Program-made: the position numbers and the translations under genes
The notes under the pieces: model-generated
Database searches by the model: none
The model's input: only the letters and a program-made list of their open reading frames with translations
What the model was told of the DNA's origin: nothing
NCBI RefSeq assembly: GCF_039545095.1
Contig: NZ_BAABRS010000002.1
Location: 620,001 to 684,000, forward strand
Reading direction: 5' to 3'
Length of the DNA: 64,000 bases
DNA from: Fodinibius salicampi
GTDB lineage: Bacteria; Bacteroidota; Rhodothermia; Balneolales; Balneolaceae
Shown: piece by piece, positions 1 to 64,000 of the stretch
Position numbering within the stretch: position 1 is the first letter of the stretch
How the letters are laid out: every line of letters begins with the position of its first letter

Positions 1-267
1 AAGTATACTATTTAAGCAGATCAGAATCTGAGAATTAAGCTGATACTCATGTTAAATGAATTCAGATTTACTTCGTATCTAGTCGAAGGATATAGGTCAT
101 GTAAAAATTACACACTTGACTTTTTTTGGGCTGATGGTACCTTGCGGAAGACAATACTGGCAAATTAGAAAGGACCGATATTTATTTGTGGTATAGAGAT
201 TATGAAACAGAGTTGAAATTTATTCCGGACGAAAAGAAAATAACGTTCGTAGAATTTTATCACCACC

Positions 268-1584
268 ATGAAAACAGTTATAACAGAAGTTGAAGTTAAG
301 GATATACGCTTCCCAACCAGCCAGGGTTTGGATGGATCAGATGCGATGAATCCGGATCCAGATTATTCAGCGGCCTATCTCATTTTAAAGACAAATAAGG
401 AGGTTGAAGGGCACGGTCTCACCTTTACCATTGGGCGGGGGAATAACCTGTGTGTTCAAGCGATTAAAGAGTTTGAGTCTCATGTTCTTGATAAACCATT
501 TGAAAGTATCGTCAATGATCTCGGTTCCTTTTGGAAGCAGATGGCCCGGGATAGTCAACTGCGTTGGCTGGGTCCCGAAAAGGGAGTTATCCATTTAGCA
601 CTGGGAGCCTTTGTTAATGCTTTATGGGATTTGTATGCAAAGATAGAGGAGAAACCACTCTGGAAATTGCTGGCAGATATGTCTCCGGAGGAATTAGTGC
701 GATGCATTGATTTTAGCTATATCACGGATGTCCTGAAGCCTGAAGAGGCATTAGAAATTTTACGGAAACAGGAAGGATCTAAAGCTGAACGAATTCAGAA
801 ATTGCAGAAGGATGGATATCCGGCCTATACGACTTCTGCCGGATGGTTAGGATATTCTGATGACAAGATACGACGACTCTGTCGGAAAGCAGTGGCAGAA
901 GGATGGAGTAGTATTAAAATGAAAGTAGGCGGCAACTTAGAGGATGACCTGCGACGTGCTGCGATTATCCGGGAAGAAATCGGTCCCGATCGGCAACTTA
1001 TGATGGATGCCAATCAAAAGTGGGATATTGATGAAGCGATCAAAAATATGGAAGCACTGTCTGAATTTGATCCCTGGTGGATAGAGGAACCCACCAGCCC
1101 CGATGATATCCTGGGGCACGCAACGATCGGAAAAGCAATAAATCCTATCAAAATAGCAACAGGAGAGCATTGCCAGAACCGAATTATATTTAAACAATTG
1201 ATGCAGGCAGGCGCGCTGGATATTTGCCAGATCGACAGCTGTAGGGTAGGGGGCGTCAATGAGAATTTAGCGATTATGTTGATGGCTGCTAAATTTGATA
1301 TTCCGGTTTGTCCCCATGCCGGAGGTGTGGGGCTTTGTGAGTATGTACAGCATCTTTCAATGATCGATTATATTGCCATTAGCGGCAGTCGGGAAGGACG
1401 GATGATTGAATATGTGGACCATCTACACGAACATTTTAAAGATCCGGTTAAAATAGAAAACGGACACTACGTGCTGCCCGAACAACCAGGATTTAGTATT
1501 GAAATAAAAAAGAAGAGTTTAAAGGAATATGCCTATCCCGATGGACCGGTATGGCAGGAAATTAGAAGTAAAACAATAGTATAA
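268..1584 (+). CDS. fucD: L-fuconate dehydratase (enolase superfamily)
   Basis: Cytoplasmic enzyme that dehydrates L-fuconate to 2-keto-3-deoxy-L-fuconate in the non-phosphorylating L-fucose pathway. The N-terminal block RFPTS...GSDAMNPDPDYS (residues 14-34) is typical of this family. The barrel shows K217/K219 (KMKVGG), metal ligands D247, E273 and E300, and the H350 base in VCPHAGGVG; these lie one residue off my recollection of the Xanthomonas FucD numbering. The 438 aa length is usual. The ATG has no clear Shine-Dalgarno, as is common in this phylum. An SDR follows after 14 bp and then a GH29 fucosidase, so a catabolic enzyme and a glycosidase share an operon. Specificity for fuconate over other acid sugars rests on motifs and context. 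Confidence 0.9.
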   Translation: MKTVITEVEVKDIRFPTSQGLDGSDAMNPDPDYSAAYLILKTNKEVEGHGLTFTIGRGNNLCVQAIKEFESHVLDKPFESIVNDLGSFWKQMARDSQLRWLGPEKGVIHLALGAFVNALWDLYAKIEEKPLWKLLADMSPEELVRCIDFSYITDVLKPEEALEILRKQEGSKAERIQKLQKDGYPAYTTSAGWLGYSDDKIRRLCRKAVAEGWSSIKMKVGGNLEDDLRRAAIIREEIGPDRQLMMDANQKWDIDEAIKNMEALSEFDPWWIEEPTSPDDILGHATIGKAINPIKIATGEHCQNRIIFKQLMQAGALDICQIDSCRVGGVNENLAIMLMAAKFDIPVCPHAGGVGLCEYVQHLSMIDYIAISGSREGRMIEYVDHLHEHFKDPVKIENGHYVLPEQPGFSIEIKKKSLKEYAYPDGPVWQEIRSKTIV

Positions 1585-1598
1585 AAGAGGAGTTATAT

Positions 1599-2378
1599 AT
1601 GGAGATTCGATTTGATGATCAGACCGCAGTTATTACCGGTGGAGGAAGTGGAATAGGAGAGAAAATTAGTCATAAATTCGCAGAATCCGGTGCTCATGTT
1701 TGTATTCTGGATTATGATAAAGAGGCAGGGCAGTCGGTCTGTAAGGAACTGGAAAATAAAGGGTATGCCTGTAGCTTTTTTTACTGTGATGTAGCTGACC
1801 AACAGCAGGTGCAAAAGGTATTTGATGAAATTACGGGACAACTGGAAAAGGTAGATATCCTAATTAATAACGCTGGTATTGCCCATGTAGGAAATCTACA
1901 GGATACGACGGAAGAAGATTTTGACCGAATTTATGATGTCAATGTTAAAGGAGTCTATAACTGCATGTATGCTTCCATTGATCAGATGGTCGAACAGGGC
2001 GGAGGGGTAATCTTGAATATGGCATCGGTGGCCGCGACGGTGGGTATTGAAGATCGTTTTGCCTATTCTATGAGTAAAGGGGCAGTATTAACGATGACGC
2101 TTTCCGTTGCCAAAGATTTTATCAATGATAATATCCGATGCAATTGCATTTCACCGGCGCGGATTCATACGCCTTTTGTGGATGGCTTCCTGGAAGAGAA
2201 CTATCCCGGAAAGGAAGATGAGATGTTTGAACAACTCTCCAGGACACAGCCTATCGGACGTATGGGAGAGCCCGATGAAGTAGCGGGACTTGTGCTCTAC
2301 CTTTGCTCGGATCAGGCAGGTTTTATAACAGGGACGAACTATCCGATAGACGGCGGGTTTCTTAATTTAAATACCTAA
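1599..2378 (+). CDS. SDR family NAD(P)-dependent oxidoreductase, probably fucose pathway
   Basis: Short-chain dehydrogenase of 259 aa with the cofactor motif GGGSGIG (residues 14-20), NNAG (90-93) and catalytic S143, Y156 and K160 (YSMSK). It lies 14 bp after fucD and 46 bp before a fucosidase. The likely role is 2-keto-3-deoxy-L-fuconate dehydrogenase, or alternatively L-fucose dehydrogenase; both reactions are done by SDRs in known fucose pathways and the sequence alone does not separate them. A good Shine-Dalgarno (aagaggag) precedes the ATG. Confidence 0.85.
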   Translation: MEIRFDDQTAVITGGGSGIGEKISHKFAESGAHVCILDYDKEAGQSVCKELENKGYACSFFYCDVADQQQVQKVFDEITGQLEKVDILINNAGIAHVGNLQDTTEEDFDRIYDVNVKGVYNCMYASIDQMVEQGGGVILNMASVAATVGIEDRFAYSMSKGAVLTMTLSVAKDFINDNIRCNCISPARIHTPFVDGFLEENYPGKEDEMFEQLSRTQPIGRMGEPDEVAGLVLYLCSDQAGFITGTNYPIDGGFLNLNT

Positions 2379-2424
2379 GATTGCAGGGATTAGGTGAAAT
2401 CATAAATCAAATAGGGATCTGAAA

Positions 2425-3846
2425 ATGAAAATAATTAGTAAGCTTTGTTTAATTGCGGTAGTAGCATTTGGCATTATGCAATGCCAGCCAAAGGAGTCGG
2501 CTGAAGTGCAGCAAACGCTGACCGAGGAAGAAATTCTTAATGAGTCGGAGCAGGCGTTTAATGAGCGCATGGAGTGGTGGCGCGAGGCCAAGTTCGGGCT
2601 GTTTATCCACTGGGGACCTTATGCAGTTCCGGCCGGTGTGCATGATGGCCAGGAAATAGAGGGAATCGGAGAGTGGATTATGGATCGGGCTGAAATTCCG
2701 GTTTCAGAATATGAAGAATATGCCCGGCAGTTTAATCCCGAGCAATATGACGCTGAAGAGTGGGTGAAAATAGCCAAAGACGCCGGGATGAAATATATTA
2801 TTATAACTTCCAAGCATCATGATGGCTTTGGGCTGTGGGATTCAGAAGTAAGCGATTATGACGCGGTTGATTTTGCGGCTATCGAGCAGGATCTGTTAGC
2901 TGATTTGAAGAAAGCCGCTGATAAACACGATATAAAGCTGGGGTTTTACTATTCCATAATGGATTGGCACCATCCCAATGCCCAGGCGCCTCACTACCCG
3001 GATTATAATACGGACGAAAAGAGTAATCCCAATTTTGATCAGTATGTTGAGAACTACATGAAGCCACAGCTTAAAGAGCTAGTGGAGAAATATGATCCCG
3101 CTGTGCTCTGGTTTGACGGCGAGTGGATTCCGGAATGGACCCACGAGCACGGGGTGGAGACCTATACCTGGCTGCGCCAAATGAAGCCGGATCTCATTAT
3201 TAACAATCGGGTGGATGTCGGACGTCAGGGTATGCAGGGGATGAATGAAGAAGGTGGTGAGTTTGTCGGCGATTTTGGAACGCCTGAACAGGAGATCCTT
3301 GAAAGCACCAGGGAATTTGACTGGGAAGCATGCATGACGATGAACGACACCTGGGGATACAAGAAAAATGACGACAACTGGAAATCGGCTGAAACCCTTA
3401 TCCATAATCTGGTGGATATCGCTTCCAAAGGCGGCAACTATTTGCTGAATGTCGGGCCCACAGCAGAGGGCCTAATTCCGCAGGCCAGCGTAGATCGTCT
3501 GGCGAAAATGGGGGACTGGATGGAGGTAAACAGTGAGGCCATCTATGAGACCGAACGATTGCAGCATAGTTTTAAAGAAGGAGAGAATATTCGTTATACC
3601 AAGCAAAAAGGAGATTCCGTTTTTTATGGAATCCTGCTGGAGCAACCCGGAGAAACAATTAGCTTCAGTGTCTTGCGCCCCGATGAAGGTTCCGAAGTGA
3701 AATTGTTGGGCTATGATGAACCTCTTAAATGGGAGTTTGGAGAAGATGAAGGATTGGCCTTACAAGTACCGGACGAAGTGAGAGAAAATACAGACTTTGG
3801 TCCTGCTTGGGTGTTCAAAGTCCAGGGAAGTGAGGTTGAAAGCTAG
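2425..3846 (+). CDS. Secreted GH29 alpha-L-fucosidase
   Basis: Exo-acting retaining alpha-L-fucosidase that releases terminal L-fucose from oligosaccharides. It has a hydrophobic N-terminal signal ending in FGIMQC, so Cys20 may be lipidated although the lipobox is weak. The family's WWREAKFGLFIHWGPYAVPAG opening (split here by its own length only slightly) and the HHDGF block are clear, and D231 in LWFDGEW is the expected nucleophile. A C-terminal beta-sandwich follows (about 380-473). At 473 aa it is of ordinary GH29 size. It closes the fucD-SDR operon and converges on the lacI-type gene downstream. Confidence 0.92.
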   Translation: MKIISKLCLIAVVAFGIMQCQPKESAEVQQTLTEEEILNESEQAFNERMEWWREAKFGLFIHWGPYAVPAGVHDGQEIEGIGEWIMDRAEIPVSEYEEYARQFNPEQYDAEEWVKIAKDAGMKYIIITSKHHDGFGLWDSEVSDYDAVDFAAIEQDLLADLKKAADKHDIKLGFYYSIMDWHHPNAQAPHYPDYNTDEKSNPNFDQYVENYMKPQLKELVEKYDPAVLWFDGEWIPEWTHEHGVETYTWLRQMKPDLIINNRVDVGRQGMQGMNEEGGEFVGDFGTPEQEILESTREFDWEACMTMNDTWGYKKNDDNWKSAETLIHNLVDIASKGGNYLLNVGPTAEGLIPQASVDRLAKMGDWMEVNSEAIYETERLQHSFKEGENIRYTKQKGDSVFYGILLEQPGETISFSVLRPDEGSEVKLLGYDEPLKWEFGEDEGLALQVPDEVRENTDFGPAWVFKVQGSEVES

Positions 3847-3920
3847 GTTTTGGAGGTATAGTATCCAAAATAGTGTAACCCAGCTTAATATGATAAGTGA
3901 AGAGAATAATTTTGGTATGA

Positions 3921-4955
3921 TTACTTCTTTTTAGATGATTCCCTGATGATTAATTCTGGCGTTAAAATTGTTTTTTGAGAAGGTCTTTTAGCACTGGATG
4001 ATTCTGTTGATCCTGAAATTTGATCAAGCAAGTGTTGGGCTGCTATTTTACCCATTTTGCGACTATGCTGTTCGATACTGGAAATAGTAGGCGTGACATA
4101 AGAGGTGAAAGCCTCGTTACTAAATCCCACTACTGCTACTTCTTCCGGAATATCTATATTGCTTTCCTGTAAAAACTGGATAGCTCCTAGGGCTGTATAG
4201 TCATTAGAGGCAAAAATAGCATTCGGCTTTTTTCTATTGTTAAGTAGTGTTAGAGTTAGCTTTCTACCACCCTCTAAACTCATATCACTTTCAACGACTA
4301 AATTTTCTTCATTTGGTATCCCATGATCTTCCAATGCTTGCTTATATCCCCGGTAACGCTCTTTATAGATATGAACACTAAGCTGTCCGGCAATATGAGC
4401 AATTCGGGTACACCCTTGATCAATCAGATGAGAAACCGCTTTATAAGCACCTTTGAAATCATCAATAGCTACTACATCTGAATCTATAGCATCATTGAAC
4501 CGGTCAAACAGAACTAATGGTATATCTTGGTCGAGTATATCCTGATAGTGTCCAAATTCATGTGTTTCCATTGCATGGGAGGCGATAATTCCGTCAACCC
4601 TTGCTCTATACATAGTTTCAATATTACTTTTCTCGTCACTTGTATCATCATTAGATTGGAAGATGGTAATGTTATAGCCCTTCTTTTTTGCAACTTCTTC
4701 TATGCCCCTGATAGCTGAGGCAAAGAAATTTTCATCAGTATGGGGCACCATTACTCCTATAAGATTACTTCTCCCCTTGACAAGTGCTGTTGCAATATCA
4801 TTTGGACGATAATTAAGTCTGCGCGCAACCTTGCTGACCTTTTTTATTGTAACATCGCTAATCTTCGGATGTTTTTTTAATGCCTTGGAAACGGTGGATA
4901 CATCAATATTTAACTCATTGGCAATGTCGGTAAGGGTAACCCTCTTTTTCCCCAT
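3921..4955 (-). CDS. LacI family transcriptional regulator
   Basis: LacI/GalR-type repressor of 344 aa. It has an N-terminal helix-turn-helix (residues 5-25, TLTDIANELNIDVSTVSKAL), a hinge helix region (about 50-60) and a periplasmic-binding-protein-like sugar sensor domain. It lies between the fucD operon and the ADH/GH95 genes. Two copies of a LacI-style palindrome with a central CG pair occur 78 and 192 bp upstream of its start, so it probably controls itself and the flanking fucose genes. The ligand is not visible in the sequence; fucose or a fucose-derived acid is an inference from the neighbours. Confidence 0.9.
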   Translation of the reverse strand: MGKKRVTLTDIANELNIDVSTVSKALKKHPKISDVTIKKVSKVARRLNYRPNDIATALVKGRSNLIGVMVPHTDENFFASAIRGIEEVAKKKGYNITIFQSNDDTSDEKSNIETMYRARVDGIIASHAMETHEFGHYQDILDQDIPLVLFDRFNDAIDSDVVAIDDFKGAYKAVSHLIDQGCTRIAHIAGQLSVHIYKERYRGYKQALEDHGIPNEENLVVESDMSLEGGRKLTLTLLNNRKKPNAIFASNDYTALGAIQFLQESNIDIPEEVAVVGFSNEAFTSYVTPTISSIEQHSRKMGKIAAQHLLDQISGSTESSSAKRPSQKTILTPELIIRESSKKK

Positions 4956-5033
4956 AAGTACTTTCGTGTAATTAAATAAACAAAATCTATGCGAAACAAA
5001 TATAATGAATTCCTATTTATTTTGAATATTTTT

Positions 5034-5045
5034 TCAAACGTTTGA
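5034..5045. promoter_or_regulatory. LacI-type operator, copy 1
   Basis: Perfect 12-bp palindrome TCAAACGTTTGA with the central CG step typical of LacI/GalR operators. It lies in the upstream region of the divergent lacI-type gene, 103 bp from copy 2's first shared base at equal orientation. Binding by the adjacent repressor is inferred. Confidence 0.65.
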
Positions 5046-5146
5046 TATAACTTTTAATACAATTTAAAATAGAAAATTGTACATAATTTTCGACAGTGTA
5101 GAAAATTATTTTGTAATAATAGGCTGGTTTATTATTCTATATATAA

Positions 5147-5160
5147 TTCAAACGTTTGAA
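5147..5160. promoter_or_regulatory. LacI-type operator, copy 2
   Basis: Perfect 14-bp palindrome TTCAAACGTTTGAA that contains the same 12-bp core as copy 1. The two cores start 114 bp apart, a spacing that could allow a tetrameric or looping repressor. The site lies between the repressor gene and the zinc alcohol dehydrogenase gene. Confidence 0.65.
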
Positions 5161-5249
5161 ATTAGCAAATGGATGATTAGTGTAAACAGACTTGGCTTTG
5201 TTTCGAGTGGTTGGGTAGAGTCTGGTGGATGTGGTATTTAAAGTGTGGA

Positions 5250-5387
5250 CTGCTGGGTAGTGATGAGCGGATTGAATGGGAGCTTACAGACCAAAATTTG
5301 GCACTGAAAACGCCTACGACCGCGCCCTATGCTAAAGCAGTTGTATTTAAAATCCATATGCAACAAACAGGACTAAGCGAAAATTAA
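5250..5387 (+). pseudogene. 3' remnant of a GH29 alpha-L-fucosidase
   Basis: An open frame here encodes LLGSDERIEWELTDQNL followed by KTPTTAPYAKAVVFKI and a stop. It closely matches the C-terminus of the GH29 fucosidase at 18498-20024, which has VLGSDEDIKWNLTDDQL and later NPKAVVFKV. No start, signal peptide or catalytic domain precedes it. It is therefore the last 45 or so codons of a lost or rearranged fucosidase gene. Upstream bases in the same frame are open but unlike GH29. Confidence 0.75.
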
Positions 5388-5510
5388 GAGCGTTTTGGAA
5401 CGAATTGGATTGCAATGCTGAATAGTTCAATGATTATATACTCTATTTGATGAAAATGTTGATGCATAAACTCAAAAAACTTTTAAAAATATTCACTCTA
5501 CTTAGATTAA

Positions 5511-6533
5511 ATGAAAACGATTATTTTACAAGAACCGGGCAATTTTAAGCAGACCGATAAGGAATTCGATTTTAGTCTGCAACCGGATGAAGCGCTACTA
5601 AAAGTACATCGGATAGGTATTTGTGGCACGGATTTGCATGCCTATGCCGGGGAACAGCCTTTTTTTAGCTATCCGCGTATTCTCGGGCATGAGCTGGGAG
5701 TGGAAGTTGTAGAGATTGGCGATGAGGTGGATAATGTGTCGGTTGGCGACCGCTGTTCGGTAGAGCCCTACCGGTACAATCCCGAAGACCAGGCTGTACA
5801 GCAAGGTAAACCCAACTGTGCAGAGCATATGTCGGTACTGGGAGTTCATGAGGATGGTGGCATGCGGGAGTATTTTAAATTTCCGGCTAAGTTTCTTCAT
5901 TGTTCTGATCAACTGTCCTATGAACAATTGGCCCTGGTGGAGCCGCTGGGTATCGGTTGCCATGCAGTGAACCGGGCAAATATCACATCAGAAGACCGTG
6001 TGTTGGTTATCGGGGCCGGCCCGATTGGGCTGGGAGCCCTGCAGTTTGCATTGGATACCGGCGCGAAGGTTGCAATTATGGAGATCGACAAGGGACGCAT
6101 GGCGTTCTGTCGGCAGTCGTTCGATCTGGTTGGCGGGATCAATCCCAGGGAAGAGGATGCTAGCGATCAGCTCCGGGCCTTGTTTGACGGAGATCTGCCC
6201 TCGGTAGTTCTTGATGCCACCGGAAACAAAAAATCGATGGAAACAGCCATTGATCTTGTAGCACACGGAGGAAAGTTGGTATATATCGGTCTCTTTCAGG
6301 GGGACGTTACATTTCACGATCCTGATTTTCACAAGAAAGAGCTAACCCTGATGGCTAGCAGAAATGCCCTGGCTTCTGATTTTACGCAGATTATTCGTTC
6401 GGTGGAAGAGGGCCGCATCGATACCGATCCCTGGATCACGCATCGAACATCATTTGAAAATATGATCGATCAATTTGACAGCTGGTTGGATCCGAAATCG
6501 AATGTTATAAAGGCGATGGTGGAGGTTTGTTGA
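5511..6533 (+). CDS. Zinc-dependent alcohol dehydrogenase (MDR family), probable sugar dehydrogenase
   Basis: Medium-chain dehydrogenase of 340 aa. The catalytic zinc ligands C38, H60 and E61 are seen in GICGTD and GHE, and the NAD(P)-binding motif is GAGPIG (about residues 167-172). The usual four-cysteine structural zinc loop is reduced to a single Cys, so only the catalytic zinc is expected. Position between the fucose repressor operators and GH95 suggests oxidation of L-fucose or another sugar or polyol from the locus. L-fucose dehydrogenase is a reasonable guess but not proven, since the SDR upstream could do the same job. Confidence 0.85.
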   Translation: MKTIILQEPGNFKQTDKEFDFSLQPDEALLKVHRIGICGTDLHAYAGEQPFFSYPRILGHELGVEVVEIGDEVDNVSVGDRCSVEPYRYNPEDQAVQQGKPNCAEHMSVLGVHEDGGMREYFKFPAKFLHCSDQLSYEQLALVEPLGIGCHAVNRANITSEDRVLVIGAGPIGLGALQFALDTGAKVAIMEIDKGRMAFCRQSFDLVGGINPREEDASDQLRALFDGDLPSVVLDATGNKKSMETAIDLVAHGGKLVYIGLFQGDVTFHDPDFHKKELTLMASRNALASDFTQIIRSVEEGRIDTDPWITHRTSFENMIDQFDSWLDPKSNVIKAMVEVC

Positions 6534-6764
6534 AGTAAAAAACTATAACTGAAATTAAACTGAAATCGATAACAGGTTAGATGTTAGAACTGGAAAATAT
6601 TTTCAAGTGATTCTGGAAGGCTCAGGGCACCGATTGTGCCTTTTATCCTGATTACGAGTGGTGAGGGAGCTGACCAATTATGTGACCGATACGCTGTTGT
6701 TTCCATTACTCGGAGTGATTTGCCATATTTGATATTGTGTTAACCATAAATAAAGGAGATTTAA

Positions 6765-9236
6765 ATGAGATCAAGTCATATTTTTTTATTAGTTCTCTCG
6801 CTGTTCTTAACAATTGGGGAGGTAGGTAAAAGCCAAAGTAACGAGGATCTTTACCTGTGGTATGATGAACCAGCCGCCGATGAGTGGACAAAAGCATTGC
6901 CTGTAGGTAATGGCCGGTTGGGGGGGATGGTGTTTGGCAATCCCAACCAAGAGGTCATTCAGCTGAACGAGAACAGCGTCTGGGCGGGGAGTCCCCACCG
7001 AAACGACAGCCCCGCTGCGCGCCAGGCTCTGCCAAAAGTTCGCGATCTTATTTTTGAAGGTAAGCATGCCGAAGCACAGGAGCTGGCCGGGGAATCTTTT
7101 TTCAGTGGCCCGCACGGAATGCCATACCAGCCGGTGGGCGACCTGGTATTATCGTTTCCCGGACATGAGGATTACCAAAATTACTATCGTGACTTGAATC
7201 TGGAGACGGCAGTGGCCACCACTAAATATTCGGTAAATGATGTAGAGTACTCTCGAAAAGTGTTCGCCTCTGCGCCCGACGAGGTCATTGTTATCAGGCT
7301 TTCCGCAAGTCAACCGGGCAGCATTACATTTTCCGCCTCCATGGAGAGCCCGCAACAGACCACAGGCTCTGTCAAAAATAACGAGCTAATTATTTCTGGA
7401 AAGACAGGCGACCACGAAGGAATTCCCGGTAAAGTTCGGTTTCAGTCAATTACTGATATTGACGCCGAAGGTGGTTCGGTTTTGCCCACAGACTCAACAG
7501 TGGAAGTGAGTAATGCTGACAAAGTCACTATTCGTATTTCAATCGCTACTAATTTCAAGAAGTACAATGATCTGAGTGGAGAAGAGCAAGCCCTGGCTAG
7601 TAACTATCTGAATCAAGCCAGGGACAAATCATATAAAGAGATATTTGAAGCCCACAAGTCGGACTATCAGACTTATTTCGACAGGGTAGATTTGGACTTG
7701 GGAATCACGGATGCGGCACAGAAACCTACAGACGAGCGAATCGCAGATTTTGCCCGCGGAGCTGATCCGCAACTTGTTGAGCTGTATTTTCAGTTTGGCC
7801 GCTATTTGTTGATTTCCAGCTCGCGCCCGGGCACCCAGCCGGCTAACCTTCAGGGAATTTGGAACAAGGAAATGCAGCCGCCCTGGGACAGTAAATACAC
7901 CCTAAATATCAATGCGGAGATGAACTATTGGCCGGCCCAATTGACAAACCTGTCGGAGCTGCACGAGCCACTGATACAGATGGTAAAGGATCTTTCGGAA
8001 ACCGGCCGTGAGACTGCCCGAGTAATGTATGGCGCTGATGGTTGGGTAACTCACCATAATACCGATATCTGGAGGATTACCGGTCCGATTGATGGGGTGT
8101 TCTGGGGCATGTGGCCTATGGGCGGGGCTTGGTTGACGCACCAACTTTGGGAGAAATACCTTTATACAGGAGATGAAAAGTATTTACAAGAAGTCTATCC
8201 CGTGCTAAAAAGCGCCGCGGAGTTTTACGTGGATTTTCTGGTGGAAGAACCCGAAAATGGCTGGCTGGTGGTAGCTCCGAGTAATTCTCCCGAGAATGCT
8301 CCGCAAAGTCGCCCGGATGTATCCATTACAGCCGGAGCTACTATGGATAACCAGTTGGTCTTCGAGCTGTTTTCTAATACGATTCGAGCCGCTGAGGCCC
8401 TGGAAAGAGATCGGGAATTTGCAAAAACGCTTAGGAAAAAGAGAGCCAAACTTCCCCCGATGCAGATCGGTCGGCTGGGGCAGCTCCAGGAATGGATGGA
8501 AGATCTAGACAGCCCCGAAGATAAACACCGCCACGTCTCACACTTGTTTGGGCTGCATCCTGCTGCTCAGATCTCTCCTTATCGTACGCCAAAACTTTTT
8601 GATGCGGCCCGTACCTCCCTGCAATACCGCGGCGATGTATCAACCGGCTGGTCAATGGGTTGGAAGGTAAATTTCTGGGCGCGCCTGCTGGATGGAAATC
8701 ATGCATTGAAACTTATTGAAGATCAGCTTGCGCCGGTGGGATCTGATCGGAATCTTGGGGGTGGAGGTACTTATCCCAACCTGTTTGATGCGCACCCGCC
8801 ATTCCAGATAGATGGTAACTTTGGATGTACGGCTGGCATTGCCGAGATGCTAATGCAGAGCCATGATGGAGCCATCCACTTGCTACCTGCCCTGCCCGAT
8901 GAGTGGGACAGCGGCCAGATTAGTGGCCTGCGGGCGCGCGGTGGATTTGTTATTGAATCTTTGAAATGGAAGGATGGAAAGGTTTCTGAACTTAAAATAA
9001 AATCGACACTCGGTGGTAATGCCCGTATCCGCGTATCTGATGAACTGGTAGGATTGGAAGGGTTGAAGTTAAAGAAAGCAAGCGGATCGAATCCCAATAC
9101 TTTTTATGAGCTTGCTGAAACACCAAAGCCCATAATATCGTCCAAAGCTAAATTGAATACTTTGAATATAGCTGATGTTAATGAATATGATTTTGAAACC
9201 GACGCTGACCAGACCTATATGCTGGTTGGCAAATGA
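6765..9236 (+). CDS. GH95 alpha-L-fucosidase
   Basis: Secreted inverting alpha-1,2-L-fucosidase family protein of 823 aa with an N-terminal signal peptide (about residues 1-23). The family opening YDEPAADEWTKALPVGNGRL and the (alpha/alpha)6-barrel block TLNINAEMNYWPAQ, whose Asn residues help activate the water in GH95, are clear. The FGLHPAAQISPYRTP block and the late GNFGCTAGIAEMLMQS block also fit. A Shine-Dalgarno (aaaggag) sits in front of the ATG. Members also include alpha-L-galactosidases, so the exact substrate is open; fucosylated side chains of xyloglucan or similar are likely from the context. Confidence 0.92.
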   Translation: MRSSHIFLLVLSLFLTIGEVGKSQSNEDLYLWYDEPAADEWTKALPVGNGRLGGMVFGNPNQEVIQLNENSVWAGSPHRNDSPAARQALPKVRDLIFEGKHAEAQELAGESFFSGPHGMPYQPVGDLVLSFPGHEDYQNYYRDLNLETAVATTKYSVNDVEYSRKVFASAPDEVIVIRLSASQPGSITFSASMESPQQTTGSVKNNELIISGKTGDHEGIPGKVRFQSITDIDAEGGSVLPTDSTVEVSNADKVTIRISIATNFKKYNDLSGEEQALASNYLNQARDKSYKEIFEAHKSDYQTYFDRVDLDLGITDAAQKPTDERIADFARGADPQLVELYFQFGRYLLISSSRPGTQPANLQGIWNKEMQPPWDSKYTLNINAEMNYWPAQLTNLSELHEPLIQMVKDLSETGRETARVMYGADGWVTHHNTDIWRITGPIDGVFWGMWPMGGAWLTHQLWEKYLYTGDEKYLQEVYPVLKSAAEFYVDFLVEEPENGWLVVAPSNSPENAPQSRPDVSITAGATMDNQLVFELFSNTIRAAEALERDREFAKTLRKKRAKLPPMQIGRLGQLQEWMEDLDSPEDKHRHVSHLFGLHPAAQISPYRTPKLFDAARTSLQYRGDVSTGWSMGWKVNFWARLLDGNHALKLIEDQLAPVGSDRNLGGGGTYPNLFDAHPPFQIDGNFGCTAGIAEMLMQSHDGAIHLLPALPDEWDSGQISGLRARGGFVIESLKWKDGKVSELKIKSTLGGNARIRVSDELVGLEGLKLKKASGSNPNTFYELAETPKPIISSKAKLNTLNIADVNEYDFETDADQTYMLVGK

Positions 9237-9451
9237 TAATGATATCAAGGTAAACTTTCTATTGATGAAATAGGATAATTTTGTACCAGAATACAACTAA
9301 AGAAATGCGTGGAGCAAAATGAATCTAATGTTTTCCAAATTTAACACAAAAATCTATTTCAAACTTGTTCTTCTTTCTTAGTTGAAGTGGCAAATCGGAA
9401 GAAGAAACGATTGGTTATGTACAATTATCCCACGATAACCGTCGTCCCTTT

Positions 9452-9486
9452 CCCTTCTACCCTTTGTGGGGAGAGGGCAAGTTTTT
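9452..9486 (+). terminator. Rho-independent terminator after GH95
   Basis: Arms CCCTTCTACCC (9452-9462) and GGGGAGAGGG (9468-9477) form a GC-rich stem with small imperfections and a 5-nt loop, followed by TTTTT at 9482-9486. It is the main feature of the 321-bp gap between the GH95 and GH10 genes; nothing else is recognisable there. Confidence 0.55.
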
Positions 9487-9557
9487 AATAATAGAAATCA
9501 TTTTTCACATTAGTAGTTCATAAGTTCTATTTATAAACAGATCGTTAAATTATTGTC

Positions 9558-10742
9558 ATGAAAATAAAAAAACAGTTAATTGAATTTAGTGGTATAATAA
9601 TTCTCATCGCCATATTAATATTGACAGCAGGAAGTAACCAGGTCAATGGGCAAGTAACCAATGTTAATGCTCATGAGCCTTCCAAGTCGTTATCTGAGAC
9701 TTATGATAGTATGTTTAAAATTGGTGTGGCGCTAAATAGGTGGCAAGTCAGGGGTGAAAATTCGCAGGCGGAGTCACTCATTAGAAAGCATTTCAATTCC
9801 ATTACGCCTGAAAACGAAATGAAATGGGCACGGATTCATCCCGAACCAGATGAATATAATTTTGAAGCCGCCGACCAGTTTGTAACATTTGGCGAAAATC
9901 GCGATATGTTTATTGTAGGCCATACGCTGGTTTGGCATTCTCAAATCCCGGATTGGACATTTTTGGATGAGAATGGAGATGAACTCGATAGCAAGGCGCT
10001 TCTTAAGCGTATGAAAGATCATATTGATACGGTAGTTGGACGCTACAAGGGGCGCGTTGATGCCTGGGATGTGGTGAACGAAGCGGCCACTTGGTCAGAT
10101 GGATTGCGACAGTCTAAATGGCTCGAAATTATTGGAGAAGAATATTTAGGCAAGGCGTTCCAATACGCTCATGAAGCGGATCCAGATGCTGAATTATATT
10201 ATAACGATTATAACCTGTGGGCACCCGATAAGCGTGAGACGGTGGTAAAAATGGTCAAGCGCCTTAAAGAAAACAACGTCCCGATCCACGGAGTGGGAAT
10301 GCAGGGACATTATGGCCTTGAAAGTCCTTCGCTCAAACAAATTGAGGAAAGTATTAAAGCATTTTCTGAACTGGGAGTAAAGGTGATGATTACCGAGCTT
10401 GATGTAAGCGTGTTACCCTCTCGGGATGACGTGAATGTGAGTTATAATCCTGATGAAAGGCAAGGGGCAGAGGCTGATGTTCCGGAGGCCCTAAACCCGT
10501 ACACAGAGGGATTGCCTGATTCTGTTCAGCAGCAACTTAAGAATCGTTATGTGGAACTGTTTGAACTTTTTAAAAAACACCAGGATAAAATAGGCCGGGT
10601 AACTTTTTGGGGATTGCATGATGGAGGTTCCTGGCTCAATAATTTTCCTATTCCCGGCAGAACAAATTATCCCCTGCTATTTAATCGTGAGTACCAGCCG
10701 AAAGCAGCGTTTCATGGTGTTTTGGAAGCAGCTGGGAATTAA
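9558..10742 (+). CDS. GH10 endo-1,4-beta-xylanase
   Basis: Secreted retaining xylanase of 394 aa that cuts the beta-1,4-xylan backbone. After a signal peptide (ends about residue 32) comes a single GH10 barrel. The acid/base E175 lies in WDVVNEA and the nucleophile E280 in ITELDV. The substrate-binding blocks NSITPENEMKW and GHTLVWHSQ are intact. No carbohydrate-binding module is present. The GH43 gene starts 21 bp downstream, so the two are probably co-transcribed and make xylo-oligosaccharides and then xylose or arabinose. Confidence 0.95.
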   Translation: MKIKKQLIEFSGIIILIAILILTAGSNQVNGQVTNVNAHEPSKSLSETYDSMFKIGVALNRWQVRGENSQAESLIRKHFNSITPENEMKWARIHPEPDEYNFEAADQFVTFGENRDMFIVGHTLVWHSQIPDWTFLDENGDELDSKALLKRMKDHIDTVVGRYKGRVDAWDVVNEAATWSDGLRQSKWLEIIGEEYLGKAFQYAHEADPDAELYYNDYNLWAPDKRETVVKMVKRLKENNVPIHGVGMQGHYGLESPSLKQIEESIKAFSELGVKVMITELDVSVLPSRDDVNVSYNPDERQGAEADVPEALNPYTEGLPDSVQQQLKNRYVELFELFKKHQDKIGRVTFWGLHDGGSWLNNFPIPGRTNYPLLFNREYQPKAAFHGVLEAAGN

Positions 10743-10763
10743 TGTAAAGTACAGTAATAAAAA

Positions 10764-12413
10764 ATGAATTCAACTACTTCATACTTGTTAAAAGGGACCT
10801 TCCTTCTTTTCCTGATTCTTTTAGCTCAAACGGGATTATCACAATCCATAGAGCCAGGTAAAAAAACAAATTCTACTACCTACGCACAGAATCCCGTGAT
10901 ATGGGCGGATGTTCCCGACCCGTCCATTATCCGGGTGGGAGATTCATATTACATGAGCAGCACAACCATGCATTTTAATCCCGGTGTCCCAATAATGAAA
11001 TCGAATGACTTGGTAAACTGGGAGATCGTCAATTATGTATATGATACTCTTGATGACAGTGATCCGTTTTTACTCCAAAACGGGCAGAATGCATATGGCG
11101 AAGGCACCTGGGCCAGCAGCCTGCGCTATCATAATGGGACGTTTTATTTAGCTACATTCTCGAACACTACGCAGCAAACATACATATTTACGACCGATGA
11201 TATTGAATCTGGCTCATGGGAGACTTTTACAATAAACCGATTATTCCATGATCCCTCTCTGTTTTTTGATGACGGCCGTGCTTTTCTGCTGTATGGCGTA
11301 GATGACATCAGGATTGTAGAACTGACATCTGATGCAACTACATTAAAACCAAATGGCGTTGACCGGGTACTCATTTCCGACTCGAAGAGCATTGCCGGAG
11401 ACAAGTTTTATGTGCCCGCCGAGGGAGCCCACATCAGAAAAATAAACGGGTATTATTATGTCTCACTCATTTCTTGGCCAGCCGGTGATGGTCGCACGCA
11501 GCTTACCTACCGGTCGGACAGCTTGCTGGGAGAGTATACAGGTAAGGTATCGCTGCAGGATGACGGGATCGCACAGGGTGGTCTTATTGACACTCCTGAA
11601 GGGGACTGGTATGGATTTTTGTTTCAAGATCATGGCTCAGTCGGTCGCATCCCCCAGTTGGTCCCTGTGCATTGGGAAAATAACTGGCCGATATTTGGTA
11701 TAAATGGTGAAGTTCCTGAGCAGCTGGATATTCAGGCTGAGGATGATGATCCTGCCGGTATTGTCGGCTCAGATGAGTTTGACGGGAATGCAGGACCTGC
11801 CCAGTACAATGAAGAAACATCTATTTTGAAGGGCTTGTCACTTGTTTGGCAGTGGAATCACAATCCGGATTCTGATCATTGGTCACTGAACGAACGCCCC
11901 GGCTACTTACGGCTAACTAACGCCGAGTTTGACACCAGCTGGGTTGATACCCGGAATACCCTGACCCAAAGAACATTTGGACCTCAGTCCACTGGCACTG
12001 TTTTGATGGATATCCAACATATGAAGAATGGGGATTATGCCGGTCTGGGTGCTTTGCAGGGTACGAACGGCTTTGTGGGCGTTAAAAAAGAGAATGGTGA
12101 AATGTATCTTATGATGATGAAAGCAACCCCTGAGGAGCAGGAGGAAATCGAGACTCTTCCACTGGAGCAGGACAAAGTGCACCTCCGCATTGCATTTAAC
12201 TTTGAAGATATGACTGACAAGGCCTATTTCTACTACAGCCTGGATGGGGAATCATGGCACCAAATTGGCGATATGTTGCAGATGGAGTATACGCTGGATC
12301 ACTTTGTGGGATACCGGTTTGCTCTGTTTAGCTATGCTACCAGGGAAACGGGGGGCTCCGTGGATTTTGATTATTTCAGGATTGAGCCCGGGCTGCTGAA
12401 TGAAGATGGTTAG
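10764..12413 (+). CDS. GH43 beta-xylosidase/arabinofuranosidase
   Basis: Secreted 549 aa enzyme with a signal peptide (about 1-27), a five-bladed propeller GH43 domain and a C-terminal jelly-roll (about 340-545) like the one on GH43 beta-xylosidases. The general base D52 is in VPDPSII and the general acid E220 in PAEGAHI. It acts on xylan-derived oligosaccharides made by the GH10 neighbour. Whether xylose or arabinose is released cannot be read from the sequence. Confidence 0.9.
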   Translation: MNSTTSYLLKGTFLLFLILLAQTGLSQSIEPGKKTNSTTYAQNPVIWADVPDPSIIRVGDSYYMSSTTMHFNPGVPIMKSNDLVNWEIVNYVYDTLDDSDPFLLQNGQNAYGEGTWASSLRYHNGTFYLATFSNTTQQTYIFTTDDIESGSWETFTINRLFHDPSLFFDDGRAFLLYGVDDIRIVELTSDATTLKPNGVDRVLISDSKSIAGDKFYVPAEGAHIRKINGYYYVSLISWPAGDGRTQLTYRSDSLLGEYTGKVSLQDDGIAQGGLIDTPEGDWYGFLFQDHGSVGRIPQLVPVHWENNWPIFGINGEVPEQLDIQAEDDDPAGIVGSDEFDGNAGPAQYNEETSILKGLSLVWQWNHNPDSDHWSLNERPGYLRLTNAEFDTSWVDTRNTLTQRTFGPQSTGTVLMDIQHMKNGDYAGLGALQGTNGFVGVKKENGEMYLMMMKATPEEQEEIETLPLEQDKVHLRIAFNFEDMTDKAYFYYSLDGESWHQIGDMLQMEYTLDHFVGYRFALFSYATRETGGSVDFDYFRIEPGLLNEDG

Positions 12414-12523
12414 ACCGCTACTGCTTTAGGCGACTAAATAATTTACCTGATCACCAATAATAAATGATTTATACTATAAAAAATTACTTTTAATAATAAT
12501 ATATCCAACGTCAACGCTTAACA

Positions 12524-14281
12524 ATGGTCACACAAATGTTTAAAAAATCCTTGATGCTACTGCCTGCATTTTTGTTACTGATGGCTGGTCAGGTTTGTTC
12601 GCAAGATCTGAGTCCATCCGCAGATAATCCGCCGGATACAGACCAATCTGATGCAACGGTCTCCGATCCGAAATTCGACTGGTATAAATATGTTGGGAAC
12701 GATCCGATTTACCGGGATCTTTCCGTAGGCCAGGATGAATATATCAATCCGATTAATTCCGGGTTTTATCCTGACCCAAGCATCACCCGGGCTGGCGACG
12801 ATTACTATATGGTCCATTCTTCCTTTAGTTATTATCCGGGCATCCCCATCTTCCACAGCAAAGACCTAATCAACTGGGAACAGATTGGTCATGTGCTAGA
12901 CCGGCCTTCACAACTGCAGGTGGATGGGCTGGGCATATCAGAAGGCGTGTTTGCCCCAACTATTGAGTACAATGATGGTACCTTTTATGTAGTAAACACG
13001 ATTGTTGGGGGCGGCGGCAACTTTATCGTTACAACGGATGATCCCGCCGGAGATTGGTCAGATCCAATGTGGCTGAATGGAGTGGGCGGTATTGATCCTT
13101 CCCTCTTTTTTGATGATGACGGAACCACCTATATTCTGAACAATGATGCGCCTGAAGGTGAACCGCTCTATCAAGGGCACCGTGCCATCTGGATTCGGCC
13201 GTATGACCTTGAAGCAAACCAGCCAGCTGGAGAGGCCAAGGTGATTGTAAATGGCGGTGTAGATATTAGCGAGCAGCCAATCTGGATCGAGGGTCCGCAC
13301 ATGATGAAAGTGAACGGGGAATACATCCTGCACAACGCTGAAGGGGGGACCGGTCCTCAGCACTCCCAGGTAGTGTTCAAGGGAGATGACCCGATGGGTC
13401 CATTTGAGCCGTGGGATCAGAATCCCATCCTGACTCAGCGCCATATCTCACCCAACCGTGAGTTTCCCGTGGAATATGTAGGGCATGCTGACATGGTGGA
13501 AACCCAGAACGGCGAGTGGTGGGCTATATTCCTGGGAGTTCGCCCGTATGACGGCTCTAACTTTAACACAGGTCGTGAGACGTTCCTGCTGCCGGTTACC
13601 TGGACGGAGGACAACTGGCCCACTATCCTGGACTATGAAAGTAAAGAGACCGTGCCGGTGAAATTGGAACGCCCTGATCTGCCGCTGAGTGAAGAACCCG
13701 TACCGCCAAATAATGGCAACTTTACTTACACTGATGATTTTGAAAGCCCGGAACTGGCCGACTATTGGACTATGATCCGTACTCCTCAGTCAGAATGGTG
13801 GAATATTTCGGATGATGGACAACTTGAGATTGAGTCTCGATCTGAGATAATCAGTGGTCGCGGCAATCCGTCATTTATCGGGAAACGGCAAAAGAACGCC
13901 TATGCTACGGTATCCACAAAAATGACATTTGATCCTAAAGTAGAAGGTAATGTGGCCGGTTTGGTGGCTTTCCAGGGAGAAAACTATTATTACCTGCTCG
14001 GCGTAACGGCCAATGAAGAAGGCCAGTATGAGATCTACCTGGAGAAATCCGAAGGCAATCAAAAAGAGATCATTGCTTCTGAGGTGATTGAAGACAACCC
14101 GGATAACAAATACTACCTAAAAATTCAGGCACGGGGCGCCGAATACGATTTCTCATACGGAATCGGTGAAGACGACTGGCAACCCTTGTACCAGGGTGCC
14201 GACGGAACGATTCTCAGTACCACCAAAGCCGGTGGATTCGTGGGAACCGTTATAGGTATGTATGCCTACACGCCTGAATAG
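12524..14281 (+). CDS. GH43 family glycosidase (second copy)
   Basis: Secreted 585 aa protein. The propeller domain has base D84 in GFYPDPSI and acid E256 in WIEGPHMM, and a C-terminal concanavalin-like beta-sandwich spans about 405-585. The signal peptide reads better from the internal ATG at 12536 (MFKKSLMLLP), so translation may begin there. It differs clearly from the preceding GH43, which suggests a different linkage (beta-xyloside or alpha-L-arabinofuranoside). It forms part of the xylan degradation block. Confidence 0.88.
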   Translation: MVTQMFKKSLMLLPAFLLLMAGQVCSQDLSPSADNPPDTDQSDATVSDPKFDWYKYVGNDPIYRDLSVGQDEYINPINSGFYPDPSITRAGDDYYMVHSSFSYYPGIPIFHSKDLINWEQIGHVLDRPSQLQVDGLGISEGVFAPTIEYNDGTFYVVNTIVGGGGNFIVTTDDPAGDWSDPMWLNGVGGIDPSLFFDDDGTTYILNNDAPEGEPLYQGHRAIWIRPYDLEANQPAGEAKVIVNGGVDISEQPIWIEGPHMMKVNGEYILHNAEGGTGPQHSQVVFKGDDPMGPFEPWDQNPILTQRHISPNREFPVEYVGHADMVETQNGEWWAIFLGVRPYDGSNFNTGRETFLLPVTWTEDNWPTILDYESKETVPVKLERPDLPLSEEPVPPNNGNFTYTDDFESPELADYWTMIRTPQSEWWNISDDGQLEIESRSEIISGRGNPSFIGKRQKNAYATVSTKMTFDPKVEGNVAGLVAFQGENYYYLLGVTANEEGQYEIYLEKSEGNQKEIIASEVIEDNPDNKYYLKIQARGAEYDFSYGIGEDDWQPLYQGADGTILSTTKAGGFVGTVIGMYAYTPE

Positions 14282-14532
14282 AGAGAAGAAATTGATAAAT
14301 GATGCCGGTTCTTTCTATCGGCAATGGATATAATAACAAATTACCACTCGGTGTCGTATGAAAGCGATGCCGGTTTTTACTAGCTTGATACCAGAAGGTT
14401 TGGAAATACTACCGTTTTAGACCTCTTATTTCATAGAAGGGATTTGGGGGCAAAACAATAATATTTTATGAGCTCTTTTATAATTTCAGGGCTCGGAATG
14501 GATTCGCTTCACTCAAATATTGTAGAAGAAAA

Positions 14533-15474
14533 ATGCGAAAAAAAAGTTTTTTACTGATCCAGAAAATGTCGGTGATAGCAACGTTTATCTTTTTGCTGTT
14601 ACTATCGCCTGGTATATTGCATGCTCAGCAGGTTATTAAATTGTATCCCGGTGCCATTCCTAGCGCAAAAAGCAGTGATCTTACAGAGTCAGACACGGAT
14701 GTAACGACGGGCATGTTTCGCGAAGTGATAACGCCTACTCTGGAAATGTTTGCTCCTGAGAAAGATAAAGCTACGGGTGCAGCTGTTGTGATCTGTCCCG
14801 GCGGCGGTTACAGTGTGTTGGTGTATGAGGGCGAAGGAGTAACTACAGCCAGAGAATTTGCCAACAATGGCGTAACTGCATTCGTGTTGAAATATCGACT
14901 CCCCCGGGATGCCACCATGGAGAATAAAACAATAGGTCCGCTGCAAGACGCTCAACAAGCGATCAAGGTGGTACGCGAAAATGCGGATAAATGGGGTATT
15001 GATAAAGATAAGATCGGGATTATGGGATTTTCGGCGGGGGGACATCTGGCGTCAACGGCCGCCACGCATTTTGAAGAAGCCTTGATCCCCAATGAAAATA
15101 ACACCAGCCTGCGACCTGATTTCCAGATTTTGATCTATCCAGTAATTAGCATGCAGGATAGTCTTACTCACGGTGGATCGCGCAACAATTTGTTGGGTGG
15201 AGCGCCTCCACAAGAACTAACTGACGAGTACTCAAATGAGTTGCAGGTTGCCCCAAATAGTCCTCCGGCCTACATCACTCATGCAGGAGATGATGAGCTG
15301 GTAGTGGTTGATAACAGCATCGATTATTACGAGAGCTTGCAGCATCACAAAGTGCCGGCAGAGTTACACCTGTACCCCAGAGGCGGGCATGGATTTGTGT
15401 TAGCAGAACCAACCGGGGAGTGGATGGCTCCCATTTTCAAATGGATGACAAATTCTGAATGGATGGGCAATTAA
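14533..15474 (+). CDS. Secreted alpha/beta hydrolase, probable acetyl-xylan esterase
   Basis: A 313 aa serine hydrolase with signal peptide MRKKSFLL...ILHAQ (about 1-32). It shows the oxyanion-hole segment CPGGGY (89-93), nucleophile S167 in GFSAGG, a likely acid in HAGDDELVV and catalytic His in RGGHGF. This arrangement is typical of the BD-FAE/acetyl-xylan-esterase-like group found in polysaccharide loci. It probably removes acetyl or feruloyl groups so that the GH10 and GH43 enzymes can act. The exact ester is unknown. Confidence 0.82.
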   Translation: MRKKSFLLIQKMSVIATFIFLLLLSPGILHAQQVIKLYPGAIPSAKSSDLTESDTDVTTGMFREVITPTLEMFAPEKDKATGAAVVICPGGGYSVLVYEGEGVTTAREFANNGVTAFVLKYRLPRDATMENKTIGPLQDAQQAIKVVRENADKWGIDKDKIGIMGFSAGGHLASTAATHFEEALIPNENNTSLRPDFQILIYPVISMQDSLTHGGSRNNLLGGAPPQELTDEYSNELQVAPNSPPAYITHAGDDELVVVDNSIDYYESLQHHKVPAELHLYPRGGHGFVLAEPTGEWMAPIFKWMTNSEWMGN

Positions 15475-15573
15475 TTCAAATTTGTAAAGACTTCGAGGTC
15501 GTCCCATTTAATTCTATTTACCGGGATTTTTATCAACAACTAATCAACAATTATTAAATAACCACTTAACAAC

Positions 15574-17508
15574 ATGCGAACATTACTTGTTTTATGCTGT
15601 ATGCTGATGGCATCAGTGGCGTATTCACAGAATTCCATGACGGTATCCAGTCCTGATGGTAACTTGGAATTAAATGTATCGGTCAACAACGGCAATCCGG
15701 TTTATTCAGTTACCTATAACGGGAAAACCATGCTCGAAAACTCTCCACTGGGATTGGTGACCAACGAAGGGGATTTCAGATCCGGGATGCGTTTTGTGGA
15801 GTCAACAACCGGTAAGGTTGACAAGGAATATACTCAGCGAAAAATCAAGCAATCGTTTGTTCAATACCAGGCAAATACTTTGAATGTTACCCTGGAAAAT
15901 GCAGGAGAAAAGCAGATCTCAGTCTTATTCCAGGTAAGCAACAATGACATTGCATTCCGCTATGAATTTCCCGTCTGGGGAGATAGAAGGGCTGCTGTCG
16001 TTGAAGAAGAGGCCACGGGTTTCAAGTTTCCTTCTACTGCCATGGCATTCCTTTCGCCAATGATGACTCCAATGACCGGCTTCGCGCGCACTGCTCCCAG
16101 CTACGAGAGCGGATATGTTGCCGACGAACCGATGGAAAATACCAACGCTGATTATGGGTATGTTTATCCCGGCCTTTTCCGTGTAGGAGATGCTGGATGG
16201 GTACTGCTTTCAGAAACAGGCGTAGGAAGTAATTACAACGCTTCTCATCTAAGCAGCTACAGCAATGGGGGGTACACGGTTGAATATCCCAGTGCTGCAC
16301 AGAACAATGGCTTTGGAAGTACGGGAGCACAAATTGGCCTGCCGGGTACTACGCCCTGGCGTACCATTACGATTGGAGAGACTCTGAAACCAATTGTTGA
16401 AACAACTATTTCATGGGATGTTGTTGATCCGCTTTACGAGCCCTCTCAGTTATATGAATTTGGTCGTGGCACCTGGAGTTGGATTATCTGGCAGGACAAC
16501 AGCATGAATTATGAGGATCAAGTAACCTACATAGATCTGGCCGCCGCCCTCGATTTTGAATTTATACTGATTGACGCGTGGTGGGATGAAAATATTGGCT
16601 ATGAAAGGATGGAAGAGCTGGTACGATACGCCCGGTCGAAAGATGTAGGTGTGTTTCTTTGGTATAACTCCAACGGCGTAGTCAATGATGCCCCGCAGAC
16701 GCCCAGAAATAAGATGCATACCTCCATAGCCCGCAAAAAGGAGATGGAATGGCTGCAGGAAATTGGCGTTGAAGGGATAAAAGTGGATTTCATGGGTGGA
16801 GACAAACAGACCACCATGCGCTTGTATGAAAACATTCTTTCGGATGCCAATGATCACGGGTTACAGGTGATCTTTCATGGTACCACGCTTCCCCGCGGCT
16901 GGGAACGCATGTATCCCAATTTTGTAGGAAATGAGGCGGTTCTCGCATCAGAAATGCTTGTATTTGTAGAGGACGTTCGCCAAAAAGAGGCATTCTACGC
17001 CTCACTGCATCCATTTATCCGTAATTCAGTGGCCAGCATGGAGTTTGGCGGCGTCGTACTTAACGACTATCTGAATAAAGGAAACCAGCGAGGTCAAAAG
17101 CGGCAAACCACTGATGCCTTCCAACTGGCCACAGGTGTGCTCTTCCAGAACCCGGTGCAGATGTTTGCCCTGACCCCCAACAACCTGCATGATGTACCAG
17201 ATTTTGAACTGGATTTCATGCGTAATTTGCCCACCACGTGGGATGAGACGGTATTCCTGGATGGATACCCGGGTAAATACACCGTTCTTGCTCGTCGTCA
17301 TGGTCAACAGTGGTACATTGCAGGCGTAAACGCTGAAACGTCAGCCAAGGAGTTAACGCTGGAGCTCCCGATGTTAGCTGGTCAAGAAGTAGCTATGTAC
17401 AATGACGATAGTGATAAAGAGACGTACATGGAGCAAATAGAAGTTCCTGAGGATGGCGAACTCGTGATTACCATTCAGCCGAATGGCGGGTTTGTACTCA
17501 CGGATTAG
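15574..17508 (+). CDS. GH97 alpha-glycosidase, probably retaining alpha-galactosidase type
   Basis: Secreted, calcium-dependent GH97 enzyme of 644 aa with signal peptide (1-19), an N-terminal beta-sandwich (about 20-280), a catalytic barrel (about 285-560) and a C-terminal beta-domain. D405 in GIKVDFMGGDKQ sits where retaining GH97 members carry their Asp nucleophile. Inverting SusB-like alpha-glucosidases use Glu bases elsewhere, so alpha-galactosidase is favoured. The block HGTTLPRGWERMYPN is typical of the family. It may remove alpha-galactosyl side chains of hemicellulose. Confidence 0.88.
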   Translation: MRTLLVLCCMLMASVAYSQNSMTVSSPDGNLELNVSVNNGNPVYSVTYNGKTMLENSPLGLVTNEGDFRSGMRFVESTTGKVDKEYTQRKIKQSFVQYQANTLNVTLENAGEKQISVLFQVSNNDIAFRYEFPVWGDRRAAVVEEEATGFKFPSTAMAFLSPMMTPMTGFARTAPSYESGYVADEPMENTNADYGYVYPGLFRVGDAGWVLLSETGVGSNYNASHLSSYSNGGYTVEYPSAAQNNGFGSTGAQIGLPGTTPWRTITIGETLKPIVETTISWDVVDPLYEPSQLYEFGRGTWSWIIWQDNSMNYEDQVTYIDLAAALDFEFILIDAWWDENIGYERMEELVRYARSKDVGVFLWYNSNGVVNDAPQTPRNKMHTSIARKKEMEWLQEIGVEGIKVDFMGGDKQTTMRLYENILSDANDHGLQVIFHGTTLPRGWERMYPNFVGNEAVLASEMLVFVEDVRQKEAFYASLHPFIRNSVASMEFGGVVLNDYLNKGNQRGQKRQTTDAFQLATGVLFQNPVQMFALTPNNLHDVPDFELDFMRNLPTTWDETVFLDGYPGKYTVLARRHGQQWYIAGVNAETSAKELTLELPMLAGQEVAMYNDDSDKETYMEQIEVPEDGELVITIQPNGGFVLTD

Positions 17509-17566
17509 TTTTTGAGTAAGTGGGTTTTTAGAAAATCAAAAATATTTATCAGCAATTACACCATAA

Positions 17567-18433
<867 letters not shown>

Positions 18434-18497
18434 CTAAACGAGCATACCCACTACTCATTATTAGTCAAAGGCTGATAATCAACAAGTATTAAACGTT

Positions 18498-20024
18498 ATG
18501 GAAATTAAAAACAACCAAAAGTTAGTTGTTCTGATTCTTTGTGGTTTTATAACCTTTGTAGGTTGTACCAAAACTTCAAACAAGGATCGGCAATCTGCCA
18601 AAGTGGATTATAAGTCAAATTGGGAATCCCTAAGCCAGTATAACCCCGAACCGGAATGGTTCCGGGATGCTAAATTTGGGATCTATTTTCACTGGGGGAT
18701 GTATTCAGTTCCTGCCTACGACAGCGAATGGTATCCCCGGAATATGTATATCAAAGAACATGCGGCCTATAAACATCACGTTGATACTTATGGTTCGCCA
18801 CTTGAGTTTGAGTACGCTGATTTTGCTCCTGACTTTAAGGCTGAGAAATTTAATGCCGAGGAATGGGCTAAACTCTTCAAGCAGGCTGGTGCGCAATATG
18901 CTGGTCCGGTGGCAGAACACCATGATGGCTTTTCTATGTGGGACAGCGAGTACACGGAATGGGACGTAGTAGATAAAGGTCCCAAGCGTGATATTACCGG
19001 TGAACTGGCAAAGGCTATTCGTGGAGAGGGAATGAAGTTTGTTACTACCTTTCACCATGCTCGTAATAATCTATGGAAGCCCGAAGGGGAAGGCTGGACG
19101 GGGCATTACGAATATGTGAAGAAGGATTTTCCATCCCTCTTGGAGAATGAGGAAAATGCCTTTTTATATGGATATATGTCCCGCGAAAAGTTTTTGGAGC
19201 TTTGGAGTAATAAGTTGAAAGAAGTCATTGACAAATATCAGCCGGACCTGATGTGGTTTGATTCTTGGCTGCATGAGATTCCTGACAGTGTCAAGACCGA
19301 TTACTTAGCGTATTACTTCAATAAGGCTCATGAATGGAATGAAGATGTCGTTGTAACGTATAAACAGGAAGATTTGCCTTCCGATGTAGGAGTAAAGGAT
19401 TTTGAAAAAGGTAGAGCTGGCGAAAAGCTTGAACAGGCCTTTTTAACTGATGATACGATTAGCAAGGGCAGTTGGTCTTATACCGAAGGATTAACAATAA
19501 AGAGCACTTCCGTTGTACTGCATTCCCTGATTGATATTGTAAGTAAAAATGGACAACTGTTGTTGAATATTTCTCCCAAAGCAGATGGTAGTATTCCTGA
19601 AAATCAAAAGCAAGTACTTTGGGAAATAGGAGATTGGTTGGACGTGAATGGCGAAGCGATATATGGTACACGCCCTTGGGAGATTTATGGAGAAGGACCT
19701 ACTAAATTGAAGAAGGGACCCTTCGAAGGTTTTACTGATGCAGGAGAGTATACATGGGAGGATATCCGGTATACCCAAAAAGGAAGTTCAATATATGCCA
19801 TATTGCTGGGTTGGCCCGGAGCTAATCAGCAGGTAGAACTGAAAGCATTTGCCCGTGATAGTCTTAAGCAGCCGCCGTCAGTTTCTAATATTTCGGTACT
19901 CGGTAGTGATGAAGATATAAAATGGAATTTGACTGATGACCAATTGGAAGTGCAGACTCCTTCAAGAATATCTAACCCAAAGGCAGTTGTTTTTAAAGTA
20001 ACCACTCGAAACGGATCCATATAA
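18498..20024 (+). CDS. GH29 alpha-L-fucosidase lipoprotein
   Basis: Second complete fucosidase (508 aa). The signal ends in FVGC, so Cys23 is probably lipidated and the enzyme anchored to a membrane. PEWFRDAKFGIYFHWGMYS and AEHHDGF match the family and D255 in MWFDSW is the expected nucleophile. The C-terminal domain (about 400-508) ends in the motif that also survives in the GH29 scrap at 5250-5387, so that scrap derives from this subgroup and not from the fucosidase at 2425. Confidence 0.92.
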   Translation: MEIKNNQKLVVLILCGFITFVGCTKTSNKDRQSAKVDYKSNWESLSQYNPEPEWFRDAKFGIYFHWGMYSVPAYDSEWYPRNMYIKEHAAYKHHVDTYGSPLEFEYADFAPDFKAEKFNAEEWAKLFKQAGAQYAGPVAEHHDGFSMWDSEYTEWDVVDKGPKRDITGELAKAIRGEGMKFVTTFHHARNNLWKPEGEGWTGHYEYVKKDFPSLLENEENAFLYGYMSREKFLELWSNKLKEVIDKYQPDLMWFDSWLHEIPDSVKTDYLAYYFNKAHEWNEDVVVTYKQEDLPSDVGVKDFEKGRAGEKLEQAFLTDDTISKGSWSYTEGLTIKSTSVVLHSLIDIVSKNGQLLLNISPKADGSIPENQKQVLWEIGDWLDVNGEAIYGTRPWEIYGEGPTKLKKGPFEGFTDAGEYTWEDIRYTQKGSSIYAILLGWPGANQQVELKAFARDSLKQPPSVSNISVLGSDEDIKWNLTDDQLEVQTPSRISNPKAVVFKVTTRNGSI

Positions 20025-20230
20025 GGGTAAGCTATTTAGATTAGTATCGAGCTGGAAGTGGAATTGAAAAAGTTGGAAATAGTTGGTTTTTATAACAGAT
20101 TTATACTATATGATTATTGCCTCTCTCTTTTAGTTTTGAGTTATTGATAAATCTGAGATGCTGGATGATCTCAAAATTATCGCAAAATTTTTGGAATCGT
20201 AACTTGTAACCGCATATAAATCTGAGTTAA

Positions 20231-21526
20231 ATGTCAGAAGCTAAGCAATCGTCAAATAAGTCAGGAGGCCTAAAAGCGCCTCTACTTCCATTTATCCTGA
20301 TTACTAGTCTCTTTTTTATGTGGGGACTGGCCAACAATCTTACTGATACCTTATTGGCAGCCTTTAAGCGAATTATGAGTCTGTCCGATTTCCAGACCTC
20401 CTGGATACAGATTGCTTTTTATGGAGCCTATTTCTGCCTGGCATTACCGGCGGCAGTCTTTATCAAGCGATTTACCTACAAGTCAGGTGTCTTATTGGGG
20501 CTCGGGATGTACGTGCTCGGTGCCCTCCTGTTTTACCCTGCCAGCATAGCCATGCAGTACGGGCTTTTTCTGGGAGCGCTTTATGTACTGGCCGGGGGAC
20601 TTGCGGTGCTGGAAACGTCCTGTAATCCGTACATTATCGCAATGGGTGACCCTTCGACGGGGACCCGAAGGTTAAACCTGGCGCAGTCTTTTAATCCCAT
20701 CGGTTCCATCTCCGGAGTCATTATCAGTAAGTTCTATATCCTTTCTCAATTGGATATGGCCGGGGCCGAAGAGCGGGCGGCAATGTCTGCCGAACAGCTT
20801 CAAACAGTGCAGCAGGCCGAGCTGGATGCGGTTATGGGTCCCTATGTAGGACTTGGGCTTCTGTTATTCTTTCTTTGGATTGTTATCGCCTCGATAAAGA
20901 TGCCCAAAGCCTCTACCGAATCCACTACGGTTGACTTATGGCCTGCCCTCAAGCGATTGAGTAAAAACAGAAAATATGTAATGGGTGTGGTTGCTCAGTT
21001 TTTTTATGTGGGGGCACAGATTTGTGTCTGGTCTTTTACCATTCGGTATGTGATGGATGAGCTGAATGTTGCCGAGTCAGCGGCTTCCAATTATTATATT
21101 GCGGCCTTGGTGATATTTACCTTTTTCCGTTTTGTAAACACGTACCTGATGAAATATCTCAAGCCTACTAACTTGCTTATGGGATCGGCCCTCGCGGGGA
21201 GCTTTTTTACTTTTATTGTTATTGCGGGAAGTGGTTATGTAGGTGTTATAGCCCTGGTAGCCATTTCCGCCAGTATGTCCCTCATGTTTCCAACCATCTT
21301 TGGATTGGCCTCTGAGGGACTGGGCGAAGATACAAAGATCGGTAGTTCTGGACTTATTATGGCAATAGGCGGAGGAGCTGCGCTTCCGGCCCTGCAGGGC
21401 TTGCTTTCAGATGCTACCGGGAGCATCCACATTTCTTACTGGATTCCATTGGTTTGTTTCCTGGTGGTTGCATTATATGGTTTGCTCAATAAGAAATATG
21501 ACTTGAAAGAAACAGCAAGTAAGTAG
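20231..21526 (+). CDS. fucP: L-fucose:H+ symporter, MFS
   Basis: Inner-membrane major facilitator of 431 aa with about 12 transmembrane segments. The first helix FILITSLFFMWGLANNLTD (about 20-39) and the later LETSCNPYIIAMGD block are hallmarks of the FucP/GluP fucose-hexose symporters. It brings fucose freed by the GH29 and GH95 enzymes into the cytoplasm. It precedes the mutarotase gene by 87 bp. Confidence 0.9.
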   Translation: MSEAKQSSNKSGGLKAPLLPFILITSLFFMWGLANNLTDTLLAAFKRIMSLSDFQTSWIQIAFYGAYFCLALPAAVFIKRFTYKSGVLLGLGMYVLGALLFYPASIAMQYGLFLGALYVLAGGLAVLETSCNPYIIAMGDPSTGTRRLNLAQSFNPIGSISGVIISKFYILSQLDMAGAEERAAMSAEQLQTVQQAELDAVMGPYVGLGLLLFFLWIVIASIKMPKASTESTTVDLWPALKRLSKNRKYVMGVVAQFFYVGAQICVWSFTIRYVMDELNVAESAASNYYIAALVIFTFFRFVNTYLMKYLKPTNLLMGSALAGSFFTFIVIAGSGYVGVIALVAISASMSLMFPTIFGLASEGLGEDTKIGSSGLIMAIGGGAALPALQGLLSDATGSIHISYWIPLVCFLVVALYGLLNKKYDLKETASK

Positions 21527-21613
21527 CCTGAAAAATCAGCCATAATATGTATTGCAAACCTGATTGAGATTAACTTTCTCAATTCACCAATAACTACTAA
21601 CCATTACTAATAA

Positions 21614-22012
21614 ATGAGTCGTCAATTTAAGCGTTACTGCAAAACAATGGAGCTCGAAGACGATGCCGGGTTAATAGAAAAGTATAAAGAAGTGCATGCA
21701 AAGGAGAATGTTTGGCCGGAAATATCCCAGGGGATGAAGGAAGTGGGAATCCTGGATATGGAGATTTATATTTTGGGTAATCGACTGTTCATGATTATGG
21801 ATACTGTTGTGGATTTTGATCATGAAGAGGCAATGGAAGAACTTGCCGGGAAACCGCGACAACAGGAATGGGAAGCCTATGTTTCTTCCTTTCAGCAGAC
21901 AGATGAGGATGCTACCGCTGATGAAAAATGGCAGCTGATGGAACGTATCTATAAGCTAGATCAGGAAAATGAGTATGCGCCTGAAGAGGGGCAGATAAAA
22001 GAGTGTCCCTAG
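21614..22012 (+). CDS. L-rhamnose/L-fucose mutarotase family protein
   Basis: A 132 aa RhaM-type mutarotase that interconverts alpha and beta anomers of a 6-deoxy sugar. The opening RQFKRYCKTMELEDDAGLI, the YKEVHA histidine and the C-terminal MERIYKLD tail fit the family; the last is a frequent ending of these proteins. It stands next to fucP and just ahead of a rhamnosidase gene, so fucose, rhamnose or both are plausible substrates. Confidence 0.85.
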   Translation: MSRQFKRYCKTMELEDDAGLIEKYKEVHAKENVWPEISQGMKEVGILDMEIYILGNRLFMIMDTVVDFDHEEAMEELAGKPRQQEWEAYVSSFQQTDEDATADEKWQLMERIYKLDQENEYAPEEGQIKECP

Positions 22013-22071
22013 GAAATCTTGGGTTCAAGTATGGGTCAGTATTTCAGATTTAATCTACAACGTAATTCAAT

Positions 22072-22872
22072 ATGATGAGAGCCTTATTCCTGATGGTATT
22101 TTCCCTGCTAATGTCGTGGACGATAGCCCCGGCACAAGATACCCTAACCGTCATGTCCTACAATATCTATCACGGAGAACAGGCTTATCAGGCAGGGAAA
22201 AGTAATATTCAGGAGGTCGCTGATTTGATTCGGAAAGTGAAGCCCGATTTAGTAGCCCTGCAGGAAGTGGATGAGATGACCGGACGGCTCGCATCGCTAA
22301 ACGAGGGAGAGCGATTTAGCCTGGTAGATAGCCTGGCGGCACTTACCGGTATGGAAGGGTATTTCGGAAAGGCTATCGATTATGACGGTGGTGGGTATGG
22401 AGAGGGATTGTTATCAAAAAAATCATTAACACCACAAACAGTGATGCTACCCATTCCCAAAGGAGGAGAAAAACGGACACTGTTATTTACAGAAACACGT
22501 ACAAAATCAGGGCAGCCGTTTATTTTTGCGGGAACGCATCTCTGTCATCAATACGAGGAAAATCGCATAGCCCAGGTACGAGCAATTAATAAATACTTTT
22601 TGGATACTGAGGTACCGGTTATAATTGGTGGGGATTTCAATTTTACGCCGGATACCCGTACACATAGGCTCATGCAGGATTGGTGGGCCGATACTAGCTT
22701 ACAGTTCCAGAAAATTCCTAATCTAACCTTTCCTTCTAAAAAACCAGACAGAAGAATTGATTACTTATTTTTATCCAGAAATGCCAATTGGGAAATATTG
22801 TATGTTAAAACGATAGATGTAGATTATTCCGATCATTTGCCGGTCGTAGCCAGGGTTGTTGTTCATCCTTGA
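22072..22872 (+). CDS. Secreted endonuclease/exonuclease/phosphatase family protein
   Basis: A 266 aa protein with signal peptide (1-22) and an EEP fold: VMSYNIYHG, LVALQEVD (metal-binding Glu), GGDFNFTPD and a final SDHLPVVARV. These cover the metal and catalytic His/Asp residues of DNase I-like hydrolases. Such proteins act on nucleic acids, sphingolipids or inositol phosphates, so the substrate is open. Its place between sugar genes suggests a phosphoester-releasing role in feeding, but this is only contextual. Confidence 0.85.
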   Translation: MMRALFLMVFSLLMSWTIAPAQDTLTVMSYNIYHGEQAYQAGKSNIQEVADLIRKVKPDLVALQEVDEMTGRLASLNEGERFSLVDSLAALTGMEGYFGKAIDYDGGGYGEGLLSKKSLTPQTVMLPIPKGGEKRTLLFTETRTKSGQPFIFAGTHLCHQYEENRIAQVRAINKYFLDTEVPVIIGGDFNFTPDTRTHRLMQDWWADTSLQFQKIPNLTFPSKKPDRRIDYLFLSRNANWEILYVKTIDVDYSDHLPVVARVVVHP

Positions 22873-22899
22873 AACTAAATCAAATTTAATACATTGCAT

Positions 22900-25713
22900 A
22901 TGATGATGCCCAGTCAAATAAACAAAGTATTTTGCTTAATATTGCTGGGCATAGCCTTGGCTGCTTGCCAGTCGTCTTCCGGAACGGAAGCACCCACCCA
23001 GCTTACTATAGAGTATATCACAAATCCCGTGGGTTTGGATGTAGAAGCTCCTCGTTTTTCCTGGATTCTTAACAACAACCAGCGGGGTGCAAGCCAAACC
23101 GCCTATCAGATTGCAGTGTCTCAAAATGAAGAGGAGCTTCGTAAAGGGACTGAAACCGTATGGGATACCGGGAAAATATCATCCTCTGAAACGGTAAATA
23201 TTCAATATGAGGGCAAAGAGCTGGAAAGCAGTGAAACCTACTATTGGAGAGTGCGGACCTGGGACGGAGATGATAGTGCAACCCCATGGAGTGAGATGAA
23301 CTCTTTTCAGATGGGGCTGTTGGAAACAGATGACTGGCAGGCACAGTGGATTGCTCACCCGGATTCGGCCGTAGTGGCTCCCTTATTGAGAAAAGATTTT
23401 GCTATTGATAAGGAGATTGCCTCTGCTACACTATATACAACCGGAGTGGGCTATTATGAGATGTATCTAAACGGAGAAAAAGTAGGTGATCACGTTCTCG
23501 ATCCGGCGATTACTGATTACAATGATCGGATACTCTATGAAACCTACGAAGTAACCGATCTGCTGAATTCAGGGAACAACGCCCTTGGATTGTGGCTGGG
23601 AGAAGGCGCGTGGAGACTCAGGGAGGGCGACGACCGTTGGGCTTGGTACGGAATGAATAATAATTTTGGCAAGCCGATGGGCATAGCCCAGCTTCATATC
23701 CGTTTTGACGATGGTTCGGAAACCGTCGTTACGACTGATGAATCCTGGACAGCTGCTCAAAGTCCCATTACGTATAATAGTGTATACGGCGGCGAAGATT
23801 ATGATGCTCGGTTGGAACAAGAGGGATGGAGTGAGATTAACTTTGATGACTCTTCCTGGCAGAGGGCAGAGATTTTAGCTAACCCTGATATTACCCTCGA
23901 CTCTCAGCTGATGCCGTCTATACGGGTGACGCAGACTATTGAAGCAGTGAGGCAAACCCAACCGGATTCCAATACTTATCTGTTTGACTTGGGACAAAAT
24001 ATTCCGGGCTGGTGGCGTATGGAAGTCGAAGGTGAGCGGGGAACAGAGCTAAAAATACGGGGGGCAGAAACGCTGAACGATTCCCTGTTTCCAACCCCGT
24101 TGAAGCCGGATGATAGCTTGAGTACCGATAAAGCCTATCACCGGGATGTCTGGACTACTTATACCTTAAAAGGAGGGGGAAACGAAAGTTATGAACCGCG
24201 CTTTTTCTATACGGGCTTCCGCTATGTTGAGGTGCAGGTAGACCATCCAGACCAGCTGAATTCATTACAAGTGAGCGGACAAGTTGTGCATTCCGATATC
24301 CCGCGGAATGGTCGTTTTAGCAGTTCAGATACCTTGCTAAATGATATTTATGAGGCTACGATCTGGTCGCAGCGGGGTAATTTGCACGGTTTCCCCACTG
24401 ATTGTCCACATCGCGAAAAAGGAGGGTATAACGGCGACGGACAGGTAATTGCGGAAGCTTCGATGCATGATTTTCATATGCAACCCTTTTACCGGAAGTG
24501 GATACAGGATATGAGGGATGCTCAGTATGAGAACGGTCGTATTCCGAATACATCACCAACGATGCTCGGAGGAACGGGGGGAGGTATTGCCTGGGGGAGT
24601 GCATATATTTTAATCCCGTGGTGGATGCATCAATACTATCATGATACTGAGATATTAATAGAACATTATCCCGCGATGAAACGGTACCTGCAGTATCTGA
24701 AAACCCTGGCCTCAGAGGAGGATGAAAACCCGGAGGAAAAATATATTATCAATGAGTTCGGAGGGCATTGGGACTCGCTGGGAGAGTGGGAGGCACCCAT
24801 CCGAGAACGTAATGGTCCGATTAATCCATTGACGAACACTTATTACTGGTACCTCAATAATATTACATCTGCAAAAATAGCAGGGGTTCTTGGTAAAGAA
24901 GAGGATCGCGAAGAATACCTGGCCTTAGCTGATTCGATTAAAGGTGCCTTTAATCAGAAGTTTTTTGATTCTAAAACCAACCTTTATGGCACGGAAGAAC
25001 CTTATCAGAGCTATTTGCTGTTTGCCTTGGCGGGTGATTTAGTTCCTGCCGGCCACCGACAGGAAGTATTGGATAACCTGATCGAGGATATCATGGTAAC
25101 CAGAGACGGACACCTGGCAACTGGAATACTAGGGACCAAACACCTTTTTAGTGTTCTTTCGGATGAGGGCCGGGAGGATGTTATCCACCGGATGGTAACC
25201 CAAAAAACTTTTCCCAGCTGGGGATACTGGCTCGAAAATGGAGCAACGACGCTCTGGGAGAACTGGGAGGGAGAGAGCTCGCATAATCACCAGATGTTTG
25301 GTTCGGTCAACGAGTACTTTTATAAATACCTGGCTGGTATCAGGGCCCCAACTGATGAGGGCACGACTACCGGATACAAGCATATTCAAATCAAACCGTT
25401 TATCCCCGCAGACATGGACCATGCCAAAGCTTCTGTGGAGACGATACGGGGAATAATTTCTTCGGAGTGGGAGCGTGCGGATGGAGAACTCTCTCTTAAG
25501 GTGACGATTCCACCTAACACCACGGGAATGGTTAGCATACCGGACCTTGGAAATGAAGAGGTGCAGATATCAGAGGGAGATGATCTTGTTTGGGATGCGG
25601 GAAATGCTATAAATACAGGGAATGGAATAAAAAACGGAACCAGGAAAGAAGGAACCGTGATCTTCGATATTGAATCCGGCAGTTATAGCTTTACGCTATC
25701 TCCGATTAATTAA
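22900..25713 (+). CDS. GH78 alpha-L-rhamnosidase lipoprotein
   Basis: Large (937 aa) inverting alpha-L-rhamnosidase. Three consecutive ATGs occur at 22900-22908 and I take the first; the signal ends in ALAAC, a good lipobox. Domains in order are an N-terminal fibronectin-like part (about 35-150), a jelly-roll (about 150-320), a second beta-domain, the (alpha/alpha)6 barrel (about 470-830) and a C-terminal beta-domain. The acidic block DCPHREKGGYNGDGQ (about 500-514) and ENWEGESSHNHQMFG carry the expected catalytic carboxylates. It releases rhamnose from pectin, ulvan-like or decorated glycans. Confidence 0.92.
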   Translation: MMMPSQINKVFCLILLGIALAACQSSSGTEAPTQLTIEYITNPVGLDVEAPRFSWILNNNQRGASQTAYQIAVSQNEEELRKGTETVWDTGKISSSETVNIQYEGKELESSETYYWRVRTWDGDDSATPWSEMNSFQMGLLETDDWQAQWIAHPDSAVVAPLLRKDFAIDKEIASATLYTTGVGYYEMYLNGEKVGDHVLDPAITDYNDRILYETYEVTDLLNSGNNALGLWLGEGAWRLREGDDRWAWYGMNNNFGKPMGIAQLHIRFDDGSETVVTTDESWTAAQSPITYNSVYGGEDYDARLEQEGWSEINFDDSSWQRAEILANPDITLDSQLMPSIRVTQTIEAVRQTQPDSNTYLFDLGQNIPGWWRMEVEGERGTELKIRGAETLNDSLFPTPLKPDDSLSTDKAYHRDVWTTYTLKGGGNESYEPRFFYTGFRYVEVQVDHPDQLNSLQVSGQVVHSDIPRNGRFSSSDTLLNDIYEATIWSQRGNLHGFPTDCPHREKGGYNGDGQVIAEASMHDFHMQPFYRKWIQDMRDAQYENGRIPNTSPTMLGGTGGGIAWGSAYILIPWWMHQYYHDTEILIEHYPAMKRYLQYLKTLASEEDENPEEKYIINEFGGHWDSLGEWEAPIRERNGPINPLTNTYYWYLNNITSAKIAGVLGKEEDREEYLALADSIKGAFNQKFFDSKTNLYGTEEPYQSYLLFALAGDLVPAGHRQEVLDNLIEDIMVTRDGHLATGILGTKHLFSVLSDEGREDVIHRMVTQKTFPSWGYWLENGATTLWENWEGESSHNHQMFGSVNEYFYKYLAGIRAPTDEGTTTGYKHIQIKPFIPADMDHAKASVETIRGIISSEWERADGELSLKVTIPPNTTGMVSIPDLGNEEVQISEGDDLVWDAGNAINTGNGIKNGTRKEGTVIFDIESGSYSFTLSPIN

Positions 25714-25758
25714 CTATTACTTCAAAAAAAGAAACGATCAGCGAAACCCGTACCCCCC

Positions 25759-25879
25759 CCTTACTACTACATATGCTCGTAGTAGACTACTCCGAGGTCT
25801 TACCCTTACTACTCCGAGCAATTACATGCACTACTCGGAGTGCCTGACCTTACCACTCCGAGTAACTGTAGTAGTAAGG
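25759..25879. repeat. 121-bp inverted-repeat element with four phased ACTCCGAG boxes
   Basis: The element is bounded by a perfect 12-bp inverted repeat, CCTTACTACTAC at 25759-25770 and GTAGTAGTAAGG at 25868-25879. Inside are octamers ACTCCGAG at 25789, 25811 and 25855 and the inverse CTCGGAGT at 25834, so unit starts are 22, 23 and 21 bp apart (about two helical turns). It fills the gap between the convergent GH78 and glycosylase genes. It could fold as nested hairpins, act as a bidirectional terminator, be a small non-autonomous element, or bind a protein. Confidence 0.7.
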
Positions 25880-25906
25880 AAAGCAACTGTAGAACATCAG
25901 TAGGCA

Positions 25907-26854
25907 TCAATTCTTAGCCTCCTTCTCTTTTTCATTGAGTACCCAGTTGACAAACAAAAATTCCAGGGCAGCTGCTTCAAAGCCTTCCCAACTGGAAATC
26001 ATTTGTTGAAACTCTTCTTCAGTAGTATTATTCGGATCGTCTCCATAGCTCATAATGATCCACCGTCGGTGACCTTTTTCTTTACCTTTGCTCTTATTGC
26101 TGGGAAAGACGGCATCCGTACGGTTGCGAAACAGCATCAGCTGTTGCGCCGAGGTAGGTCCCACGCCCCGCACTTCCTTAATGGCATCATAAAATGTTTG
26201 GGGATCGCAATTTTCTAATTCAGACAGATCCTGTTCGCCTGAAAGCAGGTCTTCAGCAAAACCGATAATAAATTCCCCTTTGCGTTTGGTGGGACCCAGT
26301 TTCCGGATACTCATAGGATTGGCCTTAACCAGCTGGTGCGGCCGGGGCCAGGCAGGGACATTTTCTCCCTGTGCCGTGACCAGCGAACCGTAGTTCTTGC
26401 GTACTTTGTAAACCATCTTCTTGGCTGTAGGCTTGTGGGAAAGCCGCATTTGGATAATGCGATTGATGGTATCTTCAAAGAGGTTGGCGCGGGCCATCCG
26501 TTTTAGTCCGTACAGGTCAGTAAGTTTGGGACCCAGAACCGGATCCTCAGCGGCCTTATCGTAGAGCGGACGCAAATCAAGTTCGGTACCAAAGATGCGG
26601 CTTAGGCTCTTATTAGCTTCTTCGATTTCGGATTTATCCAGTGCTTCATTACTCTCAAAATGAAATTCCGGCTGCTCCGGATTGCCGTTAAAAAAAGTGG
26701 TCACCATTACATCACGATTTCCTACAGGGATGGGACGGCGAAAGCCTTCTTCGAAAACATCTTCGGGGTTGTGCTCGTGATCGAAATACTGGTCAATATC
26801 GAGACACAAGAACCAGTCATGGGGTGGTATAGATTTTAGGGTCCAGCTACTCAT
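25907..26854 (-). CDS. HhH-GPD family DNA glycosylase, possibly without catalytic Asp
   Basis: A 315 aa protein resembling AlkA-type 3-methyladenine DNA glycosylases. The helix-hairpin-helix is EVRGVGPTSAQQLMLF (227-242), and the C-terminal SWEGFEAAALEFLFVNW matches the family's W-P-R-A-ALW region. Where active enzymes have an Asp a few residues after the FP pair, this protein reads FPSNKSKGKEKGHRR (250-264), so the catalytic acid seems absent. It ends the minus-strand run of DNA repair genes. It may be inactive, use another acid, or bind damage only. Confidence 0.75.
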   Translation of the reverse strand: MSSWTLKSIPPHDWFLCLDIDQYFDHEHNPEDVFEEGFRRPIPVGNRDVMVTTFFNGNPEQPEFHFESNEALDKSEIEEANKSLSRIFGTELDLRPLYDKAAEDPVLGPKLTDLYGLKRMARANLFEDTINRIIQMRLSHKPTAKKMVYKVRKNYGSLVTAQGENVPAWPRPHQLVKANPMSIRKLGPTKRKGEFIIGFAEDLLSGEQDLSELENCDPQTFYDAIKEVRGVGPTSAQQLMLFRNRTDAVFPSNKSKGKEKGHRRWIIMSYGDDPNNTTEEEFQQMISSWEGFEAAALEFLFVNWVLNEKEKEAKN

Positions 26855-26956
26855 GGAGATGAATTAGTCATTAGGAATTAACGAGTGCAAGAGTTGATAA
26901 ATTGATCTGGTTCAAATTCATTGCAGTGATGAAGTAAACCAATTGCTGATTGTTCA

Positions 26957-27376
26957 TTATTTTACGGAAGAGCCTTTAGCAACCCACCAGGAATGAGCTT
27001 CTACAACTAATCGTCCGGCTTGCACGGCGGGATCCCCTTCAGCGAGTTCAACGGCTTCTTCAAGGGTTGCTGTACTGTAAACAGAAATACCTGAGATCTC
27101 TCCGTTATCACCGGTAGGACCATTAATGTTGAGAACACCCTCTTTAAAGAGCTTACCAAGATATGCTAGGTGTTTTTCCTGAATTTGTTGCCTTTCTTCT
27201 TCTGGTTGGTCGCGGTTCGGTCCTTTTTTTAAGAAGACAATGAAATACTTTTGCATCGTGACCTTTTCCCCTTCCCATTCCATTTGAAAGGTTTCGGGTT
27301 CCGTTGGCTCTTGTTCTTGGGCATATGTGAGGGAGCATATGGAAATGAGTACAATAGTAAATATCAGATTTTTCAT
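26957..27376 (-). CDS. Secreted YciI-like protein
   Basis: A 139 aa protein with signal peptide (1-19, ending SLTYAQ) and a YciI-type ferredoxin-like fold: KYFIVFLKKGPNR, HLAYLGKLFKEG, NGPTGDNGEISGISVY and ELAEGDPAVQAGRLVVEAH. The conserved His and the DPAV segment are kept. Most YciI proteins are cytoplasmic, so the export signal is unusual. It lies 45 bp after the ligase gene. Function is unknown. Confidence 0.75.
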   Translation of the reverse strand: MKNLIFTIVLISICSLTYAQEQEPTEPETFQMEWEGEKVTMQKYFIVFLKKGPNRDQPEEERQQIQEKHLAYLGKLFKEGVLNINGPTGDNGEISGISVYSTATLEEAVELAEGDPAVQAGRLVVEAHSWWVAKGSSVK

Positions 27377-27421
27377 GCTATTGAATAATTAGGTTTACAG
27401 GAATAAAAATATAATATACAG

Positions 27422-29131
27422 TTAGTCGATAAAATGAAATGACGGATTATTACTCTGTTTTAGTCGGTCCCTATCAATTATTTGACGGTATAACTGTTCT
27501 ACCGTTTTAAGGGTATCAATATCATCGGGACCTAAATCCCACCGGATTTTTTTAAACCGGGGAAGCTTCAGCTTATAGTTAGCTTTGGTTCGTTTATTTA
27601 CCTGAATGTCATCAAATTTCAGTTCAACCACAATTTCCGGGATGAGTCCCAGGGTGGGACCATATGTCTCTACCGTCAATTCTTCAATCCGTTTATGAAA
27701 CTGCTGAATTTTGTCATCAGGACAACGGATCTCTGTTTTGCCAATGGGAATAAATTCTTCCTCATAGCGCTCATCTTCTGCTACCCGAATACCGAGCGTA
27801 AAATTGGAATAGTTTTTATCCTCGCTTCCGCCTGCGGTATGAGCGTACATAATTACTGTATGCAAGGTACCGGCTGGAGTTTTAAATGTTATCCATGCGA
27901 TACCAGAATGATTTGGGTTATATTTACTATTTATATCTTTCAGGATAAGTCCCTCGTTGCCGCGAGCCACTGCGCGTTTGGATAACTGATTTACTTCTTC
28001 TTCATCCGTAATAGTAAACTGATTGCTAATAGGAAAGTGATATTTTTTAGCGAGAGCTTCCAGCTTTGTTCGCCGTTTTGCAAGTTGCTGATTAATAGTG
28101 GGTTGGGGATGGGCATAAAGTATATCACTTGCAATGAAAAGAGCCGGAAACTTATTCTGGATTTCTTCAGAATGGGCCGTATGCTTTAAGCGTTTATGAA
28201 GTATTTGGTACGGGTGGATTTCATTTTCTTTGAATACGCAAATTTCACCGTCGAGGACCGTTTCCGGGAGTTCTCGTTTAGCGAAAAACTGTACAATGTC
28301 CGGGAAGAAACGGCTGACATCATCTCCATTTTCGGCGTACAGCCTGATCTTATTTCCTCTTATATGCAATTGGGTACGCAAGCCACTAAAGTTTTCTTCA
28401 GCCACATATTGGCTAAGGTCATGAGGCAGGTTATCTCTGGACGAAGATGCAAACATAAATGGCAGTGGCTGAAAGAGCGAAAATAGTGCTTCATCCAAAG
28501 CATCTTTTTTACAGAGAACCGCTGTCTTACCGATACTTCCGGAGATTGCATGAGCATAGCGAACCTCTTTTGTTTCCTGATCAAAAACATTAGCCAGCAC
28601 GGTAATCAGTTGCTGTTCGCCAAGGCCAATACCCGGAGTTTTTTGACTGAGGAGGTGAATATAAAATTTAATTTCTATCGGAGTCATTTGGCGCCAGACA
28701 CTGGCCAGTATTTTCTGCTTTTCCGTGCGTGTAGTATGTTTTGAAAGTTTTTCAAAACTGTCGGAGATGTCCACCAAGCTAAGGTTAGCGGGTACTCTTT
28801 TCTCCCGGGCTGTTTCTATGTTCTCCATCAGTTTTTCAATAGCCTCTGCTGCACTTCCAATCGCTTTTTTGCAGGGTTTGAACACTTTTTGATAATCCAC
28901 TTCGCAAAAACGGGCTGCGCACATAGAGTAAGTTCGGCTGCCTGCTGTGGCTCGTTTTGCGGAGAGTGCAGGCATTGGGCCTTCTCCCAGGAATTGAGCC
29001 GCCAGTTTAATATCGGTATCCGAATGCAGCGATCGGAAATAATTGGCGCATATCGCTACTTTGGAAGGCGCATCCGGTGCTTCAGAAATCTGTTGTGCGT
29101 TTTCCGCCCATTGTTGAAAAGTGTCAGACAT
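27422..29131 (-). CDS. ATP-dependent DNA ligase-like protein with degenerate motif I
   Basis: A 569 aa protein with the layout of archaeal-type ATP-dependent ligases. It has an N-terminal DNA-binding domain (about 1-215, including IKFYIHLLSQKTPGIGLGE), an adenylation domain (about 220-420) and a C-terminal OB fold (about 425-569). Motif III VLDGEICVF (292-300) and motif IV EGLILKD (393-399) are present. Motif I, normally KxDGxR, reads ENFSGLR (246-252): N247 (codon at 28391-28393) replaces the adenylated lysine and S249 the Asp. Motif V reads WITFK instead of a WxKxK-type sequence. It follows the MBL exonuclease by 27 bp. It may be a non-catalytic end-binding partner, or a decayed gene kept in frame. 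Confidence 0.85.
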   Translation of the reverse strand: MSDTFQQWAENAQQISEAPDAPSKVAICANYFRSLHSDTDIKLAAQFLGEGPMPALSAKRATAGSRTYSMCAARFCEVDYQKVFKPCKKAIGSAAEAIEKLMENIETAREKRVPANLSLVDISDSFEKLSKHTTRTEKQKILASVWRQMTPIEIKFYIHLLSQKTPGIGLGEQQLITVLANVFDQETKEVRYAHAISGSIGKTAVLCKKDALDEALFSLFQPLPFMFASSSRDNLPHDLSQYVAEENFSGLRTQLHIRGNKIRLYAENGDDVSRFFPDIVQFFAKRELPETVLDGEICVFKENEIHPYQILHKRLKHTAHSEEIQNKFPALFIASDILYAHPQPTINQQLAKRRTKLEALAKKYHFPISNQFTITDEEEVNQLSKRAVARGNEGLILKDINSKYNPNHSGIAWITFKTPAGTLHTVIMYAHTAGGSEDKNYSNFTLGIRVAEDERYEEEFIPIGKTEIRCPDDKIQQFHKRIEELTVETYGPTLGLIPEIVVELKFDDIQVNKRTKANYKLKLPRFKKIRWDLGPDDIDTLKTVEQLYRQIIDRDRLKQSNNPSFHFID

Positions 29132-29158
29132 CTTATAGCTCGTATCGTTTATATCTGC

Positions 29159-30124
29159 TCAGATTAACAGCTGTGATTCAATATTCAGATTATCCAGATA
29201 ATGTTGTACTACATCGGGATTAGGGGTATGAGTGAGATATACCTTTTTGGGGTTTAGTTTTTTGCACAAGCGAATGAGTTCAAAAAAATCCAGGTGATCA
29301 GAAAGTGCTATTCGCTTGTCAGCGGTGACGTATGAACGGTTGGAGGTATGCACGGCCCATCCCGAGCAGTAGGCAATGCGTTTTTTTAAAATGGACGATG
29401 CAAAACCATCGTTTATCGCCCCGGTAGTTGTAATTAGAATTTTTCCTTCGCAGGAGTAGGGATCATATATTTCATAGTTTCCCAGATCAAAGCCCGCTTC
29501 CTCATATACCCGGCAGAGAGAAAAGGCGGATTCTGTTACTTGGACCAGATGCTTCAGGGGAGCCAGCATTTGCATCACTTCTTGTGCTTTACCCAAATCA
29601 TAAGCCAGGAATACCGGAGTATAGCCATCGTTCAATGCTTTAGAAACAAACTGTCGTGTCTCTTTGGCCAGGTAGTCATGTGAATCCCACTTGTAGATGG
29701 GAAGGCCGAAAGTAGCTTCAGTAATAAAGTAATCGATCGCTTTGTCAGGAAGTATAAATCCTTCCGAAGCCGGAGAAGGAGGTGTGCGGTAGTCGCCCGT
29801 ATAGAGCACATTTCCTTGATCAGATTCCACAAAAACCATAGCCGAACCCAAAATATGTCCGGCGGGATAAAAGGTGATCCGGGCATACTCCGTTTCCAGC
29901 GGTTGTTCAAATTCGAGCGTTTCGGACGTACCTTTAAACCCGCGTTTTAGTATCAGCTTGCGGGTATTGGGTGTACAGTAAATGTGGGATCTGCTGCCGC
30001 GTGGCATGTGGTCGGCATGCGCATGCGAAATAAAGGTGTAATTGGAGTGGCTGCCACTGTAGTCGAATCCGATATCCAGATCCGGCAACAGGATGCCCTG
30101 ATAACCCGGAGTGGTAATATTCAT
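29159..30124 (-). CDS. Ligase-associated MBL-fold exonuclease
   Basis: A 321 aa metallo-beta-lactamase/beta-CASP-type nuclease of the kind paired with bacterial ATP-dependent ligases in DNA damage response loci. Metal ligands lie in HAHADH (H34, H36, D38, H39), GHILGSAM, YTGDYR and SDHLDF, and the last motif is THTPNP where relatives have a THG. It precedes the ligase by 27 bp and follows a membrane protein gene by 6 bp. The Lhr-type helicase and PdeM-like endonuclease that often complete this system are not in the window. Confidence 0.88.
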   Translation of the reverse strand: MNITTPGYQGILLPDLDIGFDYSGSHSNYTFISHAHADHMPRGSRSHIYCTPNTRKLILKRGFKGTSETLEFEQPLETEYARITFYPAGHILGSAMVFVESDQGNVLYTGDYRTPPSPASEGFILPDKAIDYFITEATFGLPIYKWDSHDYLAKETRQFVSKALNDGYTPVFLAYDLGKAQEVMQMLAPLKHLVQVTESAFSLCRVYEEAGFDLGNYEIYDPYSCEGKILITTTGAINDGFASSILKKRIAYCSGWAVHTSNRSYVTADKRIALSDHLDFFELIRLCKKLNPKKVYLTHTPNPDVVQHYLDNLNIESQLLI

Positions 30125-30130
30125 TACTTT

Positions 30131-30556
30131 TTAAATGGCTCGTTCAACAACTGAGTATGCTAACAGAAGTATAGCAAATCCCACTGACACCATTATGGCA
30201 CCACTCTTGCGGATGGAAGAAACCAGTTGCTCCTGCTTGTTTTGGATGAGCGTGCGGCTTTGGTCCCAGCGGACAAGTTGAACTCCTGTAATATACATAA
30301 GTAATAAACTCCATATACAGAACAGAAGTTCAATCCAGGAAAAAGGGAGGAAAGCGAGAATAAGTCCCGGGAGGGTAAAAAGAGTCAGATATTTTAGGAT
30401 GCGAATGAGCAGAACAGGAGGTTTCTTATTCTCGGCAACGCGAAGCAACCATTTTTTGATAACTGTAGGACGAAATGTTAGATAGCATCCACCGCTTATA
30501 AATAGTAATCCCAGGATGGCATAATAAATCAGAAACCATTTGGTGGAAAAGGGCAT
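30131..30556 (-). CDS. Small membrane protein of unknown function
   Basis: A 141 aa protein with about four hydrophobic segments (near 5-27, 55-72, 74-93 and 117-137) and basic loops. No family is recognised. Gaps of 9 bp to terC and 6 bp to the exonuclease gene show that it is part of one operon. Confidence 0.7.
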   Translation of the reverse strand: MPFSTKWFLIYYAILGLLFISGGCYLTFRPTVIKKWLLRVAENKKPPVLLIRILKYLTLFTLPGLILAFLPFSWIELLFCIWSLLLMYITGVQLVRWDQSRTLIQNKQEQLVSSIRKSGAIMVSVGFAILLLAYSVVERAI

Positions 30557-30565
30557 GGTCTGTCG

Positions 30566-31531
30566 TTATTTATCTTGTGATGTTGGCTGCTTTTGTTCCA
30601 GTTCTTCTGGTACAATTTCTTCCTCCTGCGGATAAAGAATAGAAGCTACAATTGAAATTGTAAGCGTGAGAGCGATAAAAGCCAGGGCATAGGGGGTGGG
30701 AATATGAAAGAACTCCTCCGTCAGCATCTTTATACCCACAAAGACGAGGATAAGAGAGAGTCCGTAGTGCAAATAATGGAACAGCCTCATAATACCCGAT
30801 ACGGCAAAATAGAGGGCCCGTAACCCAAGGATAGCAAAGGCATTTGAACTGTACACAATGAATTCGTCGCGGGTAATCGCTAAAATTGCTGGAATAGAAT
30901 CGATGGCAAAAACGAGGTCGGTGGTCTCGATGACGATCAAAACAATGAATAGAGGTGTCGCATAGAGCTTGCCCATTTTCCGAATGAAAAAGCGGGAACC
31001 ATGATACCCTTTGGTTGTGGGAACGAATTTACGGAATAACTTCAGCACCGGATTACGTTCGGGATGGACTTCCTTATCCTTGTCAAGGGCCAGCTTAATA
31101 CCCGTAAACACCAGGAAGCCACCAAATATGTAGATAATCCAGTGGAAGCGTTCGATGAGTGCAACCCCGGCAAAGATGAAGAAAAATCGCATGACAAGAG
31201 CTCCGAAAATCCCCCAGAAGAGTACCTTGTGCTGATATTTTGCGGGCACATTGAAATAGGAGAAGACCAGCAGGAAAACAAAGATATTGTCAACGCTCAG
31301 GGATTTCTCGATAAGATAGCCGGTATAGTAGTCGAGGGCAGTTTGAGAACCCATGTAGTAGTACACACCAACACCGAAGACAAGGGCTAATGCAATCCAA
31401 ACGCCCGTCCAGATGAGCGCCTCTCTGATACTTTCTTCGGTGTCTTTTTTATGAAAGACCGCCAAGTCTATTATCAGCATTATGATAATAAAGACATTAA
31501 ATACGGCCCAGAGCAGTAGCGAGTGTTCCAC
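30566..31531 (-). CDS. TerC family integral membrane protein
   Basis: A 321 aa TerC/Alx-type membrane protein with about nine transmembrane segments. Clear family blocks are the Asp-containing DLAVFHK (22-28), YYTGYLIEKSLSVDNIFVF (about 73-91) and IETTDLVFAIDSIPAILAI (about 201-219). Relatives export metal ions such as manganese during protein metalation, or give tellurite resistance. It heads the minus-strand operon that leads into the MBL nuclease and ligase genes; a metal link to those enzymes is only suggestive. Confidence 0.9.
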   Translation of the reverse strand: MEHSLLLWAVFNVFIIIMLIIDLAVFHKKDTEESIREALIWTGVWIALALVFGVGVYYYMGSQTALDYYTGYLIEKSLSVDNIFVFLLVFSYFNVPAKYQHKVLFWGIFGALVMRFFFIFAGVALIERFHWIIYIFGGFLVFTGIKLALDKDKEVHPERNPVLKLFRKFVPTTKGYHGSRFFIRKMGKLYATPLFIVLIVIETTDLVFAIDSIPAILAITRDEFIVYSSNAFAILGLRALYFAVSGIMRLFHYLHYGLSLILVFVGIKMLTEEFFHIPTPYALAFIALTLTISIVASILYPQEEEIVPEELEQKQPTSQDK

Positions 31532-31660
31532 TAATATATTTTACATTCTCGTTTAAAAATAAGCCTCAAAATTAGGGAACCTGTGACAGAAATACTAAAT
31601 GTTTTGTCAGGATATAAACGGATGAGTAAAAGAGAGAGATTTCTAATTATATCGATTGAT

Positions 31661-32599
31661 TTATTCTACCAGCAATCCCTCTTGTTCCCCCTTGAGCTCA
31701 TCTGGAACGGCGTCCATAATTTCCTGCTTAAAAGCTTTGATAATATTTTGTTTCAGATACTCCCGCCCGTATACCATACGTACCTTTCGGCGTGGCACCG
31801 GATCTTTGAAATGACGGATATATGCGTTGGTACACTGCCTGTCAATTTGGTTTTGTGCCAGGTAGGGTAATAACGTCATACCAAAATTTTGTTCTACCAG
31901 CTGTTTTAGAGTCTCAAGGTTTCCACTCTCAAATTCAATATCCGGATTATCAAGCTTGTTTTTTCTGAACTTCTTGCAGAGCTTTACCGTTTGGTCCCGG
32001 AAACAGTGTCCTTCGTTCAGCAACCAGATATTGGCAACTTCGAGGTCCTCTACCGTTAAAAACTTTTTTTCGGCCAAGGGATGGCTTTGAGCTACATAAC
32101 CTATAAAAGGTTCATAGTATAGTTCTTCTTCAAAGATATGTCCCCGGTCAGCCGGAGTAGCAATGATACCGATATCAAGATAGTCGTCATCTAGTAAGCC
32201 CAGCAATTCATCTGTAACAACCTCTTCAATAATAAGCTGTACATCCGGATAGTGATCTCTGAAATTACGCAGGAAGAGTGGTAATAGGTAGGGCGCTACG
32301 GTTGGGATAATTCCAATCCTGAAAGTTCCGCGCAAATGGTCGTCTGAGAGAGAAGCTATATCCTCAATATGCTTAGACTGCTTTAGGATTATTTGGGCCT
32401 GTTCTATAATTTTCTCTCCAATTTCAGTAGGAATTACCGGAGATTTCGAACGATCAAAGATCGTAATGCCCAACTCATCTTCAAGCTTGTGAATCTGCAT
32501 ACTAAGGGTGGGTTGGGTAACGTACGATTTTTCTGCTGCCGTAGCGAAATGTCGGTAACGGTCAACGGCTACTATATAAGAAAGTTGCGTAAGTGTCAT
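31661..32599 (-). CDS. oxyR: OxyR-type LysR family peroxide sensor
   Basis: A 312 aa LysR regulator with an N-terminal winged HTH (AAEKSYVTQPTLSMQIHKLE, 21-40) and a substrate domain that carries GHCFRDQTVKLC. The two cysteines fall at residues 199 and 208, the same numbers as the redox pair of E. coli OxyR. It should therefore sense hydrogen peroxide by disulfide formation and activate antioxidant genes. No catalase or peroxiredoxin gene is adjacent. It is transcribed toward terC with a gap of about 130 bp. Confidence 0.9.
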   Translation of the reverse strand: MTLTQLSYIVAVDRYRHFATAAEKSYVTQPTLSMQIHKLEDELGITIFDRSKSPVIPTEIGEKIIEQAQIILKQSKHIEDIASLSDDHLRGTFRIGIIPTVAPYLLPLFLRNFRDHYPDVQLIIEEVVTDELLGLLDDDYLDIGIIATPADRGHIFEEELYYEPFIGYVAQSHPLAEKKFLTVEDLEVANIWLLNEGHCFRDQTVKLCKKFRKNKLDNPDIEFESGNLETLKQLVEQNFGMTLLPYLAQNQIDRQCTNAYIRHFKDPVPRRKVRMVYGREYLKQNIIKAFKQEIMDAVPDELKGEQEGLLVE

Positions 32600-32779
32600 G
32601 CTAAAAGAGGGTCTATTCAGTCTAAATAATACATTGATTTAACCGAATTATACAAACTTTAGAATTATAAATCGTTGAAAGTTAGATATTTCCTTCCAAT
32701 TTGGTACATTTGGGCGCTAAAGGGATATAGAATAGAACTGTTTTACCCAAATTAAAAGAGAAAACAGGAGTAAATTTAT

Positions 32780-33055
32780 ATGCAACAAGCGCACGTATTC
32801 ATTGAAGGAAGAGTTCAAGGAGTAGGATTTCGTCATTTTACCAAGGTTAATGCTGAAGAGGTAGGCGTCTATGGGTGGGTTAAAAACCTGCCTGACGGAC
32901 GAGTAGAAGCGGTCTTTGCGGGACCGATGGATCATATCCGGGAAATGGTAAACCGCTGTGAACAGGGACCCGGTTCCAGCCGCGTCGACGATATAGATGT
33001 GGAGGTGGAAGAGGCTGACGAGGAATATGATACTTTTGAGATCCGTTATCACTGA
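32780..33055 (+). CDS. acyP: Acylphosphatase
   Basis: A 91 aa cytoplasmic enzyme that hydrolyses acyl phosphates. The phosphate loop EGRVQGVGFRHF includes R18, and the catalytic N36 lies in WVKNLPDG. The start is preceded by a purine-rich aggagt sequence. Its stop overlaps the next start as TGATG, so acyP and thpR are translationally coupled. Confidence 0.95.
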   Translation: MQQAHVFIEGRVQGVGFRHFTKVNAEEVGVYGWVKNLPDGRVEAVFAGPMDHIREMVNRCEQGPGSSRVDDIDVEVEEADEEYDTFEIRYH

Positions 33056-33594
33056 TGCGTTTATTTATAGCTGCTCCACTGCCCGAAGAGGTCCGGGAAA
33101 AGGTATCGGGATTGTATCAGCCAATGGATGGATTGCGATGGCAGCCGCAAAGCCAGTTCCATATCACCCTCAAATTTTTAGGAAAAACTGATCGCGAACA
33201 GCTACCTGAACTCATCCGGAGATTAAATAACACCAGTTACTCCGCTTTTCAGATAACGATCAGCGGATTTGGCATTTTCCCGGAAAAAGGACGACCCAAG
33301 ATACTTTGGATAGGCATTGCCAGCCCGGGACTGCTGAAGGATCTCCAGAAAAAGATCGAGCAACAATGTGTTGAAATGGGATTTAAAGCGGAAGATCGAC
33401 CTTTTGTACCCCATATAACATTAGCCCGCATCAAAGGGACCTCCAAGCGTGATGTGATGTCTTTTGTAAATCAACATAAGAAGGTGCGATTTCCAGAGGT
33501 GCCCGTTAATAAGTTTGTTTTATATGAAAGCAAGCTGCATCCGGATGGGGCTGTTCACGAGAAAGTAGAAGAGTTTCCACTTAGTGCGGACTAA
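33055..33594 (+). CDS. thpR: RNA 2',3'-cyclic phosphodiesterase
   Basis: A 179 aa 2H phosphoesterase of the LigT/ThpR group. Its two HxT motifs are FHITLKF (H36, T38) and PHITLAR (H120, T122). It opens 2',3'-cyclic phosphate ends of RNA to 2'-phosphates. It overlaps acyP by one base. Confidence 0.92.
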   Translation: MRLFIAAPLPEEVREKVSGLYQPMDGLRWQPQSQFHITLKFLGKTDREQLPELIRRLNNTSYSAFQITISGFGIFPEKGRPKILWIGIASPGLLKDLQKKIEQQCVEMGFKAEDRPFVPHITLARIKGTSKRDVMSFVNQHKKVRFPEVPVNKFVLYESKLHPDGAVHEKVEEFPLSAD

Positions 33595-33621
33595 TACATT
33601 TATCAGTCTCAATTCATTTTC

Positions 33622-34308
33622 CTAATCAATGAAGCATTTATAGATCGCTGTCAGCTGCTTTTGGTCCGCTCCCAGATAATAGAGGAAAAGAATCAGGCTG
33701 AAAACCAACTGCAGTTTTATGATACCGTTTCGCTGGTATTTTTGGGCGGAAGTTGTTACGGAGTTGTCAAGTATTATAAAAGAAGAATGTTTCTTGATAC
33801 GTCGTGTGATTTCTTGGTCTTCCATCACGATATAGTCTTCCCTGAAGCCTCCGATTTGGTCAAATATCGTTCGATTGATAAATAGACTTTGATCTCCGAA
33901 GCGGAACAAGTCAATATCGAAGCGGGTAAACCATGCATAAAATCGCAACAGGGGATGGTTATGGTCAAAGGTGAGCTGGAAACAACCGGACTCGTAACCG
34001 TTTTCTTGAGCCTTTTTTATAGAGGTGTCGAAATGAGAAGGGGGATGTGTGTCGGCGTGTAAAAAATAGAGTATGTCTCCCCGGGCTTGCTTTGCTCCAT
34101 GATTCATTTGGGCTGCCCGGCCTTTTTTGGGGCTTTTAAGCGTTCTGACATTCATCGCTTCTGCTTGCTGCACAGTACCATCGGTGCTTCCTCCATCTGC
34201 CACAATAATTTCGGTCAGTTGCTTGTCACTGGCTCTACGCACTTTCTCTATAGTCTCTGAGATAGTATCAGCTTCATTGTAAGTAGGAATAATAACGCTG
34301 ATGCTCAT
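33622..34308 (-). CDS. TIGR04283-type glycosyltransferase, arsenosugar cluster
   Basis: A 228 aa GT2-fold glycosyltransferase: ISVIIPTYNEADTI (2-15), ADGGSTDGT and the FLHADTHPP segment for nucleotide sugar and metal binding, then GCFQL and DQSLFI. This subfamily is linked to arsenosugar biosynthesis by genome context. Its start overlaps the stop of the upstream DUF2064-type gene by 4 bp. It probably transfers the sugar unit to methylated arsenic or a precursor; the exact step is not established from sequence. Confidence 0.85.
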   Translation of the reverse strand: MSISVIIPTYNEADTISETIEKVRRASDKQLTEIIVADGGSTDGTVQQAEAMNVRTLKSPKKGRAAQMNHGAKQARGDILYFLHADTHPPSHFDTSIKKAQENGYESGCFQLTFDHNHPLLRFYAWFTRFDIDLFRFGDQSLFINRTIFDQIGGFREDYIVMEDQEITRRIKKHSSFIILDNSVTTSAQKYQRNGIIKLQLVFSLILFLYYLGADQKQLTAIYKCFID

Positions 34309-34934
34309 AGTTCATGGGAGAGTTTTGAAGCCTTGAGGTCTTCCAGTGTATCGATATCATTGAGCATTGGCAACAGTGAATAGGATATATCCATTTCGCG
34401 GAGCTGTTCAATGGTCTTTTCAAAGACCGAAGGGGTGCTCCATGACTTGTTTGTAAAAACTTCAGGATAGTATTCCGACATTCCCAGCAGGTAATACCCA
34501 CCGTCCCGGGCAGGACCAATAACAACGCGATGGTTATCCAGTGCCCGGAAGGCCTGTCGGATAATATCAGTGGTAAGGGCGCTGCAGTCGCTTCCGATGA
34601 TCACCGCTTTTTCAAATGACTCATCAAATGCCTTTTGGAATGCATGCTGCATTCGCTTGCCCAAGTCTCTGCCTTTTTGAAGTCGTTTGTCATAAATATC
34701 ACCGGGCCAAATATCATTACGGCTAATAAATGAAGAATACCAAAGCTGTTTGGTAACCTGCAGTGGATCCGTAACCGATTTTGTAAGTCTAAGCAATTCT
34801 TTATAGACCGAAAGGGCCTGTTCTTCGCCAATAGTTCGGGCCAGACGTGTTTTTACCTTTCCCAATTTCGGGTTTTTGGTAAAAACCATAAGTACCTGCC
34901 CCTCTCCGTTAATATTTGTATTTCCATTGTCCAT
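34305..34934 (-). CDS. TIGR04282-type (DUF2064) glycosyltransferase, arsenosugar cluster
   Basis: A 209 aa nucleotidyl/glycosyltransferase-like protein: VFTKNPKLGKVKTRLA (19-34), IIGSDCSALT and GPARDGGYYLLG are family signatures. It lies between arsS and the TIGR04283 gene, with a 4-bp overlap downstream and 18 bp upstream. The three are probably one transcript. Confidence 0.87.
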   Translation of the reverse strand: MDNGNTNINGEGQVLMVFTKNPKLGKVKTRLARTIGEEQALSVYKELLRLTKSVTDPLQVTKQLWYSSFISRNDIWPGDIYDKRLQKGRDLGKRMQHAFQKAFDESFEKAVIIGSDCSALTTDIIRQAFRALDNHRVVIGPARDGGYYLLGMSEYYPEVFTNKSWSTPSVFEKTIEQLREMDISYSLLPMLNDIDTLEDLKASKLSHEL

Positions 34935-34952
34935 TGAAATAAGGTCCTGCTT

Positions 34953-36005
34953 TTAGGTTGTTGCGCCTCCACAGCTGCTCCCGGCACCTGCTGTACAGCC
35001 AAAACAGTGCTGATTTATCCTTATCTCACGGCTGTTGAGTTCAGATTCATTCCACTCGCTAATGTGTCTTGGTGCATCCTCTTCCACCGGCATCTCTAAC
35101 ATCTGGTTAAAATCACAATCGTAAAGGGTTCCATCCCATCCCACTGATATTGTATTGCGGCACATGACCCCTTTGGCCGCTGCGGGATTAAAAGAGGTAA
35201 TAAGCTTATCCATATATTCATCCAGATTTCCGGATTCCAATAGAAAGTTAAGATAACGGCTGATCGGGAGGTTGGTAATGGTGAACAAGTTGTTAAAGGT
35301 GATGTCGTGTTTGCGGGCAAGCTGTCGCTTGAATTCATTTTCAAGCCCCTCCTGTCCGCCGGGCAGAAATGCTCCTGCTGGATTGTACACCAGGTTCAGT
35401 TCCAGTTCTGTTTCCTCCTTGCCATATCCAATGTCGTTGAGCTTTTTTAGAGCTTTGATGGAACGGTCGTAGGTTCCTTCGCCCCGCTGGCGATCAGTTC
35501 GCGATTTGTTATAAAAAGGGAGTGAACAAGTGACTTCCACCTGGTGCTCGGCAAAAAACTCCGGCAGGGCCTGGTACTTCGGAGCTGTTGTGAGAATTGT
35601 CAGGTTGGATCTGACAATAACATCTTTACCAAGCTCAGAAACTTCCTCGAGGAACCAACGAAAATGGGGATTCATCTCCGGTGCGCCTCCCGTTAAGTCA
35701 ACCGTGGATATATCGGAGTGCCGAAGTGCTTCCAGGCAGTGCTGTAAAGTTTCCTTGCTCATAACTTCGGTCCGATCCGGACCCGCATCCACGTGACAGT
35801 GTTTGCAGGTCATGTTACACATATATCCCAGATTGACTTGAAAGATCTCAATACCTGTTGGACGGAGCGGAAAGAGGTTAATATCTTTTAGCTTTTCCTC
35901 AAATTTTGGCTGTTGACGCAAAGATTCCGAATGGTTATTAAGAACGTGCAGCTGGTAAGCCGGATCGGAGAGATTGTGATTAAGCGTTTTAAGGGATTTG
36001 ATCAT
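34953..36005 (-). CDS. arsS: Arsenosugar biosynthesis radical SAM protein
   Basis: A 350 aa radical SAM enzyme. The [4Fe-4S] cysteines C63, C67 and C70 are in CNMTCKHCHVDAG, and the C-terminal segment ends CFGCTAGAGSSCGG, a feature of ArsS. ArsS adds a 5'-deoxyadenosyl group to dimethylarsenite on the way to arsenosugars. No arsM methyltransferase gene is present in the window, so dimethylated arsenic must come from elsewhere in the genome or from the environment. Confidence 0.92.
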   Translation of the reverse strand: MIKSLKTLNHNLSDPAYQLHVLNNHSESLRQQPKFEEKLKDINLFPLRPTGIEIFQVNLGYMCNMTCKHCHVDAGPDRTEVMSKETLQHCLEALRHSDISTVDLTGGAPEMNPHFRWFLEEVSELGKDVIVRSNLTILTTAPKYQALPEFFAEHQVEVTCSLPFYNKSRTDRQRGEGTYDRSIKALKKLNDIGYGKEETELELNLVYNPAGAFLPGGQEGLENEFKRQLARKHDITFNNLFTITNLPISRYLNFLLESGNLDEYMDKLITSFNPAAAKGVMCRNTISVGWDGTLYDCDFNQMLEMPVEEDAPRHISEWNESELNSREIRINQHCFGCTAGAGSSCGGATT

Positions 36006-36078
36006 AACGGGTGTATCTTCTTGAAAACTCTATACTCACTTACAGGTGCTTTGGGCAGTAGGAGCAGGTAAATACAAG

Positions 36079-36414
36079 TTACATGCTCAGATCTTTTGTT
36101 TTGTTCATCATCTGTACTCCGTGCACGAGAGAGGAGCCGCCGCGGATAGCAGAAGCTACATGTACGGCCTCCATCATTTGTTCTTCGCTGGCCCCCTTTT
36201 CAAGACTTTCTGAAGTATAGGCATCAATGCAATACGGACACTGCACCGTATGCGATACGGCCAATGCAATTAATGCTTTTTCCCGGGCACTCAGGGCTCC
36301 TTCTTCGAATACAGCCCCATAGTAATCGAAGAATTTCTCGGCCAGTTCGGGACCAAATTCTCCAACGTCTTCAAACTTTTTTAAATCCTTAGGATTGTAA
36401 TAGGTATCACTCAT
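36079..36414 (-). CDS. Arsenosugar-associated peroxidase-like protein (CMD/AhpD fold)
   Basis: A 111 aa carboxymuconolactone-decarboxylase/AhpD-like protein with H55 and the CxxC pair C59/C62 in HTVQCPYCIDAYT. This arrangement supports thiol-disulfide or peroxidase chemistry. Members of this group regularly sit with arsS. It is the first gene of the minus-strand arsenosugar operon and starts opposite the flavoprotein genes. Confidence 0.88.
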   Translation of the reverse strand: MSDTYYNPKDLKKFEDVGEFGPELAEKFFDYYGAVFEEGALSAREKALIALAVSHTVQCPYCIDAYTSESLEKGASEEQMMEAVHVASAIRGGSSLVHGVQMMNKTKDLSM

Positions 36415-36590
36415 AGTAATAAGTATAGATTGCTATTTGAATTAAGTGTTATGTGGGTGGCATCTGTAAATAAACAACAATGAGACACTATGCCAACCGG
36501 GCCATACTTTATTTTTTCAATGGACGAAACAGAGCGGTATGATCTTACGTATTATTTTAGACCTAAATGAAATAAAGTGGGTTCGGATTT

Positions 36591-36606
36591 AAGAAGATAT
36601 CTTCTT
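36591..36606. promoter_or_regulatory. 16-bp perfect palindrome in the divergent arsenosugar/flavoprotein region
   Basis: AAGAAGATATCTTCTT is a perfect palindrome near the middle of the 382-bp gap between two divergent operons. The rest of the gap is AT-rich promoter-like sequence with no gene. The site is well placed for a dimeric repressor that controls both directions. No arsR gene is seen nearby. Confidence 0.4.
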
Positions 36607-36796
36607 GCTACATTGGAAATATAGCACCTCACTATGTTTTTTATCGGCTAATTCAGTCATATACTTTATTGGTAAGAAATAAAGGAATTGTACTGTCTGT
36701 TTGAGTAAAATGGCTATAGGATATATTAATAATTTTTTAAAATTTTGATTATGAAATATATTATACCGGCAACGACAAAAAAAGAGCGGGCAAACA

Positions 36797-37126
36797 ATGA
36801 TGGAATTAAAGGCAGTAAATCAGTGGCTGATGAATTTGTCAGCCAATTACAGCGTGGATCCCTATATATTCGCGATTATTTATTTGGGCGCTATTCCGTT
36901 TTTTATGGTTTCTTTGATATGGGCGATTCGCAATAAAAAACTTAAAAAGCCTGTTACTATTCCGATTATTTCGACCGCCTTTTGGCTGTGTTCTTCTTAT
37001 TTATATTTGTTTATTGCTGGAGATAACCTACCGACTTGGGTTTATATTGTCGTTTTTATACTGCTTGGTTATGGAAGCTATGGAATCTATAGAAAATTGC
37101 GTTCCAATCACAGTAAGAGGCAATAA
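36797..37126 (+). CDS. Small three-helix membrane protein
   Basis: A 109 aa protein with hydrophobic segments at about 23-41, 54-72 and 79-97 and a basic tail (RKLRSNHSKRQ). A weak start region is rescued by its tight link to the next gene: its TAA shares one A with the ATG of the flavoprotein. This suggests translational coupling and a shared role, perhaps in membrane electron transfer. No family is recognised. A second in-frame ATG follows immediately. Confidence 0.65.
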   Translation: MMELKAVNQWLMNLSANYSVDPYIFAIIYLGAIPFFMVSLIWAIRNKKLKKPVTIPIISTAFWLCSSYLYLFIAGDNLPTWVYIVVFILLGYGSYGIYRKLRSNHSKRQ

Positions 37127-38601
37127 TGGTATATGAGTATGATCTTATTGTTATAGGGGGAGGCGCTGCGGGGCTTACCGCAGCAGGTATGGGTGCAAAC
37201 TTTGGAGCTAAAACATTAATGATCGAAGCAGATAAGCTGGGAGGAGATTGTACCTGGCATGGCTGTATTCCCAGTAAGACACTGCTCCATGTCTCAAAAG
37301 TATCCCAAACACTAACTGAGGCAGAAAAATATGGATTTCAGTCAGGCGGGGTGATTGACTTTTCAACTGTAATGGAACATATCCGAAATACACGTCAGGA
37401 GGTTTATGAAGAAGCGGACGATCCTGAAATATACCGGAATATGGGTGTGGAGGTTAAATTCGGTCGCGCATCTTTTGTAGACAGCCATTCCGTGATTATT
37501 AAAACCCAAAAAGGAGAGGAGGAAATATCGGCACGCTATATTATTATTGCGACCGGGAGCAAACCGATGGTACCCCCCATCCCGGGACTTGATGATATTT
37601 CATACCTTACCAATGAAACCATTTTTGAACTCGAAGAACAGCCTGAAAGCCTGGGTATTATTGGGGCAGGACCTATTGGCATTGAGATGGCGCAGGCGTT
37701 TCAACGTCTGGGCACGCAGGTTACGGTCTTCGATCGCTTGTCTCGTATTCTCTCTAAAGATGATAAGGAATTGGCTGAAATGCTTCAGGAACGGTTGGAA
37801 AAAGAAGACATTGATTTTAAGCTTTCCGCGAGTGTAAATAGGCTATCTGAAATTCCGTGCGGAAATATTAAAGTTGAAACAGAAATTAATGGAAAATCTT
37901 CAACTTGGGAGGGGAGCGAAATACTTGTTGCTACCGGACGTACTGCCAACTATGAGAGGCTGCAACTAGAAAATGCGGGAATTCATTATCAAAAAAACGG
38001 CATCACTGTTGACGACCGGTGTCGGACGAATAAAAAGCATATCTATGCAGTGGGGGATGTCACTGGGCGATATCAGTTTACCCACATGTCGGAGCATATG
38101 GCCAAAGTAGCAGCTACCAACGCCCTGCTAAAAATACCAATGAAAATTGATGAAAATCATGTGCCGTGGAGTACCTTTACCGATCCCGAACTGGCGCATG
38201 TAGGAGCAACAGAAAAAGAACTTCAGGAAAATGGCACTTCCTACAAAACGTATCGTTTTCCCTATGATAAAATAGATCGCGCCATTACCGAGGGGGCGAC
38301 AGAGGGATTAATAAAGATCTTTGCAAAAAAGATGACCGGGAAAATATTGGGTGCTACGATTTATGGAAAGCAAGCCGGTGACCTGATCGGAGAGTATGCC
38401 CTGGCCATGCGCAATGGGGTTACACTTAGGAATATGGCGGATACTATTTATCCATATCCCACATACGGGCTTGGAGCCCGGCGCGCAGCCGACCAGTGGT
38501 ACATCCAAAGCCAGTCCACCTGGATGGTGAAGCTGATCAAGTGGTTGTTTGGCTATAGAGGAACCGTGCCGGACTTAAGTGATGAGGACCGAATTATTTA
38601 G
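37126..38601 (+). CDS. Mercuric-reductase-like FAD-dependent disulfide oxidoreductase
   Basis: A 491 aa class I pyridine-nucleotide disulfide oxidoreductase. It has FAD motif GGGAAG (11-16), redox disulfide C42/C47 in GGDCTWHGCIPSK, NAD(P) motif GAGPIG (about 185-190), ATGRT and YAVGDVTG, and a dimerisation domain from about 345. It lacks the HMA domain and C-terminal vicinal Cys pair of true MerA. Its C-terminal extension ends in LIKWLFGYRGTVPDL. The divergent arsenosugar operon suggests a role in arsenic or general thiol redox metabolism, but this is context only. Confidence 0.87.
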   Translation: MVYEYDLIVIGGGAAGLTAAGMGANFGAKTLMIEADKLGGDCTWHGCIPSKTLLHVSKVSQTLTEAEKYGFQSGGVIDFSTVMEHIRNTRQEVYEEADDPEIYRNMGVEVKFGRASFVDSHSVIIKTQKGEEEISARYIIIATGSKPMVPPIPGLDDISYLTNETIFELEEQPESLGIIGAGPIGIEMAQAFQRLGTQVTVFDRLSRILSKDDKELAEMLQERLEKEDIDFKLSASVNRLSEIPCGNIKVETEINGKSSTWEGSEILVATGRTANYERLQLENAGIHYQKNGITVDDRCRTNKKHIYAVGDVTGRYQFTHMSEHMAKVAATNALLKIPMKIDENHVPWSTFTDPELAHVGATEKELQENGTSYKTYRFPYDKIDRAITEGATEGLIKIFAKKMTGKILGATIYGKQAGDLIGEYALAMRNGVTLRNMADTIYPYPTYGLGARRAADQWYIQSQSTWMVKLIKWLFGYRGTVPDLSDEDRII

Positions 38602-38642
38602 GCAGATAGGCTTGGAAAAGGAGTAAATGCAGACAAATAGGA

Positions 38643-40004
38643 TCATAGCAGGAACAGACTCAGGATAAATACCACTGTGATACCTGTTACCCCAGCCACG
38701 GCCGATCCCAATGTCTGAAGCCGGTATGCCTGGGTGACATCCATTCCCGAAAATTGGCTGACCACCCAGAAATAACTGTCGTTGGCGTGTGAAACCGTCA
38801 TTGCACCCGCACCAATAGCGAGGGTAACGAGGGCTGGGGCCAGTCCCTCTGCCAGTCCGATAGCGGGAAGCATGGGCACAATGATAGAGGCTGTAGTAAT
38901 AATGGACACCGTCGAAGAACCCTGTGCTGTTTTGAGGGCAGCGGCGATAATAAAGGGAAGGAGTATGCCAAGGTTCCACGCCGCCAGGCTTTCTCCTAAA
39001 AAACTGCCGATATCAGTAGCCCGCAATACATTGCCGAATGCTCCGCCAGCCCCCGTAATCAAAATGATTACGCCCGCACTTTTGAGGCCTTTTCCGACCC
39101 AGTCGCCGTAAACTTCGGGTCCCCGTTTGGGAACGGTTCCAAAAGCCAAAAGTACCCCAATGATAAGTGCTGTATTGGGATCTCCCAGAAAGAGAATGGC
39201 TGCAGTTATCCATCCATCACCAAAAGGTTCGGCTGGCAGATCGGCAATAGAACCGAAGGCGATCAGCAACATTGGAATTAATATGGGTAGCAGCGCAGCT
39301 GTAGTGCCGGGTAGATTGGCATCGTCGACAGTTTTGTGGAAAGAACTCATATTTTCCTTATCTGCCGTAGGCATGTCATCGGGATCGATATAAATACGGT
39401 TTCCCATGGTAAAGGCAAAGAGGTAGGTCACGAAGATAACGGGAATAGTGACGGTGATTCCCAGTAGGATGACGGTCCCAATATCGGCATTAAGCGTACC
39501 CGCAGCGGCAATGGGACCAGGCGTGGGAGGAACGAAGACGTGCGTGGCATAAAGCCCCATACTCAGGGCCACGGCATAAAGCGCCAGTGACTGCTTGGTT
39601 TTGGAAGCCAGAGAGCGGTTCAGTGAGGAAAGAATGACAAATCCAGAGTCGCAGTAGACCGGTATCGAGACGATAGCCCCGGTAATACTCATGGCCAGTG
39701 CCGAGCGCGCTTTCCCAAGCCAGCCGATAATGAGATTCGCAATAACGATGGTCCCCCCGCTTTTCTCCAACAGCGAGCCAATAATAGTTCCGGCTGCAAT
39801 CACAATGCCGATAGAGCCGAGCGTACCTCCAAAGCCCTCGGTAATCGCGGTTATGGTTTCATCCGCAGGCAGGCCTGAAAGAAGTCCAACCCCAAAACAG
39901 GCCAGCAGCAGAGCCAGAAATGGATGCAGCTTTACCTTAGCAGTACTGTAAACGATAAACAGGATGGCGGCAATCAGCAGTCCTATTAACAGATACCCTT
40001 GCAC
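38643..40004 (-). CDS. GntP family gluconate/sugar-acid:H+ symporter
   Basis: A 453 aa inner-membrane permease with about 12-14 helices. The blocks HVFVPPTPGPIAAAG, LITGAGGAFGNVLRATDIG, AQGSSTVSIITTASI and SHANDSYFWVV are family signatures. It imports gluconate or related aldonic acids. It is related to the second GntP gene at 55712 but stands alone here. Confidence 0.9.
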   Translation of the reverse strand: MQGYLLIGLLIAAILFIVYSTAKVKLHPFLALLLACFGVGLLSGLPADETITAITEGFGGTLGSIGIVIAAGTIIGSLLEKSGGTIVIANLIIGWLGKARSALAMSITGAIVSIPVYCDSGFVILSSLNRSLASKTKQSLALYAVALSMGLYATHVFVPPTPGPIAAAGTLNADIGTVILLGITVTIPVIFVTYLFAFTMGNRIYIDPDDMPTADKENMSSFHKTVDDANLPGTTAALLPILIPMLLIAFGSIADLPAEPFGDGWITAAILFLGDPNTALIIGVLLAFGTVPKRGPEVYGDWVGKGLKSAGVIILITGAGGAFGNVLRATDIGSFLGESLAAWNLGILLPFIIAAALKTAQGSSTVSIITTASIIVPMLPAIGLAEGLAPALVTLAIGAGAMTVSHANDSYFWVVSQFSGMDVTQAYRLQTLGSAVAGVTGITVVFILSLFLL

Positions 40005-40274
40005 AATAATCCCTTTTTAAGTTTTCGAGTAACAAAAAGGATTATAAGCGGTAGAAAGGAGAAATGATAATATAAAAGTGCTGCTGTAATCGATTTGGAT
40101 TATACTCTCACCTTGTTTCTCACCATAAACTTCTGTAAGGGGATAAGTCATTAATCAGTTGAGGAGCAGATCAACTTGAAATTTTTAGCATTCGTAGATC
40201 GTAATTTACTAAAGCGGTGACAACAGGTTGTCAGTCTCACCTCTTATGGTTGGGCAAAATAAGTTTACAGGACG

Positions 40275-41126
40275 ATGAAAACTGATTCTCTTTTTGAGGC
40301 ACAAAATCCGCTGGAAGAGCGGCTTGGGAAAAGTTTTTTCGATGAGCTGCCCAAAACTTCGGGCGTGTATAAGATGTACGGCTGTAAGAAATCCCTGCTG
40401 TATGTGGGAAAAGCCAAGAATTTACGAAGCCGGCTGTTTACCTATCGGCGCGTAAATAACGATAATAGCTCCCGGAAAGTGCGAAGGCTGGTCCGGCTGG
40501 TCCGGCAGATCGCCCTGGAAGAACTGCCGTCGGAAGAAAAGGCCTTGCTGCGGGAAAATGAGCTGATCCGCAGGCATCGCCCGCCATTTAACCGGGCCAA
40601 GAAGACCCCGGAAACCTACTATTATGTTTCTGCTGTTCCCAAGAATAAAGTCGTGACGTTTCAACTTCGTATGCATCTTCCGGAAGAACATACCGAGTAC
40701 ACATATGGAGCTTTTAAGGGTCACGGACGGGTTAGGCGGGCTATGGGAGCACTGTTGCGGCAGCTCTATATCACCACACATGGTCTTAATACTCCTTTTG
40801 ATCTGCCCGGACAGCTAAGCCAAAAGTTTACGCCCATGTATTTTCAATTAGAACTAAACCGTGATAAGCAGCTGCTAGTGCGTGATTATCTTCAGGGCCT
40901 TTCTGATGAGCTGCTGTATGTTGTTATAGATGATCATATCCAAAACAATCGGCTGGAAGAATTTATCGGAAAGCTTATTCTGAAAGATATGGAAGCCCTA
41001 CGTTGGTTTTATGGGGGATGTACCCATCGCAATTTTGAAATCCGCGAAAAGTTGAATCTGGATGACGAACTAATCCCCCAGGAAAAGCTAGACGATTATT
41101 TGGTACGGCTGGCTTTTATGGAATAG
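40275..41126 (+). CDS. GIY-YIG nuclease domain protein (UvrC/Cho-like N-terminus)
   Basis: A 283 aa protein with a GIY-YIG domain at about 28-110: SGVYKMYG, LLYVGKAKNLRSRL, ENELIRRHRPPFNR. This is how UvrC and Cho nucleases make the 3' incision in nucleotide excision repair. The rest lacks a UvrC C-terminal RNase H-like domain and helix-hairpin-helix, so it is closer to Cho or to the exonuclease-coupled nuclease group. Confidence 0.8.
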   Translation: MKTDSLFEAQNPLEERLGKSFFDELPKTSGVYKMYGCKKSLLYVGKAKNLRSRLFTYRRVNNDNSSRKVRRLVRLVRQIALEELPSEEKALLRENELIRRHRPPFNRAKKTPETYYYVSAVPKNKVVTFQLRMHLPEEHTEYTYGAFKGHGRVRRAMGALLRQLYITTHGLNTPFDLPGQLSQKFTPMYFQLELNRDKQLLVRDYLQGLSDELLYVVIDDHIQNNRLEEFIGKLILKDMEALRWFYGGCTHRNFEIREKLNLDDELIPQEKLDDYLVRLAFME

Positions 41127-41213
41127 ATATTTTGCTCTTTCCCTTCCAGTGCTTAGAATGAGGGTAAGCAAAAATAGTTCCTGATGAATCCCTTTTTGGT
41201 ATCCGGGAGCACC

Positions 41214-41633
41214 ATGAAAAACATTCGCAATAACCTCAAATATATCTTTCCGGTCCTGATAGGAATCATGATTGCCGGGCTTGTCCTTTCTAGGATCTAC
41301 CAGCTGGAATCCTCATCTCCTGAACCAGAAGTGCGAATTACAGCTGCGGACGCAAGGGATCACATTGGTACGCCCGCTGTAGTTTGTGGGAAAGTAGCTT
41401 CTGCCGATTACCTGCAGCAAGTGGGCGGTGAGCCCACTTTTATCAACTTAGGGCGACCCTATCCGAACCAAACCTTTACGGCTGTTATCTGGGGTGATAA
41501 TCGAGCTAAGTGGACCAAACCGCCTGAACAGCAGTATGAAGGACAGGAAGTTTGTGTCACTGGGAGGATCGAAAGCCATGAGGAGACACCCCAGATTATT
41601 GTTAGCAGCCCGGGACAAATAGCGATTCAATAA
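41214..41633 (+). CDS. Membrane-anchored OB-fold-like protein
   Basis: A protein of 139 aa from the ATG at 41214, preferred over the upstream in-frame ATG at 41184 because GGGAG stands 7 bp before it and the peptide then begins MKNIRN with a single anchor helix (about 10-29). The exported part (TAADARDHIGTPAVVCGKVAS...QEVCVTGRI) resembles a small OB-fold nucleic-acid or ligand-binding domain with two cysteines. No specific function is known. Confidence 0.65.
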   Translation: MKNIRNNLKYIFPVLIGIMIAGLVLSRIYQLESSSPEPEVRITAADARDHIGTPAVVCGKVASADYLQQVGGEPTFINLGRPYPNQTFTAVIWGDNRAKWTKPPEQQYEGQEVCVTGRIESHEETPQIIVSSPGQIAIQ

Positions 41634-41663
41634 AGAGGAGTAGCAAAATCTAAATTAAACGCA

Positions 41664-42251
41664 ATGTATCAGTTTGAGAAGACAAAAATTAAGGAAGGGA
41701 AGGCCTTTAAATATAAGCTACATAAGCAGGGAGAACGATTGAGCTATATCAATTTTATCACATCTTTAAAGGAGGATGAAACCTTCCGGTGCTTTTTTAT
41801 TGGGTTGTTGTCTGATATTTCTTTCCAGGCCTACCATTGGGAAACGCCGCCGGTTACGACCGGTACTACAAGTCAGCTTTTTGAGTTTGTTGTTTCTGAC
41901 AGTCCCGGTATTGACTTACCGCCTGATCCGGGTCCCTTCCGGCCATATTTCAGTCCGGATAAAGAAACCACAGCCTTTGCTAACCTCGGGAAAGACGCTA
42001 CCTTAATAGCACCAGCGCCATCCGATCAAGAACGGAATTATTCGCATATTGGAGTGTTTACCGAAAATGCTCCGGTGCAACAGCAACACCACCTGTGGCA
42101 AACGGTGGGCCGGGTGACTCAAAACCGGATTTCTGACCGACCGCTGTGGCTAAATACCGCTGGGGGAGGGGTGGCCTGGCTGCATGTCCGCTTGGATTCT
42201 CGGCCAAAGTATTACCGGCATCGGCCTTATACAAATTTAACAGAAAGTTAA
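41664..42251 (+). CDS. Conserved hypothetical protein, DUF6940-like
   Basis: A 195 aa soluble protein without signal or helices. It resembles a family of unknown function that I recall as DUF6940, with a typical run 'GVFTENAPVQQQHHLWQT' near residue 131 and the C-terminal WLHVRLDSRPKYYRH. The family label is from memory and only moderately sure. It lies 30 bp downstream of the OB-like gene and may be co-transcribed. Confidence 0.6.
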   Translation: MYQFEKTKIKEGKAFKYKLHKQGERLSYINFITSLKEDETFRCFFIGLLSDISFQAYHWETPPVTTGTTSQLFEFVVSDSPGIDLPPDPGPFRPYFSPDKETTAFANLGKDATLIAPAPSDQERNYSHIGVFTENAPVQQQHHLWQTVGRVTQNRISDRPLWLNTAGGGVAWLHVRLDSRPKYYRHRPYTNLTES

Positions 42252-42375
42252 AGTGTCTGTAATGCCCGGCAAGCCCCTTTTTAAAAAAAAATAAAAAAAG
42301 TTTGTAAGGATTGCCCCCTGAAACGTACTTACTTATAGTCATATGTTAGATGATTTGGTACAATGAATAGGTAAA

Positions 42376-42405
42376 GGTCAGCTTTGATCGGCTGGCCTTT
42401 TCTTT
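42376..42405 (+). terminator. Rho-independent terminator
   Basis: GGTCAGC (42376-42382) pairs with GCTGGCC (42391-42397) with one G-U pair, followed by TTTTCTTT. It ends the plus-strand gene pair that lies upstream. Confidence 0.75.
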
Positions 42406-42410
42406 GTTTT

Positions 42411-42618
42411 ATGATAATCTCTTAAAATTCAAGAGATTAATACGGGAAGGCAAGGGTATTCTCGTATTGAAAGGAATAATAAACCCATATTTTTCGTTTC
42501 ACAGGTTGGAAGATTCATCCAGTTTTACGATTTTATAAATGATATATCTCTATTTTTTGATATATCATCTTTAATGATATAGGGCCTTACCCTGTAAAAG
42601 GGGTGAGGTCCTTTTTTT
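42411..42618 (+). ncRNA. Candidate structured small RNA
   Basis: Between one terminator and the next lies a 208-bp stretch with serial hairpins. AATCTCTT/AAGAGATT (42416-42423, 42431-42438) is followed with no gap by AATACGGGAA/TTCTCGTATT (42439-42448, 42459-42468; one wobble). Then comes ATGATATATC/GATATATCAT (42539-42548, 42559-42568), ending in the terminator stem. No open frame of note is present. A short transcript starting near 42410 is the simplest reading, though a cluster of terminators and repeats is possible. Confidence 0.4.
42582..42618 (+). terminator. Strong Rho-independent terminator
   Basis: GGGCCTTACCC (42582-42592) pairs with GGGTGAGGTCC (42601-42611) over 11 positions with two wobble pairs, followed by seven T. 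It faces plus-strand transcripts, but no plus-strand gene ends within 330 bp, which supports a separate transcript between the two terminators. Confidence 0.85.
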
Positions 42619-42684
42619 GTTGTGATGTATTTGTTTCACCATTTTATGGTAGGACGGCTATCCCCAGAGTGCCTTTGAGCATAT

Positions 42685-43389
42685 TTACGCAAGCCATTTC
42701 GTAAATTTTGATCTTGGCCAGGGATTATCCATCCAGGATGTGTCGGGCTGAGGTAATTCGGAAGCCTGTTCAACCGTCAACCACCCTGAAGGGAGCTCAA
42801 AATATGAGCGTTTGCCTCTTTTGGTTATCCAGCTTATGCGGCTGTTTTGTTCACTTGTTTCTGCAATATCCAGTGTCAATCGACAATCCTGAGCTACATA
42901 ATCAAGAACCTCTTGGTAATTATTTCCTTTCCAGAGTGCCGGTGCCACAGAGCCATTAATATCCGTCGGTTTGCTGAGGCCAATGGCTTCTGCCGCAGCG
43001 TTCAGTGATATAGGAAAGCCCTTGCCACAAAAAAAGTGAAACATCATATCTACGTGTTGAATAGCAAGGCTGCGGCAAGCTGAGTAAAGGCCGGATTCTT
43101 CTGCCAGAATATCGAAATCGAATCCAAGTCCATTGTGGGTAATTATGGTATAGCCGGAATCAACTTTTGTCTCAAGATATTTAATAAGGGAAGTTAAATC
43201 TTGTTTTGACATTTGCGGAGCGGGAGAACCGTCGGCAGATGTTGAATAAAACACTTCCGGCTCGCTTTCATCGGTACACCAAATTGCGGAACAGGTGATT
43301 CCCAGGGGCCTGTGGCTATTCAAGTCACTAACATTCTCAGGCAGCACTTTGGCAGTTTCAATATCAAATGCTAAATATTTCTGTGACAT
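42685..43389 (-). CDS. DEDDy-type 3'-5' exonuclease (RNase H fold)
   Basis: A 234 aa protein with the exonuclease motifs FDIET (D9, E11), THNGLGFDFD (D91/D93) and YVAQDCRLT (Y164, D168). These are the four acids and the Tyr of the DEDDy class, similar to the proofreading domain of family B polymerases. No polymerase domain is attached. It is probably a stand-alone ssDNA or RNA exonuclease. Confidence 0.8.
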   Translation of the reverse strand: MSQKYLAFDIETAKVLPENVSDLNSHRPLGITCSAIWCTDESEPEVFYSTSADGSPAPQMSKQDLTSLIKYLETKVDSGYTIITHNGLGFDFDILAEESGLYSACRSLAIQHVDMMFHFFCGKGFPISLNAAAEAIGLSKPTDINGSVAPALWKGNNYQEVLDYVAQDCRLTLDIAETSEQNSRISWITKRGKRSYFELPSGWLTVEQASELPQPDTSWMDNPWPRSKFTKWLA

Positions 43390-43445
43390 AATATTATAAT
43401 CTAACGGTCTTACAGGTCTACTGCGCCAAAGTAAATTAGCTATGC

Positions 43446-43516
43446 AGGCTGTACTTAAGGTGTGAATTGTATAATCTTAATTCATTAAATAACGAACGGA
43501 GAGCTAAAAAGCCAGT
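43446..43516. repeat. Dispersed 72-bp repeat, copy A
   Basis: Starts AGGCTGTACTTAA and ends with a 28-bp part (43489-43516, ATAACGAACG...AAAAAGCCAGT) that matches copy B at 26 of 28 positions. The two conserved ends are 43 bp apart here and 44 bp in copy B, while the middle differs. It lies between the exonuclease and sigma-factor genes. Confidence 0.65.
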
Positions 43517-43557
43517 GGTTTGGCAAGTGATCAGTCTGTCCGTTTCAAGTGACTGAT

Positions 43558-44805
43558 TCAAGTGTTGGGCTCCAAGGTTTTTATTTTTTTCTGTATCTCT
43601 TGTTTCTCGGGTTTGGTTTTGGCAAGAGAATATGCTTTTCGGAAATATTTTTTTGCTTTTTGGGAATCTTTTTTTCTATAAAGCTCGCCGAGAAGTACAA
43701 AATAGAAATGGTTTTCTTCAAAGCTGAGTTTTTCAGCCTCTGCAATTGCGGCTTTTGCTCCTTTTACATTATAGAGTGCATAAACTCTATTTAGAGCAAT
43801 ACTCGGGGAATAGTTGATCTTAACAAGCTGATCATAGAGCTGGAGGATCTCCTCCCATTTTTCCTTAGTGTCTTCTTTGATACAATGCCAATAGGCGATG
43901 CGTGCCTCTAAATGATATGAGCTTATTTCCTTGCCTCTGGCCGAGCGCTCTAAAAAGTGCATACCCTGTTTAATGAGTGCTGTATCCCATAGTTCCTCAT
44001 TTTGCTGGTCATATAAAATTATTTCCGAAACTTCGGGATCTGTGTTTTGCCTGGCATCGAACCGGGAAGCATGAAAGCACATGAGCGCTACCAGGGCATT
44101 TGTTTTAGGCTTATCCGTTTTCTCATGCTCGGTTAGAAGCAGTCCCAGCCGCATGGCCTCGAGGCACAGGTCTTTTTGCAGGATTTGATTTTGAGTCTTT
44201 GAGTAATAGCCCTCATTGAATAGCAGGTAAATAATATGCAAAACATTGTCGAGTCGATCGGTAATTTTGTTATCCGGAGGCAGTTCCATCGTAATATTTT
44301 CGGACCGTAATTTTTTTCTTGCTCTGTATAGCCTCTTGTTGATGGTCTCCTTGTTGGATAAAAAAGCTTCAGCTATTTCATCGATGCCAAAACCACAGAG
44401 AATACGCAAAGCCAATCCTATCTGGGCTTCGCTGGCAATGGCAGGATGACACACGGCAAAGAGCATTTGCAACTGACTGTCTTTGATATTTCGCAACGAA
44501 AAATCTGGTTCCGGCATTCGACGATCCTGTTCACGTCTTATCGTTAGTTCAGGGGATACTTTGTGATCAAAGATTTTTTTACGTCGGAAATGGTACAGGG
44601 CTTTGTTTTTGGCAACCACATACAGCCAGCCCGTCGGATTTTTGGGTACCCCTTCAATGCCCCATGTTTCAGCTGCCTGCAGAAAGGTTTCGCTCACTAC
44701 ATCTTCGGCAATTTGAATATTCGACAACCCATACAGCCGGCTGATGACTGCAACCATTTTTGAAAATTCCTGGTGAAATAACTGCTTTATAGTTTGCTCT
44801 ACCAC
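43558..44805 (-). CDS. ECF-type RNA polymerase sigma factor with C-terminal TPR-like extension
   Basis: A 415 aa sigma factor of the YciI-associated (ECF42-like, DUF6596) type. Sigma region 2 is at about 10-75 (FSKMVAVISRLYGLSNIQIAEDVVSETFLQAAETW), region 4 at about 110-170 (CHPAIASEAQIGLALRILCGFG, AFLSNKETINKRLYRARKKL), and a long helical extension to residue 415 ends in TPR-like repeats (AIAEAEKL...YRKKDSQKAKKYFRKAYSLA). The extension is thought to regulate these factors in place of an anti-sigma factor. It follows its YciI partner gene by 24 bp. Confidence 0.88.
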   Translation of the reverse strand: MVEQTIKQLFHQEFSKMVAVISRLYGLSNIQIAEDVVSETFLQAAETWGIEGVPKNPTGWLYVVAKNKALYHFRRKKIFDHKVSPELTIRREQDRRMPEPDFSLRNIKDSQLQMLFAVCHPAIASEAQIGLALRILCGFGIDEIAEAFLSNKETINKRLYRARKKLRSENITMELPPDNKITDRLDNVLHIIYLLFNEGYYSKTQNQILQKDLCLEAMRLGLLLTEHEKTDKPKTNALVALMCFHASRFDARQNTDPEVSEIILYDQQNEELWDTALIKQGMHFLERSARGKEISSYHLEARIAYWHCIKEDTKEKWEEILQLYDQLVKINYSPSIALNRVYALYNVKGAKAAIAEAEKLSFEENHFYFVLLGELYRKKDSQKAKKYFRKAYSLAKTKPEKQEIQKKIKTLEPNT

Positions 44806-44829
44806 TTGGTTACCTTTTTCCTGTAGGGT

Positions 44830-45189
44830 CTATCCTTTCGTTCCAGTCCATGGATTTCCGAAAGGCCGGATTTCAACACTGCCGCCTTGGTCCAATGCCG
44901 GACAGCCATGAGCTAGTGTGGTTGCTTCCTCCAGGTTTTCCGCCTTAACGACAATAAAACTCCCCAGCTTTTCTTTGATTTCAACGAACGGGCCGTCGGT
45001 AACCACTCCGCCAGGCTTTAGTACTTTGCCCTCCATCGCCAGGCGCGGTCCACGACTGACTAGTTTCTCCTGTGCTTCGATGCCTTTCCACCATTCCGTC
45101 CATTTTTTAGAGAGTTCCGCCATCTCTTCTTTTGAAACATCGCTGTAGTCATAACTCGGCTGTCGGAACAATAACATGAATTCTTCCAT
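44830..45189 (-). CDS. YciI/DGPF domain protein, sigma-factor partner
   Basis: A 119 aa protein with family marks EEFMLLFRQPS, TDGPFVEIKEKLGSFIVV and HGCPALDQGGSVEIRPF. Genes of this family sit beside ECF42-type sigma factors throughout bacteria. It is the first gene of the sigma operon and is preceded by the shared upstream element at 45240-45279. Function is unknown. Confidence 0.87.
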   Translation of the reverse strand: MEEFMLLFRQPSYDYSDVSKEEMAELSKKWTEWWKGIEAQEKLVSRGPRLAMEGKVLKPGGVVTDGPFVEIKEKLGSFIVVKAENLEEATTLAHGCPALDQGGSVEIRPFGNPWTGTKG

Positions 45190-45239
45190 TTTCTTCTTTA
45201 CTTAACTTAATGATGATCGTTTGTATTATATCTTACTTG

Positions 45240-45279
45240 ATAATGATTGAGACTGTGAAAATTGGATATCTAAATTTTA
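45240..45279 (-). promoter_or_regulatory. Shared upstream element, copy 1 (sigma/YciI operon)
   Basis: This stretch matches the element upstream of the DoxX operon at 32 of 40 positions, including a 13-bp identical block ATAATGATTGAGA and AAATTGGA. Read on the minus strand, copy 2 contains TGTCCAATTT then CAATCATTAT, shaped like an ECF sigma -35/-10 pair about 16 bp apart. It ends 51 bp upstream of the YciI gene start. Confidence 0.5.
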
Positions 45280-45360
45280 TTTTCCGTTTTAATTTCTCCT
45301 CACAAATTCGAGGAGGTATTATGCAATTATTGACAAATCGCACTCATTGTTCAGGTGAGT

Positions 45361-45936
45361 TTATTCTCTTAATCCCTTTCCATCGAGAATTTTTGGTATG
45401 TATTTTTCAATTCTTCGTTCCCGGGTTTTGGATTGTTTGGCACCGGAAAAATACAGAATATATCCTCGTTGTCGTCCGGGCGTTAAATTACTGAAGGCAG
45501 TTTTCAAGCCAGGATTTTCATCCAGCTTCTTTTGAAACTCTTCAGGAATAGGTTCTCTTTTTTCTTCTATATCCACTTCCAATCCGGCTTTTTCTGCTTC
45601 AATGGCCTCATCGATATAGGCCTTCAGGATGGGTTCCATCTCAACGATTTTCTGAATACTGGTGAATGAAATTCTGCGGGCGATTCTCGAATGCTCTCCG
45701 GGTTTTTCCAGAACATCTTCGGGATCTTTTAACAGAACCCCTTTGAAAAACATAAGTGCACAGGATACCTTAAATGGCTGTATGATAGCGATATTGCTTT
45801 CCTGAAATGAGTAGCATGGTTTTCCCCATTTCAATTCTTCCTTCAGTCCGCAGTCGAGGCAGATGATCCTCAACTGCTCTATTTCTTCCTGCCATTGTTG
45901 GGCTTTACTTATATATTTATCGACTTTGGGATTCAT
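45361..45936 (-). CDS. YdeI/OmpD-associated family protein with DUF1801 domain
   Basis: A 191 aa protein with an N-terminal DUF1801 fold (LKEELKWGKPCYSFQESNIAII, 31-52) and a C-terminal YdeI part (LTPGRQRGYILYFSGAKQSKTRERRIEK). It ends a three-gene minus-strand operon and its start overlaps the upstream gene by 20 bp. Function is unknown; relatives are often in operons with ECF sigma factors and DoxX proteins. Confidence 0.8.
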   Translation of the reverse strand: MNPKVDKYISKAQQWQEEIEQLRIICLDCGLKEELKWGKPCYSFQESNIAIIQPFKVSCALMFFKGVLLKDPEDVLEKPGEHSRIARRISFTSIQKIVEMEPILKAYIDEAIEAEKAGLEVDIEEKREPIPEEFQKKLDENPGLKTAFSNLTPGRQRGYILYFSGAKQSKTRERRIEKYIPKILDGKGLRE

Positions 45937-46300
45937 TTTTTTGTCGTTTTTTGGCTTTATTCACTTTTTCTTTTAGAAGTTTCTCTATGATAGTGGCCGG
46001 AACTTTTTGATCATACTTGATTTGTATGGTTTCTTTCCCGGTTTTATAACCCATTTCTTCGAGCATCTTGCGATTTTCATTTTGAAGTACGTCAGCGCCA
46101 ATGCCAAAGGTAGCGTGATTTTTGAAGGCGGAGAATCCAACATGAACACCGTGAAATTTATAGAACGGCACATTGTAGCTTATGCCTTCTTCTGCTTCCG
46201 GAATCGTCGATTTTATTATTTCCCGGAGTTCTTTGAGTATTGGATGGGCCTTCGTGGGGGAATTGGCAATGAAGGAATCAACGTCTTTTGGCTTAGTCAT
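45917..46300 (-). CDS. DUF1801 family protein
   Basis: A 127 aa YdhG/Frataxin-like-fold DUF1801 protein: IKSTIPEAEEGISYNVPFYKFHG, VGFSAFKNHATFGIG and TIQIKYDQKVP. Some relatives are proposed iron chaperones, but a metal role is not evident here. It begins 5 bp after the doxX-like gene. Confidence 0.82.
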   Translation of the reverse strand: MTKPKDVDSFIANSPTKAHPILKELREIIKSTIPEAEEGISYNVPFYKFHGVHVGFSAFKNHATFGIGADVLQNENRKMLEEMGYKTGKETIQIKYDQKVPATIIEKLLKEKVNKAKKRQKNESQSR

Positions 46301-46305
46301 AATTG

Positions 46306-46692
46306 TTATTTTTGGTTAACGGTCCCGATTCTTCTATCCGCAGGTCTAAAATACCACGAGGTCACTGTCATAATTAATAATACCAATGAAGGAATAGCCT
46401 CAGTAAACGGTTGACCTACCGTGATATGTGAAGCTGCCGCTCCGGACATAGCAAAGAAGAAACCTGCATAAGCCCATTCCTTCACTATTGGAAATTTAGG
46501 GACAAGCACGGCGATAACCCCCAAAATTTTCCAAAACCCGAGTATGGATAGCATATATATCGGGTACCCCAATTGGCTAACAATCTCAACATATCCACCT
46601 ATTTGAAACAGTTGTTGTGCGCCTCCTGCGGTCATACCAAAGGCAAGAAAGCCGGTGGTGATCCAATAGGTGATTTTATTTCTTTTTGTCAT
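46306..46692 (-). CDS. DoxX family membrane protein
   Basis: A 128 aa protein with four transmembrane segments and the DoxX-like run MLSILGFWKILGVIAVLVPKFP (about 43-64) followed by KEWAYAGFFFAMSGA. It is first in the DoxX-DUF1801-YdeI operon, downstream of the second shared upstream element. Related proteins are linked to oxidative or membrane stress. Confidence 0.83.
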   Translation of the reverse strand: MTKRNKITYWITTGFLAFGMTAGGAQQLFQIGGYVEIVSQLGYPIYMLSILGFWKILGVIAVLVPKFPIVKEWAYAGFFFAMSGAAASHITVGQPFTEAIPSLVLLIMTVTSWYFRPADRRIGTVNQK

Positions 46693-46746
46693 AATAGCTT
46701 CTTTCCTTTTCGTCTTTATTTGATGTTCAGTGTTTCCTTACCTCTT

Positions 46747-46786
46747 ATAATGATTGAGATTGCGGAAATTGGACATCCTGATTTTT
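46747..46786 (-). promoter_or_regulatory. Shared upstream element, copy 2 (DoxX operon)
   Basis: Counterpart of 45240-45279. It ends 54 bp upstream of the DoxX start, nearly the same distance as copy 1 from its gene. Conservation outside coding DNA at the same distance from two starts supports a promoter or operator. Confidence 0.5.
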
Positions 46787-46881
46787 GTATTGGATTAGAG
46801 GCTGCGAAGAGCTTCGACCCAGGGCGATCCTCGTTATTCTTCATCACGTTTCCCGGCGGCCTGTCCAGCTTGGACGCCTGC

Positions 46882-47283
46882 CTATCTGTTTTTATCAAGG
46901 TGATACCGAAGTGCCATCTGTATGCAAATCATCAGCTGTTTTTTGGGTATGGGCTTATCAACTGGAAAAACGATTGCCCGGTTACCTTCGAACGTTAAAT
47001 CATCTTCAAAAAGCGTTCTGAAGGTACTAATTAACGTAGTATTGCAACTTACATACAGCCCGATTTGATCCGGGTTCTTCGGTTTCCAGTCAATTCGGAT
47101 GGTTGTTCCACTTTTTGTTTGTGAGGTTAAATAGGCAGGTTCACCCCATTTTAACGTTTCTTCCAGTTCGCCTACTCCCTCTGTAGCTTGCGCCACCTCG
47201 TAAATCAAATTGCGAAGGCTCTCCATCTTTGGCTTGATCTCATCCGGATATGAGCTGAACTTTTGTTTTACCTTGTTTTCCAT
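46882..47283 (-). CDS. DUF1801 family protein
   Basis: A 133 aa protein with LEETLKWGEPAYLTSQTKSG (about 40-59) and VSCNTTLISTFRTLFEDDLTFEGNRAIVF. It is the third DUF1801-type protein in 2 kb, but in its own transcription unit without the shared upstream element. Function is unknown. Confidence 0.8.
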   Translation of the reverse strand: MENKVKQKFSSYPDEIKPKMESLRNLIYEVAQATEGVGELEETLKWGEPAYLTSQTKSGTTIRIDWKPKNPDQIGLYVSCNTTLISTFRTLFEDDLTFEGNRAIVFPVDKPIPKKQLMICIQMALRYHLDKNR

Positions 47284-47457
47284 AGGCCTCTATTAATAAA
47301 TTATACAACGCAGGCCTCCGGTTTAACTGGCCTGACCTTGTTGAAAAAGTAATTTAATTAAAACTCTCTTTTATTAACTATTAAATTTAAACCCAAAGCA
47401 GGGGGGGAGCCGTATTGAAACCGTTGTTAGGTGCCGGACTTATTACAAGATAAAAAC

Positions 47458-48147
47458 CTAAGTCTCCGATTTGTGAGCAAGTGCCGAAGGGGTTTGGCAG
47501 CCAACTATGGCGGGCGCTTTGTGAATGAGATCATCATTTTCGAGGGCCTCCACCATAAAGAGGGCAAAATCGATGCGGCGCGTCAGGTTGCTTTCCAGGA
47601 TAGGATCTCCCACATGCTCACTCCATACAGGTAGTCCTTGGCTTTCCCCTTCCTCCAAGCCACTACCCCGTACAACCGTCCAATTCTTATCGCTGGTAAA
47701 TACCAGATTGCAGGCTCTTACCTGGTCTTCAATATCAATAAGGCGCAACACTTTGGCAATCCAGCCAACAACTTTTAAAAATACCTCAAGCTTCCAGGAA
47801 TATTCATCCTTTCCGTCTTTGGTAATATGCCACCCGCAGGAAAAGATCAGGCGGGCACCGGGCTCGGCAAAATCCAGTACCGCCTGTGCAGTCCCGGAGG
47901 AATAATTGTTTACTCCCCAGGGTACCAACACGGTGAGCACCCCGTCGCATCCTTTTACCGCTTTTTTGATCACTTCCCGGTCATTCGTCATTCCCGGCAC
48001 AATTGTTATCCGGTCTCTAAAAGAATCCAGCTTCCCGACGCTTTTTTCCCGGCAAACACCAACAACTTCATAGTTCCTGTCCAGACAGTGCTGGACCATA
48101 TACTTTCCAAGCTTTCCTGAGGCACCGATGACGCAAACTTTCTTCAA
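47458..48147 (-). CDS. NAD(P)H-binding atypical SDR (NmrA-like)
   Basis: A 229 aa Rossmann protein with nucleotide motif VIGASGKLGKYMV (6-18), a conserved arginine in VGVCREKS that suggests NADPH, and VRGSGLEEGE. The SDR Ser-Tyr-Lys set is not evident. It may be a redox sensor or a quinone or flavin reductase. It follows the DUF4386 gene by 34 bp. Confidence 0.8.
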   Translation of the reverse strand: MKKVCVIGASGKLGKYMVQHCLDRNYEVVGVCREKSVGKLDSFRDRITIVPGMTNDREVIKKAVKGCDGVLTVLVPWGVNNYSSGTAQAVLDFAEPGARLIFSCGWHITKDGKDEYSWKLEVFLKVVGWIAKVLRLIDIEDQVRACNLVFTSDKNWTVVRGSGLEEGESQGLPVWSEHVGDPILESNLTRRIDFALFMVEALENDDLIHKAPAIVGCQTPSALAHKSET

Positions 48148-48181
48148 TCTCTTATTATTTTTTGAAATTCATTATGCTTAT

Positions 48182-48886
48182 TTACTTAGCTCTCTTCAAA
48201 GTGTCCGGCACACCCCTGAAACCAATCCAAAGGAGCCAAACAATGAGCAGGATTTCTCCGGCAAAAGTATAGAGGCTAATCGTCAGGCTGTAATCAGGTA
48301 TCAACATTTTTCCAAAAGAGTCAACGCTGTATCCGATACCCGCAAGTACCACGAGGACACCCAGAATCCTGGGACCTGATTTGAATACAAGATATCCGAG
48401 GATGGACAAGTGAAGACCGAATACCGCCAGCCCGGTATCCCACTCAATCCGGTACGACTCGACCAATAACATCACCTGTGCGTTTAGTTGGTCTGCACCT
48501 AACATATCGGCATATGCAGCACCCTCCAGGATGGGCAGGACGTGATAAAGGTTAGCAATTGCAACCGCAAAAATTGCAGCATAGACTACTCTGAACCAGG
48601 CGGTTAATAACGCCAGGCTTTTATTTATGGGTTTGAGTAAAACATAAAGTCCCCAGGATACAATGATATCAAGAATGGCCACTATTAAAAGGAGTACAAT
48701 ACTTATCCGAAAAGAGCCCAATGCGTTCGTGATATTGGTAACGGTTGCCTGGGCATCTCCGGAGACAATAAGATTTTGGAGTACTGAGAAATAGGCGATG
48801 GGGGCCAGAACGACCATCAGCAGCAATCCGAATCCTGCAGCTGATGCGGCTTGGCGCGGTGAGATATCATTAATATTTTTTTTCAT
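48182..48886 (-). CDS. DUF4386 family membrane protein
   Basis: A 234 aa protein with about six transmembrane segments. The blocks GFGLLLMVVLAPIAYFSVLQ, LYVLLKPINKSLALLTAWFRVVYA and SFGKMLIPDYS are typical of DUF4386. Function is unknown; it is co-transcribed with the NmrA-like gene. Confidence 0.82.
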   Translation of the reverse strand: MKKNINDISPRQAASAAGFGLLLMVVLAPIAYFSVLQNLIVSGDAQATVTNITNALGSFRISIVLLLIVAILDIIVSWGLYVLLKPINKSLALLTAWFRVVYAAIFAVAIANLYHVLPILEGAAYADMLGADQLNAQVMLLVESYRIEWDTGLAVFGLHLSILGYLVFKSGPRILGVLVVLAGIGYSVDSFGKMLIPDYSLTISLYTFAGEILLIVWLLWIGFRGVPDTLKRAK

Positions 48887-49085
48887 ATCAACCTTTCATA
48901 GTTGGAAATATCTAATTTTCCATTCAAGTACTGACATATCCCTTAGAACGAAATAATCCCATTTTGCCAGCTCCCTAAGTAAAATGATCCTTTTGGGTAT
49001 TACTTTCTACGCAAAATCCAGTGTTAAGTTACTACTTGATATTTCTAAGTATAATATGATAGTAATTACATCGGTTGCTATGGCT

Positions 49086-49802
49086 TTATTGATAATACAT
49101 ATAGTATGTAAGTAAGATGCCCGTCATATTATAAATTCCGTGGGCTATAATGGATGCCGTGAGCCGTTTGGTATATAAGAATAACACCGTGTAGGCGATG
49201 GTTGGAACTAAAATATCGAACCAGCTTATTGCATCGGTCGGTAAATGTCCGATAGCAAAGAATACAATGGATAAGACTGCGGCGATCCATATTCCTATCG
49301 TTGGATTCTTAAACGTATCTTTTAAAACATTGATGAAATAGCCCCTGTTATAGATCTCTTCCGTAATACCCCCTCCAATTACCCCTAAAGCTATAAAAGA
49401 AAGCGTGCCTAATGGTGTTCCGTCAAACATCGAGACCATTTGGGAGATGTCGGCCCTTTCCGCTCCACCGGTATTCGGAATGATGAATCCGAATTGCAGG
49501 GCGGTCCATGTCAATCCAAAAAGTAATCCTAATATGCTATCTGATTTCCAGTTTTTCCCGGACCACCCGATATATTGAAAATCCTTATTTAATAATTTGA
49601 GTGAAAAATATATTAACGAACAAACAGTAATACATTGGAACAGTGCAATGAACAATAAATTTACTCCCGATAGCCCACCGTTAATTTTTGTAATGCCAAA
49701 GAATACATTCGGTAGAGCAAATAAGATAAACCCTGTAATGATCGTACAAACAAAAATTACCAGCGTTCTTTTCTTGCTTACAGTTCTGTCAGTATTTTTC
49801 AT
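49086..49802 (-). CDS. CPBP family intramembrane metalloprotease
   Basis: A 238 aa protein with about seven helices and the three CPBP/Abi motifs: EEIYNRG (E148, E149, R153), FFAIGH (H186) and HGIYN (H221, N225). These are Rce1-type glutamate proteases that cleave peptides within membranes. Some act in bacteriocin immunity or stress. It stands alone on the minus strand. Confidence 0.9.
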   Translation of the reverse strand: MKNTDRTVSKKRTLVIFVCTIITGFILFALPNVFFGITKINGGLSGVNLLFIALFQCITVCSLIYFSLKLLNKDFQYIGWSGKNWKSDSILGLLFGLTWTALQFGFIIPNTGGAERADISQMVSMFDGTPLGTLSFIALGVIGGGITEEIYNRGYFINVLKDTFKNPTIGIWIAAVLSIVFFAIGHLPTDAISWFDILVPTIAYTVLFLYTKRLTASIIAHGIYNMTGILLTYYMYYQ

Positions 49803-50076
49803 CCGTTTAACAAATGATTAGTTATTTACCTAGGTGCCTCTACGGGATAATAGGTTGAGTTGTTGCAAACGGATGCAAGAAGGATTGATATGATCCTTTT
49901 GAAGGAGATAGGCCGCTTCCGCTAAGGTAATACAAGCGCAGCAATGTATTTGTAACCTTATAGGGATCTTTTCCCTATTACTTGTAAGAAAGAGACGAGT
50001 AAAGCCCCATTTTGCGCCCGTTCAGAAAAAACAGCGAAGTTACTTGGGGTTAAAAGAGAGTTTAACGAGGAATATC

Positions 50077-50502
50077 ATGTATTACAGAGGAAAACATAAA
50101 CAGTGCCTTCCTGTTTATATCATAACGATATTGATTTCAGTTATGATAGTCAGCTGCAGTGATCCCGCCGGATCTGAACCGGAGCCTACCGAACCGGGAC
50201 CCGAGCCAACCGATACGTTGAGCAACGAGATCGTCTTTGTAAGCGATAGTGACGGAGATGACGATATTTATGTAATGAATGCTGATGGCACCGGACGGAC
50301 CCAACTGACCAAGGATTCGCCCCTTGACAGTAATCCGGTATTTTCACCGGACGGACCCAAAATTGCCTTTTTTAGTTATGATTACGACCGCGAAGATTCG
50401 GATATCTATGTGGTAAACGCCGACGGCAGCGGACTAATAGTTAATTTAACAGATAATGCATCATCTGCTGAAGGGGGGCACGATTGGAGTCCGGCGGAGT
50501 AG
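50077..50502 (+). CDS. Short lipoprotein with TolB-like WD40/PD40 repeats
   Basis: From the ATG at 50077 the signal peptide ends IVSCSDPAG, giving a lipidated Cys. A Pro/Glu-rich linker follows (EPEPTEPGPEPTD) and then PD40 blades: IVFVSDSDGDDDIYVMNADGTGRTQL, NPVFSPDGPKIAF, DSDIYVVNADGSG. TolB-type propellers need six or seven blades; only about two are here, so it is a truncated or miniature form. A longer frame opens at a TTG at 50044 but would not fit the signal peptide. Confidence 0.7.
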   Translation: MYYRGKHKQCLPVYIITILISVMIVSCSDPAGSEPEPTEPGPEPTDTLSNEIVFVSDSDGDDDIYVMNADGTGRTQLTKDSPLDSNPVFSPDGPKIAFFSYDYDREDSDIYVVNADGSGLIVNLTDNASSAEGGHDWSPAE

Positions 50503-50587
50503 AGAGAGACTGACGAATTTAGCGACAGCCACTTAATCCCACCCAGCCGATTGGCAATAACTTTTTTGAATGAGGTAGGTGACCGTT

Positions 50588-51334
50588 TTATTGTGAACTA
50601 AAAACGTTGGATACGGTTTCTTTATAGGTCCGGCCAACGGGAATTTCTTTTTTATCAATAATGATCTCATCCAGATTAAATGCTTGACAGAAGTCAGGGT
50701 TTACAATGTAAGAACGATGAACTCGTACAAAATTTGGCAATAGCTCATCCAACTTTTTGAGCGTCATCCGTGTGATTATCTTTCGATCTGCTGAATGAAT
50801 GTGAGCATAATCTCCATAGCTTTCGATAAAGTGGATATCCCCACATGCGATTCGGTATGTTTTACCGTCACTCATTACCTGAATGTATTCCTCTTTGTCA
50901 TTTTGATGTAGCTGGAGCATTTCTTGTTGCTTATTATTCCAATTTCGCAACGTTTCGTATGCTATTGCCGGTAGAGAAAATAGAATTGTGGCAATGATCA
51001 GATAGAGGGTATCCCATGGAATGAATGCAGATTCCGCACCGATATTGTCAGCTAAAAAAATGCGTTGGACTAAGGCGAAAACGATCTGAATATTTAAAAC
51101 TCCCAGTAATATTGTTGCTGTCAAAAGTGCAAATAGAATATTTCTACCCTTGAAAAGAAAGGAGGGTACGGCCCAATAAATAAACAGATAAGTTATGCCT
51201 ATGGTCAGCGGTACACTAACACTGGCATAAATCAGCCCCTGGCTTATGGAATCAATAAAGGAATAGCACAGCGTAAAAATTACGAATGCTGATATCCAGT
51301 AGATGCTATGAATTAAAGCTTGTTGTCGTTCCAA
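50588..51334 (-). CDS. Membrane-anchored LytTR transcriptional regulator
   Basis: A 248 aa protein with four transmembrane helices (about 10-140) and a C-terminal LytTR DNA-binding domain (about 150-245): CGDIHFIESYGDYAHIHS, KLDELLPNFVRVHRSYIVN. There is no response-regulator receiver domain and no partner kinase, so the membrane part probably senses the signal itself. Confidence 0.85.
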   Translation of the reverse strand: MERQQALIHSIYWISAFVIFTLCYSFIDSISQGLIYASVSVPLTIGITYLFIYWAVPSFLFKGRNILFALLTATILLGVLNIQIVFALVQRIFLADNIGAESAFIPWDTLYLIIATILFSLPAIAYETLRNWNNKQQEMLQLHQNDKEEYIQVMSDGKTYRIACGDIHFIESYGDYAHIHSADRKIITRMTLKKLDELLPNFVRVHRSYIVNPDFCQAFNLDEIIIDKKEIPVGRTYKETVSNVFSSQ

Positions 51335-51521
51335 AAGCTATCGTTTATTCGTTTTTAGCAAATTTCACCCAATTATGCTTGTTATTCAAATTTGATAGCA
51401 AATAAATAGCCATTGTTTATCGCATTTAAGCTGTTATTCATCGAGAATCCGCTTCAAGGGAAATATAAACTATTATAATACGGCCAGAGCAGACAATTGA
51501 AATATGTAAAAACAATTAACT

Positions 51522-51884
51522 ATGTGGATTGAATATGTTGTAGATGCGTTTATAGAACAATTTCCACTATTCATGATAGTAATAACGCTCTCTGGTTTAG
51601 CAAGTGTTGTTAAGTTCGTTAGGGTTAATGCCACTCAACAGACCCCAAAAGATAGAAGTTATATTTTAGGTACCGGACTTTTTGCTTTGTTTGTTGGACT
51701 CCTTGTATTTCCAATCCAAATTTTTCAAATGCTTGAGGCTGTACAAGCAGGGGGCGAACAACGTCCTTCTGTTGTGATGGGAGGAATTTACCTGACCTTC
51801 GTTCCAATGCTTTATGGGCTATTCTGGTTTTTAATTTCCTTCGGCGGATGGCTGTATTGCAAAAGAAAAACTGCTGGAACATAA
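51522..51884 (+). CDS. Small membrane protein of unknown function
   Basis: A 120 aa protein with three hydrophobic segments (about 13-31, 48-70 and 88-112) and a short basic tail. No family is recognised. It starts about 190 bp from the divergent LytTR gene and could be its target, but no motif proves this. Confidence 0.6.
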   Translation: MWIEYVVDAFIEQFPLFMIVITLSGLASVVKFVRVNATQQTPKDRSYILGTGLFALFVGLLVFPIQIFQMLEAVQAGGEQRPSVVMGGIYLTFVPMLYGLFWFLISFGGWLYCKRKTAGT

Positions 51885-52309
51885 TTATGTGGCTGGCTAC
51901 CTAAGGACCTTGGGCCTACTACGCGCACCGTCGCCGAAGCATTATTTCCATTCCAAAATGGTTAGAATACATGCAATGGCGCGTAGGAGACCAAAGTAGA
52001 GAAGCTACGTAGGCTGTAATTAACCAGCCCACGTACAAATGGCTGAATAGTTAGATAACGAACGAAAAGCTAAAAAGCCAGTTACCAGTTACAGGTGCTT
52101 GTCCTGCAACGCTAAGGGCGAAAGTAGGTCGGCCTCCCGTATTACTGCGAGCTTGATATATCACTTCCGAAAAAAACTTCAATAAAAACACCTCTCACGC
52201 CTCATGTAGCATGATTCTATAAAAAGAGTAACTAAATGGTTTAAGCTGAGGGATCCTAATTGGCACAACTTCTCAAGCCCTATTAAGAATTTTGGAAAGG
52301 GTAGGTAGG
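51885..52309. other. 425-bp gap without genes: hairpin and dispersed repeat
   Basis: No open frame with a recognisable product is present. An inverted repeat CTACGCGC/GCGCGTAG (51919-51926 and 51979-51986) encloses an inner CCATT/AATGG pair, and dispersed repeat copy B follows. It may be the scar of a lost gene or mobile element. Confidence 0.5.
52011..52082. repeat. Dispersed 72-bp repeat, copy B
   Basis: Partner of 43446-43516, in the same orientation. It starts AGGCTGTAATTAA; the 28-bp right part (52055-52082) matches copy A at 26 of 28 positions. The two copies flank an 8.5-kb block of accessory genes. Confidence 0.65.
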
Positions 52310-53326
52310 TCAGAATTGACCAATATTTAGGGAGGAGATCACTTCCTCTTGCTTGTCGCTTACTTTCACCGGATTTTGAAGCGTTCTACCAAAGCCCTCA
52401 AAAGATACATTCATCCGGTCGCCGTCTTGAAGGCTTATGCCTTCCCCAAAGCTGAATGCATCGGCTCCGAAGAAATGGATATGAACCATCCCGGGTATCC
52501 TGTGTTGCTCGTACTTGAAGTGATGGTATTCTAGGTTCTCCAAGGAATGTGCCATATTTTGTTCTCCGGATTTTATTTCTTTTGACCAAATTTCGTTTTC
52601 GTCTCTTTCGATGGAAACTTTGCCGGAGATATTTTGAAAGTCGCCGTCCAGTATCAATTCAGGACCTATGGCCGGCGAACGAAGTTTGGAGGGGGCCAGA
52701 TAGAGATAGTTTTTTTTCTCCATTACGTGATCTGAAAATTCGTTGGCTATGGCAAAGCCTACCCGGAAAGGTCGGCCGTCTTTGGCGATATAATATAGCC
52801 CTGCAATTTCAGGCTCTTCGCCTCCGTCATTTGCGTATGGTGGAACCTCCAGGGGATCATTTAAGCCCCTTAGTGCGGAGCCGTTTCCTTTAAAAAACCA
52901 TTCGGGTTGAACTCCGATTTTGCCGGTACCGGGTTTGCCGCCTTTTTCTCCCCATAAATACATTTCCATGCTATCGGTCAGGTCGTCTTCATCCGCCATT
53001 TTTTTATGCATTTGTTGCCGGTTTTTGGCACTGGCTTTGTGGGTGAGGCCGGTACCCGAAAGCATACAACCCAAAGAGTTATCCGGATGATCGAAAGCAG
53101 GCAGGATACGCCACTTGCCTGAACCTTCATACACAGGGTTATATTCAATTTTTTGATCTGTTAACTGTCCGTTGATAAATTCTTCGGCAGAGTGATTGTT
53201 TTCAATGATCTCCCCGAAAAGTGCATAACAACTTGTGAATTTTTTATCTATAAGGGTGAGTTTAGGTTCATCGACCTTTGCTACCCTCCGTCCCTGTTCA
53301 GAATGCTGCAATTGAATCAACCGCAT
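52310..53326 (-). CDS. AraD1/GguC-type FAH superfamily protein
   Basis: A 338 aa fumarylacetoacetase-fold protein: the segment PDNSLGCMLSGTGLTHKASAK, the metal-binding GGEEPEIAGLYYIAKDG, FAIANEFSDHVME and SKLRSPAIGPEL. This subgroup is annotated AraD1/GguC and linked to L-arabinose or related sugar-acid catabolism, possibly as a 2-keto-3-deoxy-sugar-acid dehydratase or hydrolase. It sits downstream of an IlvD/Edd dehydratase and GntP permease, which fits an oxidative pentose or deoxy-sugar pathway. Confidence 0.82.
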   Translation of the reverse strand: MRLIQLQHSEQGRRVAKVDEPKLTLIDKKFTSCYALFGEIIENNHSAEEFINGQLTDQKIEYNPVYEGSGKWRILPAFDHPDNSLGCMLSGTGLTHKASAKNRQQMHKKMADEDDLTDSMEMYLWGEKGGKPGTGKIGVQPEWFFKGNGSALRGLNDPLEVPPYANDGGEEPEIAGLYYIAKDGRPFRVGFAIANEFSDHVMEKKNYLYLAPSKLRSPAIGPELILDGDFQNISGKVSIERDENEIWSKEIKSGEQNMAHSLENLEYHHFKYEQHRIPGMVHIHFFGADAFSFGEGISLQDGDRMNVSFEGFGRTLQNPVKVSDKQEEVISSLNIGQF

Positions 53327-53431
53327 ATTCAGAATTTTAGTGGTTTATGTTTCTATGGATTCAATAATCATATATTAATATTTGTATAGATCAAAGTTTT
53401 AGATAAAATAAAACAAAAATATCGAGGTAGA

Positions 53432-53592
53432 CTACTTTTCAGAGGCGGGCATCATGCCATGGGTTCTAGAGAATTAAAATATAGACTATCGCCTTCCTGC
53501 AATTCGTAGGTCGTTCCCCTACCTTAAATTCAAGGGTTCCGTTGATCACATATATAAATTCTTCTCTGTATTTTACTGGTTGGATGCACCTA
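53432..53592 (-). pseudogene. Decayed cupin-domain gene
   Basis: Reading the minus strand gives YREEFIYVINGTLEFKVGER, then after a one-base shift YELQEGDSLYFNSLEP, and after a second shift HGMMPASEK and a stop. Joined, this is the C-terminal half of a typical cupin (EEF-YV-EG-LEF, then L-PGDSLYF-S--PH). Two single-base deletions break it, and no N-terminal or HTH part is found in the 438-bp gap between the AraD1-like and dehydratase genes. It may have been the cupin regulator or accessory gene of the sugar-acid operon. Confidence 0.75.
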
Positions 53593-53764
53593 TTCGTTGG
53601 TTTGGCAAATTATGAGATAGGTATTTATCTTAATTTAGTTAGCAGCCGGTGTAAATACTGATCCAAGTTACAATACAACTTGAACCAGTGAGGGTGGATG
53701 GATTGGTTAGTGCGGATTTTGCGGGTTGTACATTGGACCTGCTACCTTCTACTTTTATACTACT

Positions 53765-55495
53765 CTAATGAGAATCCCTCTTAACGGTACTTCCCGATTT
53801 TCCCTGCATGAAGTCAAGGTCTGCACCGAGATGCGCCTGTTGTACATGTTTCTGGTAAAGGTACCAGTAGCCTCGGTCCATATGAAAGGGAAGAGGTTCC
53901 CACTCTTTCTTTCTTTTCTCCAGCTCTTCATCCGAAACGTGCAGTTCGATTTTACGATTCGGAACATCCAGCTCGATTATATCTCCGTTTTTAACAAGGG
54001 CCAGAGTGCCACCGTCAGCCGATTCCGGAGAGGTATGTAAAACAGCTGTACCGAAAGCGGTTCCACTCATGCGGCCGTCAGATATGCGAACCATATCCGT
54101 AACTCCCTGTTCCAACAGTTTTGCCGGCAGCCCCATGTTGCCAACTTCGGGCATCCCCGGATATCCCTTGGGTCCCACATTCTTCAGAACCAGGATATCA
54201 TCTTTTTTAACATCGAGATCAGGGTCGTTGATACGGGCTTTATAGTCTTCAATGTCTTCGAAGACGACAGCCCGCCCTTTGTGTTGCAGCAGTTCGGGCG
54301 TAGCTGCGGAAGGCTTCATTACCGCTCCGTTTTCGCTCAGGTTGCCTTTGACAATAGCCAGTCCCACTTCACTTTTGAACGGTTTGTCACGGCTGGAAAT
54401 GATTTCTTCATTATAATTTGGAGCATCTTTATATATCTCCTGCATTGATTCTCCGGCCGCCGTAATTTCATTTGTATGCAGTTCAGGAAGCAGTTCTTTG
54501 ATAACGGCCGGAAGTCCGCCGGCGTAATAAAAATCCTCCATGAAGTAGTCTCCGGACGGCTGCAGGTTTACAATCAAGGGGATATCCTGCGAAAGTTTGT
54601 CAAAGTCGTCAATATCGAGATCTACACCGATGCGTCCGGCAATGGCCAACAGATGAATCACAAAATTGGTTGATCCCCCTATGGCGGTATTTACTTTGAT
54701 AGCGTTTTCAAAAGCTTCCCGTGTTAATATATCTGACAGGTTTTGTTCCTCTTCTACCATTTCAACGGCTCTCATACCAGACATGTGGGCTATTACCTTC
54801 CGTCGTGCATCAGGTGCGGGAATTGCCGCGTTACCGGGCAGGGAGAGCCCCAGCGATTCGACCATACAGGCCATCGTACTGGCTGTTCCCATAACCGCAC
54901 AATGTCCGTCACTCCGGCAGGTACAGGCTTCCGCCTCCTCCATACGTTCGGTAGACATCTCGCCGGTTTTAACTTTATCGCTGAAGCGCCAGGTATCGCT
55001 TATGCTGACATCCTTTCCCCTGAATTTACCGGTAAGCATCGGTCCGCCTGAAACTACAATCGTTGGAATATCAACGCTGCAGGCACCCATCACCAGACTT
55101 GGTGTGGTTTTATCACAACCGCAGAGCAGTACTACCCCGTCCAGCGGATTTGCCCTAATAGATTCTTCCGTATCCATGCTGGCAAGATTTCTATAAAGCA
55201 TGGCAGTTGGCTTCATCAGTGTTTCACCGAGCGACATAACAGGAAACTCTACCGGAAAGCCACCGGCTTCAATAATACCTTCTCTGACCGATTGTGCCAG
55301 ATCCCGGAAATGCGAATTGCACGGGGTCAGTTCAGACCAAGTGTTACAGATTCCGATTACAGGTTTACCCTTGAACTTGTGTTTGGGAATCCCCTGCTTC
55401 TTCATCCAGGCTCTGTATATAAAACCGTCTTTTCCTGTTCTGTTAAACCATTCACTGCTGCGTAATTCCTTATCTTTTTTGTCTTCCTCAGCCAT
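53765..55495 (-). CDS. IlvD/Edd family sugar-acid dehydratase
   Basis: A 576 aa Fe-S dehydratase. Cluster cysteines are seen in IGICNTWSELTPCN, LLCGCDKTTPS and the CTCRSDGHCAVMGTAST block, and AIGGSTN and SDGRMSGTAFG are family signatures. Arabinonate, xylonate, galactonate or fuconate dehydratase is favoured over dihydroxy-acid dehydratase because of the GntP permease and AraD1-type neighbours. The start is the ATG preceded by a short gap from the GntP gene (216 bp). Confidence 0.88.
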   Translation of the reverse strand: MAEEDKKDKELRSSEWFNRTGKDGFIYRAWMKKQGIPKHKFKGKPVIGICNTWSELTPCNSHFRDLAQSVREGIIEAGGFPVEFPVMSLGETLMKPTAMLYRNLASMDTEESIRANPLDGVVLLCGCDKTTPSLVMGACSVDIPTIVVSGGPMLTGKFRGKDVSISDTWRFSDKVKTGEMSTERMEEAEACTCRSDGHCAVMGTASTMACMVESLGLSLPGNAAIPAPDARRKVIAHMSGMRAVEMVEEEQNLSDILTREAFENAIKVNTAIGGSTNFVIHLLAIAGRIGVDLDIDDFDKLSQDIPLIVNLQPSGDYFMEDFYYAGGLPAVIKELLPELHTNEITAAGESMQEIYKDAPNYNEEIISSRDKPFKSEVGLAIVKGNLSENGAVMKPSAATPELLQHKGRAVVFEDIEDYKARINDPDLDVKKDDILVLKNVGPKGYPGMPEVGNMGLPAKLLEQGVTDMVRISDGRMSGTAFGTAVLHTSPESADGGTLALVKNGDIIELDVPNRKIELHVSDEELEKRKKEWEPLPFHMDRGYWYLYQKHVQQAHLGADLDFMQGKSGSTVKRDSH

Positions 55496-55711
55496 ATTCC
55501 CTGTATATATGTTGATTTAAATGCCGCTTTAAGATTTTATTTGTTCTATACCAACGGACAATATAAAGATTACCTGAAACTATTTGTATTCGAATTGGCT
55601 TGGCTCGACTTCCGCAAAATAGTGTCATGCGGAATGACAACGTGGGTAGTTTTTTGTTATCTGCTCCTACCACCCAACGGCCAATTAATGAAATTATGTC
55701 AGTTCATTTTT

Positions 55712-57082
55712 TTAGAAAAAAAGCAATGACAATAACAACACCATACAAAAACCTGTAACTGAAACTATAGTTGTCATTACTGTCCATGAACGTAATGTTT
55801 GTTTTTCTGTCAGACCGAGGTATTTGTTTATGAGCCAGAAGCCGCTGTCGTTAAAATGGGAAAGGATGGATGATCCCGCTGCAATGGCAATAACGATCAA
55901 TGCTTTTTCCGGGACAGACAGTCCGAACTCACTGACAATAGGTGCCACCATTCCGGCGGTTGTAATCATTGCCACAGTTACAGATCCCTGCGTTATCCTC
56001 ACCACAACTGAAATAATATAAGCCAGAACTATCGGTGTCACTTGGTAAGCCATGATAGTCTCGGCAAGGGCGGTACCGACGCCACTGTCTACCAGGATCT
56101 CTTTGAAAACACCGCCTGCACCTGTTACCAGAATAATAAGTCCGGCCGGTGCGAGAGCCTTGTCTGAAAATTCCATTACCTGTTTACCGGTAAATCCTTT
56201 CCTATACCCTAGGAAGTAAGCTGCTATAAGAGTGGCGATTGTCAGGGCACTGAACGGGTGTCCGATGAATTGTATGAGGTTAATCCAGAATAACTCTTCC
56301 GGAAGGATCATGCGTTCCTGTAGGATATCCAGTACGGTTGCCGACACAATTAGAAATAGGGGCAAGAGAACAACCACCAGTACCATGAAAAAATCAGACT
56401 TCTCAGTTTTAGAAGGTGATTTCCCTTCACTCAGGTCACTGAAATCAGGAGGATCAATGTGAATTTTACTTCCAATATACCTGCCGAAAACCGGCCCGCC
56501 CAGAATGGCGGCAGGCAAACCGGCGATGACTCCGAAAATAATGACCCACCCCAGCGGTACTTCCATAATTTCAGCTACAGCAGTAGGTCCCGGTGTGGGA
56601 GGAATGAACGAATGGGTTACCAGCATACCCGCTAGGAGAGGGATGGCATAATAGAGGGTCGATTGTTTCGACTTCCGGGCCAGGGCATAAATAATAGGTA
56701 CCAGAATAATGAATCCCACATCCAGGAATACAGGTATAGAAATGATAAAACCCGTAATCGTAAGTCCCCAAGAGGTTCGTTTGGTTCCGAATATCCCCAC
56801 TATATTGCGGGCCAGTGATTCGGCACCGCCCGACACCTCCAGCAGTTTACCCATAATGGAACCTAGTCCTACAATAATGGCAATAAAGCCGAGTATCCCT
56901 CCCATACCCTCTTCAATACTCGTTAAAACCTCTTCGAAGGGCATTCCCGCTCCCAGTCCAACGAAGCTGCTTACAAGCAGCAGTGAGATAAAGGCATGGA
57001 TTTTGAACCTCATTACCAGTGCCAGCAGCAGAACGATGGATATGACGGTAATTAATAAAAGGTAAATGGACTGGTCAATCAT
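55712..57082 (-). CDS. GntP family sugar-acid permease
   Basis: A 456 aa permease with about 12-14 helices and the signatures HSFIPPTPGPTAVAE, LVTGAGGVFKEILVDSGVG, RITQGSVTVAMITTAG and SHFNDSGFWLI. It probably imports the sugar acid handled by the dehydratase and AraD1-like enzymes downstream. It is diverged from the other GntP gene of the window. Confidence 0.9.
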   Translation of the reverse strand: MIDQSIYLLLITVISIVLLLALVMRFKIHAFISLLLVSSFVGLGAGMPFEEVLTSIEEGMGGILGFIAIIVGLGSIMGKLLEVSGGAESLARNIVGIFGTKRTSWGLTITGFIISIPVFLDVGFIILVPIIYALARKSKQSTLYYAIPLLAGMLVTHSFIPPTPGPTAVAEIMEVPLGWVIIFGVIAGLPAAILGGPVFGRYIGSKIHIDPPDFSDLSEGKSPSKTEKSDFFMVLVVVLLPLFLIVSATVLDILQERMILPEELFWINLIQFIGHPFSALTIATLIAAYFLGYRKGFTGKQVMEFSDKALAPAGLIILVTGAGGVFKEILVDSGVGTALAETIMAYQVTPIVLAYIISVVVRITQGSVTVAMITTAGMVAPIVSEFGLSVPEKALIVIAIAAGSSILSHFNDSGFWLINKYLGLTEKQTLRSWTVMTTIVSVTGFCMVLLLSLLFF

Positions 57083-57148
57083 TTGATTTTATTTTAGTGC
57101 TGAATGGTATAACAATTTTATACTACTAAAAAAAATGAACAAGTTATC

Positions 57149-57184
57149 CGTACCTTTTTCAAATATATATACTTTTTGGGTACG
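57149..57184. promoter_or_regulatory. Possible operator upstream of GntP gene
   Basis: CGTACC (57149-57154) and GGTACG (57179-57184) form an inverted repeat 24 bp apart, some 70-100 bp upstream of the permease start. Between them lies AT-rich promoter-like DNA. It might bind a GntR- or IclR-type regulator, but none is encoded nearby. Confidence 0.25.
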
Positions 57185-57328
57185 ACTTATTTTATTCTTT
57201 GAAATAAGTCGCACGAAGTGCCAACCAGAGTGGCCCAACCTTTTGTATATCAATAAAGTGGTTTGATAATCATCTAAGTACTGCTCATGAGTTATTAGAA
57301 ATCATTATTGGTTAAGTTCCTCAATAAT

Positions 57329-57660
57329 TCATTGTTTTTCTTCTTGCTTTACTTCACGTATTTGCTTTGGGATCGTAAGCAAATCAACAAGCAACAGTAT
57401 CCCCAAGGCACCACCGGGAAATATCCAAAATGACCCTACTATATTTTCAGGATTATTGAATATCGTTATAATTCCAATTATCGATGCTATCCAAAGAGCC
57501 ATGTATATCAGCCCCATTCCTATTTTCCCGATATAAAACTTATGTACCCTAAAAAGAACCAAAGCGCATAGGCGACACTGTGAGATTTATCGTGATCCCT
57601 TAATCTCGATTGCAGTATTTGAAATTTCCTGTCTGAAAGTTCTTTTTCGTTGTTGCTCAT
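57329..57660 (-). pseudogene. Frameshifted TM2-domain membrane protein
   Basis: An ATG at 57660 opens MSNNEKELSDRKFQIL...HSVAYALWFFLG and stops soon after. The following frame, from about 57562, encodes VHKFYIGKIGMGLIYMALW and two more hydrophobic segments. A canonical TM2 protein reads (S)VAYALWFFLGFFGVHKFYLGK, so a small deletion with frameshift near 57550 splits the gene. A sequencing error or a real lesion are both possible. The downstream half alone lacks the first helix. Confidence 0.75.
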
Positions 57661-57848
57661 TATTTACTGTTCTTTAATTGGTTGAACATACTGATCATTT
57701 TTAATTCAACTAAAGCAAAGAATTGAATGGATGCTAATACACACTAAATAGGTTCTATTTTGAGAGGTAATATTGAGAGGGATAAAATATTTGTGTTGTC
57801 CCGATATAAAAAAAGCTATTCTTGAAAATGAATAATTAACAAAAAAAA

Positions 57849-57883
57849 GCCCTGTAACTCTATAGCTATAAGAGATACAAGGC
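57849..57883 (-). terminator. Terminator of a minus-strand tRNA (att-proximal)
   Basis: Arms GCCCTGTAACTCT (57849-57861) and AGAGATACAAGGC (57871-57883) pair at 11 of 13 positions around a 9-nt loop. On the minus strand the stem is followed by eight T (57841-57848 as A). It lies directly after the tRNA-like 3' end at 57888-57910, as expected for a tRNA gene and its terminator. Confidence 0.65.
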
Positions 57884-57887
57884 CTTA

Positions 57888-57910
57888 GGAGTACCCGAGG
57901 CCGGACTCAA
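57888..57910 (-). other. tRNA 3'-end remnant, probable left attachment site
   Basis: On the minus strand this reads GAGTCCGGCCTCGGGTAC plus a few bases, like the T-arm 3' half and acceptor 3' strand of a tRNA, preceded by TT instead of the full TTC of the T-loop. The 5' part of the tRNA is not present upstream. The integrase gene begins 150 bp away. This is what the far end of an element inserted into a tRNA gene would look like; the intact tRNA would be at the other boundary. Confidence 0.5.
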
Positions 57911-58031
57911 TCTCTATTCTTTTTTATCCATGCATAAAGTGCAAATAGCACTGAATATGCTTTAAATAGCATATTTGTGTGTCTTATTCATTGTTTAGAT
58001 GTTGGGAAATTCAAAAAATGTTGTACCTTTG

Positions 58032-58056
58032 TTGTACCATTATAATTTAGGTACAA
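58032..58056. promoter_or_regulatory. Inverted repeat TTGTACC-N11-GGTACAA before the integrase start
   Basis: The arms lie at 58032-58038 and 58050-58056, and a third, direct copy TTGTACC is at 58021-58027. The site ends 4 bp before the integrase ATG. It may be a repressor site over the promoter or an integrase arm site. Confidence 0.4.
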
Positions 58057-58060
58057 CAGT

Positions 58061-59299
58061 ATGGCAACAACTTATCATTTTTATTTACGCAAAGATAAAA
58101 AGAGAGATAACGGAGAGTGTCCTATTTACTTAAGGATTACTCAAAACCGTAAATCCCGGTATGTTAGCACTGGTGTTTATGTTAAGCCCAGGTTTTGGAA
58201 TCCAGAAAAAGAAGAGGTTAGAAAGAGCCACAGAAATTCTAAGAGTTTAAACAGTATCTTGGATCGGGAACAAGATAAGGCCGAAACTGTTCAGGCTGAA
58301 TTAAGTAAGCATGGGAAGGATTCAGCAAAAGCTATTCAGGAACGCTTAAAACATCAGCAAACCGGAGATTTTTTTGATTTAGCGGATGAATATTTAGAAG
58401 AAATTAAAAAGACAGGCAGTCATTATACTCATAAGAATGCCAAAGTCGCTATTAGAAAGGTAGAAGCTTTTGAAGGTTCTCGCTCTTTACCTTTAAGACA
58501 TATTGATACTGAATATCTGGAACGTTTTGAACGGTTTTTAAAAGATGAGTATGATAACCATCCCAATACGATAAGTAAGAATTTTAGGCCTATAAAAGGG
58601 ATTATTCGAAAGGCATTAAAAAAACACCTTATCACGATTAATCCCCTAGTTAATTTTGAAGGTGCGAAACGTGGCAAACCTAAACCTAAGACAAAGCTTT
58701 CTGTAAAACAGATTGAAGCAATTCAAAGTTATGATTTTGAGCAGTTTTCTAATCTGTGGCATACCCGGAATTATTTTATGTTTTCATTTTATAGTGGTGG
58801 TATCCGGTTTGGAGATTTATGCTGCTTAAAATGGAATGACATAAAAGGCGACCGCTTATCTTATCAGATGAACAAAAACGAAAAGGTATTTACGATTGAG
58901 CTTAATGAGTATCAACAAGAAATATTAGACTATTATTCTACCGATAAAAAATCGGAAGATTTTATCTTTCCAATTTTGAATAATCACAAAGATTATTCTG
59001 ATCCTACATTCTTGCGAAAACGAATTAGCAGTAAAAATGCTCTTATCAATAAGTGGCTAGGAAAGATTGTTGACAAAGTAAATGAAGAGCTGGAAAAAGA
59101 AGATTCTGACATTCCAAGGCTTGATGATATTTCTTTTCACGTAGCACGTCATAGCTTTGCCCAGTATGCCGTTGAACAGGGATTAAGTATGTATGAGTTA
59201 ATGCAAACACTTAGGCACTCTAAGATCGAAACTACGCAAAAATACTTGAAAGGATTAGATGAGCAATTGGCGGATAAAGCAATGAAAAAGGTGTTCTGA
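58061..59299 (+). CDS. Tyrosine-type site-specific integrase
   Basis: A 412 aa tyrosine recombinase of the Bacteroidota phage/ICE type. It has an N-terminal arm-binding part (TYHFYLRKDKKRDNGECPIYLRI, 3-25), a core-binding SAM-like domain (about 100-195) and a catalytic domain with R in YSGGIRFGDLCCLKW, HVARHSFAQYA, LRHSKIETTQKYL. These give the R-K-H-R-H-Y set with Tyr in the last block. It carries out integration and excision of the element; the tRNA-like end just upstream is its probable target. The next gene follows 2 bp after its stop. Confidence 0.92.
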   Translation: MATTYHFYLRKDKKRDNGECPIYLRITQNRKSRYVSTGVYVKPRFWNPEKEEVRKSHRNSKSLNSILDREQDKAETVQAELSKHGKDSAKAIQERLKHQQTGDFFDLADEYLEEIKKTGSHYTHKNAKVAIRKVEAFEGSRSLPLRHIDTEYLERFERFLKDEYDNHPNTISKNFRPIKGIIRKALKKHLITINPLVNFEGAKRGKPKPKTKLSVKQIEAIQSYDFEQFSNLWHTRNYFMFSFYSGGIRFGDLCCLKWNDIKGDRLSYQMNKNEKVFTIELNEYQQEILDYYSTDKKSEDFIFPILNNHKDYSDPTFLRKRISSKNALINKWLGKIVDKVNEELEKEDSDIPRLDDISFHVARHSFAQYAVEQGLSMYELMQTLRHSKIETTQKYLKGLDEQLADKAMKKVF

Positions 59300-59301
59300 A
59301 A

Positions 59302-60273
59302 ATGACTAAAGAGAAATATACTTTCAAAGACTGGAAGACTGGAAAAATTGATAAAGATTTTGAGGAAGGTAGAATTCCAGGTATTAAAACAAAAGGATTG
59401 GGACGTTTAGTTGATAAGGTCAACAAAAAAGGACTGATATATGAAGAAGAGTATCAAAAAATTAAGGATGCACAAAAGGATGCATTTTTTAAAGCTGTGA
59501 GGATTACAGTAGATGCATTAATAGAGAATTTTAAAAAAACATTAATTGACTCTCCCGATCCTGAAAAGTTACTTAGCCTTCAAACCGAATTACTTGAAGA
59601 GTATCTAGAAAGTGCTCCAAAACATTACTATAAAAAGGTTTTAAAAGGTGAATGGGACTCTAGCGGAATTGACTATAAAATCTACGATTTAATCGTCAAT
59701 TTACCCGATGAGCCAGTGGTAATTCACATTGCGAATCCTTCTGAAGTTCCTGATGAAAATATAGAGCAAAGGGCGCAACAGTTTTCAGTTGATCTAATTA
59801 CAGAAATAATAGAACCAATATTGCCCAACGCTGAAAAACCAGAGAACATTAGGGCATTTAATTTAAATGAGTATGTTAACAATGATTTCTACCACATTGC
59901 AGTTTATGTTCGTTTTTTAAAGAGAGTAAAAGATCTAAATCCATTGATAAATGACAAAAAAAAGGATGAGACTTTGGAGCCAAATGAATCTTATCCAAAC
60001 CCAAAAGAAGTTGCGAAAAAGTTCAAGAAACAGTCAAAGAATACAAAAACTCCTTATACAATTAAGGAATATACTTTTGTGATGAAACATGCTAGAGACC
60101 ATAGAAATGAAAAGACTATTACCGATTTGATCTCAAGAATAAAAAATGATCCTGAATGTCCTGAGAAGTTAAAACCTAAAGATAAAGCTAGTAGATCTAT
60201 TCGGAATTGGATCCAATTTTATGATGATGCTGCTGATATTTTGCGCAACTATAACGCTCCTAAAGATGAATGA
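59302..60273 (+). CDS. Unknown protein coupled to the integrase
   Basis: A 323 aa soluble, charged, largely helical protein with no signal peptide or motif that I recognise. The N-terminus is Lys-rich (YTFKDWKTGKIDKDFEEG), and the C-terminal quarter (EVAKKFKKQSKNTK, ISRIKNDPECPEKLKPKDKASRSIRNWIQFYDDA) has a look of a DNA-binding helical domain. The 2-bp gap to the integrase means co-transcription. It may be a directionality or accessory recombination factor, or a replication helper. Confidence 0.7.
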   Translation: MTKEKYTFKDWKTGKIDKDFEEGRIPGIKTKGLGRLVDKVNKKGLIYEEEYQKIKDAQKDAFFKAVRITVDALIENFKKTLIDSPDPEKLLSLQTELLEEYLESAPKHYYKKVLKGEWDSSGIDYKIYDLIVNLPDEPVVIHIANPSEVPDENIEQRAQQFSVDLITEIIEPILPNAEKPENIRAFNLNEYVNNDFYHIAVYVRFLKRVKDLNPLINDKKKDETLEPNESYPNPKEVAKKFKKQSKNTKTPYTIKEYTFVMKHARDHRNEKTITDLISRIKNDPECPEKLKPKDKASRSIRNWIQFYDDAADILRNYNAPKDE

Positions 60274-60310
60274 AGCTATATTGAAGCTATTGTAGGTATT
60301 GCTGAAGCTA
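60271..60310 (+). repeat. Three phased TGAAGCTA iterons
   Basis: TGAAGCTA occurs at 60271-60278, 60282-60289 and 60303-60310, starts 11 and 21 bp apart, so all lie on one DNA face. The first overlaps the stop of the preceding gene. The set stands just upstream of the excisionase-like gene and fits Xis- or repressor-binding sites, or replication iterons. Confidence 0.55.
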
Positions 60311-60364
60311 GCCCCTCCTTCTTAATGTGTAGTGAAATGAAAAAAGAACTAAATCATTTTCACT

Positions 60365-60640
60365 ATGCAAGCTTATATCCCTACCAAAGAAGATCTGGAA
60401 GAAATTATTTCCAGAAAAGTTAAAGAGACGGTAAACGACGTTCTTCCCGGTGCTATACGGAAAGCGACCCGGAAAGAATGGTTAACTACGGATGAAGTAA
60501 TGGAAATGCTTCAATGCTCCCGTAGGCACGTCCAGTATCTAAGGGATAGTAAGCAACTCCCATACTCGCAAAATGGCCGGACAATACGGTATCACATCGA
60601 AGATGTGGAAGCCTTTTTAAACCGCCATAAAGTAGAATAA
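60365..60640 (+). CDS. Excisionase-like helix-turn-helix protein
   Basis: A 91 aa protein with a C-terminal MerR-like/HTH_17 domain: WLTTDEVMEMLQCSRRHVQYLRDSKQLPYSQNGRTIRY, then HIEDVEAFLNRHKVE. These small proteins serve as excisionases or repressors in Bacteroidota integrative elements. The TGAAGCTA repeats just upstream are good candidates for its sites. Confidence 0.85.
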   Translation: MQAYIPTKEDLEEIISRKVKETVNDVLPGAIRKATRKEWLTTDEVMEMLQCSRRHVQYLRDSKQLPYSQNGRTIRYHIEDVEAFLNRHKVE

Positions 60641-60695
60641 CATCAACTAATGGGAGAACTATACGATTTTCGGGCCATGCTGGAGAGCACCCCGA

Positions 60696-60761
60696 CCACA
60701 CGGAGAAAGCCCGGGGAGGAAAGATCCTTCCCGGGATTCTCTTACCCCTTTCTCTGTGTGG
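60696..60761. other. Nested stem-loop structure
   Basis: Outer arms CCACACGGAGAAAG (60696-60709) and CTTTCTCTGTGTGG (60748-60761) pair over 14 bases with one wobble. Directly inside the 5' arm is a second hairpin, CCCGGGGAGGA/TCCTTCCCGGG (60710-60720, 60725-60735), with an AAGA loop. Twelve unpaired bases separate it from the 3' arm. It lies in the 308-bp noncoding gap before the HUH Rep gene and may be a replication origin, regulatory RNA or packaging-like signal. Confidence 0.6.
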
Positions 60762-60817
60762 ATAAACTCATAGGATGATCTCTATTACTGGCACTTGCTG
60801 TGAAAAAGGCTCTTGTT

Positions 60818-60856
60818 GGCGTACCGGGGGATCTATCCTTGTCCCCCCGGTACGCC
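60818..60856. other. 13-bp GC-rich hairpin near the HUH Rep gene
   Basis: GGCGTACCGGGGG (60818-60830) pairs perfectly with the last 13 bases of CCCCCCGGTACGCC (60843-60856) around a 13-nt loop. There is no T-run on either side, so it is not a simple terminator. HUH Rep proteins nick such exposed hairpins at rolling-circle origins. Confidence 0.6.
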
Positions 60857-60884
60857 TAAGAAGCAATAAGTGGGAATAAAAAAA

Positions 60885-60917
60885 GGCGGACAGAGTGTTC
60901 GAAGCACCCTGTGCGCC
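60885..60917 (-). terminator. Terminator-like hairpin with U-tract on the minus strand
   Basis: GGCGGACAGAGTG (60885-60897) pairs with CACCCTGTGCGCC (60905-60917) with two mismatches. A run of seven A at 60878-60884 would be the U-tract of a minus-strand transcript. No minus-strand gene ends here, so an antisense or countertranscript RNA over the Rep leader is possible. Confidence 0.4.
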
Positions 60918-60948
60918 TATTCGTTTAACTATCAAGTCAAACAGTAAA

Positions 60949-61341
60949 ATGAGAAATGAAAACTACAAACAACGCAAACAGTACGCAAATTGGTTATCAA
61001 CCGAAAAATGGGACTATTTCTTCACCGGAACATTCCGGTTCGAAGATATCTCTGCTAACGGCGCACGCCGGGCCGCTCAACGATTTTTTCGCGGTTTCAC
61101 GACCAAAGAACTTATTGTTCTTTTCATTGAATCGGGAAAACTCTATGGCAAAGTCCATTTGCACGGCCTGTTACGTTTCCGTTTTGATCAACGGCCAACA
61201 GCTCAAACTATTTGGAAGCGATGGTTCGACAAATATGGCCGTGCCCGAGTGGAAACGATTGAATCCCGGGAAGCGGTCTCCAACTACTGCTGTAAGTACG
61301 TAACCAAACAGATGAAAGACGAAACCTTCATAGTGATATGA
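60949..61341 (+). CDS. Compact HUH-endonuclease replication initiator
   Basis: A 130 aa protein from the ATG at 60949; a GTG at 60895 would add an unlikely leader across the hairpin. It shows motif 1 FFTGTFRF (24-31), the HUH motif VHLHGLLRF (H70, H72), and motif 3 SNYCCKYVTK (Y113, K116, Y117). This is the layout of rolling-circle Rep proteins that nick ssDNA and stay linked through Tyr. It is much shorter than most plasmid or microvirus Reps and has no helicase domain. The structured DNA just upstream is a plausible origin. Confidence 0.78.
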   Translation: MRNENYKQRKQYANWLSTEKWDYFFTGTFRFEDISANGARRAAQRFFRGFTTKELIVLFIESGKLYGKVHLHGLLRFRFDQRPTAQTIWKRWFDKYGRARVETIESREAVSNYCCKYVTKQMKDETFIVI

Positions 61342-61387
61342 TAACGGAAAACGATCGGTTGGCTCTGGATTATCGTAACCTGGGATT

Positions 61388-61573
61388 ATGAAAAGGAAAC
61401 GTCCTACCAGTTACGGCAGTATTGAGAATAACAGATGTTCAAAATGTAGAATTGCATTCGACAATAATGTCAGAATTACCGTGTGTATATCAAATGAAGC
61501 CGGCAATGAGCATTATGACTACCACAAAGAATGCATCAATAGTATGTTAAATCGAAACGAATCAAAAGATTAA
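61388..61573 (+). CDS. Small protein with Cys/His zinc-ribbon-like motif
   Basis: A 61 aa protein: NRCSKCRIAFDNNVRITVC...YDYHKECINSML. The CxxC pair, a third Cys and HxxxC could bind one zinc. It begins 46 bp after the Rep gene. No family is recognised. Short length keeps confidence moderate. Confidence 0.55.
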   Translation: MKRKRPTSYGSIENNRCSKCRIAFDNNVRITVCISNEAGNEHYDYHKECINSMLNRNESKD

Positions 61574-61737
61574 CTCTTAAAAAGCCTTTTAAAGGCTAGA
61601 AAAGGATATGAGGACCCAAAAGCCGTGCCGTTTCCAATCCCGGAAACCCAAAATATTTGGGTACAATTACCCGGCTGAAATGGGTTCTCAGTCTTTTTGA
61701 CCGAGAAAAATAAAAATAATGTTAAAAACTTAATGCT

Positions 61738-61977
61738 ATGGATGAAGAAAGAGAACAGCAAAACACGGAGAAAGAGAAGGAATTAACGTGCCCAGAATGT
61801 GAAAAAGCGTTTCAGGACATGAGAGGATTAACTTCCCATGCAAGACATATGCATGAATTGAACAAAAATGAAATTATGGAAATGTTTAATGAAAAAGAAG
61901 ATAGTACAGCATGGAAAATTGTTGGTGGAATTGGTGCGGTAATTTTAGCAATAATTACGGCCGGAAAGTTTCGATAA
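61738..61977 (+). CDS. Membrane-anchored C2H2 zinc-finger miniprotein
   Basis: A 79 aa protein with an acidic N-terminus, one classical C2H2 finger (C18, C21, H34, H39 in TCPECEKAFQDMRGLTSHARHMH) and a C-terminal transmembrane helix (about 59-77) followed by a basic end. Single C2H2 fingers are rare in bacteria, and tethering to a membrane is stranger still. The spacing CxxC-x12-H-x4-H is standard. It precedes the ATPase gene by about 190 bp of very AT-rich DNA that probably holds the promoter of the next operon. Confidence 0.65.
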   Translation: MDEEREQQNTEKEKELTCPECEKAFQDMRGLTSHARHMHELNKNEIMEMFNEKEDSTAWKIVGGIGAVILAIITAGKFR

Positions 61978-62170
61978 GTTAGTATTGTTTAAAAATCTCT
62001 TCTAAAAACTGTTCTTACCCAATTCGTATCAATAACTACTTTATTTCGTATTTCATTTGAATACTGCTAAATGATGCCTTAATTAAAAGCTAAATAAATA
62101 TATCATATATAATTACCTTAATACTTATTTTTTTGTATCTCTACTTTTTGATGATTAGACTAAGGACTAA

Positions 62171-63265
62171 ATGAGTAAACTAGATAAACTTAAAATACAG
62201 GGATTCAAATCAATAAGAGAGGCTGAAATTTCTCTTACCGATATTAATGTTTTAATTGGCCCAAATGCTATTGGAAAGTCTAACTTTATTAGTCTATTTA
62301 ATTTATTCAATAGTCTTATTAAGGAAGAACTCCAAAACTATGTAGCTAAGTCAGGCGGTGCAGATTCTTTGCTTCATTATGGAAGTAAAGAAACTTCCAA
62401 GATGGAATTTGAATTATTCTTTGGCCAAAATTCTTACAGAATAGTACTTGAACCTACTCACGATGATAAACTTTTGATTTCAAAAGAATATTGTCGATTT
62501 CATAAGAAAGGGTATGACACCCCATATACAGAAAAAATTGGTTCCTCAAATTTTGAATCAAATCTTAATAAAAAAGTACGCAAGAATCTAAGACGTAGAG
62601 TGCCTTATTATGTACAAGATGCTTTAAAAAATTGGAAGGTTTATCATTTTCATGATACTAGTGATGACGCTGGGGTTAAGAAAACTTGCAAAATAGATGA
62701 TAATATTTCTCTAAAAAAAGATGCCTCTAATTTAGCCGCATTTTTATACAGATTAAAAGAAACAGCGCCTGAGAATTATTCTTTAATTGAAAGAACTGTA
62801 AAACGTATTATTCCTTTTTTTGGTAGGTTTGAGCTCCATCCATCACGTTTAAATGAAGATACCATAAAACTGGAATGGAGAGAGCAAGGGAATGATAAAT
62901 ATTTCAATGCCAATGATTTATCTGATGGTACTATTAGATTTATAAGTTTGGCAACGTTATTGCTTCAACCTTCTTTACCTTCAACAATAATTATTGACGA
63001 GCCAGAACTTGGACTGCATCCTAAAGCTATCTCTATTTTAGGATCACTGTTTCGCAAAGCTAGTCATAGAACTCAACTCATCATTTCCACCCAATCAGTC
63101 AATTTGGTAAATGAGTTTGATCCCTCTGATATTATGGTTTTAGATCGACAAGATGCTCAAACAAAATTTGAACATCTTGATCTTGAATCTCTAAATAATT
63201 GGCTTGAAGATTATAGCATTGGTGAAATTTGGGAAAAGAACCTAATAGGAGGAAGACCTCAATGA
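62171..63265 (+). CDS. OLD/RecF-like AAA ATPase
   Basis: A 364 aa ABC/SMC-type ATPase of the AAA_15/AAA_21 group. It has Walker A GPNAIGKSN (30-38), signature-like LSDGTIRF (250-257), Walker B IIIDEPELGLHP (273-284) and an STQS motif (306-309) in place of the H-loop His. The middle part (about 60-220) has no coiled-coil hook. There is no fused TOPRIM domain, but the next gene overlaps it and supplies a DUF4276 protein. Such ATPase plus nuclease pairs are typical of anti-phage defence (OLD, Gabija and PARIS-like logic). Confidence 0.85.
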   Translation: MSKLDKLKIQGFKSIREAEISLTDINVLIGPNAIGKSNFISLFNLFNSLIKEELQNYVAKSGGADSLLHYGSKETSKMEFELFFGQNSYRIVLEPTHDDKLLISKEYCRFHKKGYDTPYTEKIGSSNFESNLNKKVRKNLRRRVPYYVQDALKNWKVYHFHDTSDDAGVKKTCKIDDNISLKKDASNLAAFLYRLKETAPENYSLIERTVKRIIPFFGRFELHPSRLNEDTIKLEWREQGNDKYFNANDLSDGTIRFISLATLLLQPSLPSTIIIDEPELGLHPKAISILGSLFRKASHRTQLIISTQSVNLVNEFDPSDIMVLDRQDAQTKFEHLDLESLNNWLEDYSIGEIWEKNLIGGRPQ

Positions 63266-63942
63266 TTAGGGTTCACATCTTAGTAGAGGGAGATACTGAA
63301 GAAAGTTTTGTTAACCGTATTTTGGCTCCTCACTTTGCCAGAACTAATATTGTTACAACAGTCAATAGAGTTACTACTAAAACAGATTATCGAAGTGGTA
63401 GGGTTTATAGAGGTGGACTCTCAACTTTTGGAAAAGTTGAAAATGAATTAACAAAATTACTAAATGAGGATGATAGTAGATATGTAACAACAATGTTTGA
63501 CCTTTATGCGATACCTAATGACTTTCCTCACTATTCTATTGCCATGAATGAACAAAATGGATCAGCAAAAGCTATTACAATTGAACGGGGATTAATATCA
63601 CACTTCGATAATCGAAGATTTATTCCATATATACAAACGCATGAATTCGAATCCCTTCTTTTTAGCGATGTTAATAGAATTGACGACTGTCTAAATATTT
63701 TACATGAGGTATCTAATAGCAATCTACAACAAGTCAGAGATGAATTTAATACACCAGAAGATATAAACGATAATCCTGACACTGCTCCATCAAAAAGGAT
63801 TAAAAATATGTATGAAGGCTACGATAAAGTAACAGATGGGGTAATGATTGCTGAAGATATAGGTATTGAAGGCATGAGAAACGAATGTCAACATTTTAAT
63901 GATTGGGTTACAGAGATAGAAAATTTAAAACCAATTAGCTGA
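63262..63942 (+). CDS. DUF4276 (TOPRIM-like) partner of the OLD-type ATPase
   Basis: A 226 aa protein from the ATG at 63262, which overlaps the ATPase stop as ATGA; a frame from 63229 is open but would run through 37 bp of the ATPase gene. The start IRVHILVEGDTEESFVNRILAPHF holds the Glu pair expected of a TOPRIM-like metal site, TTMFDLYAIPNDFP the likely Asp site and THEFESLLFSD a family mark. It is probably the nuclease or effector of the two-gene system. The TOPRIM assignment is an inference from these motifs. Confidence 0.83.
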   Translation: MIRVHILVEGDTEESFVNRILAPHFARTNIVTTVNRVTTKTDYRSGRVYRGGLSTFGKVENELTKLLNEDDSRYVTTMFDLYAIPNDFPHYSIAMNEQNGSAKAITIERGLISHFDNRRFIPYIQTHEFESLLFSDVNRIDDCLNILHEVSNSNLQQVRDEFNTPEDINDNPDTAPSKRIKNMYEGYDKVTDGVMIAEDIGIEGMRNECQHFNDWVTEIENLKPIS

Positions 63943-64000
63943 TTAAACTTGTGTAAAATATGGTGATCTTTCGTACTTCAATCAGATTTTCTTATAGTAG

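Follow-up and report, generated by a model that had tools for sequence, protein, structure and literature searches.

In the window, by which we mean the whole 64,000-nucleotide stretch of Fodinibius salicampi contig NZ_BAABRS010000002.1 analyzed here, a minus-strand open reading frame encodes a LigB-like ATP-dependent DNA ligase whose frame is intact over 569 residues, with an ATG start and no internal stop, and whose catalytic motifs are degenerate (Table 1). The frame starts 27 bases beyond the end of a gene for a ligase-associated exonuclease, which itself is preceded by a small membrane protein that may be part of the same module. Hereafter, we refer to the genome of the window as G000 and to its relatives as G001 and so forth, while ligase loci are labeled L.

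Table 1. Features of the ligase-exonuclease module and its surroundings, in positions of the window.
Feature	Position	Strand	Remarks
Predicted pseudoligase ORF, 569 aa	27422..29131	-	LigB-like ATP-dependent DNA ligase: PF04675 DBD, PF01068 NTase and OB fold
DBD	28487..29131	-	residues 1-215, boundary approximate
Degenerate NTase domain	27857..28486	-	residues 216-425, boundary approximate
Motif I core E-E-N-F-S	28385..28399	-	residues 245-249
K247N	28391-28393	-	codon AAC
D249S	28385-28387	-	codon AGT
Motif Ia R267E	28331..28333	-	alignment with active relatives
Motif V K415T	27887..27889	-	alignment with active relatives
OB domain	27485..27856	-	residues 426-549, boundary approximate
C-terminal tail with RLKQxxxPSF	27422..27484	-	candidate interaction tail
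Ligase-associated metallo-beta-lactamase/beta-CASP exonuclease, 321 aa	29159..30124	-	TIGR04122 family, metal motifs
Small membrane protein	30131..30556	-	in many Balneolales genomes, the gene immediately before that of the exonuclease
HhH (AlkA/OGG-like) protein	25907..26854	-	two genes downstream; many relatives also have it close to the module

Descent from ATP-dependent ligases is borne out by matches to PF04675 (59.9 bits) and PF01068 (105.7 bits), both above the gathering score; the protein falls below the curated equivalog cut-offs of TIGR04120 (225.3 versus 400 bits) and PRK09247 (236.4 versus 543 bits). Reread from the minus strand, the codons GAA GAA AAC TTT AGT GGC TTG CGT near 28393 give EENFSGLR where aligned relatives have the canonical motif I EEKFDGMR, and in comparison with solved ligases N247 and S249 align within motif I (E-I-K-Y-D-G-A-R) of the 2cfm enzyme. 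The K-x-D-G signature of functional ligases, with its adenylated lysine, is hence replaced by N247-F-S249-G; the AAC codon lies one base from Lys, and AGT two bases from Asp. Motif V is WITFK instead of WLKVK (K415T, with the second lysine, K417, retained), while motifs III and IV keep the DGE and EG of functional ligases (LDGEIC and NEGLILK). All of this agrees with a sequence-only reading of the locus, which had reported ENFSGLR, the lost motif V lysine, and the preservation of motifs III and IV and of full length. That reading had missed further losses: motif Ia has changed from SRDLN to AENGD, including R267E, and the OB domain carries D443N, Y467E, Y470C, and R522K at positions where 89 active relatives show at least 95% invariance, which leaves the protein without the motif Ia Arg, the motif V K-x-K, and the OB residues D443, Y467, and R522 of a functional ligase. 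Across the 170 positions that are at least 95% invariant in the 89 active ligases, the window protein differs at about 50, with about 30% lost in each domain. Judged by these residues, catalysis is lost in the window ligase. An AlphaFold model had a mean pLDDT of 35 and was left out of the analysis. At the C terminus, many ligases of family f1 conserve the RLKQxxxPSF motif, which may be a partner-binding tail; it is retained in the degenerate congener G011, occurs as HQLGQHSTPSF in G001, and is found in many active relatives, and in the tail comparison it was not retained in dead lineages outside G000, G001, and G011.

The adjoining exonuclease has intact metal motifs (HAHADH, AGHILGS, GDYRT, and SDHLDF). 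It thereby shows the metal-binding MBL motifs and the position beside a ligase that mark TIGR04122, with a score of 190.6 bits versus the curated equivalog cut-off of 325 bits. Glycosylases usually have P-x-D at a site where nearly every member of the HhH protein's family shows F-P-S-N/H/R, and to judge from this motif the canonical catalytic Asp may be missing.

A sequencing error, one of the explanations offered in the sequence-only reading, can be set aside: because about 50 invariant positions are altered, a base-call error cannot account for the dead motif, and the changes are dispersed and the sister genomes are degenerate as well. A survey that began with 59 relatives and went on to 245 genomes of the class showed the ligase to be widespread in the Balneolales. 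In the alignment of Balneolales ligases, the canonical lysine is replaced by N in G000 and by E in G011, and every other full-length genus member retains the motif I lysine. Lysine in close relatives had been named beforehand as an observation that would speak against a selected loss; most congeners indeed carry it, but degeneracy extends to the nearest relatives. In a quick PMSF tree of 57 taxa, built on exonuclease, DBD, and OB columns, {G000,(G001,G011)} formed a single clade within the genus with a support of 100.

Within this clade the module evolves rapidly. Compared to active congeners, distances were 0.84-1.27 versus 0.23-0.43 for the DBD, 1.04-1.30 versus 0.19-0.46 for the NTase, 0.55-0.73 versus 0.06-0.15 for the OB domain, and 0.48-0.62 versus 0.15-0.25 for the exonuclease, i.e., rates that are 3-6x faster for the ligase domains and about 2.5x faster for the exonuclease. 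That this acceleration stems from a host lineage that is deep or fast-evolving was ruled out by a LigA tree, which recovered the clade {G000, G001, G011} with ordinary branch lengths (0.27-0.34 versus 0.19-0.33), and by the conserved flanking genes, which are not accelerated (G000-G011 identity of 96% for TerC and 88% for the HhH protein, as compared to 64% for the exonuclease and 51% for the ligase). The acceleration indicates that constraint was relaxed. It fits the idea that the exonuclease-ligase module as a whole is under relaxed selection and decaying, where ligase catalysis was lost first and the rest is to follow, as do the loss of about 30% of invariant residues per domain and the absence of the module from many relatives, including the congener G006, with whole-module loss being common in the order.

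Selection was estimated with a codon model. With a separate clade ω, one per partition, and with values that are approximate given the high synonymous divergence, the foreground ω was 0.16 for the DBD, 0.20 for the NTase, 0.17 for the OB domain, and 0.18 for the exonuclease, against background values of 0.07, 0.07, 0.03, and 0.05, respectively. Setting the clade ω to 1 cost 78 (DBD), 49 (NTase), 41 (OB), and 118 (exonuclease) log-likelihood units and was rejected throughout (2ΔlnL of 156, 99, 82, and 236). On the G000 tip, neutrality was rejected for the DBD (ω of 0.14, 2ΔlnL of 13.3), marginally rejected for the OB domain (ω of 0.20, 2ΔlnL of 4.1, p about 0.04), and not rejected for the NTase (ω of 0.46, 2ΔlnL of 0.5), whereas on the G011 tip it was rejected in DBD, NTase, and OB (2ΔlnL of 11.6, 5.7, and 3.9); both tip branches include some time preceding the lysine loss. 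The dN/dS check proposed in the sequence-only reading came out in favor of constraint in all three ligase domains of the clade, with a marginal OB signal and no NTase signal on the G000 tip alone. These results show purifying selection for the clade and for the DBD. Since G011 and G001 share the degenerate state and ω = 1 is rejected in every domain, simple decay of the pseudoligase is unlikely; slow decay of the module retains some probability, given the relaxed constraint.

Inactivation of the ligase was observed to recur. Full-length copies without the motif I lysine occur in G000 (N), G011 (E), G055 (M), G104 (E), and G125 (M). In G001 and G124, the motif I lysine is present and other catalytic residues are gone, and we judged these two copies dead because a set of five residues, T89, D443, Y467, Y470, and R522, is wholly (G124) or mostly (G001) lost. 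Supported branches required dead ligases to have arisen separately at least five times in the Balneolales, and parsimony gave 7. In G036, G050, and G047 (the last with a DBD match below the Pfam cut-off), the NTase domain is missing altogether and the DBD runs straight into the OB domain in one frame; the G036 frame sits in the interior of a contig of 289 kb, from a genome that is 98% complete. A single open reading frame of G118, at a contig edge, comprises the exonuclease end, the DBD, and the OB domain without an NTase. The alignment is less certain for the NTase-less copies, and several of the dead lineages are draft MAGs, with G000, G001, G011, G036, G320, G323, and G471 being of high quality. 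A second, frame-broken TerC-membrane-exonuclease-ligase copy (L053, in G024) looks like either a decayed duplicate or poor sequence from another strain.

Outside the Balneolales, the lysine was present in 58 of the 61 Bacteroidota ligases sampled, and dead copies with intact frames were found in G323 and G320 (family f33) and in G471 (family f45). Against this retention, and that in the genus, the loss in the window ligase is far from what chance would give. The degenerate LigB loci of these two other Bacteroidota families, L202, L219, and L221, have no adjacent helicase; two of them adjoin an exonuclease, and for L221 (G471) it is located elsewhere in the genome.

The dead copies lose and keep particular residues. 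Roughly a fifth to two fifths of the invariant positions are gone per domain in the full-length ones. Counting one representative per dead lineage (n = 9, some of which may share an origin), we found 8 OB positions lost in at least 8 lineages (0.14 expected) and 12 never lost (0.64 expected), and, in the DBD, 4 lost in at least 8 lineages (0.12 expected) and 5 never lost (0.24 expected), counts that were reached by 0 of 10,000 shuffles. The five-residue set was lost in 9/9 dead Balneolales lineages, whereas its members D443, Y467, and R522 are present in 54/54 canonical Bacteroidota ligases. Among the OB residues never lost are Y429, T445, R455, E503, N512, and R514, which may mark the core of the fold and not a surface for a partner. 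The three dead copies from outside the Balneolales have lost Y467 and D443 and kept R514, Y429, and G491. This repeated pattern defines two classes of constraint, one that is released with catalysis and one that is not.

Several observations speak against progressive decay of the module: frames are intact in three deeply separated species, ω is 0.16-0.20 with neutrality rejected, the exonuclease metal motifs are untouched, losses and retentions recur across nine lineages far beyond chance, and several genomes removed the NTase in frame while keeping the DBD and OB domains. We therefore consider such decay unlikely. Recent inactivation, as had also been proposed from the sequence, is similarly disfavored by a clade that is degenerate as a whole, by purifying selection, and by the recurrence of inactivation. 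The suggestion of a selected noncatalytic role, on the other hand, gained support from the clade-wide degeneracy, the purifying selection, and the independent recurrence with DBD and OB kept.

Lysine mutants in some ligase families retain step-3 activity, for which the lysine nucleophile is not needed, and the window protein, which retains its domain order along with motifs III and IV, might accordingly still seal pre-adenylated nicks, using AppDNA left by other ligases. However, D249, R267, K415, Y467, and R522 are lost as well, and G036, G050, G047, and G118 have no NTase domain at all, which makes this sealing activity very improbable.

The exonuclease, in turn, was found to vary with the state of its ligase. 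Its metal motifs are intact beside every dead ligase that has a readable exonuclease, yet residue 265, which is Gln in 87/88 partners of active ligases and Tyr in the window exonuclease, is replaced in 9/9 partners of dead ligases (Y, G, R, R, R, R, G, Y, and A). The association between this residue and the ligase state held in 7/7 lineages and was matched by 0 of 20,000 permutations; on supported branches, it held in 5/5 independent contrasts (sign test p of 0.06, the minimum for five pairs). The exonuclease of G090 lacks Q265 although it adjoins an active ligase. Together with the intact metal motifs, the change at residue 265 indicates that the exonuclease responds to the catalytic state of the ligase while keeping its own active site. 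Gln265 sits between beta-CASP motifs B and C and is a possible coupling site. Balneolales genomes without the ligase also lacked the exonuclease, e.g., G006, G014, G063, G012, and G053; the few single hits are at contig edges or fragmentary, and G106 is ambiguous. The G118 fusion and the known MBL-LigB fusions are consistent with the exonuclease and the ligase acting together.

Coupling of ligase and exonuclease, as read from these comparative data, bears on the proposal that the dead ligase has taken up a role unrelated to the exonuclease, e.g., as a DNA-end-binding or regulatory protein, with the pairing being mere inherited synteny. The gene order is inherited and the dead copy of G471 lies apart from its exonuclease, but the joint presence and absence, the G118 fusion, and the coupled change at residue 265 leave this proposal with an even smaller probability than AppDNA sealing. 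Least credible of all is an ordinary active ligase with a rearranged active site and another nucleophile; the retention of motifs III and IV and of a lysine in motif V speaks for it, but motif I is without any lysine and D443, Y467, and R522, invariant in all canonical Bacteroidota ligases checked, are lost.

The window ORF is the one PF01068 protein of G000, which rules out a takeover by a second ATP-dependent ligase, and no second such protein was found in G000, G001, G011, or G055. The only other ligase found in G000 is an NAD-dependent LigA with a KFDG motif, and LigA is present in 24/25 genomes checked, the exception being a 76%-complete MAG. G001 (L143) and G009 (L168) each carry a second, divergent NAD-dependent LigA paralog. 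The ligase-associated DEXH helicase of the four-gene operon was not found in G000 (best 65.7 bits versus a cut-off of 850); of the loci retrieved, 36 from outside the Balneolales and one from within the order have the canonical-operon helicase next to the ligase, and it adjoined no dead ligase among the loci examined. A scan of viral contigs yielded distant NTase relatives only.

The best explanation, which we consider probable, is that the pseudoligase is kept as a DNA-binding partner of the exonuclease, with LigA doing the sealing. A LigB-type ligase that can presumably no longer form the ligase-AMP intermediate would bind a nick, gap, or broken end through its DBD and OB fold; thus bound, these domains would act as a platform that positions or regulates the exonuclease at damaged DNA, in physical contact with it, after which the trimmed DNA would be handed off to and sealed by NAD-dependent LigA. 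The earlier idea that the protein may hold DNA ends for the exonuclease fits the pairing, the one fusion, and the residue 265 data. On a more general proposal we are evenly divided: that ligases of the exonuclease module have a catalysis-independent DBD and OB core function that suffices for retention of the gene and repeatedly became pseudoligases, with the catalytic domain removed in some lineages, and that residue 265 of the exonuclease switches in step with ligase catalysis and might indicate where nuclease and ligase are coupled.

The closest known system is LigB (TIGR04120/PRK09247), with the same DBD-NTase-OB order, an MBL exonuclease as operon partner, and known MBL-ligase fusions; the Lhr helicase-phosphodiesterase-MBL exonuclease-ligase operon was described in PMC10140301 (citing Ejaz and Shuman 2018). 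Unlike LigB, the window protein lacks the catalytic lysine and several other catalytic residues and scores below the curated cut-offs, and G000 has no ortholog of the operon helicase. MBL-LigB fusions from Opitutus terrae and Antarctic metagenomes (PMC10140301) resemble G118 in joining the exonuclease to the ligase DNA-binding domain, but they keep the ligase domains where G118 has no NTase. That such a noncatalytic role is possible is shown by inactive LIG4 K273A (PMC9638927) and Dnl4 K466A (PMC3694833), which promote repair that is finished by another ligase. By analogy, the pseudoligase may work in a like manner, with repair completed by a different ligase; those proteins, however, are laboratory mutants of an NHEJ ligase, whereas the inactive form described here is natural, bacterial, evolutionarily repeated, and paired with an exonuclease. 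The open-access literature searched yielded no natural DNA pseudoligases, and the novelty of the finding is relative to that literature.

The repeated origin of pseudoligases constitutes a natural experiment that splits catalytic from noncatalytic constraint in a DNA ligase. It names specific residues for testing, by which the role of a widespread bacterial repair module becomes testable. Whatever the role of the module, several lineages can do without ligation by its own ligase, yet they retain the DBD, the OB domain, and the exonuclease.
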